Origin: Melampsora larici-populina 98AG31
Taxonomy: Eukaryota > Basidiomycota > Pucciniomycetes > Pucciniales > Melampsoraceae
Length of the DNA: 64,000 bases
Direction: 5' to 3'
Assembly: GCF_000204055.1 (NCBI RefSeq)
Contig: NW_006768767.1
Location: forward strand, 1,966,498-2,030,497
Below are positions 1 to 64,000 of the stretch, piece by piece. Below the pieces are notes generated by a model, which ran no database searches, was not told the origin of the DNA, and saw nothing but the letters and a program-made list of their open reading frames with translations. The first letter of the stretch is position 1. Every line of letters begins with the position of its first letter. Both the position numbers and the translations under genes were made by a program.

Positions 1-1519
1 AAAGGTTGAAGTATATAAGTTGATTGAGAAAGAAAGAAAAAACATGGAGAGTCTTTTGATTTAGATATAAATGGTTTGGTCCTTTTAGGTTTCAAATGTT
101 ATAAGTGGTCAAATCTATTACAACACAAATCTTCATAATGTCTGATGGTTTTGTATTGACATTTTTATTCTTTTCTACCAATGATGGATCATTTAATCAG
201 ATCTCATCAAGGATTAGAACCATTTTTTGGGGGCAGAGAGTAAAACAAGTTAAATGATGAGAAATATAAAACAACATAAGAATTTGAAGATTCTACAAGT
301 TCCAAGGATACATGTATGTTGTACTCTATATTGATCACTTTGCTTGTCTTTTTGAATCATGTATGTATATGATATAGGTAGGGCAAAAAAAGTAAAAGGA
401 TGAAGAGTTCATAGAAACTTCCTTATGAACTGATCACGTTCTTGACCAAAATTTGTTATTTAAAACAATTACAGTAGTTAAAGTCTACTCTGTGCTACAC
501 CTGACTACGGGCGGCCCCGGGGCTGGCCCCGGGCCCAATTGTCAGGCATTTCTGATTTTTATTTTTTTTGGCATGGATTTGAAAAAAAACCATGTACAAG
601 GGTCAAGTAGTGGTTGGAAACTTTCCACACCCGCTATACGTGATGTAACTTTGTTACATTGTTTCCTCCTCTTTTTCTTGTCATTTCCTTAAAAATTCTT
701 CTTGCTCCTTTTGTTTACTTTATTTTTTTTCTCTACTTGTTTTTGTCTTGGCTTTTGTTAGAATGACCTTGTGAATGAGTGTGAACTTGCAAAATGAGGT
801 TCATGATTGTGTAGGAATTCTTGAAAGTGAACAATAGCCCAAATATACATCATTGGAGGTTGAGAGATTAAAAGTGAGGGCAAACCAATATGGTTTGAGA
901 ACATGGTTGGGTTATTGAAGATTAACAAAGAAATGATGTTATACACTACCATCAGAGTATTAAAAAGCTTCCCAAGGCAACTTGTGATAGATATGCAAAG
1001 CTTGCATCACACCTGGGTCAAACACTTCTCCCTACAATCTACCCTGCTGGTAAGCCCGTTGGGTCTACCACAGGACCACTGACACATAGCTGGCCCCGGT
1101 CTGTGTAAGTCCACATTGTCACGGACACTTAAGACTATAAGTACCTAGCTTAAGACCTTAAGTACTTGACTTAAGACCTTAAGTACTTGACTTAAGACCG
1201 TAAGTACTTGGCTTAAGACCGTAAGTACTTGGCTCAAGACCTTAAGTACTTGGCTTAAGACCTTATGTACCTGCCCTAAGGGGCTTAAGTGCCCAGCTTA
1301 TGCTTGGGCCCAAATGTTGACCATCTAGTGAAAAAAAAATCTATCAATGCCTCAGATGGTCCCAAGGAGATATAGATAGATTACACTTACTCTCCTGAAT
1401 GTACTTGTCTAGTTATCAACTTAAAAGGTAGTCATTGAGGTAGTCATTTTCGATCTCAAAAACAAGATTTCATTTGGCTGGTCGGAAGGTAGTACAAAGT
1501 AGACGTTAACTACTGTATA
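1..1519. other. Intergenic, no gene seen
   Basis: I find no convincing coding sequence. Short open frames at 453-692 and 758-952 have no recognisable domain. A GC-rich self-complementary patch rich in GGCCCCGGG lies at about 508-535. A short tandem repeat lies at about 1128-1280 and is listed separately. Confidence 0.6.
1128..1280. repeat. ~21-bp tandem repeat
   Basis: About seven imperfect copies of a 21-bp unit of the form CTTAAGACCTTAAGTACTTGG. Each unit contains the palindromic hexamer CTTAAG, or a near match, about twice. Copies differ by single bases (CCTTAAG versus CCGTAAG). It looks like a small minisatellite; no function is evident. Confidence 0.8.
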
Positions 1520-1617
1520 CTACACAAAGTTCTTCTGGAACTTTTCCACGAAGGTTCCAGAACAACTTTTCCACGAAGCCAGAAATCCAGAATACGTTCT
1601 GGCTTTCTGGACTTTGG
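1520..1617 (+). repeat. DIRS left inverted terminal repeat
   Basis: It begins CTACACAAAGTTCT and contains the smaller palindrome pairs TGGAACTTTTCCACG/AAGGTTCCAG and CCAGAA/TTCTGG. It is the inverted partner of 7701-7803. Such ends template circular-junction formation in the DIRS replication model. Confidence 0.85.
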
Positions 1618-2130
1618 GACATCCACCATCACAGCATGCCTGACAAGCTTCACCTCAAGTACCCCTTCAAGTAAATTTATCAACCACAAAACAATCCAAC
1701 AACTTTTCTCAAATTACTTCATTCAACCCCAAGATTCATCTGAAGAAATCCGAATCACTATTAATCAACTAATTCAACTTTTTAACAATCATCTTTGGAA
1801 GAACCCTGGAGGCACGACTTGGTTCGCAAGCCCAGGGGGACTTAGTGGAGCTGAGGGTAGCCCTGAGTGGTTCGGGTAGGCGGCCACACACTGAAGGAAT
1901 GTGAAATTTCCTACGCAGAAATTTTCACCGCCAACGAACTCACTCAACCCCTCACGCTCGATTGATCACTCATCAATCAAACTAAGTCCAATTGACTTCT
2001 TGTCAAATCTTGTCTAAATCACTAAAATCAACTCATTGATTCCATCAAGTTTTTACAATAAATCTCCAAGTTTTTTCACAAATCTCTAAACCACAAGTAA
2101 ATTCAAATTTCGGAACACGAGAGGAATACG

Positions 2131-4337
2131 ATGGACAAGTCAATGGAAGAAAGATTGGCACGGGCGGAGGAGAATCTGGCGAGAGTGACGCGGGCTATGT
2201 CAACAGCAGCGAACGCGGCCGCCACGGCATCCGGACTAGCAGGACCATCCAACGCACCAACGGGGTCCAATCAAACCGGACTGCTAGATTCGATAGAAGA
2301 GGAGCCTCTGAACCCTAAGAGGACGAAGGCAGGAGCGCAGACGACAGGAGGAGCCTCCCTAGCACTAACAACGGATCGGCCCAGAGGGAGCGCAGAAGAA
2401 GATGAGGAGAACCTCGACGGAGTTGCAATACTCGAACTAGACCTAAGATCGGAAACGGAGGACAGTACCTGGCAACCAAACGACCAGGTCAACAAGGGGA
2501 AAGAGAAACGAGAGGATTCTCCCTCCGAGGAGGAGGAGAGCATGAAAGATGATGATATGAATCTGTGTAAGTCACTCACCTAGTCCCATGTTTGAATTCT
2601 TTTTTCCCCACATACCGTCCCACACACAATTTCTTGGCTGCACTACCCCCCCTGCTTCTCGTTATTGCACACACGAGCACACAACCCTCGTTCTAGAGCG
2701 AAAGGCGGTCTACATATCGACAAACGTCCTGGTGTGTCAAGATACTAGCACGAGAGACGTGGCATCAGAAGGATGTGTGTGGCAGTACATTAAGTCCACG
2801 TGAGACCCTGTCGAGTGACATGGGCAAGCTGTACCAGCTGCTAATCGGTGTTGCTACGAGGCGGTTATAGCCAAGAGCGTGTCCAAGTTCGAGAATGCGA
2901 GTTAGCAGTTGCTTACGATGCTGTGTTGATTGTTCGACTGTAACAGCACAAGGAGACCGGATTCTTTTATTACAAGCTCAGGTGGATGACGCCTACGTGA
3001 AGGGGAACATCACACTAGGAGCATCACTTCTGGCAAAACTTACGGAGATGATTGCCAGCGAACCGGCTAGCAACTACGCCCCTAGCGTACGAGACCAGGC
3101 CCCAATTCCGGACAGGCCTCACCAACCGCATGGGAGACGAATCACTCCACACCGACTGATTCAAGAGAACCTTTCTGACTTCTCCTCGAGCACCAGACAG
3201 GAACCCAGAGAAGTCCCACGGCCGGTCGACGGGAATCGACAAACCTTGCTGTCTAGAGCCGAACCCGCCTCAGGTTGGAACTATAACGGCAACACACAGG
3301 GTCGATCTCCTTCAACCATAGCAGAGGTCGCAACGGCAAGACAATCGCCGGCAGTTGAACCAGCCGTTGGAGATGAAGCCGTCAGAGCGAAAGCTATGCT
3401 AGAATCAGGGAGAGGCCGGATGGTGTTAGCAAACGGAGATGTAATCGAGAATGGAAGATTGATGTTAAAAGACAAGACCAAACAGTTAGAGAAATCCTTA
3501 CCTTCCCTCAGCCCAGTGTTAGCACACTACCTCCGAACCTTCAAGGCATACATCCCTTTACCCGTCTTCGACAAGCTCTGGTTAATCCGTGATCAACAAG
3601 CAAGAGAAGGAACGGAACCACCTTCTGAGTCAAAGTTGAACAAAGGCGGCTCAAATTTAAGGATGTATGGTGGTGATCCGCCTATGGATGAACTCACAAT
3701 GCAGTATGAGCAGTGGCTAGACTGCTTTACCCTGTTCTCGAGATACATTCATGATGCAGGCTGGATAACGTTAGCTGAAAACCTGAAGGTCCATAAGGAA
3801 ATAGTGGTGGAGTTGAGAGACACGATGGGCTGGATGGTGGCACTCCGCTACTGTAAGCGAGTGCGAGAAGGAGTCATGAGAACGACGGTTGGAGGCGAGA
3901 TAGTGAACGTATCAGAGATCCAGCGAACGATCCTGGACGAAGTAAAATTAGTGTGTAGTAATTTCGGTGAAAGAGCTATCCGCTCAAACCCATATGCGCC
4001 GGGAGGCACGAAAGAGCACCTCGATCCGGAGTCCGGTTTACCAAAAGTGAGGCCATTCGCGGGTCAATCGAAGAAAACTGGGATGAGGGTGGAAGAGGGA
4101 TCTTCGCTGGGTAAGAAGAAGTCGTGGCTACCAAACGACCAGTGGGAAGCCAAGTTGAGGGCCGAGGGGAAGTGGATAGACAAGAAGGAACAGTCAAGCA
4201 GTAGAAGATCAGGAGACTACGACCGCGGTAGAGGTAGTGATAGAAGAGACTCGAAGCGAGGCAGAAGCCGTAGTAGAAGTCCAAATCGCTACGATAACAG
4301 GCGATCTAACGGTAGAGGTGGTCGTCCAAGACACTAG
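2131..4337 (+). CDS. DIRS gag-like protein (intron 2567-2946)
   Basis: Probable nucleocapsid or gag-like protein of the DIRS element. Two open frames, 2131-2583 and 2895-4337, are separated by a stop. A canonical donor GTAAGT at 2567 and an acceptor TAACAG ending at 2946 remove 380 bp and join them in phase, giving about 608 aa. The N-terminal part starts with a short helical, possibly coiled-coil stretch (MDKSMEERLARAEENLARV) followed by acidic, low-complexity sequence. The middle is a globular region with no motif I recognise. The C-terminus is a basic Arg/Ser/Gly-rich tail (repeated GRSRSRS and RGSDRR type sequence) suited to RNA binding. No CCHC knuckle is visible. The product presumably packages the element RNA. 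The alternative is two separate proteins. The splice model rests on consensus sites and phase only. Confidence 0.75.
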
Positions 4338-4533
4338 TGAGTATACTGTCCAAGCCCACAAGTGTGGCAGTCCTGTCTGAGGTGTGAAGCAAATTTGAAA
4401 TGAAACACACGAATTAGACGACTATGAGTTAACCTTGAGAGTTCCTTGCCGGTTCCTGACATGATGATTCTGACCCTCCTGTAGCCACTCCCCAATTCCC
4501 TCCTACCATTCCCTACCAACCCATGAGTCGCTC

Positions 4534-6234
4534 TTGCCCCAGAGACCCAAGGAACAGCGAGTAAAAAGTCTCGAGATAAAAATAAATCGAAAGAGATGGC
4601 CTACAGGAGTAACATGCGAGATGCGACTTGACTTGTGGAGGAGAGAGTTGAAACACGCAGATTTGCTAGAGACGCACGCGTTCGTCCTGGAAGGCTTCAA
4701 ACATGGCTTCGACCAGGGAATACCCGAAGAGCCGATCCATGGTAGACGGTATTTCTGCCCAAAGAACCACGAGTCAGTAAAGGAGGCAGAGACAGAAGTC
4801 AGAGAGAACTTAGCACGAGAACTGGAAAGCGGGAGGATGTTTGGCCCCTTCTCAAAGGAAGAGGTGTTCCGAAAGCTCGGGTTCTTTCGAACTAATCCAT
4901 TGGGAGCGGTAGTCAATGGAGATGGTTCCGTGAGGCCTATTAACGACCTTTCATTTCCGAGACGAGACACTTACATCAACTCGGTAAACGCCTTAGTGGA
5001 CAAAGACGACTTCAAAACGTCGTGGGACGACTTTGCGAGGGTGGCGAGATTCATGATAAACAGTAAAGGAACGCTGTTGCTAGGCATTTTCGACTGGGCG
5101 AAAGCCTACCGTCAAATCCCCACAAAACAGTCCCAATGGCCATACCTAATGGTCCTCGACCTCGACGGGAATGTCCTACTGGACACGAGGGTGACGTTTG
5201 GGGGGGTAGCCGGGTGCGGCACTTTCGGGCAAGCAGCCGACGCATGGAAGTTGATAATGCTGTCCAAATTCGGTTTCGATGCCGGCTTCAGGTGGGTAGA
5301 TGACACCCTTTTCATCAAGAGCGACGACGGCTCAAACTCAGCCACGATGAAAGACGTTGCCGACGCGAGTGAACAGATGGGGGTGGTCACAAATGAGAAA
5401 AAGTGGAGTGAATTCAAACACGAGCAAAGGTATTTAGGCCTGATTTGGGACGGTAAAGAGAAGACAGTTAGAATCCCCAAAGAAAAGTTGAAGACCAGGC
5501 TAGACCAAATTGAGGAGTTCGTGAAAGAGGGAAAGGCAACTTACAAGGAGACTGAGAAGATGGTCGGCCGGCTCATGCATGCGTCGCTGGTCTATCCTCA
5601 ACTCCAATGCCACTGCATGGCCCTCTATCGGTGGATGTCTGAGTGGGTTCACCGGTTTGCAACACGTGAGATACCAGAGGAGGTTTTCGAAGACATGGCG
5701 ATTTGGCGACGAGTCCTGAGGACGGCAGACCCTAGACGAATGATACCATGGCCGGAGGTGGCAAACATTGGTTGGGTGGGTGACGCATCGACAAGCTACG
5801 GGATAGGCATAATTGTAGGTAAGCATTGGGCAAGATTTAGGCTGAGAGACGGGTGGGACCGCGACTCACTAGAGAAAGACGGCTCAGTGCGAGACATTGC
5901 GTGGGCCGAGACGGTGGCGGTCCGCCTCGGCTTGTTAATGGTCACTTCGTTAATGTCGGTCGAAGGTAGAGAGATCTTGTGCCTGACTGACAACACAGTC
6001 ACGGAAGGAGCTATTAGAAATGGCAAATCGAAGAATAGGTGGGTCAACAGGGAGTGGATGAAAATCCAGGACGAGATGATCCGCAGAAATTGTTGTATAA
6101 GACAAAAGCGAGTGAGATCGGAAGACAATGCGGCGGATTTGTTGTCGAGAGGGTTTGTTTCATCGAAACACGAATCAAAAGTTGTATTAGTTAGAGTTCC
6201 GTCCGATCTGATTCCATTCGTAATTCAAGAATGA
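4534..6234 (+). CDS. DIRS reverse transcriptase-RNase H
   Basis: A 566-aa polyprotein giving the element its DNA synthesis. RT motif A is IFDWAKAYRQIP, with the catalytic aspartate at about residue 187. The motif C box is FRWVDDTLF, with D256 and D257. Motif B-like residues lie in VTFGGVAGCGTFGQAAD. The RNase H domain follows, with candidate acidic residues D417 (WVGDAST), D486 (LTDNT) and D535 in the terminal block DNAADLLSRG. A Trp before VDD, and an RNase H ending in N-x-A-D-x-x-S-R-G, are usual for DIRS and Ngaro elements. No protease or integrase is present. The frame is uninterrupted. It begins 196 bp after the gag stop and ends 163 bp before the recombinase. A sub-genomic or read-through expression mechanism is not visible. 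Confidence 0.93.
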   Translation: MPQRPKEQRVKSLEIKINRKRWPTGVTCEMRLDLWRRELKHADLLETHAFVLEGFKHGFDQGIPEEPIHGRRYFCPKNHESVKEAETEVRENLARELESGRMFGPFSKEEVFRKLGFFRTNPLGAVVNGDGSVRPINDLSFPRRDTYINSVNALVDKDDFKTSWDDFARVARFMINSKGTLLLGIFDWAKAYRQIPTKQSQWPYLMVLDLDGNVLLDTRVTFGGVAGCGTFGQAADAWKLIMLSKFGFDAGFRWVDDTLFIKSDDGSNSATMKDVADASEQMGVVTNEKKWSEFKHEQRYLGLIWDGKEKTVRIPKEKLKTRLDQIEEFVKEGKATYKETEKMVGRLMHASLVYPQLQCHCMALYRWMSEWVHRFATREIPEEVFEDMAIWRRVLRTADPRRMIPWPEVANIGWVGDASTSYGIGIIVGKHWARFRLRDGWDRDSLEKDGSVRDIAWAETVAVRLGLLMVTSLMSVEGREILCLTDNTVTEGAIRNGKSKNRWVNREWMKIQDEMIRRNCCIRQKRVRSEDNAADLLSRGFVSSKHESKVVLVRVPSDLIPFVIQE

Positions 6235-6397
6235 GTCAAATGCATAACCTGAGAACCAGTCCTCCCATATCACTGAGAACCATCCCTTCCATACCACCGA
6301 GAACCATTCCCACTCATATTGATCCACACATCGCAAACCACAATAAAACTTCAATAATTCGTTCACCACTCTGTCTAACACAAACACTGTCAGTAAG

Positions 6398-7483
6398 ATG
6401 CCGCTTAAGGAACAAAGGAATAGACTTGCGGTGAAAACACAGCTCCCGAAACATTTCGAGACAGCAAAAGAGAAGGCGACAGGCGCAGGAAAACACGCCA
6501 CATCAAGCGGTTGGGCAACAGGAACCCTGGGAGGATACTCAAGCGGCATGTCGAAGTTCATCGAGTTCAAAGAAAAGACAAGTGGCGTATTTGTGGAGGA
6601 TCAGCCTATAACCAACGAAGACATATATGAATTCATAGCTTGGGCGGGCGAATCAAAAGTAGAGAAAGTTGACGGACCTAAGAAAGTGATCGCAGCGGTG
6701 ACAATTAAAAAGTACTTGGACGGAATAAGAGCGTGGCACATAGTGCGGCACACCTCAAGACCGACTGCTGATAAAGAGGTGATATCCTTGCTGCTGAATG
6801 CAACCAAGAGAAACGAGGAAGAAAAAGACTTAGTGACGCAGAAGAAACCAGTACTGATTCATCAGCTATTCAAACTATTCAAGGAGACATACGGAAAGTC
6901 AAACGAAGAAATACTGGTAGGCTCAGTGGCATTGGTCGCTTTCTGGGGGATGACAAGGTTAGGAGAGCTGTTGCGTACGAGAAAACAGGACGGTGCTATC
7001 TTACGAAATCAAGTGGAATTCGGTGAAAAGAAAGGAGTCAGATTCGTCAAGCTACACTTACGGAAAGCAAAGACAGCCAAAGCAGGGGAAGTTCAAACCA
7101 TCCATTTACAGCAACAGTTCAACGTGCTGGACCCCGTGGCGGCAATCGAGCGGATACTGTTGAACAACGCAGCGGCGGATAAAGACGAATTCCTGTTCTC
7201 GTTTTCCGGTCCAGGTGGAGTTACCCCGTTGAGCAAAAGCAGATTCGTAAAGGTAGCAGAAACGGTGTGGGGGAAATCAGGCGTCAGCACTTGGTCAGGG
7301 CATTCGTTCAGGGTAGGGGGGGCGTCCCTACGGTATAACTTAGGAACACCAGTCGCAGTGATAGCGAGGCAAGGGCGATGGAAGTCATTGACGTATTTGA
7401 GATACTTTAAAGCATATACGGAGGAAGAACTAGAAAGTGCAATAAAGATGTTAGAGGCTTTGGATGAAAGAACCACAGCTTGA
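6398..7483 (+). CDS. DIRS tyrosine recombinase
   Basis: A 361-aa tyrosine recombinase thought to insert the circular DNA intermediate of the DIRS element. The catalytic set is complete: the box I arginine in MTRLGELL (about R187), H302-x-x-R305 in GHSFRVGGAS, W328 in RQGRWKSL, and the nucleophile most likely Y336 (Y333 is the alternative) in LTYLRYF. An N-terminal SAM-like, core-binding region occupies roughly residues 30-140. The frame is intact and the length is typical of DIRS and Ngaro recombinases. It is the last gene of the element, ending about 220 bp before the right inverted repeat. Confidence 0.93.
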   Translation: MPLKEQRNRLAVKTQLPKHFETAKEKATGAGKHATSSGWATGTLGGYSSGMSKFIEFKEKTSGVFVEDQPITNEDIYEFIAWAGESKVEKVDGPKKVIAAVTIKKYLDGIRAWHIVRHTSRPTADKEVISLLLNATKRNEEEKDLVTQKKPVLIHQLFKLFKETYGKSNEEILVGSVALVAFWGMTRLGELLRTRKQDGAILRNQVEFGEKKGVRFVKLHLRKAKTAKAGEVQTIHLQQQFNVLDPVAAIERILLNNAAADKDEFLFSFSGPGGVTPLSKSRFVKVAETVWGKSGVSTWSGHSFRVGGASLRYNLGTPVAVIARQGRWKSLTYLRYFKAYTEEELESAIKMLEALDERTTA

Positions 7484-7700
7484 AGGCGTGGTAGCTGTAA
7501 AGACACGATCGACACTGGATGTACAAATACAGTGAAACCTTATTGAAATAAGTACAACAGTGATACAGCGAAGTCAGCCGTGAAACTCTAATTATTCAGT
7601 TCAAGGCGGTGGGAAAGGCGTGCTCTGCGTTGGGGGTGAGCCCTAGGAGGCCAGGCGCCGATTATGCCTTTTATATATTTAGTAGCTGTAGTTTTTTTTT

Positions 7701-7803
7701 CACAAGTCCACGAAGCCAGAACACAGCCAAAATTTTCTTTTCTGGCTTCGTGGAAAATCATTCTGGAACCTTTGTGGAAAAGTTCCAGGAGAACTTTGTG
7801 TAG
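7701..7803 (-). repeat. DIRS right inverted terminal repeat
   Basis: Reverse complement of the left end, with one indel and a few substitutions in the outer 65 bp. It ends AGAACTTTGTGTAG at 7803. Confidence 0.85.
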
Positions 7804-8037
7804 GACAAATGTAGAATCAGATTTGAGATTGTACCTTTTTTTTGTATGATTTTATGGGCCACAAAGTTTTTATTTAAGAATCTCATCAAGTCAATCAAAT
7901 TTTAACTTCCCCAAATGGGAAGGGGAAAATGATTAGAAGTATAATTTGTCATAAAAGGGTCTATCATTGCATACCTGAGCCATAATTCTCGCACTACATA
8001 TGTGCAGTAGGATAAGTGAATATGTGTTTATCATGTA

Positions 8038-8262
8038 CAGCTGTTTCAACAAAGATTGTTTTTTTTTGAAAATCTTGCCAATGTGCAAAACTGTGCAAAA
8101 CCCGGGTTTTGTCCTGTTTTGTCCCTCACCCAATTTTGTCTCTCCGCTAATTGGAAGAATACAGAAAAGAATAAACCTGTAAATCAAGTTTTGTCTGTGG
8201 TTTTACCCGCTGCAGAGACAACTTTCTCCAAAAAAAGTTGTCAACCTTTCTTGAAACGGCTG
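8038..8262. mobile_element. 225-bp TA-flanked MITE (Tc1/mariner-like), copy 1
   Basis: Starts CAGCTGTTTCAACAAAG and ends in its approximate inverse, CTTTCTTGAAACGGCTG. It is flanked by TA on both sides (8036-8037 and 8263-8264). The TA duplication and the CAGCTG-type terminus match the Tc1/mariner element at 30936-36636, whose ends are CAGCTGTTTTCAAAA. It has no coding capacity. Confidence 0.7.
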
Positions 8263-8264
8263 TA

Positions 8265-10344
8265 CATACAGGTCTGCTAGGACCCTGGAATGCCCCTACA
8301 AAGTGTAGTCACAAAAATAAGTTCTTTTGGAGCTCTATCGGGGCTTTCCAGCATGGGTTTACACATGCCTCATTTGGTTTTTAGCCCGCTCAATGTCCTC
8401 CTCTCATCTGTTTGACCATTGCCAAACACCAGTTTTGAAGACACTTTGGCTACTTGAAACTAGCTCATCAATGCTGAGGAACAGCTAGTGGCTCGCCAAA
8501 GCACCCCTTGAGTGTTTTCCTAATTGATTCTTGCTTTGAATCAAGACGTCTTGAGATTGTAGATGTTATTTGATAGTTAACTGGAATTATGGGTTATGAT
8601 AGGAAATCCGGGCCCCAATCACAGGGGCAAAAATTGATGCTCACAACTATGTGAGCGTTGAAATTTTCCTGTTTTGTTCCCATTTGTTTCCAATTTGTTT
8701 CCCATTTGTTTCCCATTTGTTTCCCTTTTCTTTCTGTTTGTCAGCTGATTACGTGATCATCAGGAACTGAGCAGACAAACTAAGCCTTCCTCAGCATTTA
8801 TTCCTGAGCAAAGAAGTCTGAGGAAGGGCTGATCCATCTGCTCAGCTGATCCTGAGCGGCATTCCCTGGTTCAGTAAGCTCCAAGGGATGCCACCAATGT
8901 ATAGCTTAGGGCAAGGCCGCCACAGATACGGTACCGGTATCGTATCGGCGATACCAGTACCGTAGCCGGCTGCACGATACCACATATTTGACTTTTGGGT
9001 ATTGTATACGGCTCCGGATACGATACCCAGAACCGTATTGTCTCTAACGATACCATTCCAAGGTATGTGGGGTACCGTATCGCACAAAACAGAGCGATAC
9101 GGTACGATACCGTATCATCAAATTTGCTGACAATACGGTACGGCATCGTATTGAAGCCAAAATCCGGTGAATTAAAAGCCCAAATCGGCTTTGAATGATC
9201 CAAAGCAGGGAGATTTGGATTGGAAAGGGGATAGATGACTTACCAATCAGTCCGGATACTGCAACAACGGGGTATCCGGTATCGTATCGGAGGCCGAGTA
9301 CGATACTAAATACCGTACTCTGATCGGCAATACCGCCAGAAATCATCTTGGGTATCGTAGCCGTAGCCCGGCTACGATACTCAGGGTACAATACCCAAGT
9401 GACCGGATACGGTGCCACACGATACCGATACTAGTATCGTATCTGTGGCGGCCTTGCTTAGGGGCTGAGCTGAACTGAGTATTCCCTTAGCTAAGTCTCT
9501 GAAGTATCCCCCAGATGGATCACAGAGCGCCAAGCTTGCCTCAAGCTTGATGGCTCCGGAATGAAGCCTGAGGCCCGTCTGCTTGTTCAACTGAGCTGCT
9601 CAGTTATTCCTCAGGGGCATCCCTGAGATCAGGAGGATCCGGAGGATTTCACTGCTCATTGGATGAGGGCCTGCTCAGCTAGTCCTCAGGGGCATTCCTG
9701 GCCGGATCAGAAGGATCCAAAGGATGTCACTGAGTATTGGCTGAGGGGCTGCTCAGTTGATCTCAGCCCCTCAGTGTGAAAAACTTTATCCGGGGATATC
9801 ACTGAGGATTAGCTGAGCAATAAGCAGATGGGATGACGCTTTTATCAGGCTTCATTCCTTAGCAAGGAAGTCTGAGAAATGTCCGGCCCATCAGTGATCC
9901 AGTCAGGGGATGCTACTGAGTATTTGCTGAGCAGCTCAAATGGGACGCCCCTGGGCAGGCTTCTTCACTGAAAAATGAAGCCTCAGGAAGGTATAGTTCA
10001 TGTGCTCATCTTCATTTTGAACAAATTGCTGAGTATTCAGTGCCTCATGAGCTGATCCTGAGTACTCATCGGGAATCAGTTATTGCTCATCCAAGATGGA
10101 AATGAGCCTTCTCAATAAATGTCAAGTAAAATATGACAACCACAGGATGATCACCTGAACACAAACAAGATTGTGAATTGAATCAATCTGAAAGAAAATG
10201 AATCTTTTTTGGAGAATTCCAAAAAGTCTACAACGCTCACATGTATGTGAGTATCTATTTTGGCCCCTGTGAATATAGCTCAAGAAGAACTTTTTCTTGT
10301 GAGTACCCTTTGTAGGGGCATTCCGGGTTCCTGGTCTGCTCAGT
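8265..10344. mobile_element. Non-autonomous inverted-repeat element
   Basis: The two ends are imperfect inverted repeats. 8265-8340 plus 8611-8660 match the reverse complement of about 10212-10344, sharing blocks such as GGAATGCCCCTACAAAG and TGTGAGCGTTG. The left arm is broken by about 270 bp of unrelated sequence (8341-8610). Between the arms the DNA is dense in degenerate CTCAG/CTGAG palindromic motifs with TTCCTCAGGGGCAT-like repeats (about 8740-8900 and 9460-10100). A separate MITE (8912-9456) is nested inside. No coding sequence was found. Confidence 0.55.
8912..9456. mobile_element. 545-bp MITE with dense GATAC/GTATC array
   Basis: TIRs begin CAAGGCCGCCACAGATACG at both ends. The exact 7-bp duplication CTTAGGG flanks it at 8905-8911 and 9457-9463. 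The interior contains about two dozen GATAC/GTATC pentamers, often as palindromes such as CGATACGGTACGATACCG. The array probably represents transposase-binding sites of a hAT-like element. No protein is encoded; the overlapping open frames are by-products of the repeat. Confidence 0.8.
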
Positions 10345-10346
10345 TA

Positions 10347-10571
10347 CAGCCGTTCCAACAATTAAGGGCAGAAATCTTCATTGGTGTGTTGCATCCAAAT
10401 TTAATCTAAAAGTCAAAAACTAGTTAAAGCCGGCTCAAAGTGACAGGTCTCCCAGGCCTCCTTGTTCATTTGCTTGCAAAACTGGGTTTAATCCAGTTTT
10501 GACCTCTCTTGATTTAACCTTGAGAGCAACACACAATCAAAGAATTCTGCCGTTAATTGTTGGAACAGCTG
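10347..10571. mobile_element. 225-bp TA-flanked MITE (Tc1/mariner-like), copy 2
   Basis: TIRs of about 45 bp start CAGCCGTTCCAACAATTAAG on the left and CAGCTGTTCCAACAATTAAC on the right (reverse complement). The flanks are TA at 10345-10346 and 10572-10573. Its length is identical to the MITE at 8038-8262, but internal sequence similarity is weak. It abuts the right arm of the inverted-repeat element. Confidence 0.78.
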
Positions 10572-10573
10572 TA

Positions 10574-11083
10574 TTTGTTTGTCTGGATAAGTGAATCATG
10601 TGTAATAAATGCTGTAACTTTTTTCAGCTTGACAAAAGCATTCCAAAAATTGACTATGTACATTGACTGAAAGGTTTTGGTGTAAGTTCATCAACTTAAC
10701 TTCATGTAACACCCTTTCTGTTGCTGACAGATGGCTTCAAGTATATTGCCTGAGTAGCTATGGTCCTGGAGGTATAGGTAGTGATTTTTTGGGCCAGGTT
10801 GAGATGAGGTATGACGCGGGCCTGAGGCTTCAGGTCCGGCCACGGGTCCGGGTCAGACCCGGCCTTGGCCACAACACCCTCAATTATGCTGCGGGACACA
10901 CCGGGCAGGCCCCGGATTGGGCCAGCCCTTTTCAATCCTGTTCAAGAGCTTAGGATGGATGCTTGATGACATCAATTTTTCCAGAAAATTGCCTCAACAA
11001 GCCTTCAGCAATGCCTCCACAATTTTTTTTGACAGCCCCGGCTCCAAGTAGCCCTGGAATGGGGCCTTTATCACTATTTCCAG
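10574..11083. other. Intergenic, GC-rich repeat remnant
   Basis: No gene seen. The stretch 10790-10940 is rich in CCGGGTC and GGCCCCGG type sequence similar in style to 15743-15840 on the other side of the hAT insertion. The hAT element may therefore have landed in an older repeat. Confidence 0.4.
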
Positions 11084-14000
11084 CAATAGCTGAAGCGCTC
11101 CGCTGCGATCCGCTAATTCCTTTTTTTTTTGTAACGGTTCGAAGACCCGCTACAGTCTCAATCGCTTTCGATCCGCTCTAAAAAAAGACCCGCTTCATAA
11201 CCTATGCAGCGCCGCGACTCCCAGACCCGCTCGCGCCCCGCTACTTTGTTTTTCTGGTCCTCACAGCGGGCAGGATGTACTCACAATTTTTTTTTATATT
11301 AATATGCACACAGAAGAAATAAATACACAAACAGCGATAGAAGCAGAAAACAAAACAGACAACCTTTTATCTTGCCAGACACAAATCAAAAATAGGACTT
11401 TAATTAAACGTGTGTAAGTACAGACACATAACCAGACAAACAAAATAGGAAGGGAAAAAGCAAACATAAACTTGAGGGCACTCGAGCATAAGCCACAGCT
11501 GGCTGAACAGAAGAGGAATAGAACCTAACATAAAACTAAAATAAGATGAGAAGAGAAACAATAGAAAGTGATATCAAGAATTACCAATGAGTGGTTTAAA
11601 TTGTATAATATACAAGAATAAATCTATAAGTCCTTCTTTTTCTTCTTCATGTTAGCTGCAAAGGAAGTAACATAAGCAATTGCATCGGCAAATCGGCCGA
11701 TCACGGGGATGTGAGCTTGCAGCCATTGTCTGCACCCTACAGCACGAGATATGGTCTTAGGTTTTAAAGATCCACGTGCAGGTACGGCGATGTCGGCTGC
11801 TGAAGAGAATGTACGTTCCACACAGCACGAGGTAGCTGATATCGAAAGATAATCCTGGGCCAGGCTTGCTAAAACAGGGAATCGTTCGGCATTGTCCTGA
11901 GAGAGGGAAACAAAGAATTAATATAGAAAATTAAGGAAACGAGAAGTAATACCAATCTCACCTTCCACCAAGTGAGCTCGGATTGGCCTGGAGTGATCGG
12001 AACAGTCCCTTGTAGATAAACCTTGAGCTCAGCCGATCGGATTGATTCAGAAGATTGATGGGTAGCAGAGGAGGTGAAGATGTCAAAGTGATCAAAGGGA
12101 TTGCCGGTGGCGGGAACGGGAGGAGGCGTTGAAGGAGGGGTGACAGGCCAACCGGCCAATGAGTCTTGAAATTTACTTTCTATGAGTTCTCTTGCGGTCT
12201 CGGAGTGTTCGGGATAGTGGAGATCAAAGAATTTAAGTCGATACTTTGGGTTCATAACGGTAGCCAGTACAATTACGTCCGACGAGGCAGCCTCCTCTTG
12301 ATAAACAGCCAGCTTGACCAGCATGGTATCAATCATGTTGATCAAGCTCGGGAAGTTGGAGGCATCACGTAATTCGTGAAGGACTTCGGTAACACGCAGG
12401 TACTCAGCCAGAAGGACTGATCCAGATGAAAAGTCACCCTCCATCCGTTTGGTGGAGAAGTGGAATATCTACACATAGCCATATAGGAGATGGGTTAGTT
12501 TAGCAATTGGTTTCTTGTTCTTAATACCAGAGATGGAACACTTACTTTTAAAATTTTGCACAACTCATCGACGGCATCCCATTCCTCCATAGAAATCATG
12601 GCACCTTGATAGTACCTGGTCTTTCGATCGGCGATGAGGATCGAATCAATCACCTATAAGGCGAAAAATTTAAACAAAAAATTAATGAAATGATCAAAAA
12701 AAGATTGAGCAGAGAGACTCACATCACGACCAGCGACCAAGTTTGAGAACATTGCTAGGTCAATGTTCCACCTTACACCCCATCCTGCAATCGGAGCAGG
12801 ACCTTCATATCCCATCTGTGCCGCCCGAGCTGCGAATTCTCCACGCCGGGCATTGCTTCGAGTTAAAAGGGCATTGATATCTTTGAGCTGGTGTTTAGGT
12901 CAATCAATCAGTCAGCTTTGAATGAGATCAAGGTGAAGAAAATCGATTGAAAAACCACATACCTTGGTGGCTCCCTGAACCACAACACACGGGCTAGAAG
13001 AGACGTAATCATAGTCGGGACCATCTTCGACATCTGAAGTGGAGTCAACATGAGGATTCGATGAGGGTGAAACATAAAAATCATTGTCTGAATCATCAGA
13101 CCCAACCAATTCGGTCATGTCTTTGTTGAGGACGATCGAGGGGATTGGGATGGTGGTGTTGGGAGGAGTAGTTGGTTTGATGTGATCTGCAGCTAAACCG
13201 ATTGAATTCAAACCATGCTTAACCACAAGTCCGAGCTTATGAGCATAGCATCGGACGTGATTCTTAGAAGAATCCCATTCGACTTTCTCATTGGATTCAG
13301 CAAACATATGCTCCATCTCTTTAGCCATCGTGTTATTGTTGGATCCCGAGTCGGTTGTTTGAGCTAGCATGTAAGGGTTCAATCTTTGAATTAGTTACTT
13401 GTATGATGTAAGAGGTACAAAAACAGTACTTATCTTAGCGTGAAGGCCGTTGTTGATCAAGAATCGACCAACTGGTCGAGCAAGCAAGAATCCCATCTTG
13501 TTCCAAGCAGCCATTTTGAGAGTGAGGTGAACCGATCGGTATTTCCAATTCTCATCGATGAAATTGGCTGATACTCCAATAAATGCATATCTATTACCTT
13601 TCGTAGTCCAGACATCATGGACGAGAGAGAACTTTCCTGCATTAACCTATGAACAGATGTAAATGCACATGTCAGTAAATCAGTTGTATGAAAGAGTATA
13701 AAGAAATGGAACAATTGGAATAAGTAAAGCGAAATGAAGGTGAAGCTTACCAATACTAAATCTATAGCAGCCGAGCTCAGGTTGAGATACAGATCCTTTG
13801 CAATACCTGCAGCCCAGGTTGGGGTCCTCAAATCCGCTCGTCGATTAGCTAGCTTGAATGCGGCTCTTAAAGGACCATCATAGAACCGATTGAATGGCAG
13901 TGCATGCCATAAAATCCAGATAACAAGTACAATGTTGCACATGTCAACATTGAAGGTGGGTTGAGACAGAAAAACATCTAGAGTCGATTGTCCGTTGGCT

Positions 14001-15732
14001 TCGTTCAGGTCTTGAGCGTTATCAGCTTGTTCTTCAGCCCAAGTCTTTGGCAACTCGAAGCCAGCTTGAATGGCACGAGCTCTTCGGGGACACGCCGCTC
14101 GACCTTTGGCTCCGTCACGATGTGCGTACAAATTGTAGTGACTACGAGCTCCACGGATGTAGACTCCGGCACACATTTGGCATTTGTAGCTTCGAGGGTC
14201 GTCTCCTTTCTACAATGAAGAAGTAATAGAAAAGAATAAACACAAGAGAAAAGTGAGGAAAGGGAATGGATGAGTGAAAAGGACGGCTTACCTCGCCTTT
14301 GACATGAGTTGGGGGATGGTAATACCCCAACAAGTTGCTGACACGTTTGAGCTGAGCACGTCAAACACCGGGCGACTGGACGATCTCAACGTCTGAGTCT
14401 TGATCCACATCGATCACATCAGGAACTGTGGCCTACATTCAATCAAAGATTAGCGTCAGTGATTGGAGCTGCGAGGAAAATGTGATTAAGCTTACCTGAA
14501 GTCGTCCTTTCCTGGACTTCTTGGAAGGGGGGCGAGTTAAGGTGATTGAGGCACCAGAACCACGTGGACGGCCTCGACTTTTGACCACATGAACCTTTGG
14601 TCGAAACTTACGGGTGGTCTTCTTTCGTGAGGAAGGATCCGGTAAGGACCTTGTGTCAGACTCGTCAGATTCAATCTCAATGACTTCTTGACTACCAATC
14701 CCATCGCTGGTGTCAGATTGGCCACTAGAAACTTCATAGATATCTTGATTGTCGGACTCGGCCGTTTCAGGTACTGGAGACGGGCAAACAGAAGAGACTC
14801 GTAGATCAGGTGATTGGGGAACAAATCCAGGTCTAGGTTGAGTAGGGGTTCTTGGACGAAGGGTGGGGCCCGTACTAGTGGGAGCCATACTAGTAGCAGC
14901 AGGAGGAGCAAGCGAGGAGGATGGAGGGCGCATGATCGAGTTGTTTAGTGATTGAACAAAAAATTCGAACGGTTGGAAAGTCTAAAACAGGAAAATTAAA
15001 TATATAAAATATTAGAATTTTTTGGGTACAATCTTAGCAGAATTCTTGAAATGGGAAGATTGGCGAGACTGAATATGAACTGAACAAGAGTCGACATACC
15101 TTATAAGTCGGATCCAGGATGAAGATTTCTTTCAGCGTCATCGAGTGACCCATGGCCCCCATTTTGAGACAGCCAGCCCCACCGTAAACAGTGCTGGTGT
15201 CACGTTGATTCTTGAAGGACCTAAGTGTCGATTCAGGTATTGATGTGAGATAATCAAGATGTCAGTGGAGGCAAGAAAAGAGTCAAAAATGGTCGAGTGA
15301 AGAGAAGAACGTACGATTTTTGGTGGTTGGCGGTATCTTTTATGAGATGAACATTTGATTGTGGCTGGGATTAGACTCTTTTTGAAGGTCAGATCAGATA
15401 TCGTATATCTGCGGATATACGATATCATACGATATCTTAAAGGAATCAACGTATGGCGGCAAAGGATCAGTCGGAAAGGAATCGGTTGGCTGATATCTTG
15501 AAGTATACCTCAAAACCGCTACATGTTAGATCTGACAGCCTGCATAATGGAGCGGGGCGAGAGTTTCTAACCGCCCCACTAATGCCGTGCTCCACTACAA
15601 CAAAGAAAAACCCCGGGAAGCGCGGACGGGGCGAAAAACCCCGCTACAACGGACCCGGGGAAGCGCAGGCGGAGCGTCCCGCTCCCCTGCCGCTCCCCTC
15701 TCGCTTTTTGCGGCGGGACGCTTCAGGCATTG
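11084..15732 (-). mobile_element. hAT transposon, 4.6 kb
   Basis: Left end CAATAGCTGAAGCGCTCCGC and right end (reverse complement) CAATGCCTGAAGCGTCCCGC form short TIRs. Both are flanked by the exact 7-mer TTTCCAG (11077-11083 and 15733-15739). Sub-terminal regions (11084-11280 and 15540-15732) are arrays of CCGCT/AGCGG motifs, the usual layout of hAT transposase-binding sites. The single multi-exon minus-strand gene is a hAT transposase with an apparent nonsense codon. An AT-rich palindromic patch of GATATC/GTATATC lies at 15389-15434. Confidence 0.85.
11624..14933 (-). pseudogene. hAT transposase, BED-type, one apparent nonsense codon
   Basis: Cut-and-paste transposase read on the minus strand over several exons. 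The N-terminal exon (14933-14496) is a disordered Ser/Pro-rich region with a basic RPRGSG hook. A zinc-finger segment at about 14205-14130 reads CQMC...H....H (BED-like). The catalytic first aspartate is in HDVWTTKGNRYAF (codon 13614-13616). The second block is TTDSGSNNNTMAKEM followed by HVRCYAHKLGLVVKHGL (about 13360-13200). The C-terminal hATC dimerisation region contains SCAVERTFSSAAD (about 11850-11800), with the stop at 11624. In the exon 14432 to about 14292 the frame that joins both neighbours has a TGA at 14361-14363 where CGA would restore an arginine. The copy is therefore probably inactive, unless that stretch is spliced differently. The family call is secure; exon limits are approximate. 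Confidence 0.85.
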
Positions 15733-15739
15733 TTTCCAG

Positions 15740-17437
15740 GCTGGACTCAAGGCCCCGGGCTTGGCCTCAACCTAGCCCAAAAAACTCTTGGGCAGACTTG
15801 GCTGGGCAGGGCCGGGGCCAGGTCATAGCCCTAGGTTGAGATGTCAAAGTCAAGAAAGTGACATGATGTATCACATGTGATTTATTGTTCCAGATGAGCA
15901 CCCAAATGTGCAGCCCTATATGTACATGATAGGGAACTATCTACTTAGCCTGCTGCACATATGTAGTGTGGGTGTTCTGGCTAAGGTGTACAATGATGGA
16001 TTGTTTCATTTCCCCTTCCCACTGGGAGAAATTTTATGATTTTTACAGTGTATGTTCATGCAGGGCATGCCCAGGTCCTGTTCATAACAGTATGCTCTCA
16101 GAAATACTTGACTTATAGCTATTTCTGGAGACAATTCATCACAGCCAAGGCTTGGACCCGGCCTCAAAAAACCAGTCCAATCTGGGCTATATTCACAGAT
16201 CCAATATGCTTTGTGAGCTGTTTCTTCAATGAAGACCAAACTTTGATGGGCAATAAAGTGAAAGAAAAGTACTGAGTTCATATATACAACTCATTCCTCA
16301 CTGACACACATCATAATGTCACATCATCCACTAATAACATCATAGCTTCCTTTTCATCATTGAATTTCAAAGCTTAGGTTACAGTATTTTTTCATCATCA
16401 CATCTTCTATAAATTTAGAAAACTGTGCCAGAAAACATCAAAACAAAAGCAGGAGCCATAAATTTACCTGTGGAGGTATACCATATAGTCTGTGGACAAT
16501 CCCCTTGTTCAGGTGAGATTTTTAGAAAAATCTACAGTCATAGTCCCTATTTTGGTCACACAGATAACTTGAGTTTTCAGTAAATATCTTATGGTGTAAC
16601 TATTACTACTAATTTATTATCTGTTGGGCCTCAGAAAAAAATAATGAAGGTTTTTACTACCTGAAGATTAAACTTCAAAGTTTATCACTGGAACTGAGAA
16701 CCCAAAAATACAGTCTTCGCTGTGTTCAAAACTGAAATTTGAACACTTTCATTCTTTCTCAATGTCCAGGATATAACAAAATAGCTGTACATACCAACTT
16801 TCACAGAAATAAATATGTTTTCTTAACAAGTTGGGTTGTGATTCATCATATCAGGTTTCAATCAAGTTTGAATTTGTCTTTCATCATGTACGTATCATAT
16901 GATCAAGAAATGACAAAGAAGAAAGACTTTTTGAAGTAAATATCATCAGTCAGAATGTGAGTGCAGGTTACACTGGTTCCCACTACTTGATGGCAGTGTG
17001 GAAAAAAGAACTTATGCGCGTGTTTACCCAATGTTCTCATTTTGGATTGTCGAAGTGTTCAATTTAATTTCTATCACGCGTCCGTGTTCTCCTTCTTGTT
17101 TCATGCTTTGGCATTGTTCTGGAAGGTACCGGCTGACAGAGACGGAGGTTTAGAAATACAAAAGTCACACATAACATCCACACAGTGTGCAACACTAGGG
17201 ACAAAATATAAAAAGACACAATCTTATGATGAGAAGGTGTAGTAAATGCTATATCTATAGTAAAAATGCATCCATGATAAATTTCAAGAAATAATAAATA
17301 GATCCACAAGAAGATAACCAATTGCAAGTCACAAACAACATCGGAACCAGTCACCGCGAGAGAGAATTAAATCAATGAAAAGATGAGTCAACTAAGATAC
17401 TTTACAAATCAACCTCAGACAGGATATTGTATCGAGC
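15740..17437. other. Intergenic, no gene seen
   Basis: GC-rich palindromic sequence at 15743-15840 (inverted pair CTCAACCTAG/CTAGGTTGAG), then AT-rich DNA. Short open frames, for example 16006-16281 and 17064-17354, lack domains, splice context or composition suggesting a gene. Confidence 0.5.
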
Positions 17438-19309
17438 TCAAGCCAGCACATTTGGGGAGGACAGCGAAGCATAATGGTCTTTCAGGTTCTTCACCAACCA
17501 TACTATATCAGGTGAATTAGAATGTCTAAGGGATGTGATGTGATAAAACTCTTTGATCGCTCGAGAAATTTCGGGCCGCTTAGATCCTGGATGCTTTAGG
17601 ATGAAGGTATGCAGTGATCCGAGAACTTGTCTGATGTACAGATTGTCGTCTATTAATAAATCGCTTTTTTGATAAGGTCGGTGTAGACGGGCCGCTAGTA
17701 TCACGGGAATCGACTGTTCGACATGATCATTTGTTAAGCGGTCCAGCCATACTGTCTCAGGTCTGACTCTTTGATATAGTTCGTGAACAAATGAGTAAAT
17801 GGCCATGTGATCATATTTAATCATTTCAGAGTCCTCTAGGCGCTTCTCCAGGTCTTGATAAAATTTCCATTCCTTTTCGTGAGATTTAGATTCATCGGGA
17901 CGTGTTCTAAGATAAGATGGGATTAGATCGATCAGGATTTTTTGAATTCTTTTCCCCTCCAGAGTATTGTCAAAGTATTCGAATCCTGGGTGAGCGGCTT
18001 GTCGAGCTCGGCTACTTGCAAGGGAGAATGCATGATCACCAGCCTCGAAAGGCTGTAGTAAAAGAATTCTTGTATGGATCTCTCCTATGGTATAACTCTT
18101 CTCATTAGCTTTGGCCAACTGATACATAGGATCAAAGCTTGGACTGTTTAATGTTTGTTGCTTTATATACTCTGTGAACATTTCCGGATCGACTGTTAAT
18201 CACGTAAGAAAAAGTGCTGATATCAGATCTAGTCTCATCAGGGTGAATGATTGAGAGCTTACAGTTTTTGACATATCTCTGGGCGGTTTCGGGACCTTGA
18301 ATTACCAGAGAAGGTGCAAAAACATTCATGATTCAAACACCGTCACTTTGTTCATGACCAAAATATTATAAAACTACTCACTGTCAATCACCATGACTGG
18401 CACCCAGCTTGGGTGTGGACTGACTGGGCTTTTACCCCCCCAAGACCGTGGCTTTGCGATTAGGGAAACCGCATCTTGAAAGGCAACTAGAGATTGACGG
18501 AGTTATGTTCAATGTTCTGTTTAATGATCATGTTTCAAGATTCTCACTTTTCCAAAAGGTAAACTCGTACTTTTCATTCTTTGGCCTAACCTCCTAGGAG
18601 AGTGCTTCGGGGTCCAAACCCTTGCTGGTTTCTTTTCCAGAGGGTCCGAGACCGGTCCAAATTGAAAATCGCCGGATGTTTCTGTTAATTAGCGGAACGT
18701 GGAATCCAGTCAGCAAAAGTCAAGCGACTGAAACAGAGTATTGCCATCGATTGAGCATTTTTGTGGCCTTGGATGTCACTCAGCGAGTAGGAAATCCCAC
18801 CTTTTGTAAATATGGCGGGAGGTCTCCGTGTCTTCCAACCCAAGCCTATCAAAAACAAATCGGCCCAACAGGATTCAGCTTTGATGAAGTCTGATGAAAC
18901 CTTGAATTATACAACAACATTGCGAACTTGATGCAAAAACTTACGCGATTTTTCTCTGAGCACGCGGTCCGTTGTAGAAGCAGACGGCTCAAGGCGGGTA
19001 TCTGTGAGGAGATACATGATATTGCAAAGAAACCCTCTCAGTTTACTTGTCACCTAAATCTTTTGAATGATACGTAAGATCAAGCTAATTGCTTTTGATA
19101 TGATTCGAATACATACACATTCCGCCCCGTTCATATCCTGAAGTAGAAAAGCTTCTAAAGCTCAAAGCCGCATGAAGAGCGCCATCTGCCTGTTCCATCG
19201 CACCACCAACGAAAAGGAATGAAGAGAATGACATCCCCACGGATAAGAGCCATGTCTTGATCCGTAACGATTGAGGTAAACTCTTTTGCCTGAGATTTCC
19301 TTGGACCAT
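17438..19309 (-). CDS. Candidate secreted protein A, six exons
   Basis: Unrecognised protein of 417 aa in my splice model: exons 19309-19117, 19001-18945, 18681-18571, 18486-18382, 18295-18263 and 18192-17438, all in phase. The introns have GTATGT, GTAAGT, GTACGA, GTGAGT and GTAAGC donors. The third donor (GTACGA) was chosen because the stronger-looking GTGAGA site 23 bp downstream leads to a stop. The N-terminus has a basic segment followed by a hydrophobic run (TWLLSVGMSFSSFLFVGGA), consistent with a signal peptide or anchor. The rest is mostly polar, with a helical C-terminal 250 aa. The block YVKN-FDPEMFTEYI, split by an intron, recurs in gene B at 62488-64000 (YIQN-FDPEAFTHYI) with the same intron position, so the two are paralogues. 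The function is unknown. A rust effector or lineage-specific secreted family is an inference. Confidence 0.75.
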
Positions 19310-19797
19310 TCTCGAGTAGATGATTTTCTTCGTTTGAGTATATGTGAAATTTTAAAGGATCAAACCTCAAGGGGAAATCGTTGGGGGTCAGATCTGTAGA
19401 CATCTATGGATTATAAGCTGCCGATTCTGAAGTGCTTGGCGCGCCAGGAAATGGTGGAGAAGAAGAATCCATCTTTTTCTTTACTTGTAGCCTGTAGGAT
19501 TAGCTTCGAACTCCGAACGGTCTTAATGGTCCGTGATTGCGAGTTGGTACTTGTATCGCATCTTAGCACAATACAAATAGGCTATGTTATCACTCTTTGT
19601 ATAGCAAGCAAAGGAAAAATCGGCCTATAAGTGATTTCAGTGACCCTCTAAAGAGGGGCATTCACTTTTTGGGTTTAGGAAGCTATCGATTGAATGGAGA
19701 TCTGACACAATCTTATGTAGAAGATTGGTTTAGAATTCCTGAACAAATGTTTGATATGATTGCGACTAACTTGTAACAATTTCTTGGTAATTATATA
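19310..19797. other. Promoter side of gene A, no gene seen
   Basis: AT-rich DNA between the first ATG of gene A (minus strand) and the left end of the CACTA-like transposon. The open frame 19406-19630 has no supporting features. Confidence 0.45.
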
Positions 19798-20252
19798 CAC
19801 CACGGAGGCACTCTGAATGACGGCGGGAGGCGGCATTTCAGCCAATCACCCATATTTGATCAGTTCGATCTAAAACCTGTCTGCAATAGGCCAGCAGACC
19901 GGCAGCTGTCGGGCCGCAGATCGCCCGCATAGGTGGCCGAATGCGGCCTGCCAGTAGGCCTCAAGGCGGCGTGTAGATCGCCCTCCTGGCCGCCCTCAGG
20001 CGGCCTGATGCCTGGCTCTTGGCGAGCCTGCCAAATCCGATCGGCAGATCGCCCTCTGGCCATCAACAGCCCGGCAGCAGTCCACCTTTCGGCTAACCTG
20101 CCAAATCCGTTCGGCTTATCGCGTTGAACTGGCCACCTGCTGTTCTCCACTCGACCACCACAATCATCCGCCAACACACCATTGTCAGAGCCTCTCCGCC
20201 GCCCATTCCACCGCACCGTCCACCCATCATCTCCACATCCAATTCATCATCA

Positions 20253-23200
20253 TGAGTAATGCAACCCTTCATAGCTCACTGCCACCACGTAAGTCACATG
20301 GTGGTTATGGTCATGGTCAGCCACTGATTTCCAATCTGTCAATAACCAGACATCGTCGAACTCACTGGGGTCCCCATCAGATATCAATGTCATGTCTGCC
20401 CACACAGCCGGACTATGCTAAACTATGGTCCTCACGTGCAAACAACCACACACAGAGCTGCGGTGGAAAAATTCTTGACAAGACAAGTATCAGACCTAGC
20501 ATCCCAACAAGAAATTCAGCTGGACAGAACCCCATCTCCACCTGTTGATATCCTTAACCTGAATCTGAACCACTTCTTTGATTCCGACGAACAATCTTCG
20601 CAGCCACCTTCCATTCCACCTTCACCCCTCACTTTGCTCCGGTCATTCACCGAAGATCACGAATACACAGATGATGACTTGGCCAGTGAGCTCGATTACG
20701 ACACGCTTCGTGAAGCGTTTCTGGCACTTGAATCTGGTGATGATGATCCTGAAGACAAAGATGAAGCTGTGTTCAACGAAGAGCTGGATTCTGACGTTGG
20801 AGGTATTGAAGACACTGGTGATTGGTACCCATTCAAAAAGAAAGAGGTAAGCTTTGTTCACATATTGTTTCACTGACTGGCTACTAATAGCAATCGTTCA
20901 AATGGTATTAGCATGTGGTGGCTTTGCTTATGATTGGGTCAAACCGAAACCTCCTCTCACGGCCTCAATACCACCGCATTCGGTCGCTCCTTTGACTGCT
21001 TGGTGTCACTCTCCCGGAATGGGGTACTTTGAGGAGACTGGTCAAAAGGTTGAAACTCCAGTTGGGTCTCAAGATACGTGAGAGGATTAGTCCATGTGGT
21101 AATCCACTATTTGGATTAGATATCAAGACAATCATAATTAATGTTAGCCCTCTTGTTTCACAAGTCGTGTCCTTCTCAGGTATAAAGCTAATTAAATTTG
21201 TCTTTAGGAGTTGGCGAACCCCTTAGTCAGCCCCTATTTGGTTTACGTGCCTGAGCTCACCATTGATGGGCCAATCAACCATCTGTCACAATGCGCAAAG
21301 TGGCGTGAAGATTATCCGCCACATTTACGAGTTCAAATGATATCATCTAACAATACCCACTACTACATCTACGAACCAGTCCAACTGCACACTGAGCAGC
21401 TGGTAGTACCTGTTTTCTTCTTCCAACAAGACCGTGCGCTTATGGCTAGGTGTCTGCCAGCAGTGGTCAAACCCGACCCTCATCACCAGTCAAATTTTCG
21501 AGTAATAATACCTGAAAATCAAGATTTTGATTCAGAGATACTTTTAAACATTCCTTGCAATGACTTCTGGCGAACTTTTGATCATGTGGAGTTGGAGCAT
21601 GAAGTACTTCTGAAAAACTGGTGTGGCGATTATATGTATAGTAAGTCTCATTTTGCATCCTTGTGGTCCGTTTGCCGTGCTGACAAATGAATTGAAGATT
21701 TGGTCAATGCCACTGAACCTTGTCATCCAATTTCGAACCCATGGCGAGCGAAGGCACAAGGAAAAGTAATCCGACATATTCCTCTAGCTCTATATTCCGA
21801 CGACACTTCCGGAAACGTGTCCAAAAAGTGGAACAAACACATGAGTATCTACTTCACTCTGGCTGGCTTACCCCCCAATCTATCCAACCAAGAATTCAAC
21901 ATCCACTTCCTGGCAACTTCAAATTGTGCTACAGCTCTAGAGCTATTTGATCAGGTTGTTGATGATCTAAAGTGCAGTAATATTATAATTTATCTGTTTG
22001 CTAAATTTTGTATTGACTCGGGGTGTCTATCCGTAGTGATTATGGAACCAATGGCTTCTTTGCTTACGATGAGAACCTTGGCGAGGAAGCAATGGTCATG
22101 GCGGTGTCTCTTTTTCATCTGGGTGATTCACCGATGCACGCGGAGATATCAAATACCCTCAACCCAGCAAACACGCTTACTCCTTGTCGTATGTGTGATT
22201 TACATGTGAAAAAGCAGGCCGACAAACAATCAGAGAACTTTGTCAGAGATTTTCTTGGCATAGACGAGGATGGAGAGAAGGTAGTGTTCAAATTGCCACT
22301 TTCTTTCTTTTTGCTTTGGAATATAGGAACTTACAAGCTGGATTGATTTATATAGTCCCTACTACCTGCCCGCGATTGGGACCAAACTAGACGGTGGACC
22401 AAGGAGATGTGGTCCACATCTCAAAAACGCAACAGCAAAACCCGAGTTGAAGCAATGGCCCGAACCTTTGGAGTTCGAGATCCTATGAATGATGCTTTTC
22501 AGAAAAATGTTCAACTTGCTCACGAGACTCTGCCTCCTGCAGAGGTCGAGAAACTATGTACAGAAGTAAATGCTCAATACGGTGAACACATCTTCAATCC
22601 CATGTTGAGACTACAAGGTCTGAAATCTTCACCTTTGTCTTTGATATTGATATTAGACTGAGGAATATTGTTTGTGTAGGCTTTGATGGTCACAAGGATA
22701 CTCCAGTGGAGGTGCTCCATGTTCAATTGCTGGGTATTACAAAGTATTTATTCAAACACGAAATGAACAAACTTGGAAATATCAAACTCGGTTCCAAAAT
22801 GTACAACAATCTCTCTGGCCAATGGAGAGCTTTCAACACCAGAGGGTTAAATATGCCACCTATTCAACCAAACACAATGATCACCTACTATCAGAGCTTA
22901 GTGGGTAAAGAATTCCGGACTGTGTTACAGACTGTTCCTTTTGTGTTGTTTGAACATCTTGACGACCAAAAGCGTGAAATGTGGACATCTCTCTGCCTTC
23001 TGAGCTCTTATATTTTTCAGACTGAAATCCCCGACATGAAGACATACTTAGCCGAACTCGACATTCATATTTCAAGGTTCCTCAAAAATCTCATTGCCCT
23101 GAATGCTCGTTGGGTCAACAAGCCCAAGTTTCACATGCTTGTTCACCTACAAGATTCCATTCGAAGGTTTGGTCCGGCTTGTCTTTTTGCCACCGAGAAA

Positions 23201-24281
23201 CTTGAATCTTTCAACGGGGTTACACGTCACGCATCGGTTCATTCAAACCATCAAAGTCCTGGTCAAGACATTGCTAATACATCAAACACTCGGCAATTGT
23301 TGAGAGTGTTTATCTCTGGTTCATCTTTCTTCGACTATAAGCTCGACTCTCGGGTTTTTGGTGGGCCTCGTTTGAAAGAATTATTATCGATGGTACCCGA
23401 ATTATCACAAGCTATGGGCCTGAACAACTCTGCAGGGGCTTCTACATATTATACCATTGGTCGTAGGTGATGCCTTTGTTGACTGTGATTGATTAACACA
23501 TCTGACCTGTCCCCCTCAGGAAAATGCCTCAAACAATCTCAGCCACCTACATGCATTCCAAACACCGTCAACCGCGCCCATTTGAAGGAATATGAAAGCA
23601 TTAAGTTGCCTGGAGATATCAAGGTGGAATTGCAAGACTTTGTATTTGTGAGTCATAATTTATATGATCATTTCAGTTATTGATACGGATATCTGAGCAT
23701 ATATGGACCTTACAGGTCAAATCTCAACCAGGGATAGGTCAAGTCCAATCTATCTGGAAGTTAGACGGGGTATCTGAGAGCAAGACACATCTTGTCCTCA
23801 AAGTTTGTCAAAGGGGCCCCATCAACACCTTCTATGGCATGCGGGAGGTTGAATTAACCGAACAGATAGCACTTACCCATGTCAAAGTATGTATATGCAT
23901 TTTGCCAATATATTGATGAACTTGGAACTAATGGCTTTGATTGGATATGACTTCCAGGATGTTGAGTGTGTAATTAACATTCAACATAACTGCCATGATG
24001 CAAAATGTACGCTTGCAAAGAACGCTCTGAAAAGAATTGAGCGCAGGGTGACCACCATGAGCCTTTGGGGGGTGGATCATGTGGACTCGCCCAAATTCAT
24101 TCTGAATGTGGGCGCTCATTACAATGGGCACATTCATCGCTGGCTTTCAGGATTACATGGATCTAAAGTCTCACCTGGCGAATGGAAAGACGCAGTGAGA
24201 GAAGGCCTCCAAATATGGAAGTCGGAACCACGAGGCGCTCGAAAAGGGCAGAATAATACACAGGAGGGTGAGGATATTTAA
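20253..24281 (+). pseudogene. CACTA-like (Tnp2-type) transposase with nonsense codon
   Basis: A multi-exon transposase. The start MSNATLHSSLPP is followed by an intron (GTAAGT at about 20289 to CAG at about 20351). Spliced, this gives a zinc-finger-like block, YQCHVCPHSRTMLNYGPH. An acidic region (20600-20840) follows. The next exon starts HVVALLMIGS but hits TGA at 20993-20995 (CTT TGA CTG), then continues sensibly (LPEWGTLRRLVKRLK). The core exons give ELANPLVSPYL, the probable catalytic region PLALYSDDTSGN (about 21790), HLGDSPMHAEISNT (about 22110) and FATEKLESFNGVTRHASVHS (about 23190). C-terminal exons contain INIQHNCHDAKC, a Cys/His cluster (about 23970), and GAHYNGHIHRWLSG. TGA for CGA suggests a C-to-T change in a CpG, leaving the gene broken in one place. 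The family assignment comes from the layout and from memory of basidiomycete CACTA proteins. Confidence 0.75.
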
Positions 24282-24518
24282 GATGTGCGACACCTTTTTG
24301 AATGTTTATTCACAAATTCGATTTTGCTAACTCCTCCACCCATTTCAATATTCAGTTACAATAGGAGATGAAGAAGGTGTGACCATAAATACATAACACC
24401 AGCGCGCTTTCGGTCGTCAATCTGGGCCAACTTACTGTGCTGATATTTAACACCATCATCAGATTGGACCTCACGCTGAAAGTTGAAAGAGACGTACAAA
24501 ACCATCCGAAGTTTGTAC

Positions 24519-25052
24519 CTACTGTTCGACAATGCCGCGTATTGCAAATGAGTACCCTCTAATGGATGTATAAGATAATCCATCAGTATTGGAAAAATAC
24601 TGATGCGGTTGAGGAACTGACTTACAATCACAATTGTAGTACCAGTTGAGCCACATGAGGGCGTCATGTGGGTCAGAGGCTATGCGAAGGGCCTCGACCA
24701 CGTCGCGATGAACGGTGGCACAAATTATCGCCAAGAGGATTTCGTCCAAAACCCAATCAAACAGGGTGTTGAATTCCGGGCGAGGTTGATCCAAATAATC
24801 GCGAGTCATCCCCGCCTTGAACCAAACATTCTCGTTCAAAGTGTCCACCCACTCATTATAATTTGACCCATCCTTTTTCAATCGAGTAGTCATGGTCGCA
24901 TACAACCTCATTGTACCCAAATCTAATAAACGGAGCAAGTCGTCCACAGATCGAAGATCTTGACCGGCGTCGTGTGCGTTGTCGATAGCTTCAATTAGTT
25001 TGGGAGAGATGAAAGGTTGTTCAATTTTAACTGGTGCAATGGGATAGCCCAT
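24519..25052 (-). CDS. Copia gag-like protein carried in the CACTA-like element
   Basis: A 177-aa open frame starting MGYPIAPVKIEQPF. Its middle resembles the gag/UBN2-type domain of Copia retrotransposons, which binds retroelement RNA: LKKDGSNYNEWVDTL, then FDWVLDEILLAIICATV and ALMWLNWYY. The last ~35 residues may be read-through into an intron, because CDCK is followed by a plausible donor region. No protease, integrase or RT follows, so this is an orphan domain captured or domesticated by the element, not a full retrotransposon. The role is unknown, and the assignment is by sequence impression. Confidence 0.45.
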   Translation of the reverse strand: MGYPIAPVKIEQPFISPKLIEAIDNAHDAGQDLRSVDDLLRLLDLGTMRLYATMTTRLKKDGSNYNEWVDTLNENVWFKAGMTRDYLDQPRPEFNTLFDWVLDEILLAIICATVHRDVVEALRIASDPHDALMWLNWYYNCDCKSVPQPHQYFSNTDGLSYTSIRGYSFAIRGIVEQ

Positions 25053-25126
25053 GATGTTTTTTCGCGAAGAAGTTTGAACAGAATGGAATTGGGGCTGAAT
25101 GAGGATGACTTTGTCAATAATCTCGC

Positions 25127-25166
25127 AAGTCTTTGAGAGAATCTCTGGCCTCTCAAAGACTTGCCG
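25127..25166. repeat. 15-bp perfect inverted repeat
   Basis: GCAAGTCTTTGAGAG and CTCTCAAAGACTTGC face each other across about 10 bp. The hairpin lies just upstream of the start of the gag-like gene and downstream of the SAM-like gene, inside the CACTA-like element. It could be a terminator-like or protein-binding hairpin. Confidence 0.7.
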
Positions 25167-25335
25167 GAGATCATGTCGTTGTATTTGGGCTCAGTCAAAC
25201 GATATCATGTTCGATATCGTTCGAACTTTGATATAAAATCAGATAGACTTGATTCTAATGGCACAAATAATCATTTGATTCGATTGATATTGATATCAAG
25301 ATGCAAGATTGGATATCCGCATTGTTTCATTACAA

Positions 25336-26055
25336 TCAATAACCTGAAGGCCCCACATACTGGCCGTCCAATTCGACTTGGCTTTGGTAGAACATATGGG
25401 CGTAAACCATCATCCGAGCCGCCGTGCCTGGAGAGATACCCCAAGATTTCATAATATCCTTGTTGACATATTCCTTGAATAAAAATAAGTCGAAGTGATT
25501 GACACCCTTCTCTTTCAGTATGGGAATGACTCTGGCAATCTCATCAGGTTCCACCCGGGCAAATTCCAAATAATCTTTGAGGGTAGTCGCATCCATGATC
25601 ATCCGAAGAGCCGGAAAGATAACATTTCCCCCGTCAACATGGAACTCTAAAGGAAACACCTCTTTATCAAAAACAGGTACTACATTAGGCTGAAGTTGAG
25701 ATAGAACCGACCTAATACCGATCGATTCGGAATTTGGTCCGGCGTACGTTTTTCGGAACCAGCGCTGATTGCGCGATAGCTTGGTGTAGGTGTCTCGTCC
25801 TCTTCACCATCGCCGCGGGAACTGACTACAGAGGCTTCCGTTTTGATCATCGGTTTTTCATCTTCTGGGTGAATTTTTTCAGAGGTTTGGTGGTTGGAGG
25901 CCGTTGCCCTAGATCTGCGAAAAGAAGGTATTGGTATAAGGTAACTACATTAAAAGAAAGTATACTTACGAGGTCTTTCGAACCTTTCGAGACCCACGGT
26001 AAAGTCCCTGCGTGCTGCTTCTGGTGGCATATCGGCTTTGTTTTTGGTTGGTCAT
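25336..26055 (-). CDS. Transposon accessory protein with C-terminal SAM-like domain
   Basis: A minus-strand gene of the CACTA-like element. It probably starts at ATG 26055 (MTNQKQSRYATRSSTQGLYR), with a GTAAGT intron ending in CGCAG at about 25917. The second exon is acidic and disordered (PEDEKPMIKTEASVVSS). The last part (25700-25336) ends in a ~75-residue helical module, TLKDYLEFARVEPDEI...LKEKGVNHFDLFLF...SWGISPGTAARMM, with the pattern of a SAM domain. A very similar module ends the second gene of the Tc1/mariner element at 33395. The join between the second and last parts needs a frame change that I could not resolve with a normal-length intron, so there may be a frameshift. It presumably acts in protein oligomerisation or target binding; this is inference. 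Confidence 0.5.
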
Positions 26056-26174
26056 TGTCAAATGGTGGTTTGGGATTGAGGTTTTTTGGGCCGAAGAGGT
26101 GCAAAGGAACTTTTTGGCCCAAAAAATCTATTGGGCCAAAAATCATTGAAGATGTTCTCGTGGGTCAATGATGT

Positions 26175-26260
26175 GCAAGAAACTTGACATGAAAATTGCA
26201 AAGGTTGCTTTTTGGTGACCCAAAAAGCAACCTTTGCAATTTTCTCGTCAAGTTTCTCGC
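26175..26260. promoter_or_regulatory. ~40-bp-stem hairpin in a divergent promoter
   Basis: Two nearly perfect inverted arms (inner pair GCAAAGGTTGCTTTTTGG and its complement) lie almost directly against each other. They sit between the divergent starts at 26055 (SAM-like gene, minus) and 26338 (TnpA-like gene, plus), inside the 282-bp shared promoter. It could be a binding site for an element-encoded regulator or a tiny inserted palindrome. Confidence 0.7.
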
Positions 26261-26337
26261 ACTGGCCATTTCAAGTGGTCTTCTTTCAGTGATAATTTAT
26301 CGCTCGCTCTGCGTGGTCAAGGTGTTACGTTGTGGCA

Positions 26338-28625
26338 ATGCTTCCCGATTCCTCGTTAGGTATTAGTGAGTACCCCTCTTTCTCTTGTTCTCTTCTTCTG
26401 AATCACTCTAATTCGTAGCTTGACCTTTGTTAGGCGGATCCTTCGACTCTCAAGGTGGTGGGAATGCATTTCATTCCCCATCCACAGGTGGCTTGAACAC
26501 CTTCAACACCCAAGGCAATGTGAGGAACTCGAACGGTGAGTCAGTATATTTATGAAGTAAAAAGGATAACACTAACTTTTAGTGTTATCCTTCACTGGAT
26601 CCTATTCCGCGGCCCCAATCAATTCCCCAGCATTTGGCGATGCATTTAATTCACCATCAAACCTTGGTGTTCAAAGGTTCAGCAGCCAAGGGGGCTTGAG
26701 GAACTCAACCTGCGAGTTTTTCCATTTTAAGTTCCACTTGACGCCTGGCATCTCTGACCAACTTCATCAAAACCAGCTCTCAGTTCGGTACACTCACCTA
26801 GGCGCAGCCCCACGATGCCGCCACCAAACAGCGACCATAACCGCCGCGATTGACCAGAACTCCGCATTCGAAACAATTGGTCTCTCTCTCCAAATCGCCG
26901 AGGCGCCTCCCGCTTGCCAGAACATTCTCATGATCGTTCTCGCGAACCACTTGGGCACTCCCCAAATCGAGAGAATCAAGGTTCCAACGAAGGATATCGA
27001 TGGCCTGATGAGGACCTTGACAATGCTCCACAGCCGTTTGCTCATGATCTCTCCGAGCGTAACATGGTTGTATTCGACGCTTTGGCCAATCATTGCGGTT
27101 TGGATGACACGCACCGACACTTCGCGTTGTCCCATTCTGAGGTACGTCGCATTGTCTTAATACCTGGCATAGTGAAGTGATTATAATTTCAAACTTGGCC
27201 TGCATCTTTTTGCCAAAGATTTATGGCGAGAACAATAGGCACATTGCAGGAGCAATGTTTCATTCGATGCTCCTGATCGAAATATCCCGACTCAATAGCA
27301 AGGTTGACTCGCTAGCCAACCAAATTGCTACGGGGTCCACCATCGCCCCTGCACCCGCGCCAACGCCAGCACCGGGAGCACAGGAAGGGCAGGATGTAGT
27401 AACGTCATCTGCTGCTGACGATACGACGCACAAGAAGTGGAAGGCTAGCAGGAAGCTGGTGGTAAGCCACCGTTTGGCGTTTCATTATTACACAAAGAGG
27501 AAAGATTCTGACTAGCATTCCAATCGGCCATAGGGTTTGATCAACCCCATGGCCCTTAAATTCCTATGGTCTGCAGAGCTGGAGGCATACACTGCGATTA
27601 GCAACAAACGCGAAGGTTATCACCCAAAGTCATTGTTTAATATGATCAAGGTATGTTTTCTATATAGTGATGCAATATGTTTAGATCTGAACCGTGATAT
27701 ACCTGCAGAAAACACTCGCTGGGGAAACTGCGGCGTTTAAGGCCCAGCACCTCCCTCCCCAACGCAAAGGAGTCGAGCACGCAGCCAATACGACAGCGTA
27801 TGCTTCAGCCCTCCGAGACGCCGGCAAACAAGGGCGAGAGAAGCTACACAACGTGGTATGTAACTTCTTCCTGGTACATTGAGGTCCCTGTCCCCTTGCT
27901 GACGTCGAAGAACTGCAGCTTTTGGTAGGTATACATGACCCTAAATCGAAGGAGATTGTGGGCACGCCCGTTCCCTCAATCAAAGACATGGTCAAACGAG
28001 TAAGTTCAATTGCATTCAATCGCGGATAGCATAGCCATTAACTGAAGTGCATCTGCTAATTGATAGGTGGCTATCAGATGTGGTGTAGCTGACACATCGG
28101 CCGAGGAGGAAGCGGTGTGGAAAGCTACCAATCATGAGACTAGGGCACGAGTAGCCTACATGGTGAGTATCCATAAACTCGCGTCGATTGGTACACTTCG
28201 CTGACAAATATAACCTTGCTCAGCGTCGGGAAGCCGCACGGGTGATCTGCAAAGGCCACAAAGGAAATGAATCCGTTTGGGCCAATATTGATCACCAGCT
28301 TTCAATACTGCGATCGAAGCGGGATGAAAACTATGCTGCAGCGTAAGTCTACACCAGAGCATGTGTATATCGGTCGTCAGAAGCTTGACCTGACGCTGCT
28401 TAATTCTACCGCAGGTTTTATGACCTTGTCTTTGAGGAGGATAAACAGTATTTCACCGGCAAGACCTGGTTCAAAACCATCAAAGCCAATCAGCTCGCTC
28501 AGAATAAGGCCCTGGACTTGCCTTCCGAAGAGGCCATCATGGCACGTATGGCGCTAGAGGACGCCCGGCGTGTGAGTGGTCCTGGAACCAGCAACGGCGG
28601 CAACCAAGGAACAACAAGTGCTTAA
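26338..28625 (+). pseudogene. TnpA-like accessory protein of the CACTA-like element
   Basis: Multi-exon plus-strand gene. Exon 1 encodes MLPDSSLGI and splices at GTGAGT. The following exons give a Gly/Ser/Asn/Gln-rich region (SFDSQGGGNAFHSPSTGG, then SSQGGLRNS). A basic Arg/His/Pro-rich segment (SLSPNRRGASRLPEHSHDRS) is interrupted upstream in its frame by TGA at 26851-26853 (GAT TGA CCA). Later exons encode a short coiled coil (MLLIEISRLNSKVDSLANQI), a Pro/Ala linker, and a C-terminal helical domain with MALKFLWSAELEAYT and VAIRCGVADTSAEEEAVW. The protein ends GGNQGTTSA at 28625. By position and composition it may be the DNA-binding partner (TnpA-like) of the CACTA-like transposase. I see no named domain. 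Confidence 0.5.
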
Positions 28626-29235
28626 ATAAAAAACATGAATTTCAAGTGATTAAGTGGATATCTACAATGTATATTACAAACTATGACTGTTATATCCAAT
28701 TGTTCAACTCGCCAAAATCCCATTACCATTTAATCATTTCCTCTAATTTAACCTTTGAGATGTTGTCCGAGTGCTTTGCTGAAATTCTATTTGGGTGGTT
28801 TCCTATATCACTTAAGGTGCTCAAGCTGAGCTGGATTGTAACGTGAGCGACATTTGCCCCAATTAAGACGGGTTTTCTAATCCAAATACGGGGTCCGAGG
28901 CCACGAGGCCCATCGGATTTCTTGGGTAACAGACCCGTTGGACCGCTTGCAGGCCACAAATTGATCGCCAGCTGCCCTCATCAATGCCAGGTCGGCAGGC
29001 GGCTTGCAGGCGAGGGGCCGTTTCGACCGTCTGCAGGCGGATTGTAGCTCGCCGCGTGTCGACATCCAGATCGCCTGCTAGCGAGCGCGGCAGGCGGCTT
29101 GCAAGCGGCGTACCTGAGCGCCATCTGGAGACCGCCTGCCCGCGTGCAAGAGCTGACGGCCTTCAGATGGGCTGCCTCGCCCGGCTGTAGGCGAGCGAGA
29201 CGCCTCTGTGGTGTAGGATTTGCTTAATTTCTTAT
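28626..29235. other. CACTA-like 3' sub-terminal region and junction
   Basis: Non-coding. About 28930-29200 is a GC-rich cluster of GGCAGGCGGC, CTTGCAGGCG and GAGCGCCATCTGGAG-type repeats leading to the transposon end at 29213. The 9-bp target site ATTTCTTAT (29227-29235) of the next insertion follows after 13 bp. Confidence 0.6.
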
Positions 29236-29598
29236 GGGGTGGGAGAATTTTACACCGGGTCATTTACACCGACTTGTTCGGTGTAAAACGTCTTTGGTGT
29301 AAAATTCAAAAATCCCCCCCTGTTTTTTGAATTTTACACTTGTTTCAATTTTTTTTGAGTGGTGTAAAAAAAAACAGTGTAAAATTTTCAGTGTAAAAAT
29401 CTGGTACCCGGTTGAGGAATTGATTTTTACACTGCAATTTTTACACCGGATTATCCGGTGTAAAAAAATTCAGTGTAAAAGTCTTGTGCCCCGACATGGT
29501 ATCCATTTTTACACCGGATAGTTTACACCGAACAATTTCGGTGCAAAAACCTCCTGTGCAAAATTCCAAGTGATCACTCTCAAAATTGAATTTTACAC

Positions 29599-30935
29599 CT
29601 TGATGTCTTGACCAGAAAAAAATCTTTACACTGATTTTTCCCGCAGTCAACGCCGCACCATCCAAAGCTACCAGTACATACAGCACTCGATTACCCCAGC
29701 ATTCAATCGCCCTTGACCAACATCAATCATTCAATACATCAATTCAGATTTCTGGTTGTGTCATGTTGCTTATGAATGCTCACTGTTTCATTATGTTGAC
29801 TCGATCCAACAAGAAAAAAGAAATAGATTTCTCAGTCAGCATGCTTTGCAACTAAACAATTAATCTGATACTTGCTCCAAGGGGGTCTTGCTATTGATCG
29901 CAAAGTCATATGAATAATGGTACCGTCAAATCGACTGATGATACGCAGATGATCAAGAAGTACATACATTGACAGCAATCAGTTTGGGGTTCTTGAAGTG
30001 TCCTATCAGGCTTGGATCTAAACGAGTGAGATCTGTGGAAATTATCAAAGGTGATCTGTGTTTCCAATGTCGAGATGAGCTTGAAGACGAAGATGAAATA
30101 ACATGTGCTGAAAACCATGGAAGCTCACTTCGCTGCGGCCCAAAAAGTAAACTGAGTGATAACCTCAATCCTTGTCAAACCACCTTGTCCAACTTTTAAT
30201 AAATCAAGGTCTGCAAACGTTCCAGGTTCGTTGGCCCAAGCTTCGGAAGCGAATTGATTGATTGTGCGTACGCTGAACAGGTAAGCAAGAAGTTAAGTTC
30301 GATTTCTCAGAACTGCAAAAGGTATATCAAGTTTCACTCAACACGCGACTCCACGTATCTGACGCCCCGGCGACATCGTCTCCTATCTGCAATAATCCTG
30401 TTCTTGACAAAGGATCACAATTGACTTGAAACAAATGACAATTGACTTGCGAATTTGGAGAGATGCACTGTTCAAAATCACCAAGTGTCACTATAATCTC
30501 AACTCGGTCACTCGCAGACAGATTGAGGCCGAGGCGACTCGACTCTCTGGTTGTTCTGTTCTAAATCATCCTGAACCAATTCAAAGAAGTCAGTTGCTCA
30601 AAGACAAAGAAGTTAAATACAATATATGAAAAACGCATACCCTGTTTCAAGAAGGTATTAACTGAAGTGTTGATGGCCATCACAAGAGAAATAAAGATGA
30701 GGTTCAAGAGTTGCTTACGGTGTTTGAAGGTCTTACTCTTGAGGAATGATCAATGGAAGTTGTAGTTCAGGTATCAAGTGTGTCAAAGGTGATGTTTGCT
30801 GGTGTTTGATGCATGTTAAAAGATTGATGGATTGGTCATCTTGGTATGTCGGTTCTGTTGTTAATCAGTTTTCTGTCCTAATCAAGTTAGATATATTTGC
30901 CGGTGGGTCCATTAACGTCGAGCACATTCGGTGTA
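29599..30935. other. Middle of element X, possible captured fragment
   Basis: No full gene. An open frame at 29969-30199 includes a Cys-bearing stretch (GDLCFQCRDELEDEDEI...CAENHG...LRCG) that could be a remnant exon of a captured host gene. The next 700 bp hold only short open frames. I cannot identify a source. Confidence 0.3.
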
Positions 30936-31317
30936 CAGCTGTTTTCAAAATTAATGTCATGGTGCGGTTTTTCATTTTCATTTTTCCTCGAAAGCCACAC
31001 CAAATACAGCCAATACAGGCTTGAAAGACCGGAGCGGGGGTTCAAGATTCTATGTAAAACCCGGACCGGTTTCCATCAGGTACATACCCTTACCCATTTC
31101 CGATCCCGCCACATCGATATTTTTCTCGCTCCAACATCCACACCTCTCTTCCATCCATTTCACCTCACCTGTTGACCAATTTTCACTCCACCACACCTCC
31201 TACCCAGCCAAGCCAAGCCAGGCTCACTGGCAAGGTCTGAGGTTTGATATGCTTCACTACCCACATCCATCACAACTCTTCCCTGACACTGACTCGTATG
31301 ATTTTCATTATTCCAGG

Positions 31318-32467
31318 ATGGCTCGAGTTCGAAAGGTCCGAGGCGGAAAGTACGACGCGAGTATCAAAGTCTTAGCCATTCAGCATCTGCGTGAAGGCAA
31401 GACAATCAATCAGGTTCGAGACCTTCTGAAGTCACCAGTTACCCCACGCACAATCTCTAGATGGCACGCGCTGTACCGAAGAACGGCATTGGTTGTGCGT
31501 AATCCTGACGATTACGAGAGGTTGGGACGAAACTTAAGATTATCGGATGAGGACCGCGACTTTATGCTTGAGCTCCTGGATGGCAATCCTGGTCTATACT
31601 TAGATGAGTATCGACATTCAATCTATCGGCAGACTGGAGAATGGATATCCCTCGCAACTATCACCCGTGACCTCAAGATTCGACTGAACCTTACTCTCAA
31701 AAAGGCTCGAACTGTGCACCCCAATCAAAGTGACACAAAGAGGGCTCGATATCTACACGCAGTCGGAGCGTTGACACCCAACATGCTAGTTTTTTTAGGT
31801 AAGTCATCCAGTGACTAAGTTTGATTATACTTGATTCTACTCGAGGTGTCTCAGCTGATTTTTTTATATCCAGACGAGTGCGCCATCCAGGAACGCTTCC
31901 TCAAAAGACAGTTTGGCCGCGCCACCAAAGGACAACGAACCAAGAGAGTCCCATGGAGCCGGGCCGGCAAACGCTACTCACTTTTACCAGCCATCTTCAG
32001 GGGTGGCATCTTGGCACTCGATTGCCAAGAGGGGAGCTACTATCGTCGCGATTTTGAAGGTTTTCTCAAACATCGACTGGTAAGTGGATGTTCAAGTCCT
32101 CACCGGTTGTGGACTACCATGCTGATATGAACTGTCTGATACTGTTCGATAGTTCCCTGTCATGAATCCTTATCCCCTAGCAAATTCTGTGTTGGTCATG
32201 GATAATGCACGTATTCATAAGGGTGGCCGGATCGCGGAGCTTGCTGAAGAAAGAGGAATACGGATAATATACCTGCCCCCATACTCACCTGATCTCAACC
32301 CCATTGAGAAGGCGTTCAGCGTCCTCAAATCTTGGTTTCGACGTACCCAATGCGTCAATGTAGCCCCGAACATAGAGAAAATTGATGTCATCATGGACTC
32401 GGCTTGGAACATTTTCTCGGGTGGTCTTATGCATCGTTTATACAGCGTGTGCGGCTATTGGGTGTAG
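31318..32467 (+). CDS. Tc1/mariner DD34E transposase
   Basis: Cut-and-paste transposase of element Z. Exons 31318-31798, 31874-32079 and 32153-32467 splice in phase to 333 aa. An N-terminal helix-turn-helix (IKVLAIQHLREGKTINQV...TPRTISRWHALY) binds the TIR. The catalytic aspartates lie in VFLDECAIQ (codon split by intron 1) and VMDNARIH, and the glutamate in SPDLNPIEKAF, with 34 residues between the second D and E. All are present, so the gene looks functional. The start is placed at MARVRKVRGG. The frame is open further upstream, and a CAG acceptor just before this ATG could mean an additional 5' exon. Confidence 0.92.
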
Positions 32468-33394
32468 CTATGGTGCTCAAAGAGATTAGATTCCTCCTGG
32501 TGTTTCCCGAGGATCATTTAAATACTCGGTCTTGTTTCTAACCTGTCATATCTACCATCTTGTCGAACAACTTATATACTCGGTCATGTTTCTAACTGTT
32601 CTTATCTATCATCTTGTTGAACAACGGTCTTGGTTGTACCTTATCCTGTCTACAATACTGTCGAGCAAAAGTAATGAGAACATTAACTTTGGTCAAAAAT
32701 GAGAGTAAACGCCAAAGACCGTTAAAGTAGGCATTGATGAACTTTCTCCAGTCATCAATGCAAAGTTATCGCACAAACAAGCAAACAACATCTTGCATTT
32801 GCCTGTGCGAGAAATCTTTTGAGAAACGTTTCTCACCTAAAGAACTCGTTTGTGAGATGGTTTAGGGCATGTCCGAGATGGTTTAGGGCTAGTCTGACCA
32901 TTTGAGAAAATTTTGACATGAACAAGACAAAGAATGACTTGTTCAGTCATCCTTAAGGTTTGACACTGGATTTTTCAAACCGCACACAAAAATCTGAATT
33001 GCCAACATCATTTGGGGGATATCATTTGGGGGATATAACTAGTTATTCTACTTGTGCATGAATGACATTGACAGAGAATAAGAGACAAACAAACTGAGCC
33101 GAACATGTTTAAGCTCAATCAAACATTCAAACAACCGATTGAGCTTGGAGGGTTAAATTTTTTGAAGTACTGGTGCATGTATGACATTGACAGTGATTAA
33201 GAGAGAAACAACGGAACAAGGCATTTTGAATTTTTAAAGCATTTGGGGGAAATCGTGGACTAAAAAACTTGGGTTTTCGCTTAATTGTGTTTTCGCTTAA
33301 TGACATCTATTTGAAGTTTAAGACGAAAGCGGGATACTTAGTCAGCAACATATCTAGAAACTGTCATGAAGGAGTTACACACATGATTGCCACA
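32468..33394. other. Non-coding spacer of element Z
   Basis: Between the convergent ends of the transposase and accessory genes. It has small duplications: two near-copies of a ~40-bp segment around ATGACATTGACAG (about 33060 and 33180), and repeated ATTTGGGGGATAT units (33009-33040). No gene seen. Confidence 0.55.
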
Positions 33395-35621
33395 TTAGAG
33401 AGACTTGAGGTAGTGGTTGTATTTGGGAATCGCCTTAAAAAGGTCCTCTGCTTGAGCGAAGAGGATGCCCATCTTGTGGAAGGCCTCAATAGTGTAAGTT
33501 CCACGGTCCAGCATTCGGATAAAATCGTTTATACCTTCCTTGGCCAAACATTCACGAGTTGTGGCCATATCCAGGCCAATACCTGCAAAGATAAGGAACT
33601 TCTCAAAGTCGATTGAGGTGTCTCGAGGTGGAGGTGATAATCGCTGCGATTGTGCCACCTGGTTAGTCGCCACCTGGTGCCCGCTGTCCATGGCTCGCTC
33701 AGCATAAGGAGGGGCATGGTTTGGGTGGGCAGGGTGCCCGTAATAGTTGTGATGAATGACAGTTGCCCCAGTCGAGACGCCAGCGGATTGTCTTCCCGGA
33801 TTCAAACCTAGCAGAGCGTTCTTCTCTTCCTCGTAATTGCTGACAGGGATCCAGCGGAAACCAGGGCGCTTCATGGGGGGATTGACCTCGTCCACACCAC
33901 GAACTCCATCGGCCTGCAAACAACCAGATAATGGGGATTAGAGCCGAACTTGTAAGCAAAAGGAGTGAAGAAATGGAAAGTGAGAAGATTTTGAGGAATA
34001 ACTTACCCAGTCGTTGGCCCAAGTGCGAATGCGGGCTGTGTTGAGGAGCAAACACTCCCCAGCATCCTTAGGGTTTGGAACCGAAGTGATGTTCTCACCT
34101 GCCTTGAAGTCTTTTTTGAATCGTTGCATCAATGTACGAAGATTGCGTTCACCAGGGCTAAGAATAGCAGACTAAGCAAGAGCAAAATCAGTCAATGCAT
34201 TACTGGCAATGCTGGAATGATATGAAAATGACTCACTCCATCCGATGCAACTGACTCCTCACCTTCCGATGAGACCTCGGAGTCTGGGCCATTTGCGGGA
34301 GTTCCAACCCTAGAAGTCTTGAGGGTGCTAGCGAGAGATCGACGCGCTTCCTCGCTCTTCAAAGGGTTCTCGTGGACAATCCGGAAGCCCATTTTGGAGG
34401 TGGCAGGTGAATGGTCGAAAAGAGAAGGCTTCTTGATAGGCTGTTTATCCCGAGCTTTGAAACCCTTAGAACCGTTAATGAAACCCATGATGGACAGCCC
34501 TCCTTGGGCCCAGGCCTGCTGGAGAAGTTCTGAAACTCCCGGAAGGTGTTTGTTGCAAGAGTTGAAAAGCTTGATTTTGAAAAGCGTGAAATCCATGTCT
34601 TTAGGTTGGAAGGTGATATAGGTAGGCACTTTTGGAGCGTAGTTGTTGTATTTGACCTTGGTAGGTTTGCGTGAGATCGGCCGGGAGCCACCAGGAGGAC
34701 GCTTCTGCTTTTTAGGGTCCGGCTCATCCGGGCACTGAGGTTGAAAAAGATTGAAATAAATTCGAAATCTGCGTTCTTCATCGGGAAGTTCGGCAAGGAT
34801 GTCGGTTGGAGTTGCAGATGTCGAGCTGTTGGTGGAACGAGCTGGGCCCCCAACACCCCTGGGTACGTTCAAATCGATAATCGGCAAGTCTAGAAATCCA
34901 AACATTCAAGATAATCAGCTTTCAATTGGGATTGAAATCAACATGGTTGCAACTCACCATCCTCGTTGTCTTGCTCATCTAATAGAGGTGGCAGTTCTAA
35001 ACAGATAAAGAGTGTCAGCTGATGAGTCGAATGATTTAATAATGCAATATAAAAATCATGAGGATGATGACTCACCATCATCATCAACGACATCAAACGG
35101 ATCAACCCGTCCTAGAAAAGACCAGAGCGTCAGCTGAAGAATCGCTCTTGACAAGTACATAGATAAAACTGACCTTTGCCGTTGTTTACATCAAAGAGAG
35201 GAGAGTCCGGCATGGGCGCACGTCTCTTCACAGGGGAGCTTGGCTCGCTGTTTGAGGTATCCTCAGGTCTTAAGTTATTGAACGAGGTCGAATTATACGA
35301 GGTTGAGGAACCAGCTGAGGGGGTACTAAAGAACGGGCTGATATGAGGGTTGATGCAAGATGTGGAAGAATCGGTCGTACTAGAATCAGGCGTGCCAGCA
35401 GGGGGAAGGCAGGGGGTGGCACGACGTCTCAAGAGCGCGGTCTTTTGATATGAGGGAGGTATGTAGGGTGGTGCTAAAGCAAACGGGTTGGTGTTTTGTG
35501 AAACTGGTGCTAAAGGAAACGGATGGCCATTTGGTGAAACCGTGGGTGTGCTATGCTGGCTGATTGAGTGCCAGTGGCTGGCTGGTGGTAACCTGCACCG
35601 CTCCAATGGCAGAGTAAGCAA
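33395..35621 (-). CDS. Second gene of element Z, C-terminal SAM-like domain
   Basis: Multi-exon minus-strand gene. Upstream exons encode a Pro/Ser-rich region (FALAPPYIPPSYQ; SSPVKRRAPMPDSPLFDV) and then short acidic exons (GRVDPFDVVDDD; LPPLLDEQDNED). The large exon 34890-34230 contains EERRFRIYFNLFQPQCPDEP, YNNYAPKVPTYITF and MDFTLFKIKLFNSCNKHLPG. Further exons give RNLRTLMQRFKKDF (34130) and KRPGFRWIPVSNYEEEKNAL (33880). The C-terminal ~75 aa (DFEKFLIFAGIGLDMATTREC...EGINDFIRML...) look like a SAM domain. The stop is at 33395. The true 5' end may lie under or beyond the assembly gap at 35828. I recognise no catalytic domain. It probably assists transposition through self-association or DNA binding, which is inference. 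Confidence 0.65.
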
Positions 35622-35827
35622 CGGGGCTCATCAGCGAGAACAGAAAATGTGGAGATCACACCTGTGCGTCCCCATATTTTGATCCAGAAGAGCCTGGTGG
35701 CTCCGAGTTCGAATTGCGCGGCTCATGGTGTCAAGGCGGTTATCGGACGGGTTGCTGAAATGATGAGTAGGAAATTGATAGACACAAACATTGATAACCA
35801 GAAAACGATAATTAGAGAAATTGAAAA

Positions 35828-35927
35828 NNNNNNNNNNNNNNNNNNNNNNNNNNNNNNNNNNNNNNNNNNNNNNNNNNNNNNNNNNNNNNNNNNNNNNNNN
35901 NNNNNNNNNNNNNNNNNNNNNNNNNNN
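35828..35927. other. Assembly gap (100 N)
   Basis: A run of 100 undetermined bases, the conventional length for a gap of unknown size. Any sequence of the Z accessory gene promoter or first exon here is missing. Confidence 0.98.
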
Positions 35928-37538
35928 AGTTTTCTGTTGACCATCTGAACAGTGGGGTTCTTGGACAGGATGACGGATGAGCGAATTTTTAGTTTTTTTG
36001 GCTCGAGTCCGGTGGTAAGTTGAGACGCTGAGCAGCTTTTTATGGTGTTCAAGACGGCGGTCAAGTTGTGGTTGATAAAGATGTGGACCATAAGAGGTGT
36101 GAAGCGTAATCATCACATGGAGCCGAGGCGTCAAGCGATGACATTCGAGCCATGCCGTTGTGGGTTGTTTGGATCCGTGGACGAAAGGACGAGCGAATCC
36201 AGACTTCGGTATCCCAAGCGGTGGTTGAGTCGAGTGGATCAGTTGAAAGGATGACCGATATGGAGGAATTCCGACCGGCTTTGGTGACCTGACAAGGAGT
36301 TGAGGCGTTGAAAATTCATTTCGACCCATTCCGCCTTTGTTTGGTTCGGTAAAGATTGTAAGATTAGTCGTCTAGCCACACCACCGGAGGTTGAGTCGAG
36401 TGGACATATGTTGTTTTTTGGGGTGATGAAGGAAAGGTCGTGAGACGTTCTGGTGGGTTATTGAACGGTGGGTCCAAACAAATAGACCGTCTATCGAATC
36501 GGGTCGAGGTCAAAGGCTACCCACGGGGCCCACCCGGCGCCTCTGCCCCTCACCTGTATTGGCTGTATTTGGTGTGGCTTTCGAGGAAAAATGAAAATGA
36601 AAAACCGCACCATGACATTAATTTTGAAAACAGCTGTAAATCATTTTGTTGCTCAGTGTAAAATTCAATTTTGAGAGTGATCACTTGGAATTTTGCACAG
36701 GAGGTTTTTGCACCGAAATTGTTCGGTGTAAACTATCCGGTGTAAAAATGGATACCATGTTGGGGCACAAGACTTTTACACTGAATTTTTTTACACCGGA
36801 TAATCCGGTGTAAAAATTGCAGTGTAAAAATCAATTCCTCAACCGGGTACCAGATTTTTACACTGAAAATTTTACACTGTTTTTTTTTTACACCGCTCAA
36901 AAAAAATCGAAACAAGTGTAAAATTCAAAAAACGGGGGGGGATTTAAGCTTAACTAAGCCCCTCTTCCGCGGCCACGTCCGCGACCTCGAAGAGGGGCTT
37001 ACCGCGGACTCGCGATTTTTCGCGGAGGACTTCCAAGAATTAAGTACTGTTATGTACTTCTTTCAACTTTCCCTCAACACCTCTGGCCAGAAAGTGCCAG
37101 CCTTCTGATATGTTGTTCTCAAAGCTTTTGTACATATTTTGATACCCCACACTTGTGCTTTACTCGGCGGAACGGTTTCCATGTTGGGTGGTAAGCATCA
37201 TTGGATGTGCTTGTGTATGTTCCAGTCAAATACCCTGGAAAATACCCCGGAATGATTTTTTGGAACAAAACCCCAAATTTGTGGGCAAAGCCTCCTTGTG
37301 TTTTGTCCTTGGTTTTAGCTCGGTTTTGTATGGGATGGCTGAGCACGGTGAGGTTAAGTACGCGTTCTTGTGGTTACGCGCTTTTGTGGTACACAAAAAT
37401 TTTGAACCACAAAATGGACACAAAAATTTTGTTCAAAATTTGGGAAGGGATTCTGGCGCGCGGCCATTCCCAAAACTACAGAGTGACCGCTATCAAAAAT
37501 TGCAGCCTCAAGAAATCACAAAGAGCCAGCGACCTCCC

Positions 37539-40327
37539 ATGGAGCAAGAAACCAAAATCCGCCAGCGTCCCTTCATCGAGTCCATTGCTGTGCAGTTATG
37601 TTCTACTGCAAAAAGTCAGCAGACCTTTGCTAAAGAGGTATTTTACTCTTTTTTATGTGCGGATAACCCCGTTTTAAAAGAAAGTCGACGTTATTGGGGT
37701 ATCGAAAGAGGTTTGAACTCCACTTTCCAAATTGTGCGTGCAATCAAGGACCTGACTCAAAATAGTGAGGAAGGCCGGGCTGCATGGTGCAAGTTTATTT
37801 TGAGCGAGGTGAGTGTTCTTCTTTCTTAACAGTGGTATACAAGTTAATGATAATGGTTCTCATAGGCGCAAGAAGAAATTCAACAAGAAATTATGTCCAA
37901 ACCTCGATGTTTTTATAGTTCACAAAAAATCACAAACGAGTTCTTTGAGCTAGGTCAATTACACGCGCGTGAAGATAAATTAAAGGCCTCAATGCCATTT
38001 TTGTGGAATCTGATGTATCATCAGCTATCGCTTAGATCAAATAATCGTGCGGCTCTTATGACGCCTGCTCACCGCAGCAACGTTTGGGACACGTTGGAAG
38101 ACGAACATTCAGAACATGATCCAGATGCTGAAACCGGCCTGGCGACTGAAACTGTTGGCGAGAGGGAAGCCCGACATGACGAGGAAATGCTTTATCTTCC
38201 AGAAGACCAAACTAAGGCAGAAAGAGACCGAGCAAATCTGGCAAGTACCACACTTACTTGCTTTACAAAGATTGCGGTTACTCAACTGACTTGATATAAC
38301 TGTTTTAGGTTGCAACCACCATATGTGGCATGGTCTCGTACATGTCTAATTATAGAGATAATGCGCTTCAGTTGCACAACACGTTGACTTTCATTGCAAC
38401 TGGAGTGTCTGATAGAGTTTTTCAATATTTGAATACTTTAGGCCTGTCAAGTTCTCGAGATACAGCTTTACGAACTTTAAATCATCTCAAAAGCAAGCAA
38501 GAAGCCTCACTGCGAGCACTTATGGCCCAGCCTTATAGTATATGCCCAATAATCTGCATCGATAACTTTGATATCTTACAAAGAGTTCACAATACCCGAG
38601 TAGAGACTGTGTCGCATCTCTTTCATGGCACATGGGGTTATATTCAGTTTTTACCTAAATACCTAGATAAAGATATCTCGAAAGAAAGTCCGAGCACTCA
38701 CCTTCAAAACTACCATCAATCCTTGGCTGAAGCTCGGAATTCCCCGGTCCGGTTGGACACTTTCAGGGAAAAGGCAAGTGATATGAACCAGTGGGAGGCG
38801 ACTTTAAAAAGTCAGCTAGCCACGGTCATGTACAAATACATTCTCAAAGCTGGAACGACTCCCTCACCCAAAATTGCTACAAGGCCACCTCCGGTAGACC
38901 AGATTCCTGTAGATGATCGCCATTTGTTTCTGATGAGCCTAATGGACGCGGCCGACAACTCAGCAGATGGGGTTGCACAAGTTTTTGACGAAATCGCTTC
39001 TCAATGCGGGCTGACGCTCGAAGAAATGTCAAAATGGATCAGGATCGTTCAAGGTGACCTTGGCACTTGTCACAATATCGAAAGTCTTCGAAAGAAGCGT
39101 ACTCCCGCCGGAACTGACATAGGAGGCCTTACCAGTGTGCTTACTATCCCTGGGGTTTCCCATATTATGTGGAACCTGGCACAAGGGATCCTATCGCATC
39201 ATTGGGGTGATACACGTGACTCTAAGGACACTGGCGCGTGGAAGGCATGGCAGTCTTTGGGCGGATTACAAGGAGCTAATGCTAAACTGCCGTCGAGCAT
39301 GGATTTTGGAACTGTTATGAAAGCGCTCCACTCGGTTCACTGCGCAACTTTGGTGTCGTGTTTAAGGTGAGTCCACCTTGATTGCATCCCGATCCCAAGT
39401 TAGAACCTGATCTTACGACATGTTTTTAAACATGATCTAGGCACACTATGTCAAAATACGAGACTCCTCCGGACCTAGGCAAGGAGGGTGCGGCCCAAGA
39501 CCTAATAGATAGATGTTACAAAGAATTTTGCACCTCGGATTCTTTGAGAGCGTGTCATAAGATAGGGGACAATGTCGGCTATAATTTAAGGCTTCGGATA
39601 CGTGATTTTGCGACTGTGGTGGAAGCTGATGATGCGACACACGCAGGTGATATTGGCAGGCTAATGCTGATGTGGAAACGATGGTCAATAATGGCTCATG
39701 GGTTAAAGGGCTTGCCTCGATATGCATTGCATCTGACTCGCTTTCTTGTGCTTGTGGAGCAGGACCTACCTCCTAATTTGGCCAAACTAATACTGCATAG
39801 TTTGCTTATTCCATCAGGTCAACGCCCAGGTCATTTTGTAGGAAATGATCTCTGGCTTGAACACCAAAACTTTTGGCTCAAACACCATTTCAATCAAACA
39901 GTTAGTCTTTTTTTTTCGGGGTTTTGATTAACACATCGATTAATCATGTGATTATGTAGAGTAACGGAACGGATATTGAAAAGCTGATCGCTATTTCAAT
40001 TAACATTACATTTGTGTGTGCAAGAGATTTTTAATAAACATCTTGATTCAAATCGATTAATGAAACATTGAAACTTGTTCCTAGCTACGACAACTGATTC
40101 AACAATTAAAAATCCGGAGCGGACTGAAACCTGTGTTTCAAAACCACTACCATAACCTTTCAGAACAAACCCTCGCTAACTTTATCCGCTCTTGGAATTA
40201 TCAATATGTCACTTCCAAAAACTCGACTGTCAAAAGTCAATTTACCGATACGGTCTTGACCGGAACAAATGTATTACAAGACAACTTTTTGAAAGACCGG
40301 AAAAAGAATGAAGTATCTCGATATTGA
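37539..40327 (+). CDS. DUF6589-like protein, probable transposase of element Y
   Basis: Exons 37539-37808, 37866-38240, 38309-39366, 39441-39900 and 40085-40327 splice in phase to 801 aa. The second intron uses a GC donor (GCAAGT). The protein starts MEQETKIRQRPFIESIAVQL. The central region contains ICPIICIDNFDILQRVHNTR, where the IDNFD block resembles the acidic core of the DUF6589 family. The C-terminal part contains GNDLWLEHQNFWLKHHF, with a conserved-looking Glu. DUF6589 proteins are abundant, multicopy and poorly characterised in basidiomycetes. An RNase H-like transposase fold would fit D and E at these places, but that is inference. Its position as the only non-helicase gene between TIRs with a clean target duplication makes it the best transposase candidate. 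Confidence 0.8.
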
Positions 40328-40402
40328 TGGGGTTGTTTGGGTGACACGGTGGTTGATGCCGAAGGCAATCTTGAAGACATCCACCCCGAAAGTCAGGTTG
40401 AG

Positions 40403-42937
40403 CTAAACTGCGGTGTTCCTTTGTTTGGCTGATTTGCCCTTCTTACCGACATATGGGGGTGGTTTTCTCTTGGTCGACTTAGGACCAGTGATTCCTGAAG
40501 TCGTAGGGTCTACCTGCAATAAAGTAGTTAATTTCATGACAGGGTTAGATCACATGAACCAAAGTGTTACAAAAGACATATATGATAATTAGAAGATAAA
40601 GTAATGAAACCATACCACTTTGTCCTTTTCGCTCACATCTTTTGCCTTAGTGAAATTGGAGGCACTTTTTTGCTTCGCTTTGGTCTTTGCTTCGTTGTAC
40701 ATGATCATCTCTTCTTCCGAAGGGTGCAACACTGCAATCGAATCCGTGCTTGCCTTCCATTTGCGAATGTCTTGATGTATTGATGTGTATGTATTTGGAA
40801 GAGGTTCACTACCAAACACATCATCCAAATGCATTCCGTCTAAAACAAGGTCGTAGTTGATGCACAGGCTCCAAATTTTGTTGGGTGAGAACAGGTCATC
40901 GAGAGTGTAGAATGAACCCTTAGGATATTCTAAATTAAAAATTGACATCAGATTTGCTTGAATTCGCAGGAATAATCGAATCCAGCGTATATCTTGACGT
41001 AGAGGATGGTCATCGTCTATGGGTCTCAATGTGGTTTGAATCCCACTGTCCTGACAAACGAGATCTTCTGAGTCAACTTTGAAGTCGGGTTGTCCAGGTG
41101 GCACGTCCTGCTGGAGGACCAACTTGGTGAAATTCGATTGAGTCAAGATTTTCTGTTGAGCCAGGAAAAAATTTGCAGCATTTGAATCACAGTTCGAGCA
41201 GCGGCACGGTGCCATATTGGCCTCGGCCTGCCGTCAAGTTTCACTCGTCACGGCTTGGTCATTTTTCGATACCGGTATGTAGTTACACCTACAACTCATC
41301 AAGTTATTTGACGAAAGGAGTCAGCATCAGCACGGACCTGATAAACCGAATGTGAAAAGCATATCACTCACCGTAGTAGGACCTCAAAAGCCACCCGTAA
41401 GCATACCTCAGTGGTAGACATAGCAAGCATATGATGATCGTGGTCTTGCAGACTCTGATGTGGCAAAACCAAAAGCGAATCCTTGTCAGTCTGCGACAAT
41501 TGATTGACTATCAAAAAAGCCACAGCTGGTCGCCCGTCTCGACCGCCTCGACCGGCCATTTGCAGCACCTCGAGCGGATCCAGCTGGCCCATAATAATCA
41601 CCCTTCTCACACGTGTCCAGTTTTGGCCAAGGCCAAGAGCGTTAGTACAGGTCATTACTGAGAAAACCCCCTTTCCAAAATCCTGCGCTCGGCGAATCTT
41701 ATCAATGGGACAGGTTGAGGCATGATAACGGCAAACTGAGGTACTCAAGCCATTGCTCGAATCGATTTGGTTTTGGCGGGCTGAATTAATTGCCTTAAGG
41801 GCTAAGTAGGTGTCGTTTTGTGTATGACAGTACACAAGAGTGGGTACAAGCTCGGAATCAGTCACGTTGGTTTTAGGTGCAAAGAATTTCTTGAGCAAGT
41901 CCATTGAAGAACATCCGTGTCTGAGGGTGACCCGGATGAAACAGATCTCTGGTCGTACTAGTTCGCTTCGATGAATGTCAATGCTATCTCTGGTGATTTT
42001 GAGACTTGCAACAATTTGGTCGAAGTTGCAAGGAGGACAAGTTGCTGACATAAGTAGAGTTGGTACTGCTTCTGTGGCTAGAAACCGCTCCACTAGGTTC
42101 CCGTATGAAGGCCGAAAAGCGGTGCAATCTTGCGGGATCTGAAAACATCGGTAATTTTTGATTCTGCCCGACAAGGCAAGGCCCCAACAGTAGATGAGGT
42201 GAGCCTCATCTACGACCTTGAGCACCAAACGGTTACGGAATCCCTTGGAAAAATAGAGACGTTCGAATTGAGAGTTATTCAAGAAAATTTCTGGCGACTA
42301 TGTTAAGCACATGTCCGGTCAGCTCAGGAATGATTCAAAAACAATCGAGATCAATTTCAGGGCTTACCACATAAATAAATTGGTATTTTCCTGCAAGAAT
42401 CTCTTTATACACAGCTTTCGTGAAAGACGCCCGTGTCAGGTTGATAGCACTCAGACCATTTCTAGCCTTTTCTTCAACCTGTCCAAATGCCCGATAAATA
42501 GTGAGTGAAAATGATTATAGAACATCAAACAGAGACACATTTGAGAAACTTACTTGATTATCTCCAAGCGCGTCTAAAGGATTCAAAGTCAAGATGATAG
42601 GCGCACATGCTTTGGTGAACATTAGATAGAATAATTCCGGTATTCGAGACTTGCCATACCCGGTACTCGCGATGAGAAAAACATCCTTTTTTCGAACGAG
42701 ACTCATAGTCGAGTCGACTTGCAAGGCTCGAGCAATCATTTTGAATATGTTGTAAAATAAGTCTCGTATCACTTTTCGTTGTTCTTCATCGTCATCCTTG
42801 AGCAATGACTTTGAGATTGTTGGCCGGAACTCTTGAGGGTCAGTTTTGGTGGCTGCTGGTGCTGCGGCTGGGGTTCTTGGGGTTCTGCAAACATCAGGCA
42901 AAGGCGGAATAATAGCACTCCGAGAGCGAGTAAGCAT
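40403..42937 (-). CDS. RecQ-family DNA helicase carried by element Y
   Basis: Superfamily 2 helicase on the minus strand. Exon 1 (42937-42554) holds motif I, FLIASTGYGKSRIPELF. Exon 2 is 42478-42368. The large exon from 42297 holds motif II VVDEAHLIYCWG, FRPSYGNL, motif III LLMSATCPP, the helicase C domain with VYCHTQND, and motif VI QMAGRGGRDGRP. All ATPase motifs are intact, and the FRPSYGNL block is a RecQ hallmark. About 20 residues between WG and FRPSYGNL may be a retained intron. A C-terminal region has a CRCSNC cluster (about 41205) that could bind zinc, and a Lys-rich tail ending at 40403. It ends 75 bp from the stop of the DUF6589-like gene, tail to tail. A role in unwinding transposon ends or repairing gaps is inferred. 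Confidence 0.88.
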
Positions 42938-43542
42938 GACGTAGTTAGTTGGAGTGCAAGTGAATGCGCATCGATGATCACGGTGGCATCTTATAAGTTA
43001 TGTACGGCAGACGCGTCACCCCCCTAACCCTTACTGCTAAGGATTACTGCCATTAGGTCATAATACTTTTATGTCTTATGACAGTTTCCACCCAGGATAA
43101 GGATTTGTCCGGATTCGCCCGAGGTCAAATCGGTCAAATCAGATTGATGGCCTGTACACCCGTTCTTAGGCTGTTACAGGAAGACATAGGGACCATATTT
43201 AGTCATGCCTCCCAAATATGCAAAACAAGTGTGTTTCTGATGAAAGTAGTACCAACTTATGTAGACAAATGTAGAGAACAAGACACGAGAAACATGGAAA
43301 TTTTTGTGGAGAGGTTTTGAGGTGAAGTTGAAGAAAGTACATAACGGTACTTAATTCTTGGAAGTCCTCCGCCAAAAATCGCGAGTCCGCGATAAGCCCC
43401 TCTTCGAGGTCGCGGACGTGGCCGCGGAAGAGGGGCTTAGTTAAGCTTAGGGGGGATTTTTGAATTTTACACCGAAGACGTTTTACACCAAACAAGTCGG
43501 TGTAAATGACCCGGTGTAAAATTCCACCTCCCCATTTCTTAT

Positions 43543-44740
43543 AACGTTTTCTTGGTATTAATGTAACATTTCCTTGGTATTCATCCTTATTCACCCCGTC
43601 CTACGGATATAGAATGTGTACAACAATAGAACCGACTTTTCCTGTGTAATCTGATAGTCGGTCCACCTTTATCATCAGATTTAGTGTGGAATTTGTCTTT
43701 GGTACTCGACACGCGCTCTTCGGCGGAACTATCAGATTCTTTCTGACTCAGCTTCCAACATTATGATAAACTTCTTCTGAAATCCCCACTGCCGCTCTAC
43801 TGGAAACGATATGTTTACATGACTCAAATCTAATCAATTTGAAGTCGCAATCTGAAGCTAACCTGACGGAATCACTTCGTGTTGTTGCCTGAGTGAAAAC
43901 ATGCAGGAAAGAAACCTTATCCAGGCGTGATCCAGGCTGATCATGGCGAGTTTCAACTCATGCTGTGCAACCTCAGAATTGATTCCTCCAATAGTGTCAG
44001 ATAATCGTCTAGGCTGACGTTTTGTCGCTACGCTGTGAGCTAAGAGTCGGGCCAAAGAAGAGGGGTTGTCCTTCACTGAGGCCTCTGCCCTTTGGGCGAG
44101 GATTGGAAGATAGGGGACGTCCAGGGTACTGCTGAGGACTTTTTCAAGTCACAGCCGTAAGGTATCGCCTGCTATATCACAGAGTCCAGACCCCAGACCA
44201 GGTGTCTGGTGTCTGCAATTTCCGGTTGATGGGTGAGCAGTTGCACCGGAAACAAGAATCCGAGCTGCATCAATCTATGCACGATTGTCAGACCTTCTGG
44301 CTGCCCGATCACATGTATACTTATGAACTCGAATGGGATCATTTGTTTTTCGTCGTGTGATGTCCTTTCTTGGGGTTCCTTTTCAGATCCATTTGGAAAA
44401 AGTCCAAAAATCGAGCAGCTGTCAGAATTCTTGATGTTCTTTTTGGGTGGTTCTATATCAAATCCCACAACCGTTCATGATCAGAACTTCTGTGTCAAGC
44501 CTGAGGATGAGGTCTACCGTCTGGCAATCGAAGAAAATCGTGTATAAAATGGCCATCAGAAGCAACCTGTTTCATCCCTCATCCGCTCTTCATCACTGGT
44601 CTTTTGTCTATCCTTTTGATTTCCATTCGCATCTAGTAAATACCTACCTTTCTTTGATATAGACCTAATCTTATTTCTTTTGATCGTAGTAATTTTTACG
44701 ATCCCTTGATCCTACACTCATTAATCCATAATCAACAAAG
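43543..44740. other. Region between element X and the secreted-protein gene
   Basis: No confident gene. A minus-strand open frame from about 44145 to 43858 (VPYLPILAQRAEASVKDNP ... RQQHEVIPSG) has gene-like composition and could be the last exon of an undetermined gene. A plus-strand frame at 44233-44547 overlaps the other strand. The last ~150 bp presumably contain the promoter of the next gene. Confidence 0.35.
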
Positions 44741-46131
44741 ATGCATATTTCCTTCGCTTATCTTGGCTTTGTGCTTGCTGGTGAGTTCCTTGGTCATCGT
44801 CTGCACTCTCTTTCGATCCAAACTGATGTCTTATTCTGTTTGAATTGTTCTTAGCCTCCGCTGCTGCCAGTTCGCGTCATTTGTAAGCCATGCATTTGGA
44901 TTCCGTTTCATGAGTTGATGCTGACTTTGTCTATCTTCAGGGCGAGAACCGACACAGTTGCTCGGTTGAGCGTTCGTAGTGAAGAACAGGCCGGCGGAGA
45001 GTGAGTCTGAATTTTTCTAGCTCAGTAGAGCGATGTCACTGACTATCACTTACACTTTCGTAGCGACCATCTCAAGATGAAGTGTTTTGGTGGCTGTGGT
45101 GGAGGTCTTCCTATCCCTGGGCCCACTTCATGCTGGAATGCTCCGGTCGTCTTCCACGGCGGCGGAGGTTTACCGCCGATGAATACCTTCTTTTCAACCG
45201 TTCAAAGCTACACGGTCATCACCTCCAACACCGTCAACATCTGGAACGGTGGCCTAGACCCTCAATCCATCTTACTTCAGTTCCAAATCATGGTCACCAG
45301 TCTTTCAACTCTGTTCTCCACTTTACAAGGCGGATGTTCCTTCCAAGGGAACCCTCAAGTCGTACGTCTTTCCTCTATTTCGCTTTCGAGAGTTCAGCTG
45401 TTTGCTAACCCATCTTGTCTCTAGTTCATCTCCACTTTTTCCCCCCTGATCATTCAAATCCAAAGCATGCTCACGATTATCACCACTCAATGTGCTGGTA
45501 CAATTGCTGCCTTCCAATGTCAGTACCCTTCCTGTTTTTCTCTTTGAACCATATGAGCTAAGGTCAGATTCATAATTACTGACTATTTTTCCTACATTTA
45601 GCCTCCTTTGCCGTCCTATCTGTCTTGGTGCAATCGATCGTCGGTGTTGCAATCACCTTTCATGTCGAGGTTCAACAATTCTTCGCGGCCTGCAACTTCA
45701 ACCCTCAGCTCTGGTCACCTCTTGGTTTCCCAGTCGATAGCTGGATCCACGGAGGTGCTGGTGTATTCCCCGGAGGTCCGGGTGTGATCCCCGGAGGTCC
45801 TGGTGGATTCCCTGGAGTTCCCGGTGTGATCCCCGGAGGTCCTGGTGGATTCCCTGGAGGTCCCGGTGTGATCCCCGGAGGTCCTGGTGTATTCCCCGGA
45901 GGTCCTGGTGTTGTCCCTGGCGGTGTACCAGTTCCAGTACCTGGAGGTGGTGCCATCGGCTGTTTCCGACCACTTGGTCTCCTCGGTACCTTACTCCACG
46001 TCCTCATTGTAATCCTCGACCCTCTCTTCCACGGCCTTGGTGCGCTCTTGCAAGGTGTTGGTCTCCTGGTCGCAAACCTTGGTACAGCTGTGGGCGGTCT
46101 TCTTGATGGTGGTCTCCTCGGTTTGATCTAG
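44741..46131 (+). CDS. Secreted glycine/proline-repeat protein
   Basis: A 349-aa protein from six exons: 44741-44780, 44855-44882, 44941-45000, 45064-45361, 45425-45518 and 45602-46131, all in phase. The N-terminus MHISFAYLGFVLAASAAASS is a typical signal peptide. A short pro-like segment is followed by MKCFGGCGGGLPIPGPTSCW. The middle is rich in Thr, Ser, Gln and hydrophobic residues, with few cysteines. A collagen-like tract of GGPGxxP units follows (about residues 222-282). The C-terminal ~65 aa are hydrophobic and Gly/Leu-rich (LLGTLLHVLIVILDPLFHG). It is probably exported to the wall or host interface. Similar small secreted repeat proteins occur in rusts, but I do not recognise this family by name. 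The exon 4 donor could be 3 bp earlier without changing phase. Confidence 0.85.
45751..45930 (+). repeat. 15/30-bp coding tandem repeat (GGPGxxP)
   Basis: About eleven 15-bp units of the form GGAGGTCCTGGTGTN encode GGPGV/GGPGG followed by IP, FP or VP. Units alternate in a 30-bp higher-order pattern (GVIP then GGFP). Such nearly identical repeats change number easily by slippage or unequal exchange. Confidence 0.85.
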
Positions 46132-47298
46132 AATCTTAATCATTTTCATTCAGATCGTTCTCGCTTTCCTCAGTCTGTTTTCCATTTGGGTTTTGCTTTG
46201 GATCTTCTTACTACCTCTTGTGACCTGCTTCTTGTTCACTTTTTCTTTCTTGTCGGCCTACAACTTCTTATCAGCTTGTTCATTGCGGACCTTTCATGCA
46301 GTAGCTTGATTGGCAAAATGGCAATTTACAATCCATTGTGTCTTTTTTCCTCTTGATTGTTTATATCATAATAATGAGAATGCAAATGAGAAGATTGGGA
46401 GAGGCATAGAGCCATACTCGTTCTTTGTTAGTCTTACCTTTCAGTTTTTTGAGATGAGAGGTTGTTTTGATAAAAGTCATGATCAGGTGAATGAAATTCG
46501 AGTGAAGTTTAATGATCAACATTTATAACTCTCGTTTTATAAATTTCAATCAAATTTAACTGAATAAAAGAATATCAAAATGTGTCTTCGATTTAAGTTT
46601 CAGTGATGATCTTTCGAATCAAGGAGCCAAAAGTGATTCACACACTTTAAAAAATTGAAAACTAAATTCTCAAAACGATCCATAAACCAATACCTCATAC
46701 AAAAAAAAAGAAAAGAAAGATACTTTATGATTAGATTAAAGAGCTTCAAAACCCCACTAAATAAATGTATTCAAAGATGGAAAAATGTTGATCAAGTTCA
46801 TAACCAAACCGATTAAGAAAAGAAAAAAAACATTCCAATTTGAAGTAGAAATGTAGAACTTGGTTTTTTTAGAATTTCAATCCCGTTTAGAATCTTAAGA
46901 ATTAGATTATTGAGATTATTGATGCCAAGTGATTTGATTGGATGGTGGCTGGCTGATGGTTCAGGTTAAGATGGGCCGATCGGCGGCAACCTACAAACTC
47001 CCGGGTCGGTCCTGACGAGTCGGCTGTCCGGGATGTTTCTCGGAGCCGGGTATCACTCGACATGATCGGTGAGCTGTATGTACAGACCAAACCTAACCTC
47101 ACGGTTGCGAGTCTCACTTCCTTCTTGTGCGCCACTCTCATTTTTCCATCGGTTAAGAAAACTTCATAACCACCCACCGTCCCGATTCCGCATCCTCCTC
47201 AAGTAAGTACTCACCATCAGCTCATCCTCGCTTCCTGAGAACATGCCAATCTCATTTTCCCTTATGACTCTGTCTATTCAGCATCCGACCTCCTCAAG
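46132..47298. other. Intergenic and RPL5 5' region
   Basis: 3' flank of the secreted-protein gene, AT-rich, then the L5 promoter. A probable 5' UTR intron of RPL5 runs from GTAAGT at 47203 to ATTCAG at 47281, just before the ATG. The minus-strand open frame 46902-47177 lies in this promoter and is not credible. Confidence 0.55.
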
Positions 47299-48523
47299 AT
47301 GCCCTTCGTCAAGTTGGTGAAGAACTCTGCCTACTTCTCTCGGTTTCAAGTCAAGTACAGGCGGCGTCGAGGTTTGTGTCGACTTTCTTTTGTCCGGATT
47401 GAAAATTTCTATCCTTCCCTTGCCTTTTTACTTGGTGAACATTAAAAGATGAATTTTTGAGATACATGCATAGTTCACGCTGAGCGCCCTTCTAAGCGCG
47501 TTGCTGACCATTATATCTATCATATAGTCTTTCGCTCCTATCTGATCTTGTCCCAAGCCTTATCACTTCTTCTATATCGCAACATCTTAAAGAGGAAAAT
47601 AGGTTGCTGATATCTTGTTTGTTCGTGTTACCGCTTTTAGAGGGTAAAACCGATTACTATGCCCGAAAGCGTTTGATCACCCAGGCCAAGAACAAGTACA
47701 ATTCGCCTAAATACCGTCTTGTTGTTCGAATCACCAACCGGGACATCATCTGTCAAATCGTTCACGCCAAACTCCAGGGTGACTTTGTACTTGCTGCTGC
47801 CTACTCTCATGAACTTCCTCGATACGGTATCAAGCACGGTCTTACCAACTGGGCTGCTGCCTATGCCACTGGTCTTCTTGTCGCACGAAGGGCATTGACC
47901 AAACTCGGCTTGGCCGACAAGTACGCTGGTGTTGAGGAGCCAGAGGGTGATCTTGTTCTTACTGAGGCCAACGAAGACGGTCCTCGACCTTTCAAAGCCT
48001 TCTTGGATGTCGGTCTTCGTCGAACTTCAACTGGTGCTCGTGTCTTTGGTGCCATGAAGGGTGCTTCCGATGGTGGTATCTTTGTTCCTCACTCCGAGAA
48101 CCGATTCCCTGGCTTCGATCCTGAAGCCAAGGAGCTCGATGCCGATGTCTTGAAGAGTTACATCTACAGTGGTCACGTTGCTGAGTACATGGAAGCTCTT
48201 GAAGAGGAAGATGACGAGGTATGTTCTTTTCCTCTCGATCAGCCAATTCTTTCATCTCACTCATGTTTCTTCCTCCGTAGCGTTTCAAAAAACAATTTGC
48301 TTCTTACTTGGCCGATGACATTGGATCTGGTGACATTGAAGAGATCTATACCGAAGCCCACAAAGCGATCCGTGCCGACCCTAGTGCACAGCCCACCGAT
48401 AAATCCAAACTTGAGGAATACAAGAAAGCAAGCAAGGCCAACAAATTCACCAAGATTGGAAAAGAACAACGTGCTGAGAATGTTAAGGCTAAGGTGGCTG
48501 AATACTTGAAAAACTCTTCATGA
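47299..48523 (+). CDS. RPL5: 60S ribosomal protein L5 (uL18)
   Basis: Ribosomal protein L5 binds 5S rRNA and, with L11, carries it into the large subunit central protuberance. Exons 47299-47371, 47641-48218 and 48281-48523 splice in phase to 297 aa, the usual eukaryotic length. Recognisable blocks are [65 protein letters not shown] and [11 protein letters not shown]. The basic C-terminal tail is [14 protein letters not shown]. The first coding intron is 269 bp, unusually long for this window. The gene lies in the transposon-poor host island, upstream of NFS1 on the same strand. Confidence 0.97.
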
Positions 48524-49282
48524 ACTTCTTTTTTTTTTCTCTCTTAGATTGTTGATTTAAATCGAGATGCAATTATTGTACACCCTTATGCGAGTTTCGA
48601 AAACAAAACCTTTCTTGATGGTTTTATGCCCTTTTTATGTATTATTTAAAACCTTTGCCATTTCGTTTTACTTGTGAGCCTACCTCTCAACACCTTGCCC
48701 TCTGCCACATCTCTGCGCCGCTCCATCTAGAATCTAGAATCTAGATTGGGCAATGAAATTTCCATCCTGAGTTGAACAGTGGAATAAGCCTCACATCCTC
48801 ACGGCAGTTCCCATCCCAAGTCTAACAATGGCACACCCTCCTGGGTTCAAGCCGTCCCCAACTGTTTACCATGAAGTAAATCAAGTTCTTCCAAAGAGTG
48901 GGAATGGATTGGCATATAGGCTGAGCGGACCCCATTCTCACCGACGCGGCTAGGATTGTTTTCCTCAGTCTGTGTCTGGAGGCCAGCTCTGGCCCTTGAG
49001 TTTGCAAAAGCCCAATTGTCTTGGACTGATCAAAGGGCGTGTGATTGAGGAGCTGATTGTTCTGAAAACCAAAGCGTTGGCCAGAATTGGTTGAATTGGA
49101 GAGTGAGTGCTATGTAATCTTTTTTAAGGGTGCTTATGTCTATGTAGCTTAGCCAGGCTTTAAGTATTGGATTCGATTCAGAGCGCGATTTTAAAAAAAG
49201 TGCTGATTACCTTGATTACCATTTTAGAATTTACAAACTACTATCATCATCATCTCATCATTCAACTCACCATCCATCCATC
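48524..49282. other. RPL5-NFS1 intergenic region
   Basis: L5 3' UTR region, then intergenic DNA with a small tandem TCTAGAATCTAGAATCTAGA (about 48725) and the NFS1 5' region, rich in CATCATC/CCATCC just before the ATG. No other gene seen. Confidence 0.55.
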
Positions 49283-51452
49283 ATGTCAATCAAAAACAAT
49301 TTATCAAAACTTATCAACCCTAGAGCAATTCGAACTCATTCTCAACATCAAGCTCAAGTTCATTCTAGAATTACAAGTTCTCGATTTATATCATCATCCT
49401 CTTATTCTAATTATGTCTCAAGTTCCAATCAAGCTGGAATGGCAGAAATCTCATCAGAAGACTTTGCTTCAAAATCATCAAATACTTCTACAATCAAATT
49501 AGATCAAATCGATCCTATTGCTCTAAGACCTGATCCTTTAATTCTGACTCCTATTAAAGAAGGTCTAGGATTCGAAGCATCAATCAAGACTCAAGAAACG
49601 ATTGGTAGACCTATCTATTTAGACATGCAGGTCAGTGATTGGTTAACTGAAAAGTTTTGAACGACTACTTTTGTAATCTGACTCGTTTGTTTTCATTATC
49701 AGGCTACCACTCCACTCGATCCTCGTGTACTTGATGCAATGATGCCATATCTCACCAATCAATATGGTAATCCACATTCAAAAACACACGCATATGGATG
49801 GGAAACGGAAAAAGCGGTAGAAACGGCTAGAACTCATGTGGCTGATTTGATTGGTGCCAATTCAAAGGATATCATCTTTACTTCTGGTGCAACTGAGACT
49901 AACAATATGGCTATCAAAGGTGTTGGTCGGTTCTACAAAGTTTGTTGATTAGTTCTCTTTTTCTTTCATTAGATTTTCATATTCCAAGCTAAATTATTTT
50001 TATATATTTGATTACCACTTTCTTAAGGAACGTAGACGGCATATCATCACAACACAGACTGAACATAAATGTGTTCTAGATTCATGCCGAGTCTTGCAAG
50101 ATGAAGGTTTCGATGTCACTTACTTACCTGTCCAAGGTGCGTAGTCCATTCTCTATCCGTCTCGTATTAACACGTAGAGCAATATCTAACTTTTGTTTGA
50201 ACCTCGCAGCCAACGGATTGATTGACCTCAAAGAATTCGAAGCAGCCATCCGAGAAGATACCATTCTTGTTTCAATCATGGCAGTGAATAATGAAATCGG
50301 AGTGATTCAACCCTTAAAAGAGATTGGACAAATCGTTCGAAAACACAAAGGAGTCTTCTTTCATACAGATGCAGCACAAGCCGTTGGAAAGATTCCCATA
50401 GATGTAGATGAGATGAATATCGATTTATTGAGTATGAGTTCTCATAAGGTTTATGGTCCAAAAGGAATTGGTGCGGCTTATGTTCGTAGAAGGCCTAGGG
50501 TTAGGTTAGAACCTATCATGAGTGGTGGTGGTCAAGAACGTGGTCTTAGATCAGGTACTGTACCTGCTCCTTCGGTTGTTGGATTCGGTGAAGCTTGTAG
50601 GATTGCCAAGATTGAACTTCAGGTTAGGATTCCTTTTTGTTTCGTTTCAAATGATGCTTTGTTTTCTTCACTTGATGATCACTCCCATTCAAGCCCAAGT
50701 CGTCTTCAAAAAAGAAAGGCGCTTGACATGGGGTAAACATTCATAACTAAGCTTGACATGGCAAATCTTGTCTTGTTTGGCTTGGTTGTTTGACCTCTTG
50801 ATGATGTTCTGTGCAGGGGTTCTGAGACTCGTTTATTATCCAATTGATTTTTCTGACTCATGGAAACTTGATCAACGATGCTGATTTTCCTGTTTTTTCG
50901 ACTTTTTGTAGAATGATCATGATCATGTGAAAAGTCTTTCGGACCGATTACACCAACAGATCTTATCAAGATGTACTCATATCGTTCGAAACGGAGATCC
51001 ATTAGGATATCCAGGATGTTTAAATTTATCATTTGAATATATCGAAGGAGAATCACTTTTGATGGCATTGAAAGATGTAGCTTTAAGTTCAGGTAGTGCA
51101 TGTACAAGTGCATCATTAGAACCGAGTTATGTTTTAAGAGCATTAGGTGCGAGTGATGAGAATGCTCATAGTTCACTTAGGTTTGGGATCGGTAGGTTTA
51201 CAACGGTTGAAGAGATTGATTATGTGGCTGAAAAGATTGCTAAGGTGGTGAATCGTAAGTTTGACAAGGATTTTTTTTTCATATGCTTTTTTTTGGGTTC
51301 GATGGTTTGACTTTCTTTTTTTTGGGATGTATTGATTGATGATTTATCTTTTTTTTCTTTTGGAAAATAAAGGGTTGAGAGATATAAGTCCGTTATGGGA
51401 AATGGTACAAGAAGGAATTGATTTGAAATCGATTGATTGGTCTCAACATTAG
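49283..51452 (+). CDS. NFS1: Mitochondrial cysteine desulfurase NFS1
   Basis: PLP enzyme that converts cysteine to alanine and donates the sulfur to iron-sulfur cluster assembly with Isd11, Isu and frataxin in mitochondria. It is also needed for tRNA thiolation. Exons 49283-49630, 49703-49939, 50028-50136, 50210-50622, 50912-51254 and 51373-51452 splice in phase to 509 aa (yeast Nfs1 is 497 aa). The N-terminal ~95 residues are Ser/Arg/His-rich, with few acidic residues in the first 50, consistent with a mitochondrial targeting sequence. Family blocks are [50 protein letters not shown] and [13 protein letters not shown]. The PLP lysine is in [15 protein letters not shown] and the catalytic cysteine in [15 protein letters not shown]. 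The terminal [20 protein letters not shown] is typical of NFS1. Confidence 0.97.
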
Positions 51453-52407
51453 ATTTCTATGCAAAAAAAAAAGAAACGGATCAGATATACAGAAGATATA
51501 GAAGGAAATTGAATGAAGGGAGAGGAGAGAAAAATAAAATTAACTATCATTAGTTTTCTTTTTTTTTTTTTGATCGTTTATGTTTTTTTTTAAAATTTGA
51601 TGAAGTCAAGTCTCAAGAGTCAAATGTTTTTGTTTTCTTTTTAAAAACGTTTTTCTTCATTGTTTTTTTTTCGGTGTTCTACTTTTTACATTTGTTGATA
51701 GTTTACTTTTTTTTTTTTTGAATTTGTTTCATTTTTGAAGTTTATAAGTAACTACATGTGCATTTCTATTCTACCAAAAAAAAAAGGAAAATAAAAAAAA
51801 GTCAGAATTTAAAGGAAAAAAAAGTTTTTTTTTTGGTTATGTAAATTAAGTTGGTTATTGCAATTTATATGTAGGTTTTGAAAAGTAATATTTTTTTCCT
51901 TGATATATTGGTTTACATTTCTTTTTTGAAAATTCTTACCTGAGTTTTTTTCTTTGATTAGTTTGGAGATAGGAATAGGATAGATTATACAGATCATATC
52001 AAATGAGATGTTTTTTTGTTGATTGGTTTGAACTTCAGGAGTCATATTCAAATATGTCATCAAATATACAAGGTGATTGTCAAACATTGATAAATCTAAT
52101 GATTTATTATATTTTGGAGTTGGATTCCTTATTTCTTCAAATTTGGGACAAACATTTACTTGATTCAAATTCAAATTCATGTTTAATTTTCATCCATAGA
52201 AAAAAAATTAAAATTACAATCATTTTTACAAACAACAATAAAAGAATTACAACATTGGTTTTGTTTAGTAAGAAAAAGATAAATTCAATAAGGAAAATAA
52301 AAACAAAAACATCAAGGAAATCATAAACAAAACAAACAAACCCACCAAGAAAAAAAATGAGATGAATTTTGTAAGAAGGATATGTAAGTTTTTTTTTGTT
52401 TTTTTTT
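51453..52407. other. AT-rich convergent intergenic region
   Basis: Tail-to-tail spacer between NFS1 (+) and the monooxygenase (-). Dominated by poly-T and poly-A runs up to 13 bases, with no gene. The small open frames are low complexity. Confidence 0.65.
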
Positions 52408-54416
52408 TCAATAACCTAATTCGCGTTTTCTACGATCATTACTTTCAAGTCTAAGTTTAAATTTCCATTCTGGTACATCTTTCCAACTGTTTGGGTTTGG
52501 GTTTGGGTTTTGATTTCCTTCACCAATTAACTTTAAAAGATGATTTTCTACATTAAATTCCTCAGGCTACAAAATTCCCAATCATAGAAAAAGAAGACAG
52601 GTTTAGATCAAGCTGGGATTTTTCTTGAGGAAATGAGTGGAATAAAAATTAGGATTAGAATAACTTACTGGGATTAGAACATGAACTGAACTTGATTCTT
52701 CTGTTTCATTCTTGAATGGAAATAATTCAAAATTTGATTTCTTGGACCATCTTGATGCAATAGCTCTTGCTTGATGTTCAGCCTTGATGTGTTTGTTATT
52801 GTACAATAACAAAAGAACCCCCCCCACACACACACCCACAAAAAACCATCATTAGTGTTTTTCTAGATCAAGAAGAAAATCTTCAAAAAGGAAAAAAAAA
52901 CTTACAAGTGGAAAAGGGATGACAGATGTGTTGATAACTAAGAAAGCAAAACTTGGATCATGAAAATAAAAGGTTTGTAATGAATCTACATTATGTAATC
53001 TTCTTTTGAATTGATAATTTAAGATTGGATAATCACACCAAGGAGAATCATTTTGATGACAAAAATCATAAGAATAATGATAACCGGTTGCAAAGATTAA
53101 TAAATCGATTGAATGAATTTCAGAAAGATCTTCTAGAATTAAACTTGATTTCTGGATGGATTTCAATCCTGGTTTGGCAAGTATGTTTTGAGTCCATTTT
53201 GGACTGTTTGGATCTGTGAAATCATAACCTATGCTTGATGGATGATTTGATAATGAATATAATTTGGTTGGTTGATCTTCTGGTGGTAAATTGGCTATTT
53301 CTCTTAAGATATCATAACCTGATGGACCTAATCCTACCACTGCAATTGTCTAAAATATAAGAAAAGAAGAATGATTCAAGTTTTCATTAAACTCAATGAA
53401 TGGTGTCTTGATTTTGATTTTTTTAGAAATCAAAAGATTGAATTTATGTATCAAAAATCAACTTACTTTTGATCTTTTTATGATATCATCTTTTGGTGTA
53501 CGATAATAAAGTGAATGAGTGATTTGATTTGGAAAAGTTGAAAGTCCTTCAAGAAAAGGTATATAAGGTTGTGAATTATGCCTAGGGAATCGATTTTGTA
53601 TAGAAAAAAATATCAATATTGATGATTTATAAAGAATTTGAGATTCAAAAGAAAATATATATAAAAAAAAATTGATATACATACCCATTTGCAGCTAAAA
53701 TGAAATCAGCATAAATGATAGAAGGATTTGATTTTGAATCTTGATCGATTTTAGTATATTCTATCATCCAATGTTTAGAAGGATTACCAGATGAATGATT
53801 AGGATTATATTGAATTCGGTTCACATTTGTATTAAATCGAATCAATTCTTTTAATTCTTGATCAACAGAATCATCTAAATAATCTAAAATCTCACTATGA
53901 TGAGGAAATGATGAAGATGAAGATGAGTTGAATGGGATATCTTTAAATGTCATTAATTCGATGGGTACATTTGTTCTTAATCCTTTGTAGATCGGTGTTA
54001 TGGATGGATCGGTTTCGTTTATGATCGGTTTACCTTCTGGTGTGAATTTTAAGTTGATCTCACCTGGATTTGATTCATAATTCCTTCCAAAGAAAAATAT
54101 AAAATCAAAGAAACATTCAATCAGTTTCGATTCTATGACAAGTTGAGAATAAGAAATATAGATTGATGGATTTACCAAACTCCTCCTAAATTAGATCTAA
54201 CTTCAAAACATATTATTTTAAAATTTGTAGTCGATTTCAATTGTCGCAGTCCAGCGATACCCTGTTATATACGGAAAAAATCGAATTCATTAGTTTTCGA
54301 TCAATGTGTGTTGGGTTTGTGAAAGGTCAAGGAAGAAAAATAAAATCACAAACGCTAGCGCCAGCACCAATAATCAATACATCAACTTCATCATCCATGA
54401 TTTCTTCATTCATCAT
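52408..54416 (-). CDS. Flavin-containing monooxygenase (FMO-like)
   Basis: FAD- and NADPH-dependent monooxygenase of the FMO family, which oxygenates soft nucleophiles such as thiols and amines. Minus-strand exons 54416-54354, 54261-54176, 54083-53685, 53581-53467, 53349-52906, 52782-52669 and 52566-52408 splice in phase to 459 aa, close to fungal FMO length. The FAD Rossmann motif is VDVLIIGAGASGIAGLRQL (residues ~10-28, split by intron 1), followed by NLGGVW. The NADPH motif is IAVVGLGPSGYDILREI. The FATGY element is in LLIFATGYHYSYDF. The FMO fingerprint region is only partly matched (FPNQITHSLYYRTP). The physiological substrate cannot be told; fungal members often handle glutathione or thiol redox. 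Confidence 0.92.
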
Positions 54417-54699
54417 TTTTTATCAAGCTCTAATAGATTTGATCGAGAAAAATGATCGATTCGAAACCAAAACAAAAAAAGTCGTAAGATCGTTGCTTGA
54501 TTTTCTTATTCTGTTGCAGTTTCAAACTTTGAGAAACCTTTTATGCAGGGTGATCGATCTTTAAGAACCGGTTTATCATCATCTCATTGTACATAAATGA
54601 ATGGAAGCTACATACATATCCAGAGGATGTTGGTGTGGGCCTAAACGTATAAGGTCACCCCCGCCCCGGTGATCGAGGGAGGGACTTACAGCTCATGTC

Positions 54700-55272
54700 C
54701 AAACTTAACAAAGTCCCTCGCCAAAGGCCCGAGCCCCAGCGAGGGACTTACCGCATAAACTGGAATCCTGGCGTGAGAAGTGAGCTGTATTTGCTCCAAA
54801 TTCTCTACATCTGTTTGTTTTTTTTCTCTCTCAATAAACATGTCTTGCAACAAAGAAAGAAGAAAATGGCCAGGGACCATTACATATGTACCAATTGCAA
54901 CCTCCTTTCTGTCTTGCTGGGAAGTTATCTTTTTGAGTGCTTGAAGATCAATTATTTTGACCGCTTTCTGAGAAATACAGGCTTTGAGCCGGCTCGCCGC
55001 TTCTGAAAGATGAAAACAGACCCATTTTTGATTCCCCAGTAGCCCAAGTTCCAGACCAGATTTGGGGGAGCTTGCAATTGGCTCATATGTAATGAATATT
55101 TGCCATCATCCTTTTATTTACCTCCGAGACCTGTTTATTTAGGAACAAATTGAAGAATTCAAAGTAGTGTTTTTGGAGCCAATACAGGCTACTTCTCACG
55201 CCAGGATTCCGTTTTATGCGGTAAGTCCCTCGCTGGGGCTTGGGCCTTTGGCAAGGGACTTTGTTAAGTTTG
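54700..55272. mobile_element. 573-bp MITE, CAAACTTAAC ends, 9-bp TSD (Y-like)
   Basis: TIRs of about 98 bp (54700-54797 and 55175-55272) start CAAACTTAACAAAGTCCCTC and differ at only a few positions. The exact 9-bp duplication GCTCATGTC lies at 54691-54699 and 55273-55281. Each TIR contains a hairpin of AAGTCCCTCGC with GCGAGGGACTT (left copy 54711-54721 with 54739-54749). The termini and hairpin match the design of element Y (AAGCTTAAC, GCCCCTC...GAGGGGC), so it is probably a non-autonomous relative. Confidence 0.88.
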
Positions 55273-55281
55273 GCTCATGTC

Positions 55282-58200
55282 CCCCTTTTTAACTCACAAC
55301 AGCACAATTTTTTTTGGTGATTTTTGCTTTATCACTCATTATGAGGGTTCGAGACCTCATCAAGTCTTGCTTCCAGCCACGAGGACCTTCATTTGCACCT
55401 TGTACATGTCCTCATGCGTTTTTAGCAACCATTGTATTCATTGAGCTCACTCAGAAGAGTTGTAAAAGGTTGTTGCCTACACACCTAATTTGATACAGGA
55501 CCCCAAAGGCTTGCAGATGTCTCCAAAAACACGGTGTCTATGAATTGCAATAGCAGCAAATCTATCCACAATGAAGATCTAAAAACAGCACCAGGAGACC
55601 CACAAGATGTCAAGGAAGCTGTGTGCAGCTTGAAGCAAGAGGTTATGAGGTGTGGAACCCTCATAATGGGCAAAAACAAAAAAAAAATGACCAAAAATCT
55701 TGCTGTTGTGGGTTGAAAACCATGATTGACTACTTTTCACGTAATCTGGTATACCTCAGCAATGTCCCATCCTGGTAAATGCATAGTACTCTGTGACAGT
55801 GCCACAGTTAGTATATGTAGCAGCTGGAGATGTCCTTGTCAAAATCAACAAACTTAACCAAGAAGGATTAGCACAACAGCTTGGTTTGGACAGCTCAGGT
55901 GTCCACAGATCAAGGGGCTGGAGGGGAGGCTTTCAGAATTTTCTACAATTACCCATCAGGTTGGATGTCAAATTGCTTAGGAGTGGCTCTATTCCATAAC
56001 TAGCAGAGTTGGATATAAAGGGACATCTGTTTTCATTAACAAATCTGGTAAATGATGAATCTATCCAATTGTCCTCGCCAATTCACTGGGTGTTTGGTGT
56101 AGGCGCTTAGAGGCTCAGGAGCCAGAGGCCAAACATGTTTGTAGTGTGACTCATCAAGCCTCATCCTGATCATTAGATTTAAACTTCCAATCATTTTTAT
56201 TCCCATTTGAGAGCCACTTTCAAGTCAGATGTTTGGACTGAGGATGGAGTCAAAATGCACAAATTGTCCTTGTGACCATTCATTTCACATCTTTTGAAAT
56301 ACATCAGCTAAATCCTTTATGATTGTTGTTTGGCTTTCATGGCTAGCTGCAAGAACATCCTTTTCTCATAAGTCAGTGGGATTTGACATGGTCAGTCTCT
56401 GCCTGTGGCAATGTGCACCTCAGGTGTGCTTAAGTTGATTGTAGAGAAAACTGGCAAAACCAGTTACAGCTGTTTTATATGCTGTGCAATGATGAGATTT
56501 TTACAAATTTCCAATCAACCATTTTTGGAATGGATGTAAATACATAATTAGTAAAGAGAGAAACATATTATTAGTATTATATTATGCATGTAAAAGTGAA
56601 TATGTTCCAACAAGGCAAGCGTAAAGGTTCAAATATCTTGGATTTATTTCTGTTTCCAATGCAGGTGAATTTAGCTGGAATGATGACTGCAAGTCCTGAA
56701 AGATCTTCTTTGCAAGATACTGGATAATACAAACTGGCCTTTCAGAAAAGTATCTTGGGTTTAATTCCTTTATTGTCACAATAAAACTTTATCACAAGTA
56801 TACCCTGCTGGCTACATTTTATCACACCTGCATTGTTATGCTCAAGGATTTGTGGCACACAAACAGGTTTGGATTATCGTTTGCCTGTTGAAATACAAGT
56901 GGGAAGTTTAACAACTACAGCTTTTGTACCATCTTTATTGCAGAAAATCTTGAGATCTGGTTTGATTTCATGTTTAAAATGATTTTCCACTTGATGACTT
57001 CCCTTTGGTAACACATGCCACCAAATGTGTAGTGATATTTGGTCGCACATGTGACCCAAACATGGCATTTTGTAAACCTGAGTGCAACAAAACGTGCACA
57101 CTCATTCTGCACATATGTGCAAAAATCGTGCACACTCTTGAAAATGAAAAAAGCCGTTTATTTTTTTGACATATGTGACTGCAACCTCTCCCATCTTCCT
57201 TATCTCCACCTTTCACTCCTTCTTTTTTGTACTTCACCATTTTGTTTCTCTCTTGTCACAATCAACATCAATTCATTATCACTTCAATCTCAATCATTCT
57301 TAAACTGATCAATTTCAAAACCTGTTGATCTCATCAACCATCATATTTGAACCCAACTTCAAACCTCTTTACCATCCAACCCAATCTTTCACCTTCAACT
57401 GTTCACTCTTTTTCATTCAAACTCATTGAATTCAATCTGATTTGATTCATTGAGTCAAAAGTTTGAAATGTTCATAAAAAACTAAACTGGAGTTTACAAG
57501 TGAGAGTTGGTACAAAGATGAGTTGAGGGTGATGAAGGGAGATTGAGATTGTATCATGGTCATTGAACTCAAAGAAGTCAATGATCTTGTTTAATCAATG
57601 ACTTGGGATCAATGATTGTGAAATGTGAACAACATTTTCCTTTTCACAAGTTTACCAGATGTTCCAAACAAACACAGTGTTATGTCTTTTGACACATACA
57701 CACATGATGAGGAAATTTCTTACTGTGAGGTAAAAGTCACATATGCAAGTTGGTGTGAATTTTCTTACCAAAGGGGATGGTAAGTACTGGGAATTTAGAT
57801 ACACATCGCCGGTAAAGATGCAAGAAAGTAGAAAGAGAAAGACTTCATCTTTGAAGGGCTGAACTGGTTGAACTTTCCCAATATGAGTCACGACAGTTAG
57901 TAAAGGAGATCAAGGGGTAACACTAATAGTAATACGTAATGGGTGAAGGACAATCATGATTTGTATGAAAGGTAAAACTACAAAGGGCATGATTTGAGAC
58001 TTTGAAGTGAGAAGATTACCTTTTGATTATTTCTTTAGACTGCTTTTTTTGAGTATACACTTTGCTACTTGAAACACAGACGATGAGTTGAAAATACAAT
58101 TGACTTTTTGGTTGAGGTTTTTTTGGATGAGATGTACAGATTTTAAGGGGCGTTCAGAGCTGTAGGATGAGGTTTGGAAGCTAAACCACAGCTAGTCAAG

Positions 58201-58314
58201 AGGATGATACAAGTTGTCTTTATCTACATATTTAGCATTTGGTAAGTGAATCTATTTGGAAGGTTCAAGGGAGATTATGGGTAGCACTGGTAGTAGCCTT
58301 TTGGGGGCGGATAG
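55282..58314. other. Intergenic, no gene seen
   Basis: About 3 kb without a supportable gene. Open frames at 55793-55999, 57039-57308 and on the minus strand at 56874-57240 lack domains and overlap one another on both strands. The CT-rich stretch 57240-57420 resembles a 5' leader, but no open gene follows it. Confidence 0.5.
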
Positions 58315-58936
58315 CAACACTGAGACAGCTATGCTGCAACACGCTACCAGTTTTGTGCGTAGCGTAGCTGTATGTAGTTAACAAGAATCTGACCTTTATG
58401 ATACAGTCAAACCGGAAAAGCTTGTCACGAATTCCCCACCAAACTGCTTGAGTTCTGCCAAACTTAACGAAAGTCCACTTGTTTGTTGGCTGTACAGGCC
58501 AGCTCAAACAAGGGACTTACTCGTAATGTCCCAAATTTGGTGTGAGGTCTGTCGGGGTTTTTTTGCAAAAATCTTAGATCCCGCCTGCTCAACATTTTCC
58601 CCAATGATCTTGTTTTGACATGATAATAAAAGATACGTGCAGCCCTCCTGCGCCTAATAGTTTGGAGTTCTGCGGGCAAAATTGGTCAAGCTTCTCCAAT
58701 TTGATTGTAGTGTAGCTTGTCCAGTTACGCTACACTACCAGCTACTGTAGCTGAGTTTTGTGCCTCTACACTACACTACAGGGCCAAAATTTGGGTAGCT
58801 GGAGCTTTCCTAAGACTCTGTGTAGGGTAGCTGGAATTCATTCATGCTGATTCATGTTAGCTGTAGCTTATCAGCATGTTTTTAGCTACGCTATTGTACA
58901 TTATCAGCTACAGGTAGATTGGCTGTCTCAGTGTTG
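58315..58936. mobile_element. hAT-like MITE, 7-bp TSD, with nested MITE
   Basis: TIRs CAACACTGAGACAGC at both ends, flanked by the exact 7-mer CGGATAG (58308-58314 and 58937-58943). The interior is crowded with GTAGC/GCTAC and TACACTAC motifs (for example 58690-58790), probably transposase-binding sites. It would be about 407 bp without the nested element at 58459-58664 and its duplicated 9-mer. The CAA...TTG ends and 7-bp duplication match the hAT element at 11084 and the MITE at 8912. Confidence 0.8.
58459..58664. mobile_element. 206-bp MITE, CAAACT ends, 9-bp TSD (Y-like)
   Basis: Begins CAAACTTAACGAAAGTCC and ends AATAGTTTG. The exact 9-bp duplication GAGTTCTGC lies at 58450-58458 and 58665-58673. 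A sub-terminal hairpin pairs AAGTCCACTTGTTTG (58471-58485) with CAAACAAGGGACTT (58505-58518), with one bulged base. The outer TIR is short (about 6-8 bp), but the hairpin and GGGACTTAC motif are shared with the 573-bp MITE. Confidence 0.82.
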
Positions 58937-58943
58937 CGGATAG

Positions 58944-59966
58944 GCAACCTCTTTATCAGCAATTCATCAATACTCGTGCAACTGTTGTCGAGCTTTCCTC
59001 CATGATCCATCAAACAACCACTCCTTCTCAAGCAGTCCCCGACCTCGATTTAGAACATGAACGTTTCCTGAGTGGAATTTGTTGGCATAGCTGACTAGGC
59101 TTGGACAGACTTGAAAAGCATCAACTGATTCTATCAACGCACATGAATAGGAACTTTGATACTAACCTTTGCATCTTCTCTGGGTGATACCTCAATCTCC
59201 CTAAGTTTACTCATTGTCCTTGAGTGTGAGGTAAAGAGCATGCTTTACTTCTTGAACAAATCAACTTGACTATACATACTTGAGGAGAAAACTGATACAG
59301 ATTAGCACGATAACGAGCAACGGATGATTCGGTGGTCGACCTTTTGCCTGTCAAAATACTAGGGGAAAGAGTTTTCGAGACTTTGGTCGATATACAACCG
59401 AATCTAAAAAGTGCATTCCAGATGACAGGGCATTCCTAGTCCTATCAACTGACATCGCAGAACGACAACATGAGAATGATCGAAAGCTGCATGAAATGAA
59501 ACTTGAGCTTGTGATGTCATTCAGCTTGATCGAGTTTGAAACTCATCACTTCCACGACATTTCCAACAATATAGTTTTGTAAAAAAGACAATTGATTGTT
59601 GTACGTTGGAAAGTGAGGATACTGAGTTCCGCTCAAGTGAAACTGTGAAGGATCTCGATAAACAGGTGATCAGGTTTTACTACAAAGTCATAAATTTTCA
59701 CTGCAAAGTCTTCAGATTGAACCTTCACAATTCACTTCTTCATCTCAACTTACATAATTCCGGCCGATGTAAAACGCATTGTTTCAATGGAAACCTTGCA
59801 AACAATTGAGATGGTAATCTCAGACGCGCGCTTCTTTCATGGGTTTATCTGATTCTTTTGCTTATATACATCACTCATCGGTAATGACGTAATGATTTTG
59901 AGTTATCTAAGGTGCTTGACATTTATCATTGTAACCTTTTCTCTTTATCAAACTCAAACTGTGAGC
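58944..59966. other. Intergenic, no gene seen
   Basis: No recognisable gene. An open frame at 59606-59809 has no domain and ends in a low-complexity N/L/H-rich stretch. Confidence 0.5.
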
Positions 59967-60452
59967 CTACTAGCGTCTGTTGGGCTAGTAGAGTCAATAA
60001 AAAGGAGGTAGAAGTTTAAACAAACTTCTACTAGACTCGTGGGGATTACAATCCACGAGTTGGAGTATGTGAAGACGCGGGCGTAGAAGCTTTACTTGTA
60101 ATAAACAAGTAAAGACTCCAGTTAAATGACCTTTTAACAAAGGATTTCACGCCCAGGGATTTTGGGTAATTGTTCTTATTTGCAACAATTAAAATAGAGC
60201 CACTGACGCGCAGTTCTCAAGCCTAAATTGAGTCACTTCTTGTACAAAGAATGATCAATAAAGGAGGTGTTAAAGTCTATCTTAACACCAGGAACTTTAA
60301 ACTCTGACTAATAGAGGTTCCCCGTAGATTTAGAGTTTCTTATATCAGATAAATCCCTGATCTGATATAAGCCTTACTCCAGGACTACTTCCTTATACGT
60401 AATTCCACCAAATGGATATTACAAAACTAACTGATTATAAAGTCTAATCAGT
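59967..60452. repeat. Array of ~13 consecutive small hairpins
   Basis: Nearly every 25-40 bp holds a short inverted repeat, each of different sequence. Examples are CTACTAG/CTAGTAG (59967/59985), GTAGAAGTTT/AAACTTCTAC (60008/60022), ACTCGTGG/CCACGAGT (60035/60053), CTTTACTTGT/ACAAGTAAAG (60090/60105), TAATTGTT/AACAATTA (60167/60184), GGTGTTAA/TTAACACC (60266/60282), AAACTCT/AGAGTTT (60299/60332), a 12-bp stem around TTATATCAGAT (60339/60360) and ACTGATTA/TAATCAGT (60430/60445). Weaker 5-bp stems lie between. No coding sequence overlaps. Two of the stems follow AATAAA(AA)GGAGGT. The nature of the stretch is unknown. Confidence 0.75.
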
Positions 60453-61547
60453 ATAGAAACAAAGTTTTGATGCGCACACAATAAAGTCAACAAGACACAA
60501 GGTTGAAGATTCAAAGTTCGTAGAATCAGGCGTTTTAAAGTTTGTAGATGTTAGACAAAGTTTAAAAGTTCTATGAAGATGAAATGAGCAATTTGTAAAG
60601 TTGTTGAATGTTAATGTGATGATGATATTCCTCTCAATTTGGCTGGATTTTCAGGGTTTATATAGTCTAAACCTTGGAAATCTTTGGACTACAAGTGCGC
60701 ACAAATTGTGGTTCTATGGTTAGGTTAATTACAGTAAGACAGTTACTATTGGGTTATGAGTATATTTCATGTGTTACATATGTGTTAAAGCTGTGAAATA
60801 TATGTAGTTTTGGTTTACATCAAAGTTATGTATGTTCACACCCTTTGATGTAAGTTCTGCACATGTTACATATGCTAAATCATATGTAACTTGACTCTTG
60901 AAACTGAGCCTTGAGTTGTGATTGCTATTTTTAAGGTTTTTATTATAATACGTCGCCCATTGGTACTCTGGTTTAGTACTCAGGGCTGACACAAACTCAT
61001 TGTTTTGCAATCTTTGTTTTACTCAGATTGTTCTTCCTCTTTAGTCAAGTGTGTTGGCTTCTATACAAAAGTTGATAACCTGAACCTCACAGGTTTATCG
61101 TTTAATTCAAACTTTACAGCAGGATGGCTCATTTTGGTTTCCACAGGCGTTATACCTGAAGTATTGGTGAGAATGTTGCATTTTTTCATATTTTCTCTCT
61201 TTGATCGAGATTTTCTATTGGGAGCAACCCTGTTAACCTTCAGGTGCAGAGGTATTCATGCGACGCTAAGATGTTGATCAGTAAACATGAAAAATTAACT
61301 GTACCATTGGAGTTACAAGTTTGGTCGAAAATATCATTTCTATATGTAGCTGACTGATCAAGTCATCTTACTGAGCTCGTGCACTTGAACCAAATTGTTA
61401 CATATTGTGATTTTTCTTGCCCACCTTTCCATTATATGGTCGGTCGGTTCTTCTCTTCAGTTTCATAGCACGTGGTCCAATCTAATGTTTTGGATGTATT
61501 GACTACGTTTACAAGATTGTTTCGAAATTCATGAGGCTCAGCGGCAG
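60453..61547. other. Intergenic, no gene seen
   Basis: AT-rich, with no supportable gene. Open frames at 60774-61010 (minus) and 61005-61277 (plus) are not gene-like. This may be the continuation of whatever sequence the hairpin array belongs to. Confidence 0.45.
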
Positions 61548-61612
61548 CAAACTTAAACCGTCCCTCTCCCTCTCCCTGGAGACTTGCTAGGGAGAGGGAC
61601 GGGGTAAGTTTG
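61548..61612. mobile_element. 65-bp hairpin mini-MITE, 9-bp TSD (Y-like)
   Basis: Begins CAAACTTAAACCGTCCC and ends GGGGTAAGTTTG. A perfect 14-bp stem CCGTCCCTCTCCCT (61558-61571) pairs with 61589-61602. The flanks are CAGCGGCAG (61539-61547) and CAGCGACAG (61613-61621), a 9-bp duplication with one difference. Essentially nothing remains beyond the two ends and the hairpin. Confidence 0.78.
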
Positions 61613-61621
61613 CAGCGACAG

Positions 61622-62373
61622 CCTATGATAAAAAGTCTAAATATCAGGTTTCAGTTTGTGACTAAACCGCAAAGTTCCCCGTTCACTTCTTTCCTTGAGA
61701 TCTTCTTATTCAACGGTTCTCCACCAAACGGGGAACTCATGCGTATCTAATTGTTACATCAATATCAATGCGGAAAAAGTAAGAGAAAGCGTATAGGTAA
61801 GAAAGATTACGTCAGAATCAAATAAGAGGTTGGAATCTTCTGAATCAACAAACTCAAGAAGTGTGACTGGGCCTGTGACGCGGTCATGTAGCATGTCTGT
61901 GAACAATTATGACGTTCACTTTTTCTTTTTTCAGGACGGCCATGCCAACTTGAGACGCCTTTTTTGCAGTATATGTGGTACGGTGTGAGGTCTTTTGGGT
62001 GATAGAGGATGGACTTTTGCTACGAATAGGTCAAGCTTTGTGGCAAAACTTGTTGGATCTCTTTGTCAATTGACTGAGTTGCGGGGGCTCCCCGTAATCA
62101 AGAACTCGTACCAAAACTGGCTTGGAAAGAGTTGTAGAAGCTTTCTGCAATCGCAGACCTCGAGCGGCCGGGTTTTCAAGAGCGCAGGACTTTGCCAAGT
62201 TTAACACGAGACCCACTCGAAATATTCTGTCGCTCGAGCCGAAGGGCGGCCTGGGTTACTCCGGCGTGTCTGTAGCCGCTTCTCATTGCGTGAATCGGAG
62301 TTAGCTGTACTCCGGCTTGAGTGAAAGAATATCGCTTCCAGTGACTGTGAGTGGCTTAGTTGTACAGGGGACA
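61622..62373. other. Upstream region of gene B
   Basis: No gene seen. The overlapping open frames at 61995-62304 on both strands are probably chance. Confidence 0.45.
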
Positions 62374-62392
62374 TATAAAGCACCATATAAAG
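62374..62392 (+). promoter_or_regulatory. Tandem TATA boxes of gene B
   Basis: Two TATAAAG motifs (62374-62380 and 62386-62392) lie about 100 bp upstream of the gene B start codon, followed by a pyrimidine-rich leader. This is a plausible core promoter. Confidence 0.5.
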
Positions 62393-62487
62393 ACTGTTGT
62401 CATCTTCGCCACATCTCAATTTTCTTCAATTTGATTTACCTACCATAATCCAATAGCTACTAGTACAGCTTTGATTGATCTTGCAAA

Positions 62488-64000
62488 ATGTTCAGCACAG
62501 TCTCATTTCAGTCATGGGCGCTATGTTTTCTGTTCTCTATTTCTCTATCAGGAATTATAGATAAGACTGTGGCACTCGATATGCATATTCGCGAAGAAGG
62601 TTCATCATTGCTGAAGTTTCCAAAATTGGACAAGTCTTGCAATGGAGCTTGTGAGTCATTCAAATAGGCGAAGTGACCCTGCAAGGAAAATCATCGATCG
62701 AAGCTCAACAAGGTCTCACTTTCACAGATTCAAGTCGGCAGCTACCAAGTGTACAAGCCAAGCGACAGAGCAAAGAACCAAAGATGGGTTCACCGGCGCT
62801 ATCAAGCTCAGCTAGGCTACCCAGCTTCAAAAGATTCACATGCAAAGGATCCGATGTGGTGGAGAATGTGATAATACCGCGCGATTATTCCAGAATGAGA
62901 TCAATGGAGAGCTCTTCATCAAGCTCAGAGAATCTCGAAAAACCTGCCTTTAGGAGAGTACAGAGTGGAGGACCAGGTTTGTAAATTTTCGTATTTTAAA
63001 CCTTTAGCAGAAAATTTGTTCACTAGTCCCTCTCGAAATCATCCAGGTGGGACAACGGGAGGGAAGTCGGTAGCTAGCTTTCTTGATGCCTCGTCACCCG
63101 GAACAGCACCGGAAACATCACAAGGTTTGTAAGCCTCAGAATATGATACACATCGAGACAAAGTTGATCAAGAGTTACTTTCAAACCTATTTAGGTGGGA
63201 AGATGGGAAGGCACATTTTGTCAAACAAGGCCGAACTTGTTTCCCAAAAACGTCATTTCTGGCCGTACTTGCGCTTTGTAGAACCCAAAAAGACGTGTAT
63301 GTACTTTTTGGACGTTTTCAATCATCTTTTCCGTCTAAAATTCATCATTATTTGCCTCTTTTCCCGTCAACGTCCAACCTTTCGAACAGTTGACAGTGAA
63401 TCGTCTTCGGTCGTTTTAGAGGAAGGTAATCATATTTTATATCTCTTTTATTGATCATGAGATTTTTGATAAATGATATTGTACCTGTGTCATCTTTGAT
63501 CCGAAGCTCCAAGAGGGGCAGAAGTTGTGGAAAAATATATACAAAATTGTGAGTCCTTATCACTCTACCGCGACGAGAATGACTTTTCTGAATGTGAGAT
63601 GAATCTCAAATATATGTTTACCTGTTTCAGTCGATCCAGAGGCTTTTACCCATTACATCTGGGGTCAGCAGAAAAAGACGAGACCCTATCAAATGTCAAA
63701 TCTGAAGAAGCTAACTGAAGCAAATAAGAAAACATGTCCAAACCAATTTCAAAATATGATTCAATCATTAGAACCTGTCTTACAAATAAAAAGTATGAGA
63801 TATATGGATTCACCTATCAATGATGGAAAAATCTCACATGATCCTCAGAGATACGTCGATGGCTTTATTGATGATGGAAGAATGCCAATTAGTCCTCAAC
63901 CTGCATTGAAAAAAATCGACAAGATCAAAATCCAAACCAAAAAGACCATCCTCAATGTTTTGAAGGAACATTTAAAAAACAATCAAGACTTCTCAAAACC
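62488..64000 (+). CDS. Candidate secreted protein B, paralogue of A (partial)
   Basis: Start MFSTVSFQSWALCFLFSISL, a clear signal peptide, then DKTVALDMHIREE. Later exons are about 62668-62976, 63047-63124, 63195-63296, 63390-63425, 63507-63548 and 63631 to the window end, all in phase. The first intron is uncertain: a GTTCAT donor at 62600 with acceptor AAATAG (62667) keeps the frame, while the better-looking GTGAGT at 62651 would give an intron of only 17-23 bp. The middle is Ser/Arg/Lys-rich. The block EVVEKYIQN-FDPEAFTHYI spans an intron at the same place as in gene A (TAQRYVKN-FDPEMFTEYI), and both continue with a Lys/Ala-rich helix (LTEANKK versus LAKANEK). It is a paralogous, probably lineage-specific secreted family. 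The gene is open at 64000 and so incomplete here. The function is unknown. Confidence 0.72.

What the first reader, a model, noticed from the sequence alone, without database searches (positions are those of the whole stretch)
36945..43449. Transposon pairing a DUF6589-like protein with a RecQ-type helicase
Seen: ~145-bp TIRs, an exact 9-bp duplication (GGGGGGATT), and two intact convergent genes, an 801-aa DUF6589-like protein and a helicase with all SF2 motifs plus the RecQ block FRPSYGNL. Known: DUF6589 proteins are abundant and uncharacterised in basidiomycetes, and cut-and-paste DNA transposons rarely carry a RecQ helicase. Inference: this is an autonomous element of a poorly described superfamily, with the DUF6589-like protein as transposase and the helicase acting on ends or repair.
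Basis: partly seen in the sequence, partly recalled or inferred. Interest (0 to 1): 0.88.

Follow-up and report, generated by a model that had tools for sequence, protein, structure and literature searches.

The report
AcademH-type DNA transposon with RecQ helicase
This is a real and recently mobile DNA transposon in a rust-like fungus that carries a probable transposase (DUF6589) and a RecQ-type helicase; it fits a described kind of element, AcademH, and its most useful point is that it suggests a job for the unexplained DUF6589 family.

Summary
A 6505-bp element (36945-43449) has inverted ends (201 nt at 85%), an exact 9-bp target duplication and two convergent spliced genes: a DUF6589 protein (E 6.9e-61) and a RecQ-type helicase. 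Two empty sites exist, one in the same window. In this 98-Mb genome the genes travel together: 102 of 118 DUF6589 exon pieces have a helicase piece within 10 kb (about 3.4 expected), 100 tail to tail. Of 21 copies with both ends found, 20 have an exact 9-bp duplication. At moderate divergence both genes show purifying selection, and they diverge in parallel. The DUF6589 protein keeps D315, D477 and E720 in every fetched locus compared, which suits a DDE transposase, but no usable fold was obtained. Ends, 9-bp duplication, RecQ helicase and fungal host match AcademH, a described Academ lineage whose founding paper was not readable here; homology to an Academ transposase could not be tested. So this is a new member of a known kind. 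DUF6589 is named in no paper searched.

The parts
36945..43449 (.). AcademH-like element, 6505 bp
   Evidence: terminal inverted repeats, target duplication, empty sites
36936..36944 (+). left copy of 9-bp target site duplication GGGGGGATT
43450..43458 (+). right copy of 9-bp target site duplication
36945..37145 (+). left terminal inverted repeat, begins TAAGCTTAACTAAGCCCCTC
43249..43449 (-). right terminal inverted repeat
37539..40327 (+). probable transposase gene (DUF6589, PF20231); 813-aa model with introns 37809-37865, 38277-38308, 39367-39440, 39901-40084 (second and last uncertain)
   Evidence: invariant D315, D477, E720
40393..42937 (-). RecQ-type helicase gene; 712-aa model, introns 42553-42479, 42367-42298, 41382-41228, 40615-40510 (last two uncertain)
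   Evidence: nearest relative against solved structures
29234..29598 (-). empty site: opposite arm of the host transposon, continuous across the insertion point with one copy of the target

Best explanation
The element is an autonomous-looking DNA transposon of the AcademH kind. Shown: paired ends, a 9-bp duplication on insertion, two convergent genes kept together and under selection, several near-identical copies at different sites, and short copies with the same ends but no room for either gene. Inferred: the DUF6589 protein is a DDE transposase (D315, D477, E720) that binds the ends, cuts them and joins them to target DNA at nicks staggered by 9 nt; the short copies move in trans. Inferred more weakly: the helicase is needed in the cycle, most likely to open or process the ends or the gapped product, and is no passenger.
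For: Exact 9-bp duplication in 20 of 21 copies with both ends found. Two empty sites. 102 of 118 DUF6589 exon-3 pieces lie within 10 kb of a helicase piece against about 3.4 expected under uniform placement, 100 of them tail to tail; 123 of 131 helicase pieces have a DUF6589 exon-3 or exon-4 piece within 10 kb. dN/dS of one main exon of each gene against C13 0.13 (DUF6589) and 0.12 (helicase), against C57 0.07 and 0.10; protein distances of 13 paired loci correlate at 0.93, 0 of 2000 permutations as high. Two trios of copies about 99% identical at different sites. Terminal motif 193 times, reversed control 0. The 36 solved-structure sequences matched by the helicase's nearest relative P0002 are named RecQ, WRN, BLM, Q1, Q4, Q5 or plain ATP-dependent DNA helicase. 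AcademH makes 9 or 10 bp duplications and carries a helicase (PMC10045372, passage); RecQ in Academ (PMC3627910, passage).
Against: No comparison with a known Academ transposase could be made: no sequence was at hand and the AcademH paper is not held. No usable fold and no solved relative. 16 of 118 DUF6589 pieces have no helicase piece within 10 kb, and 8 of 131 helicase pieces have no DUF6589 piece. One copy, C7, has a duplication with 2 mismatches. Four of 24 copies fetched or given, L018, L023, L030 and L032, showed one end or none. Between the closest copies dN/dS is about 2 or undefined, from very few changes; for the more distant C28, C9 and C27 synonymous sites are saturated and give no ratio. 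A paper calls AcademH low-copy in fungi (PMC10799480, passage); here it is not. No excision was observed.
Confidence: 0.87

Rival explanations
1. KolobokH: a Kolobok transposon with a RecQ helicase, found so far only in fungi.
For: RecQ helicase in a fungal DNA transposon (PMC9587614, passage).
Against: In KolobokH the helicase lies downstream of the transposase domain; here it is a separate gene on the other strand. Duplications are 9 bp without TTAA (the TTAA target of Kolobok is recalled). Pfam finds only DUF6589 above cut-off.
Confidence: 0.03
2. A Mutator-like element (MULE) with an acquired helicase.
For: Long inverted ends and 9-bp duplications are usual for MULEs (recalled).
Against: No MULE transposase domain in the Pfam scan up to E 1, whose filters drop most matches above about 0.1; the helicase is paired with DUF6589 across very diverged copies.
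Confidence: 0.05
3. A new superfamily, separate from Academ, that has the same helicase type and duplication length by convergence.
For: No Academ transposase could be compared; the names DUF6589 and PF20231 lead to no biology paper in the library.
Against: Helicase type, duplication length and fungal host all fit AcademH; Academ was reported from a rust, Puccinia graminis (recalled, not seen here).
Confidence: 0.06
4. Two unrelated genes caught between repeats by chance or by nesting.
For: The region holds nested transposons.
Against: Pairing, orientation and parallel divergence across the genome.
Confidence: 0.01

Closest known systems
AcademH lineage of the Academ superfamily (Kojima 2020, Mob DNA 11:15; seen only as cited by others)
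   Same: DNA transposon with a helicase, 9- or 10-bp duplications (PMC10045372, passage), found in fungi including Basidiomycota (PMC10799480, passage)
   Different: Called low-copy in fungi (PMC10799480), whereas this genome has at least 118 DUF6589 exon pieces. Transposase homology and end sequences could not be compared
AcademX lineage of Academ
   Same: Same superfamily
   Different: 3- or 4-bp duplications and a nuclease in place of the helicase (PMC10045372, passage)
KolobokH
   Same: Fungal DNA transposon with RecQ helicase (PMC9587614, passage)
   Different: [quoted passage not shown] no TTAA duplications here
Pfam PF20231 (DUF6589)
   Same: The 813-aa protein is a clear member, E 6.9e-61
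   Different: The family has no assigned function in Pfam; here it sits in a mobile element

Membership tests
AcademH | target site duplication of 9 or 10 bp | tested here: met
   exactly 9 bp in 20 of 21 copies with both ends found
AcademH | encodes a helicase (RecQ-type in Academ) | tested here: met
   definition from passages
AcademH | terminal inverted repeats (definition recalled) | tested here: met
AcademH | transposase homologous to Academ transposases | not testable with these tools
   no Academ sequence available; founding paper not held
AcademH | DDD/E catalytic triad (Academ is listed among DDD/E superfamilies, PMC9587614, passage) | tested here: inconclusive
   D315 and D477 in 16 of 16 distinct loci, E720 in 24 of 24 distinct loci; fold not obtained
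[quoted passage not shown]
   separate convergent gene
KolobokH | TTAA target duplication (recalled) | tested here: not met
MULE | MULE transposase domain | tested here: not met
   Pfam scan up to E 1 shows DUF6589 and a sub-threshold CARD only
RecQ helicase family | sequence relation to RecQ across the helicase core | tested here: met
   recQ_fam is the best NCBIfam match, E 1.4e-25, but under its curated cut-off; solved-structure hits of its relative are RecQ-type; no RecQ zinc-binding or RQC domain found by Pfam

The most novel reading that the evidence does not exclude
DUF6589 as a whole is the AcademH transposase family: a large set of uncharacterised fungal proteins are transposases of RecQ-carrying elements, or descend from them, and the RecQ helicase is an obligate partner of this transposase.
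Probability: 0.5. Interest if true: 0.5.

Novelty: new member of a known kind. Interest (0 to 1): 0.33.

Why it matters
It gives a likely function to an uncharacterised protein family and provides, in one genome, a large set of paired transposase and helicase loci. That makes the open question of what a RecQ helicase does in DNA transposition approachable by comparison: many loci with the helicase, and a few DUF6589 loci apparently without one. It also warns that such helicases are annotated as host genes: some Puccinia relatives are named sgs1.

Tried and rejected
KolobokH and MULE were considered and set aside. Two protein-database searches for the DUF6589 protein gave little: 1 protein and 6 proteins, since only about 8000 word-sharing candidates were scored each time; so the spread of DUF6589 outside rusts was not tested. 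Structure prediction of exon 3 with 7 sequences failed in quality, pLDDT 36; no fold search was run on it and the second job was not used. The DUF6589 profile has no solved relative up to E 1. Anti-phage library hits of the helicase's nearest relative P0002 (mostly DpdF, also PsyrT) are read as shared helicase-core similarity. The 4.1-kb C38 copy proved to be mostly N, so its length means little. Passages of PMC12210899, PMC8290104, PMC9970103 and PMC12730594 gave nothing decisive. In my notebook I first wrote 18 of 19 duplications, then 17 of 18 for that call; the checked final count is 20 of 21.

Full report
What is there. The element runs from 36945 to 43449. Its arms pair over 201 nt at 85% and over the first 140 nt at 94.3%, and begin TAAGCTTAACTAAGCCCCTC. 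The flanking 9-mer GGGGGGATT is repeated exactly on both sides. Inside lie two convergent genes. The + strand gene (37539-40327; my model 813 aa) matches DUF6589 at E 6.9e-61. The - strand gene (42937-40393; model 712 aa) matches DEAD and Helicase_C and recQ_fam at E 1.4e-25, under that model's curated cut-off.

Empty sites. The element sits in the right-hand arm of another inverted-repeat transposon. The opposite arm, 29234-29598 in the same window, aligns across the joined flanks with 356 of 366 columns identical, 9 mismatches and one 1-nt gap that lies away from the junction, and holds a single copy of the target. A related arm on contig C41 shows the same. This is direct evidence of an insertion with a 9-bp duplication.

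Copies in the genome. The window lies in a 98.3-Mb assembly of 243 contigs. The ends recur: the pattern YAARCTTAACTAAGYCCCTC occurs 193 times, its reversed control 0 times. The copies that I checked were chosen by their ends or exons and are no random sample: 24 with the window's own. Both ends were found in 20 of the 24; L018, L023, L030 and L032 showed one end or none. With a short relative nested in the C23 copy this makes 21, among them two diverged families (C45, C16) and short copies of 168 to 680 bp. Twenty of the 21 have an exact 9-bp duplication; C7 has 2 mismatches. Other single ends seen were not followed. Window, C8 and C23 copies are about 99% identical to one another, as are C57, C50 and a second C23 copy, at different sites with different duplications, which points to recent movement.

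The two genes belong together. A search with DUF6589 exon 3 gave 118 pieces and one with the helicase exon 131 pieces; both lists are lower bounds, and a few genes are hit in two pieces. Of 118, 102 have a helicase piece within 10 kb, about 3.4 being expected under uniform placement, and 100 of these are tail to tail. Of 131 helicase pieces, 106 have an exon-3 piece within 10 kb and 17 more an exon-4 piece, so 123 of 131; 8 have none, and 16 of 118 DUF6589 pieces have no helicase piece. Selection was measured on one main exon of each gene. Against the C13 copy dN/dS is 0.13 for DUF6589 and 0.12 for the helicase; against C57 0.07 and 0.10. Against the nearest copies it is about 2 or undefined, from very few changes, and against C28, C9 and C27 synonymous sites are saturated. 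For 13 loci with one piece of each gene, some of them near-identical to each other, protein distances correlate at 0.93, with 0 of 2000 permutations as high.

Is DUF6589 the transposase? It is the only candidate in the element. D315 (the second D of ICIDNFD) and D477 (of GDLG) are invariant in 16 of 16 distinct fetched loci and E720 (of WLEHQN) in 24 of 24, mostly the best-matching ones. The first D of ICIDNFD is not invariant: L030 has E there. A good many other residues are invariant too, so this is suggestive and no proof. The fold could not be tested: the model had pLDDT 36, and the profile has no solved relative.

The helicase. Of the 120 listed relatives the best is a Melampsora americana protein, 57% identical over 84%, followed by further Melampsora and many Puccinia proteins, some annotated as sgs1. 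The 36 solved-structure sequences matched by that best relative are named RecQ, WRN, BLM, Q1, Q4, Q5 or plain ATP-dependent DNA helicase. Pfam finds no RecQ-specific zinc-binding or RQC domain in it.

Comparison with the known. These papers were seen in passages only: RecQ helicase was reported in Academ (PMC3627910); fungal Academ copies carry DEAD/DEAH and recQ_fam domains and are often annotated as host genes (PMC6416283); AcademH makes 9- or 10-bp duplications and AcademX 3- or 4-bp ones, a difference put down to helicase against nuclease (PMC10045372); AcademH occurs, as low-copy elements, in Basidiomycota, Ascomycota and Mucoromycota (PMC10799480). KolobokH also carries RecQ, downstream of the transposase domain (PMC9587614). 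The founding AcademH paper is not held. Every AcademH feature that could be tested to an end is met; homology to Academ transposases could not be tested, and the catalytic triad stays inconclusive.

What is new. The word DUF6589 occurs in no paper of the library, and PF20231 only in one unrelated optics paper seen in the listing. So in this library the link between DUF6589 and Academ-type elements is not stated under those names; it may be known under others. I tested it in this one genome. The kind of element is known; this is a new member with a useful protein-family link.

Noticed in passing
window 29235-43534: The transposon that holds the element: inverted arms with repeated TTTACACCGG-like motifs, ends TGGGG..CCCCA, and what looks like a 7-bp duplication TTTCTTA. 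A passage of PMC12730594 tells of hAT elements with 7-bp duplications in Puccinia; its own coding content was not identified here.
   Followed up: partly
window 30934-36638: A further nested element with 86-nt identical inverted arms, TA at both ends and an ORF (30955-31815) with weak homeodomain-like HTH matches, all below Pfam cut-off; perhaps a Tc1/mariner relative. A run of N lies at 35828-35927.
   Followed up: partly
L009:1623-2195: A short element with related ends (CAAACTTAACAAAGTCCCTC) and an exact 9-bp duplication, nested inside the 12-kb C23 copy.
   Followed up: yes
L024:541-1220, L025:548-1227, L026:569-1175, L027:497-1176, L028:568-735: Short copies (168-680 bp) with the same ends and exact 9-bp duplications, too short for either gene; likely mobilised in trans.
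   Followed up: yes
G000:C19:651995-652585: A helicase-related piece lies in an open frame given as 3355 residues; this may only reflect masked sequence.
   Followed up: no
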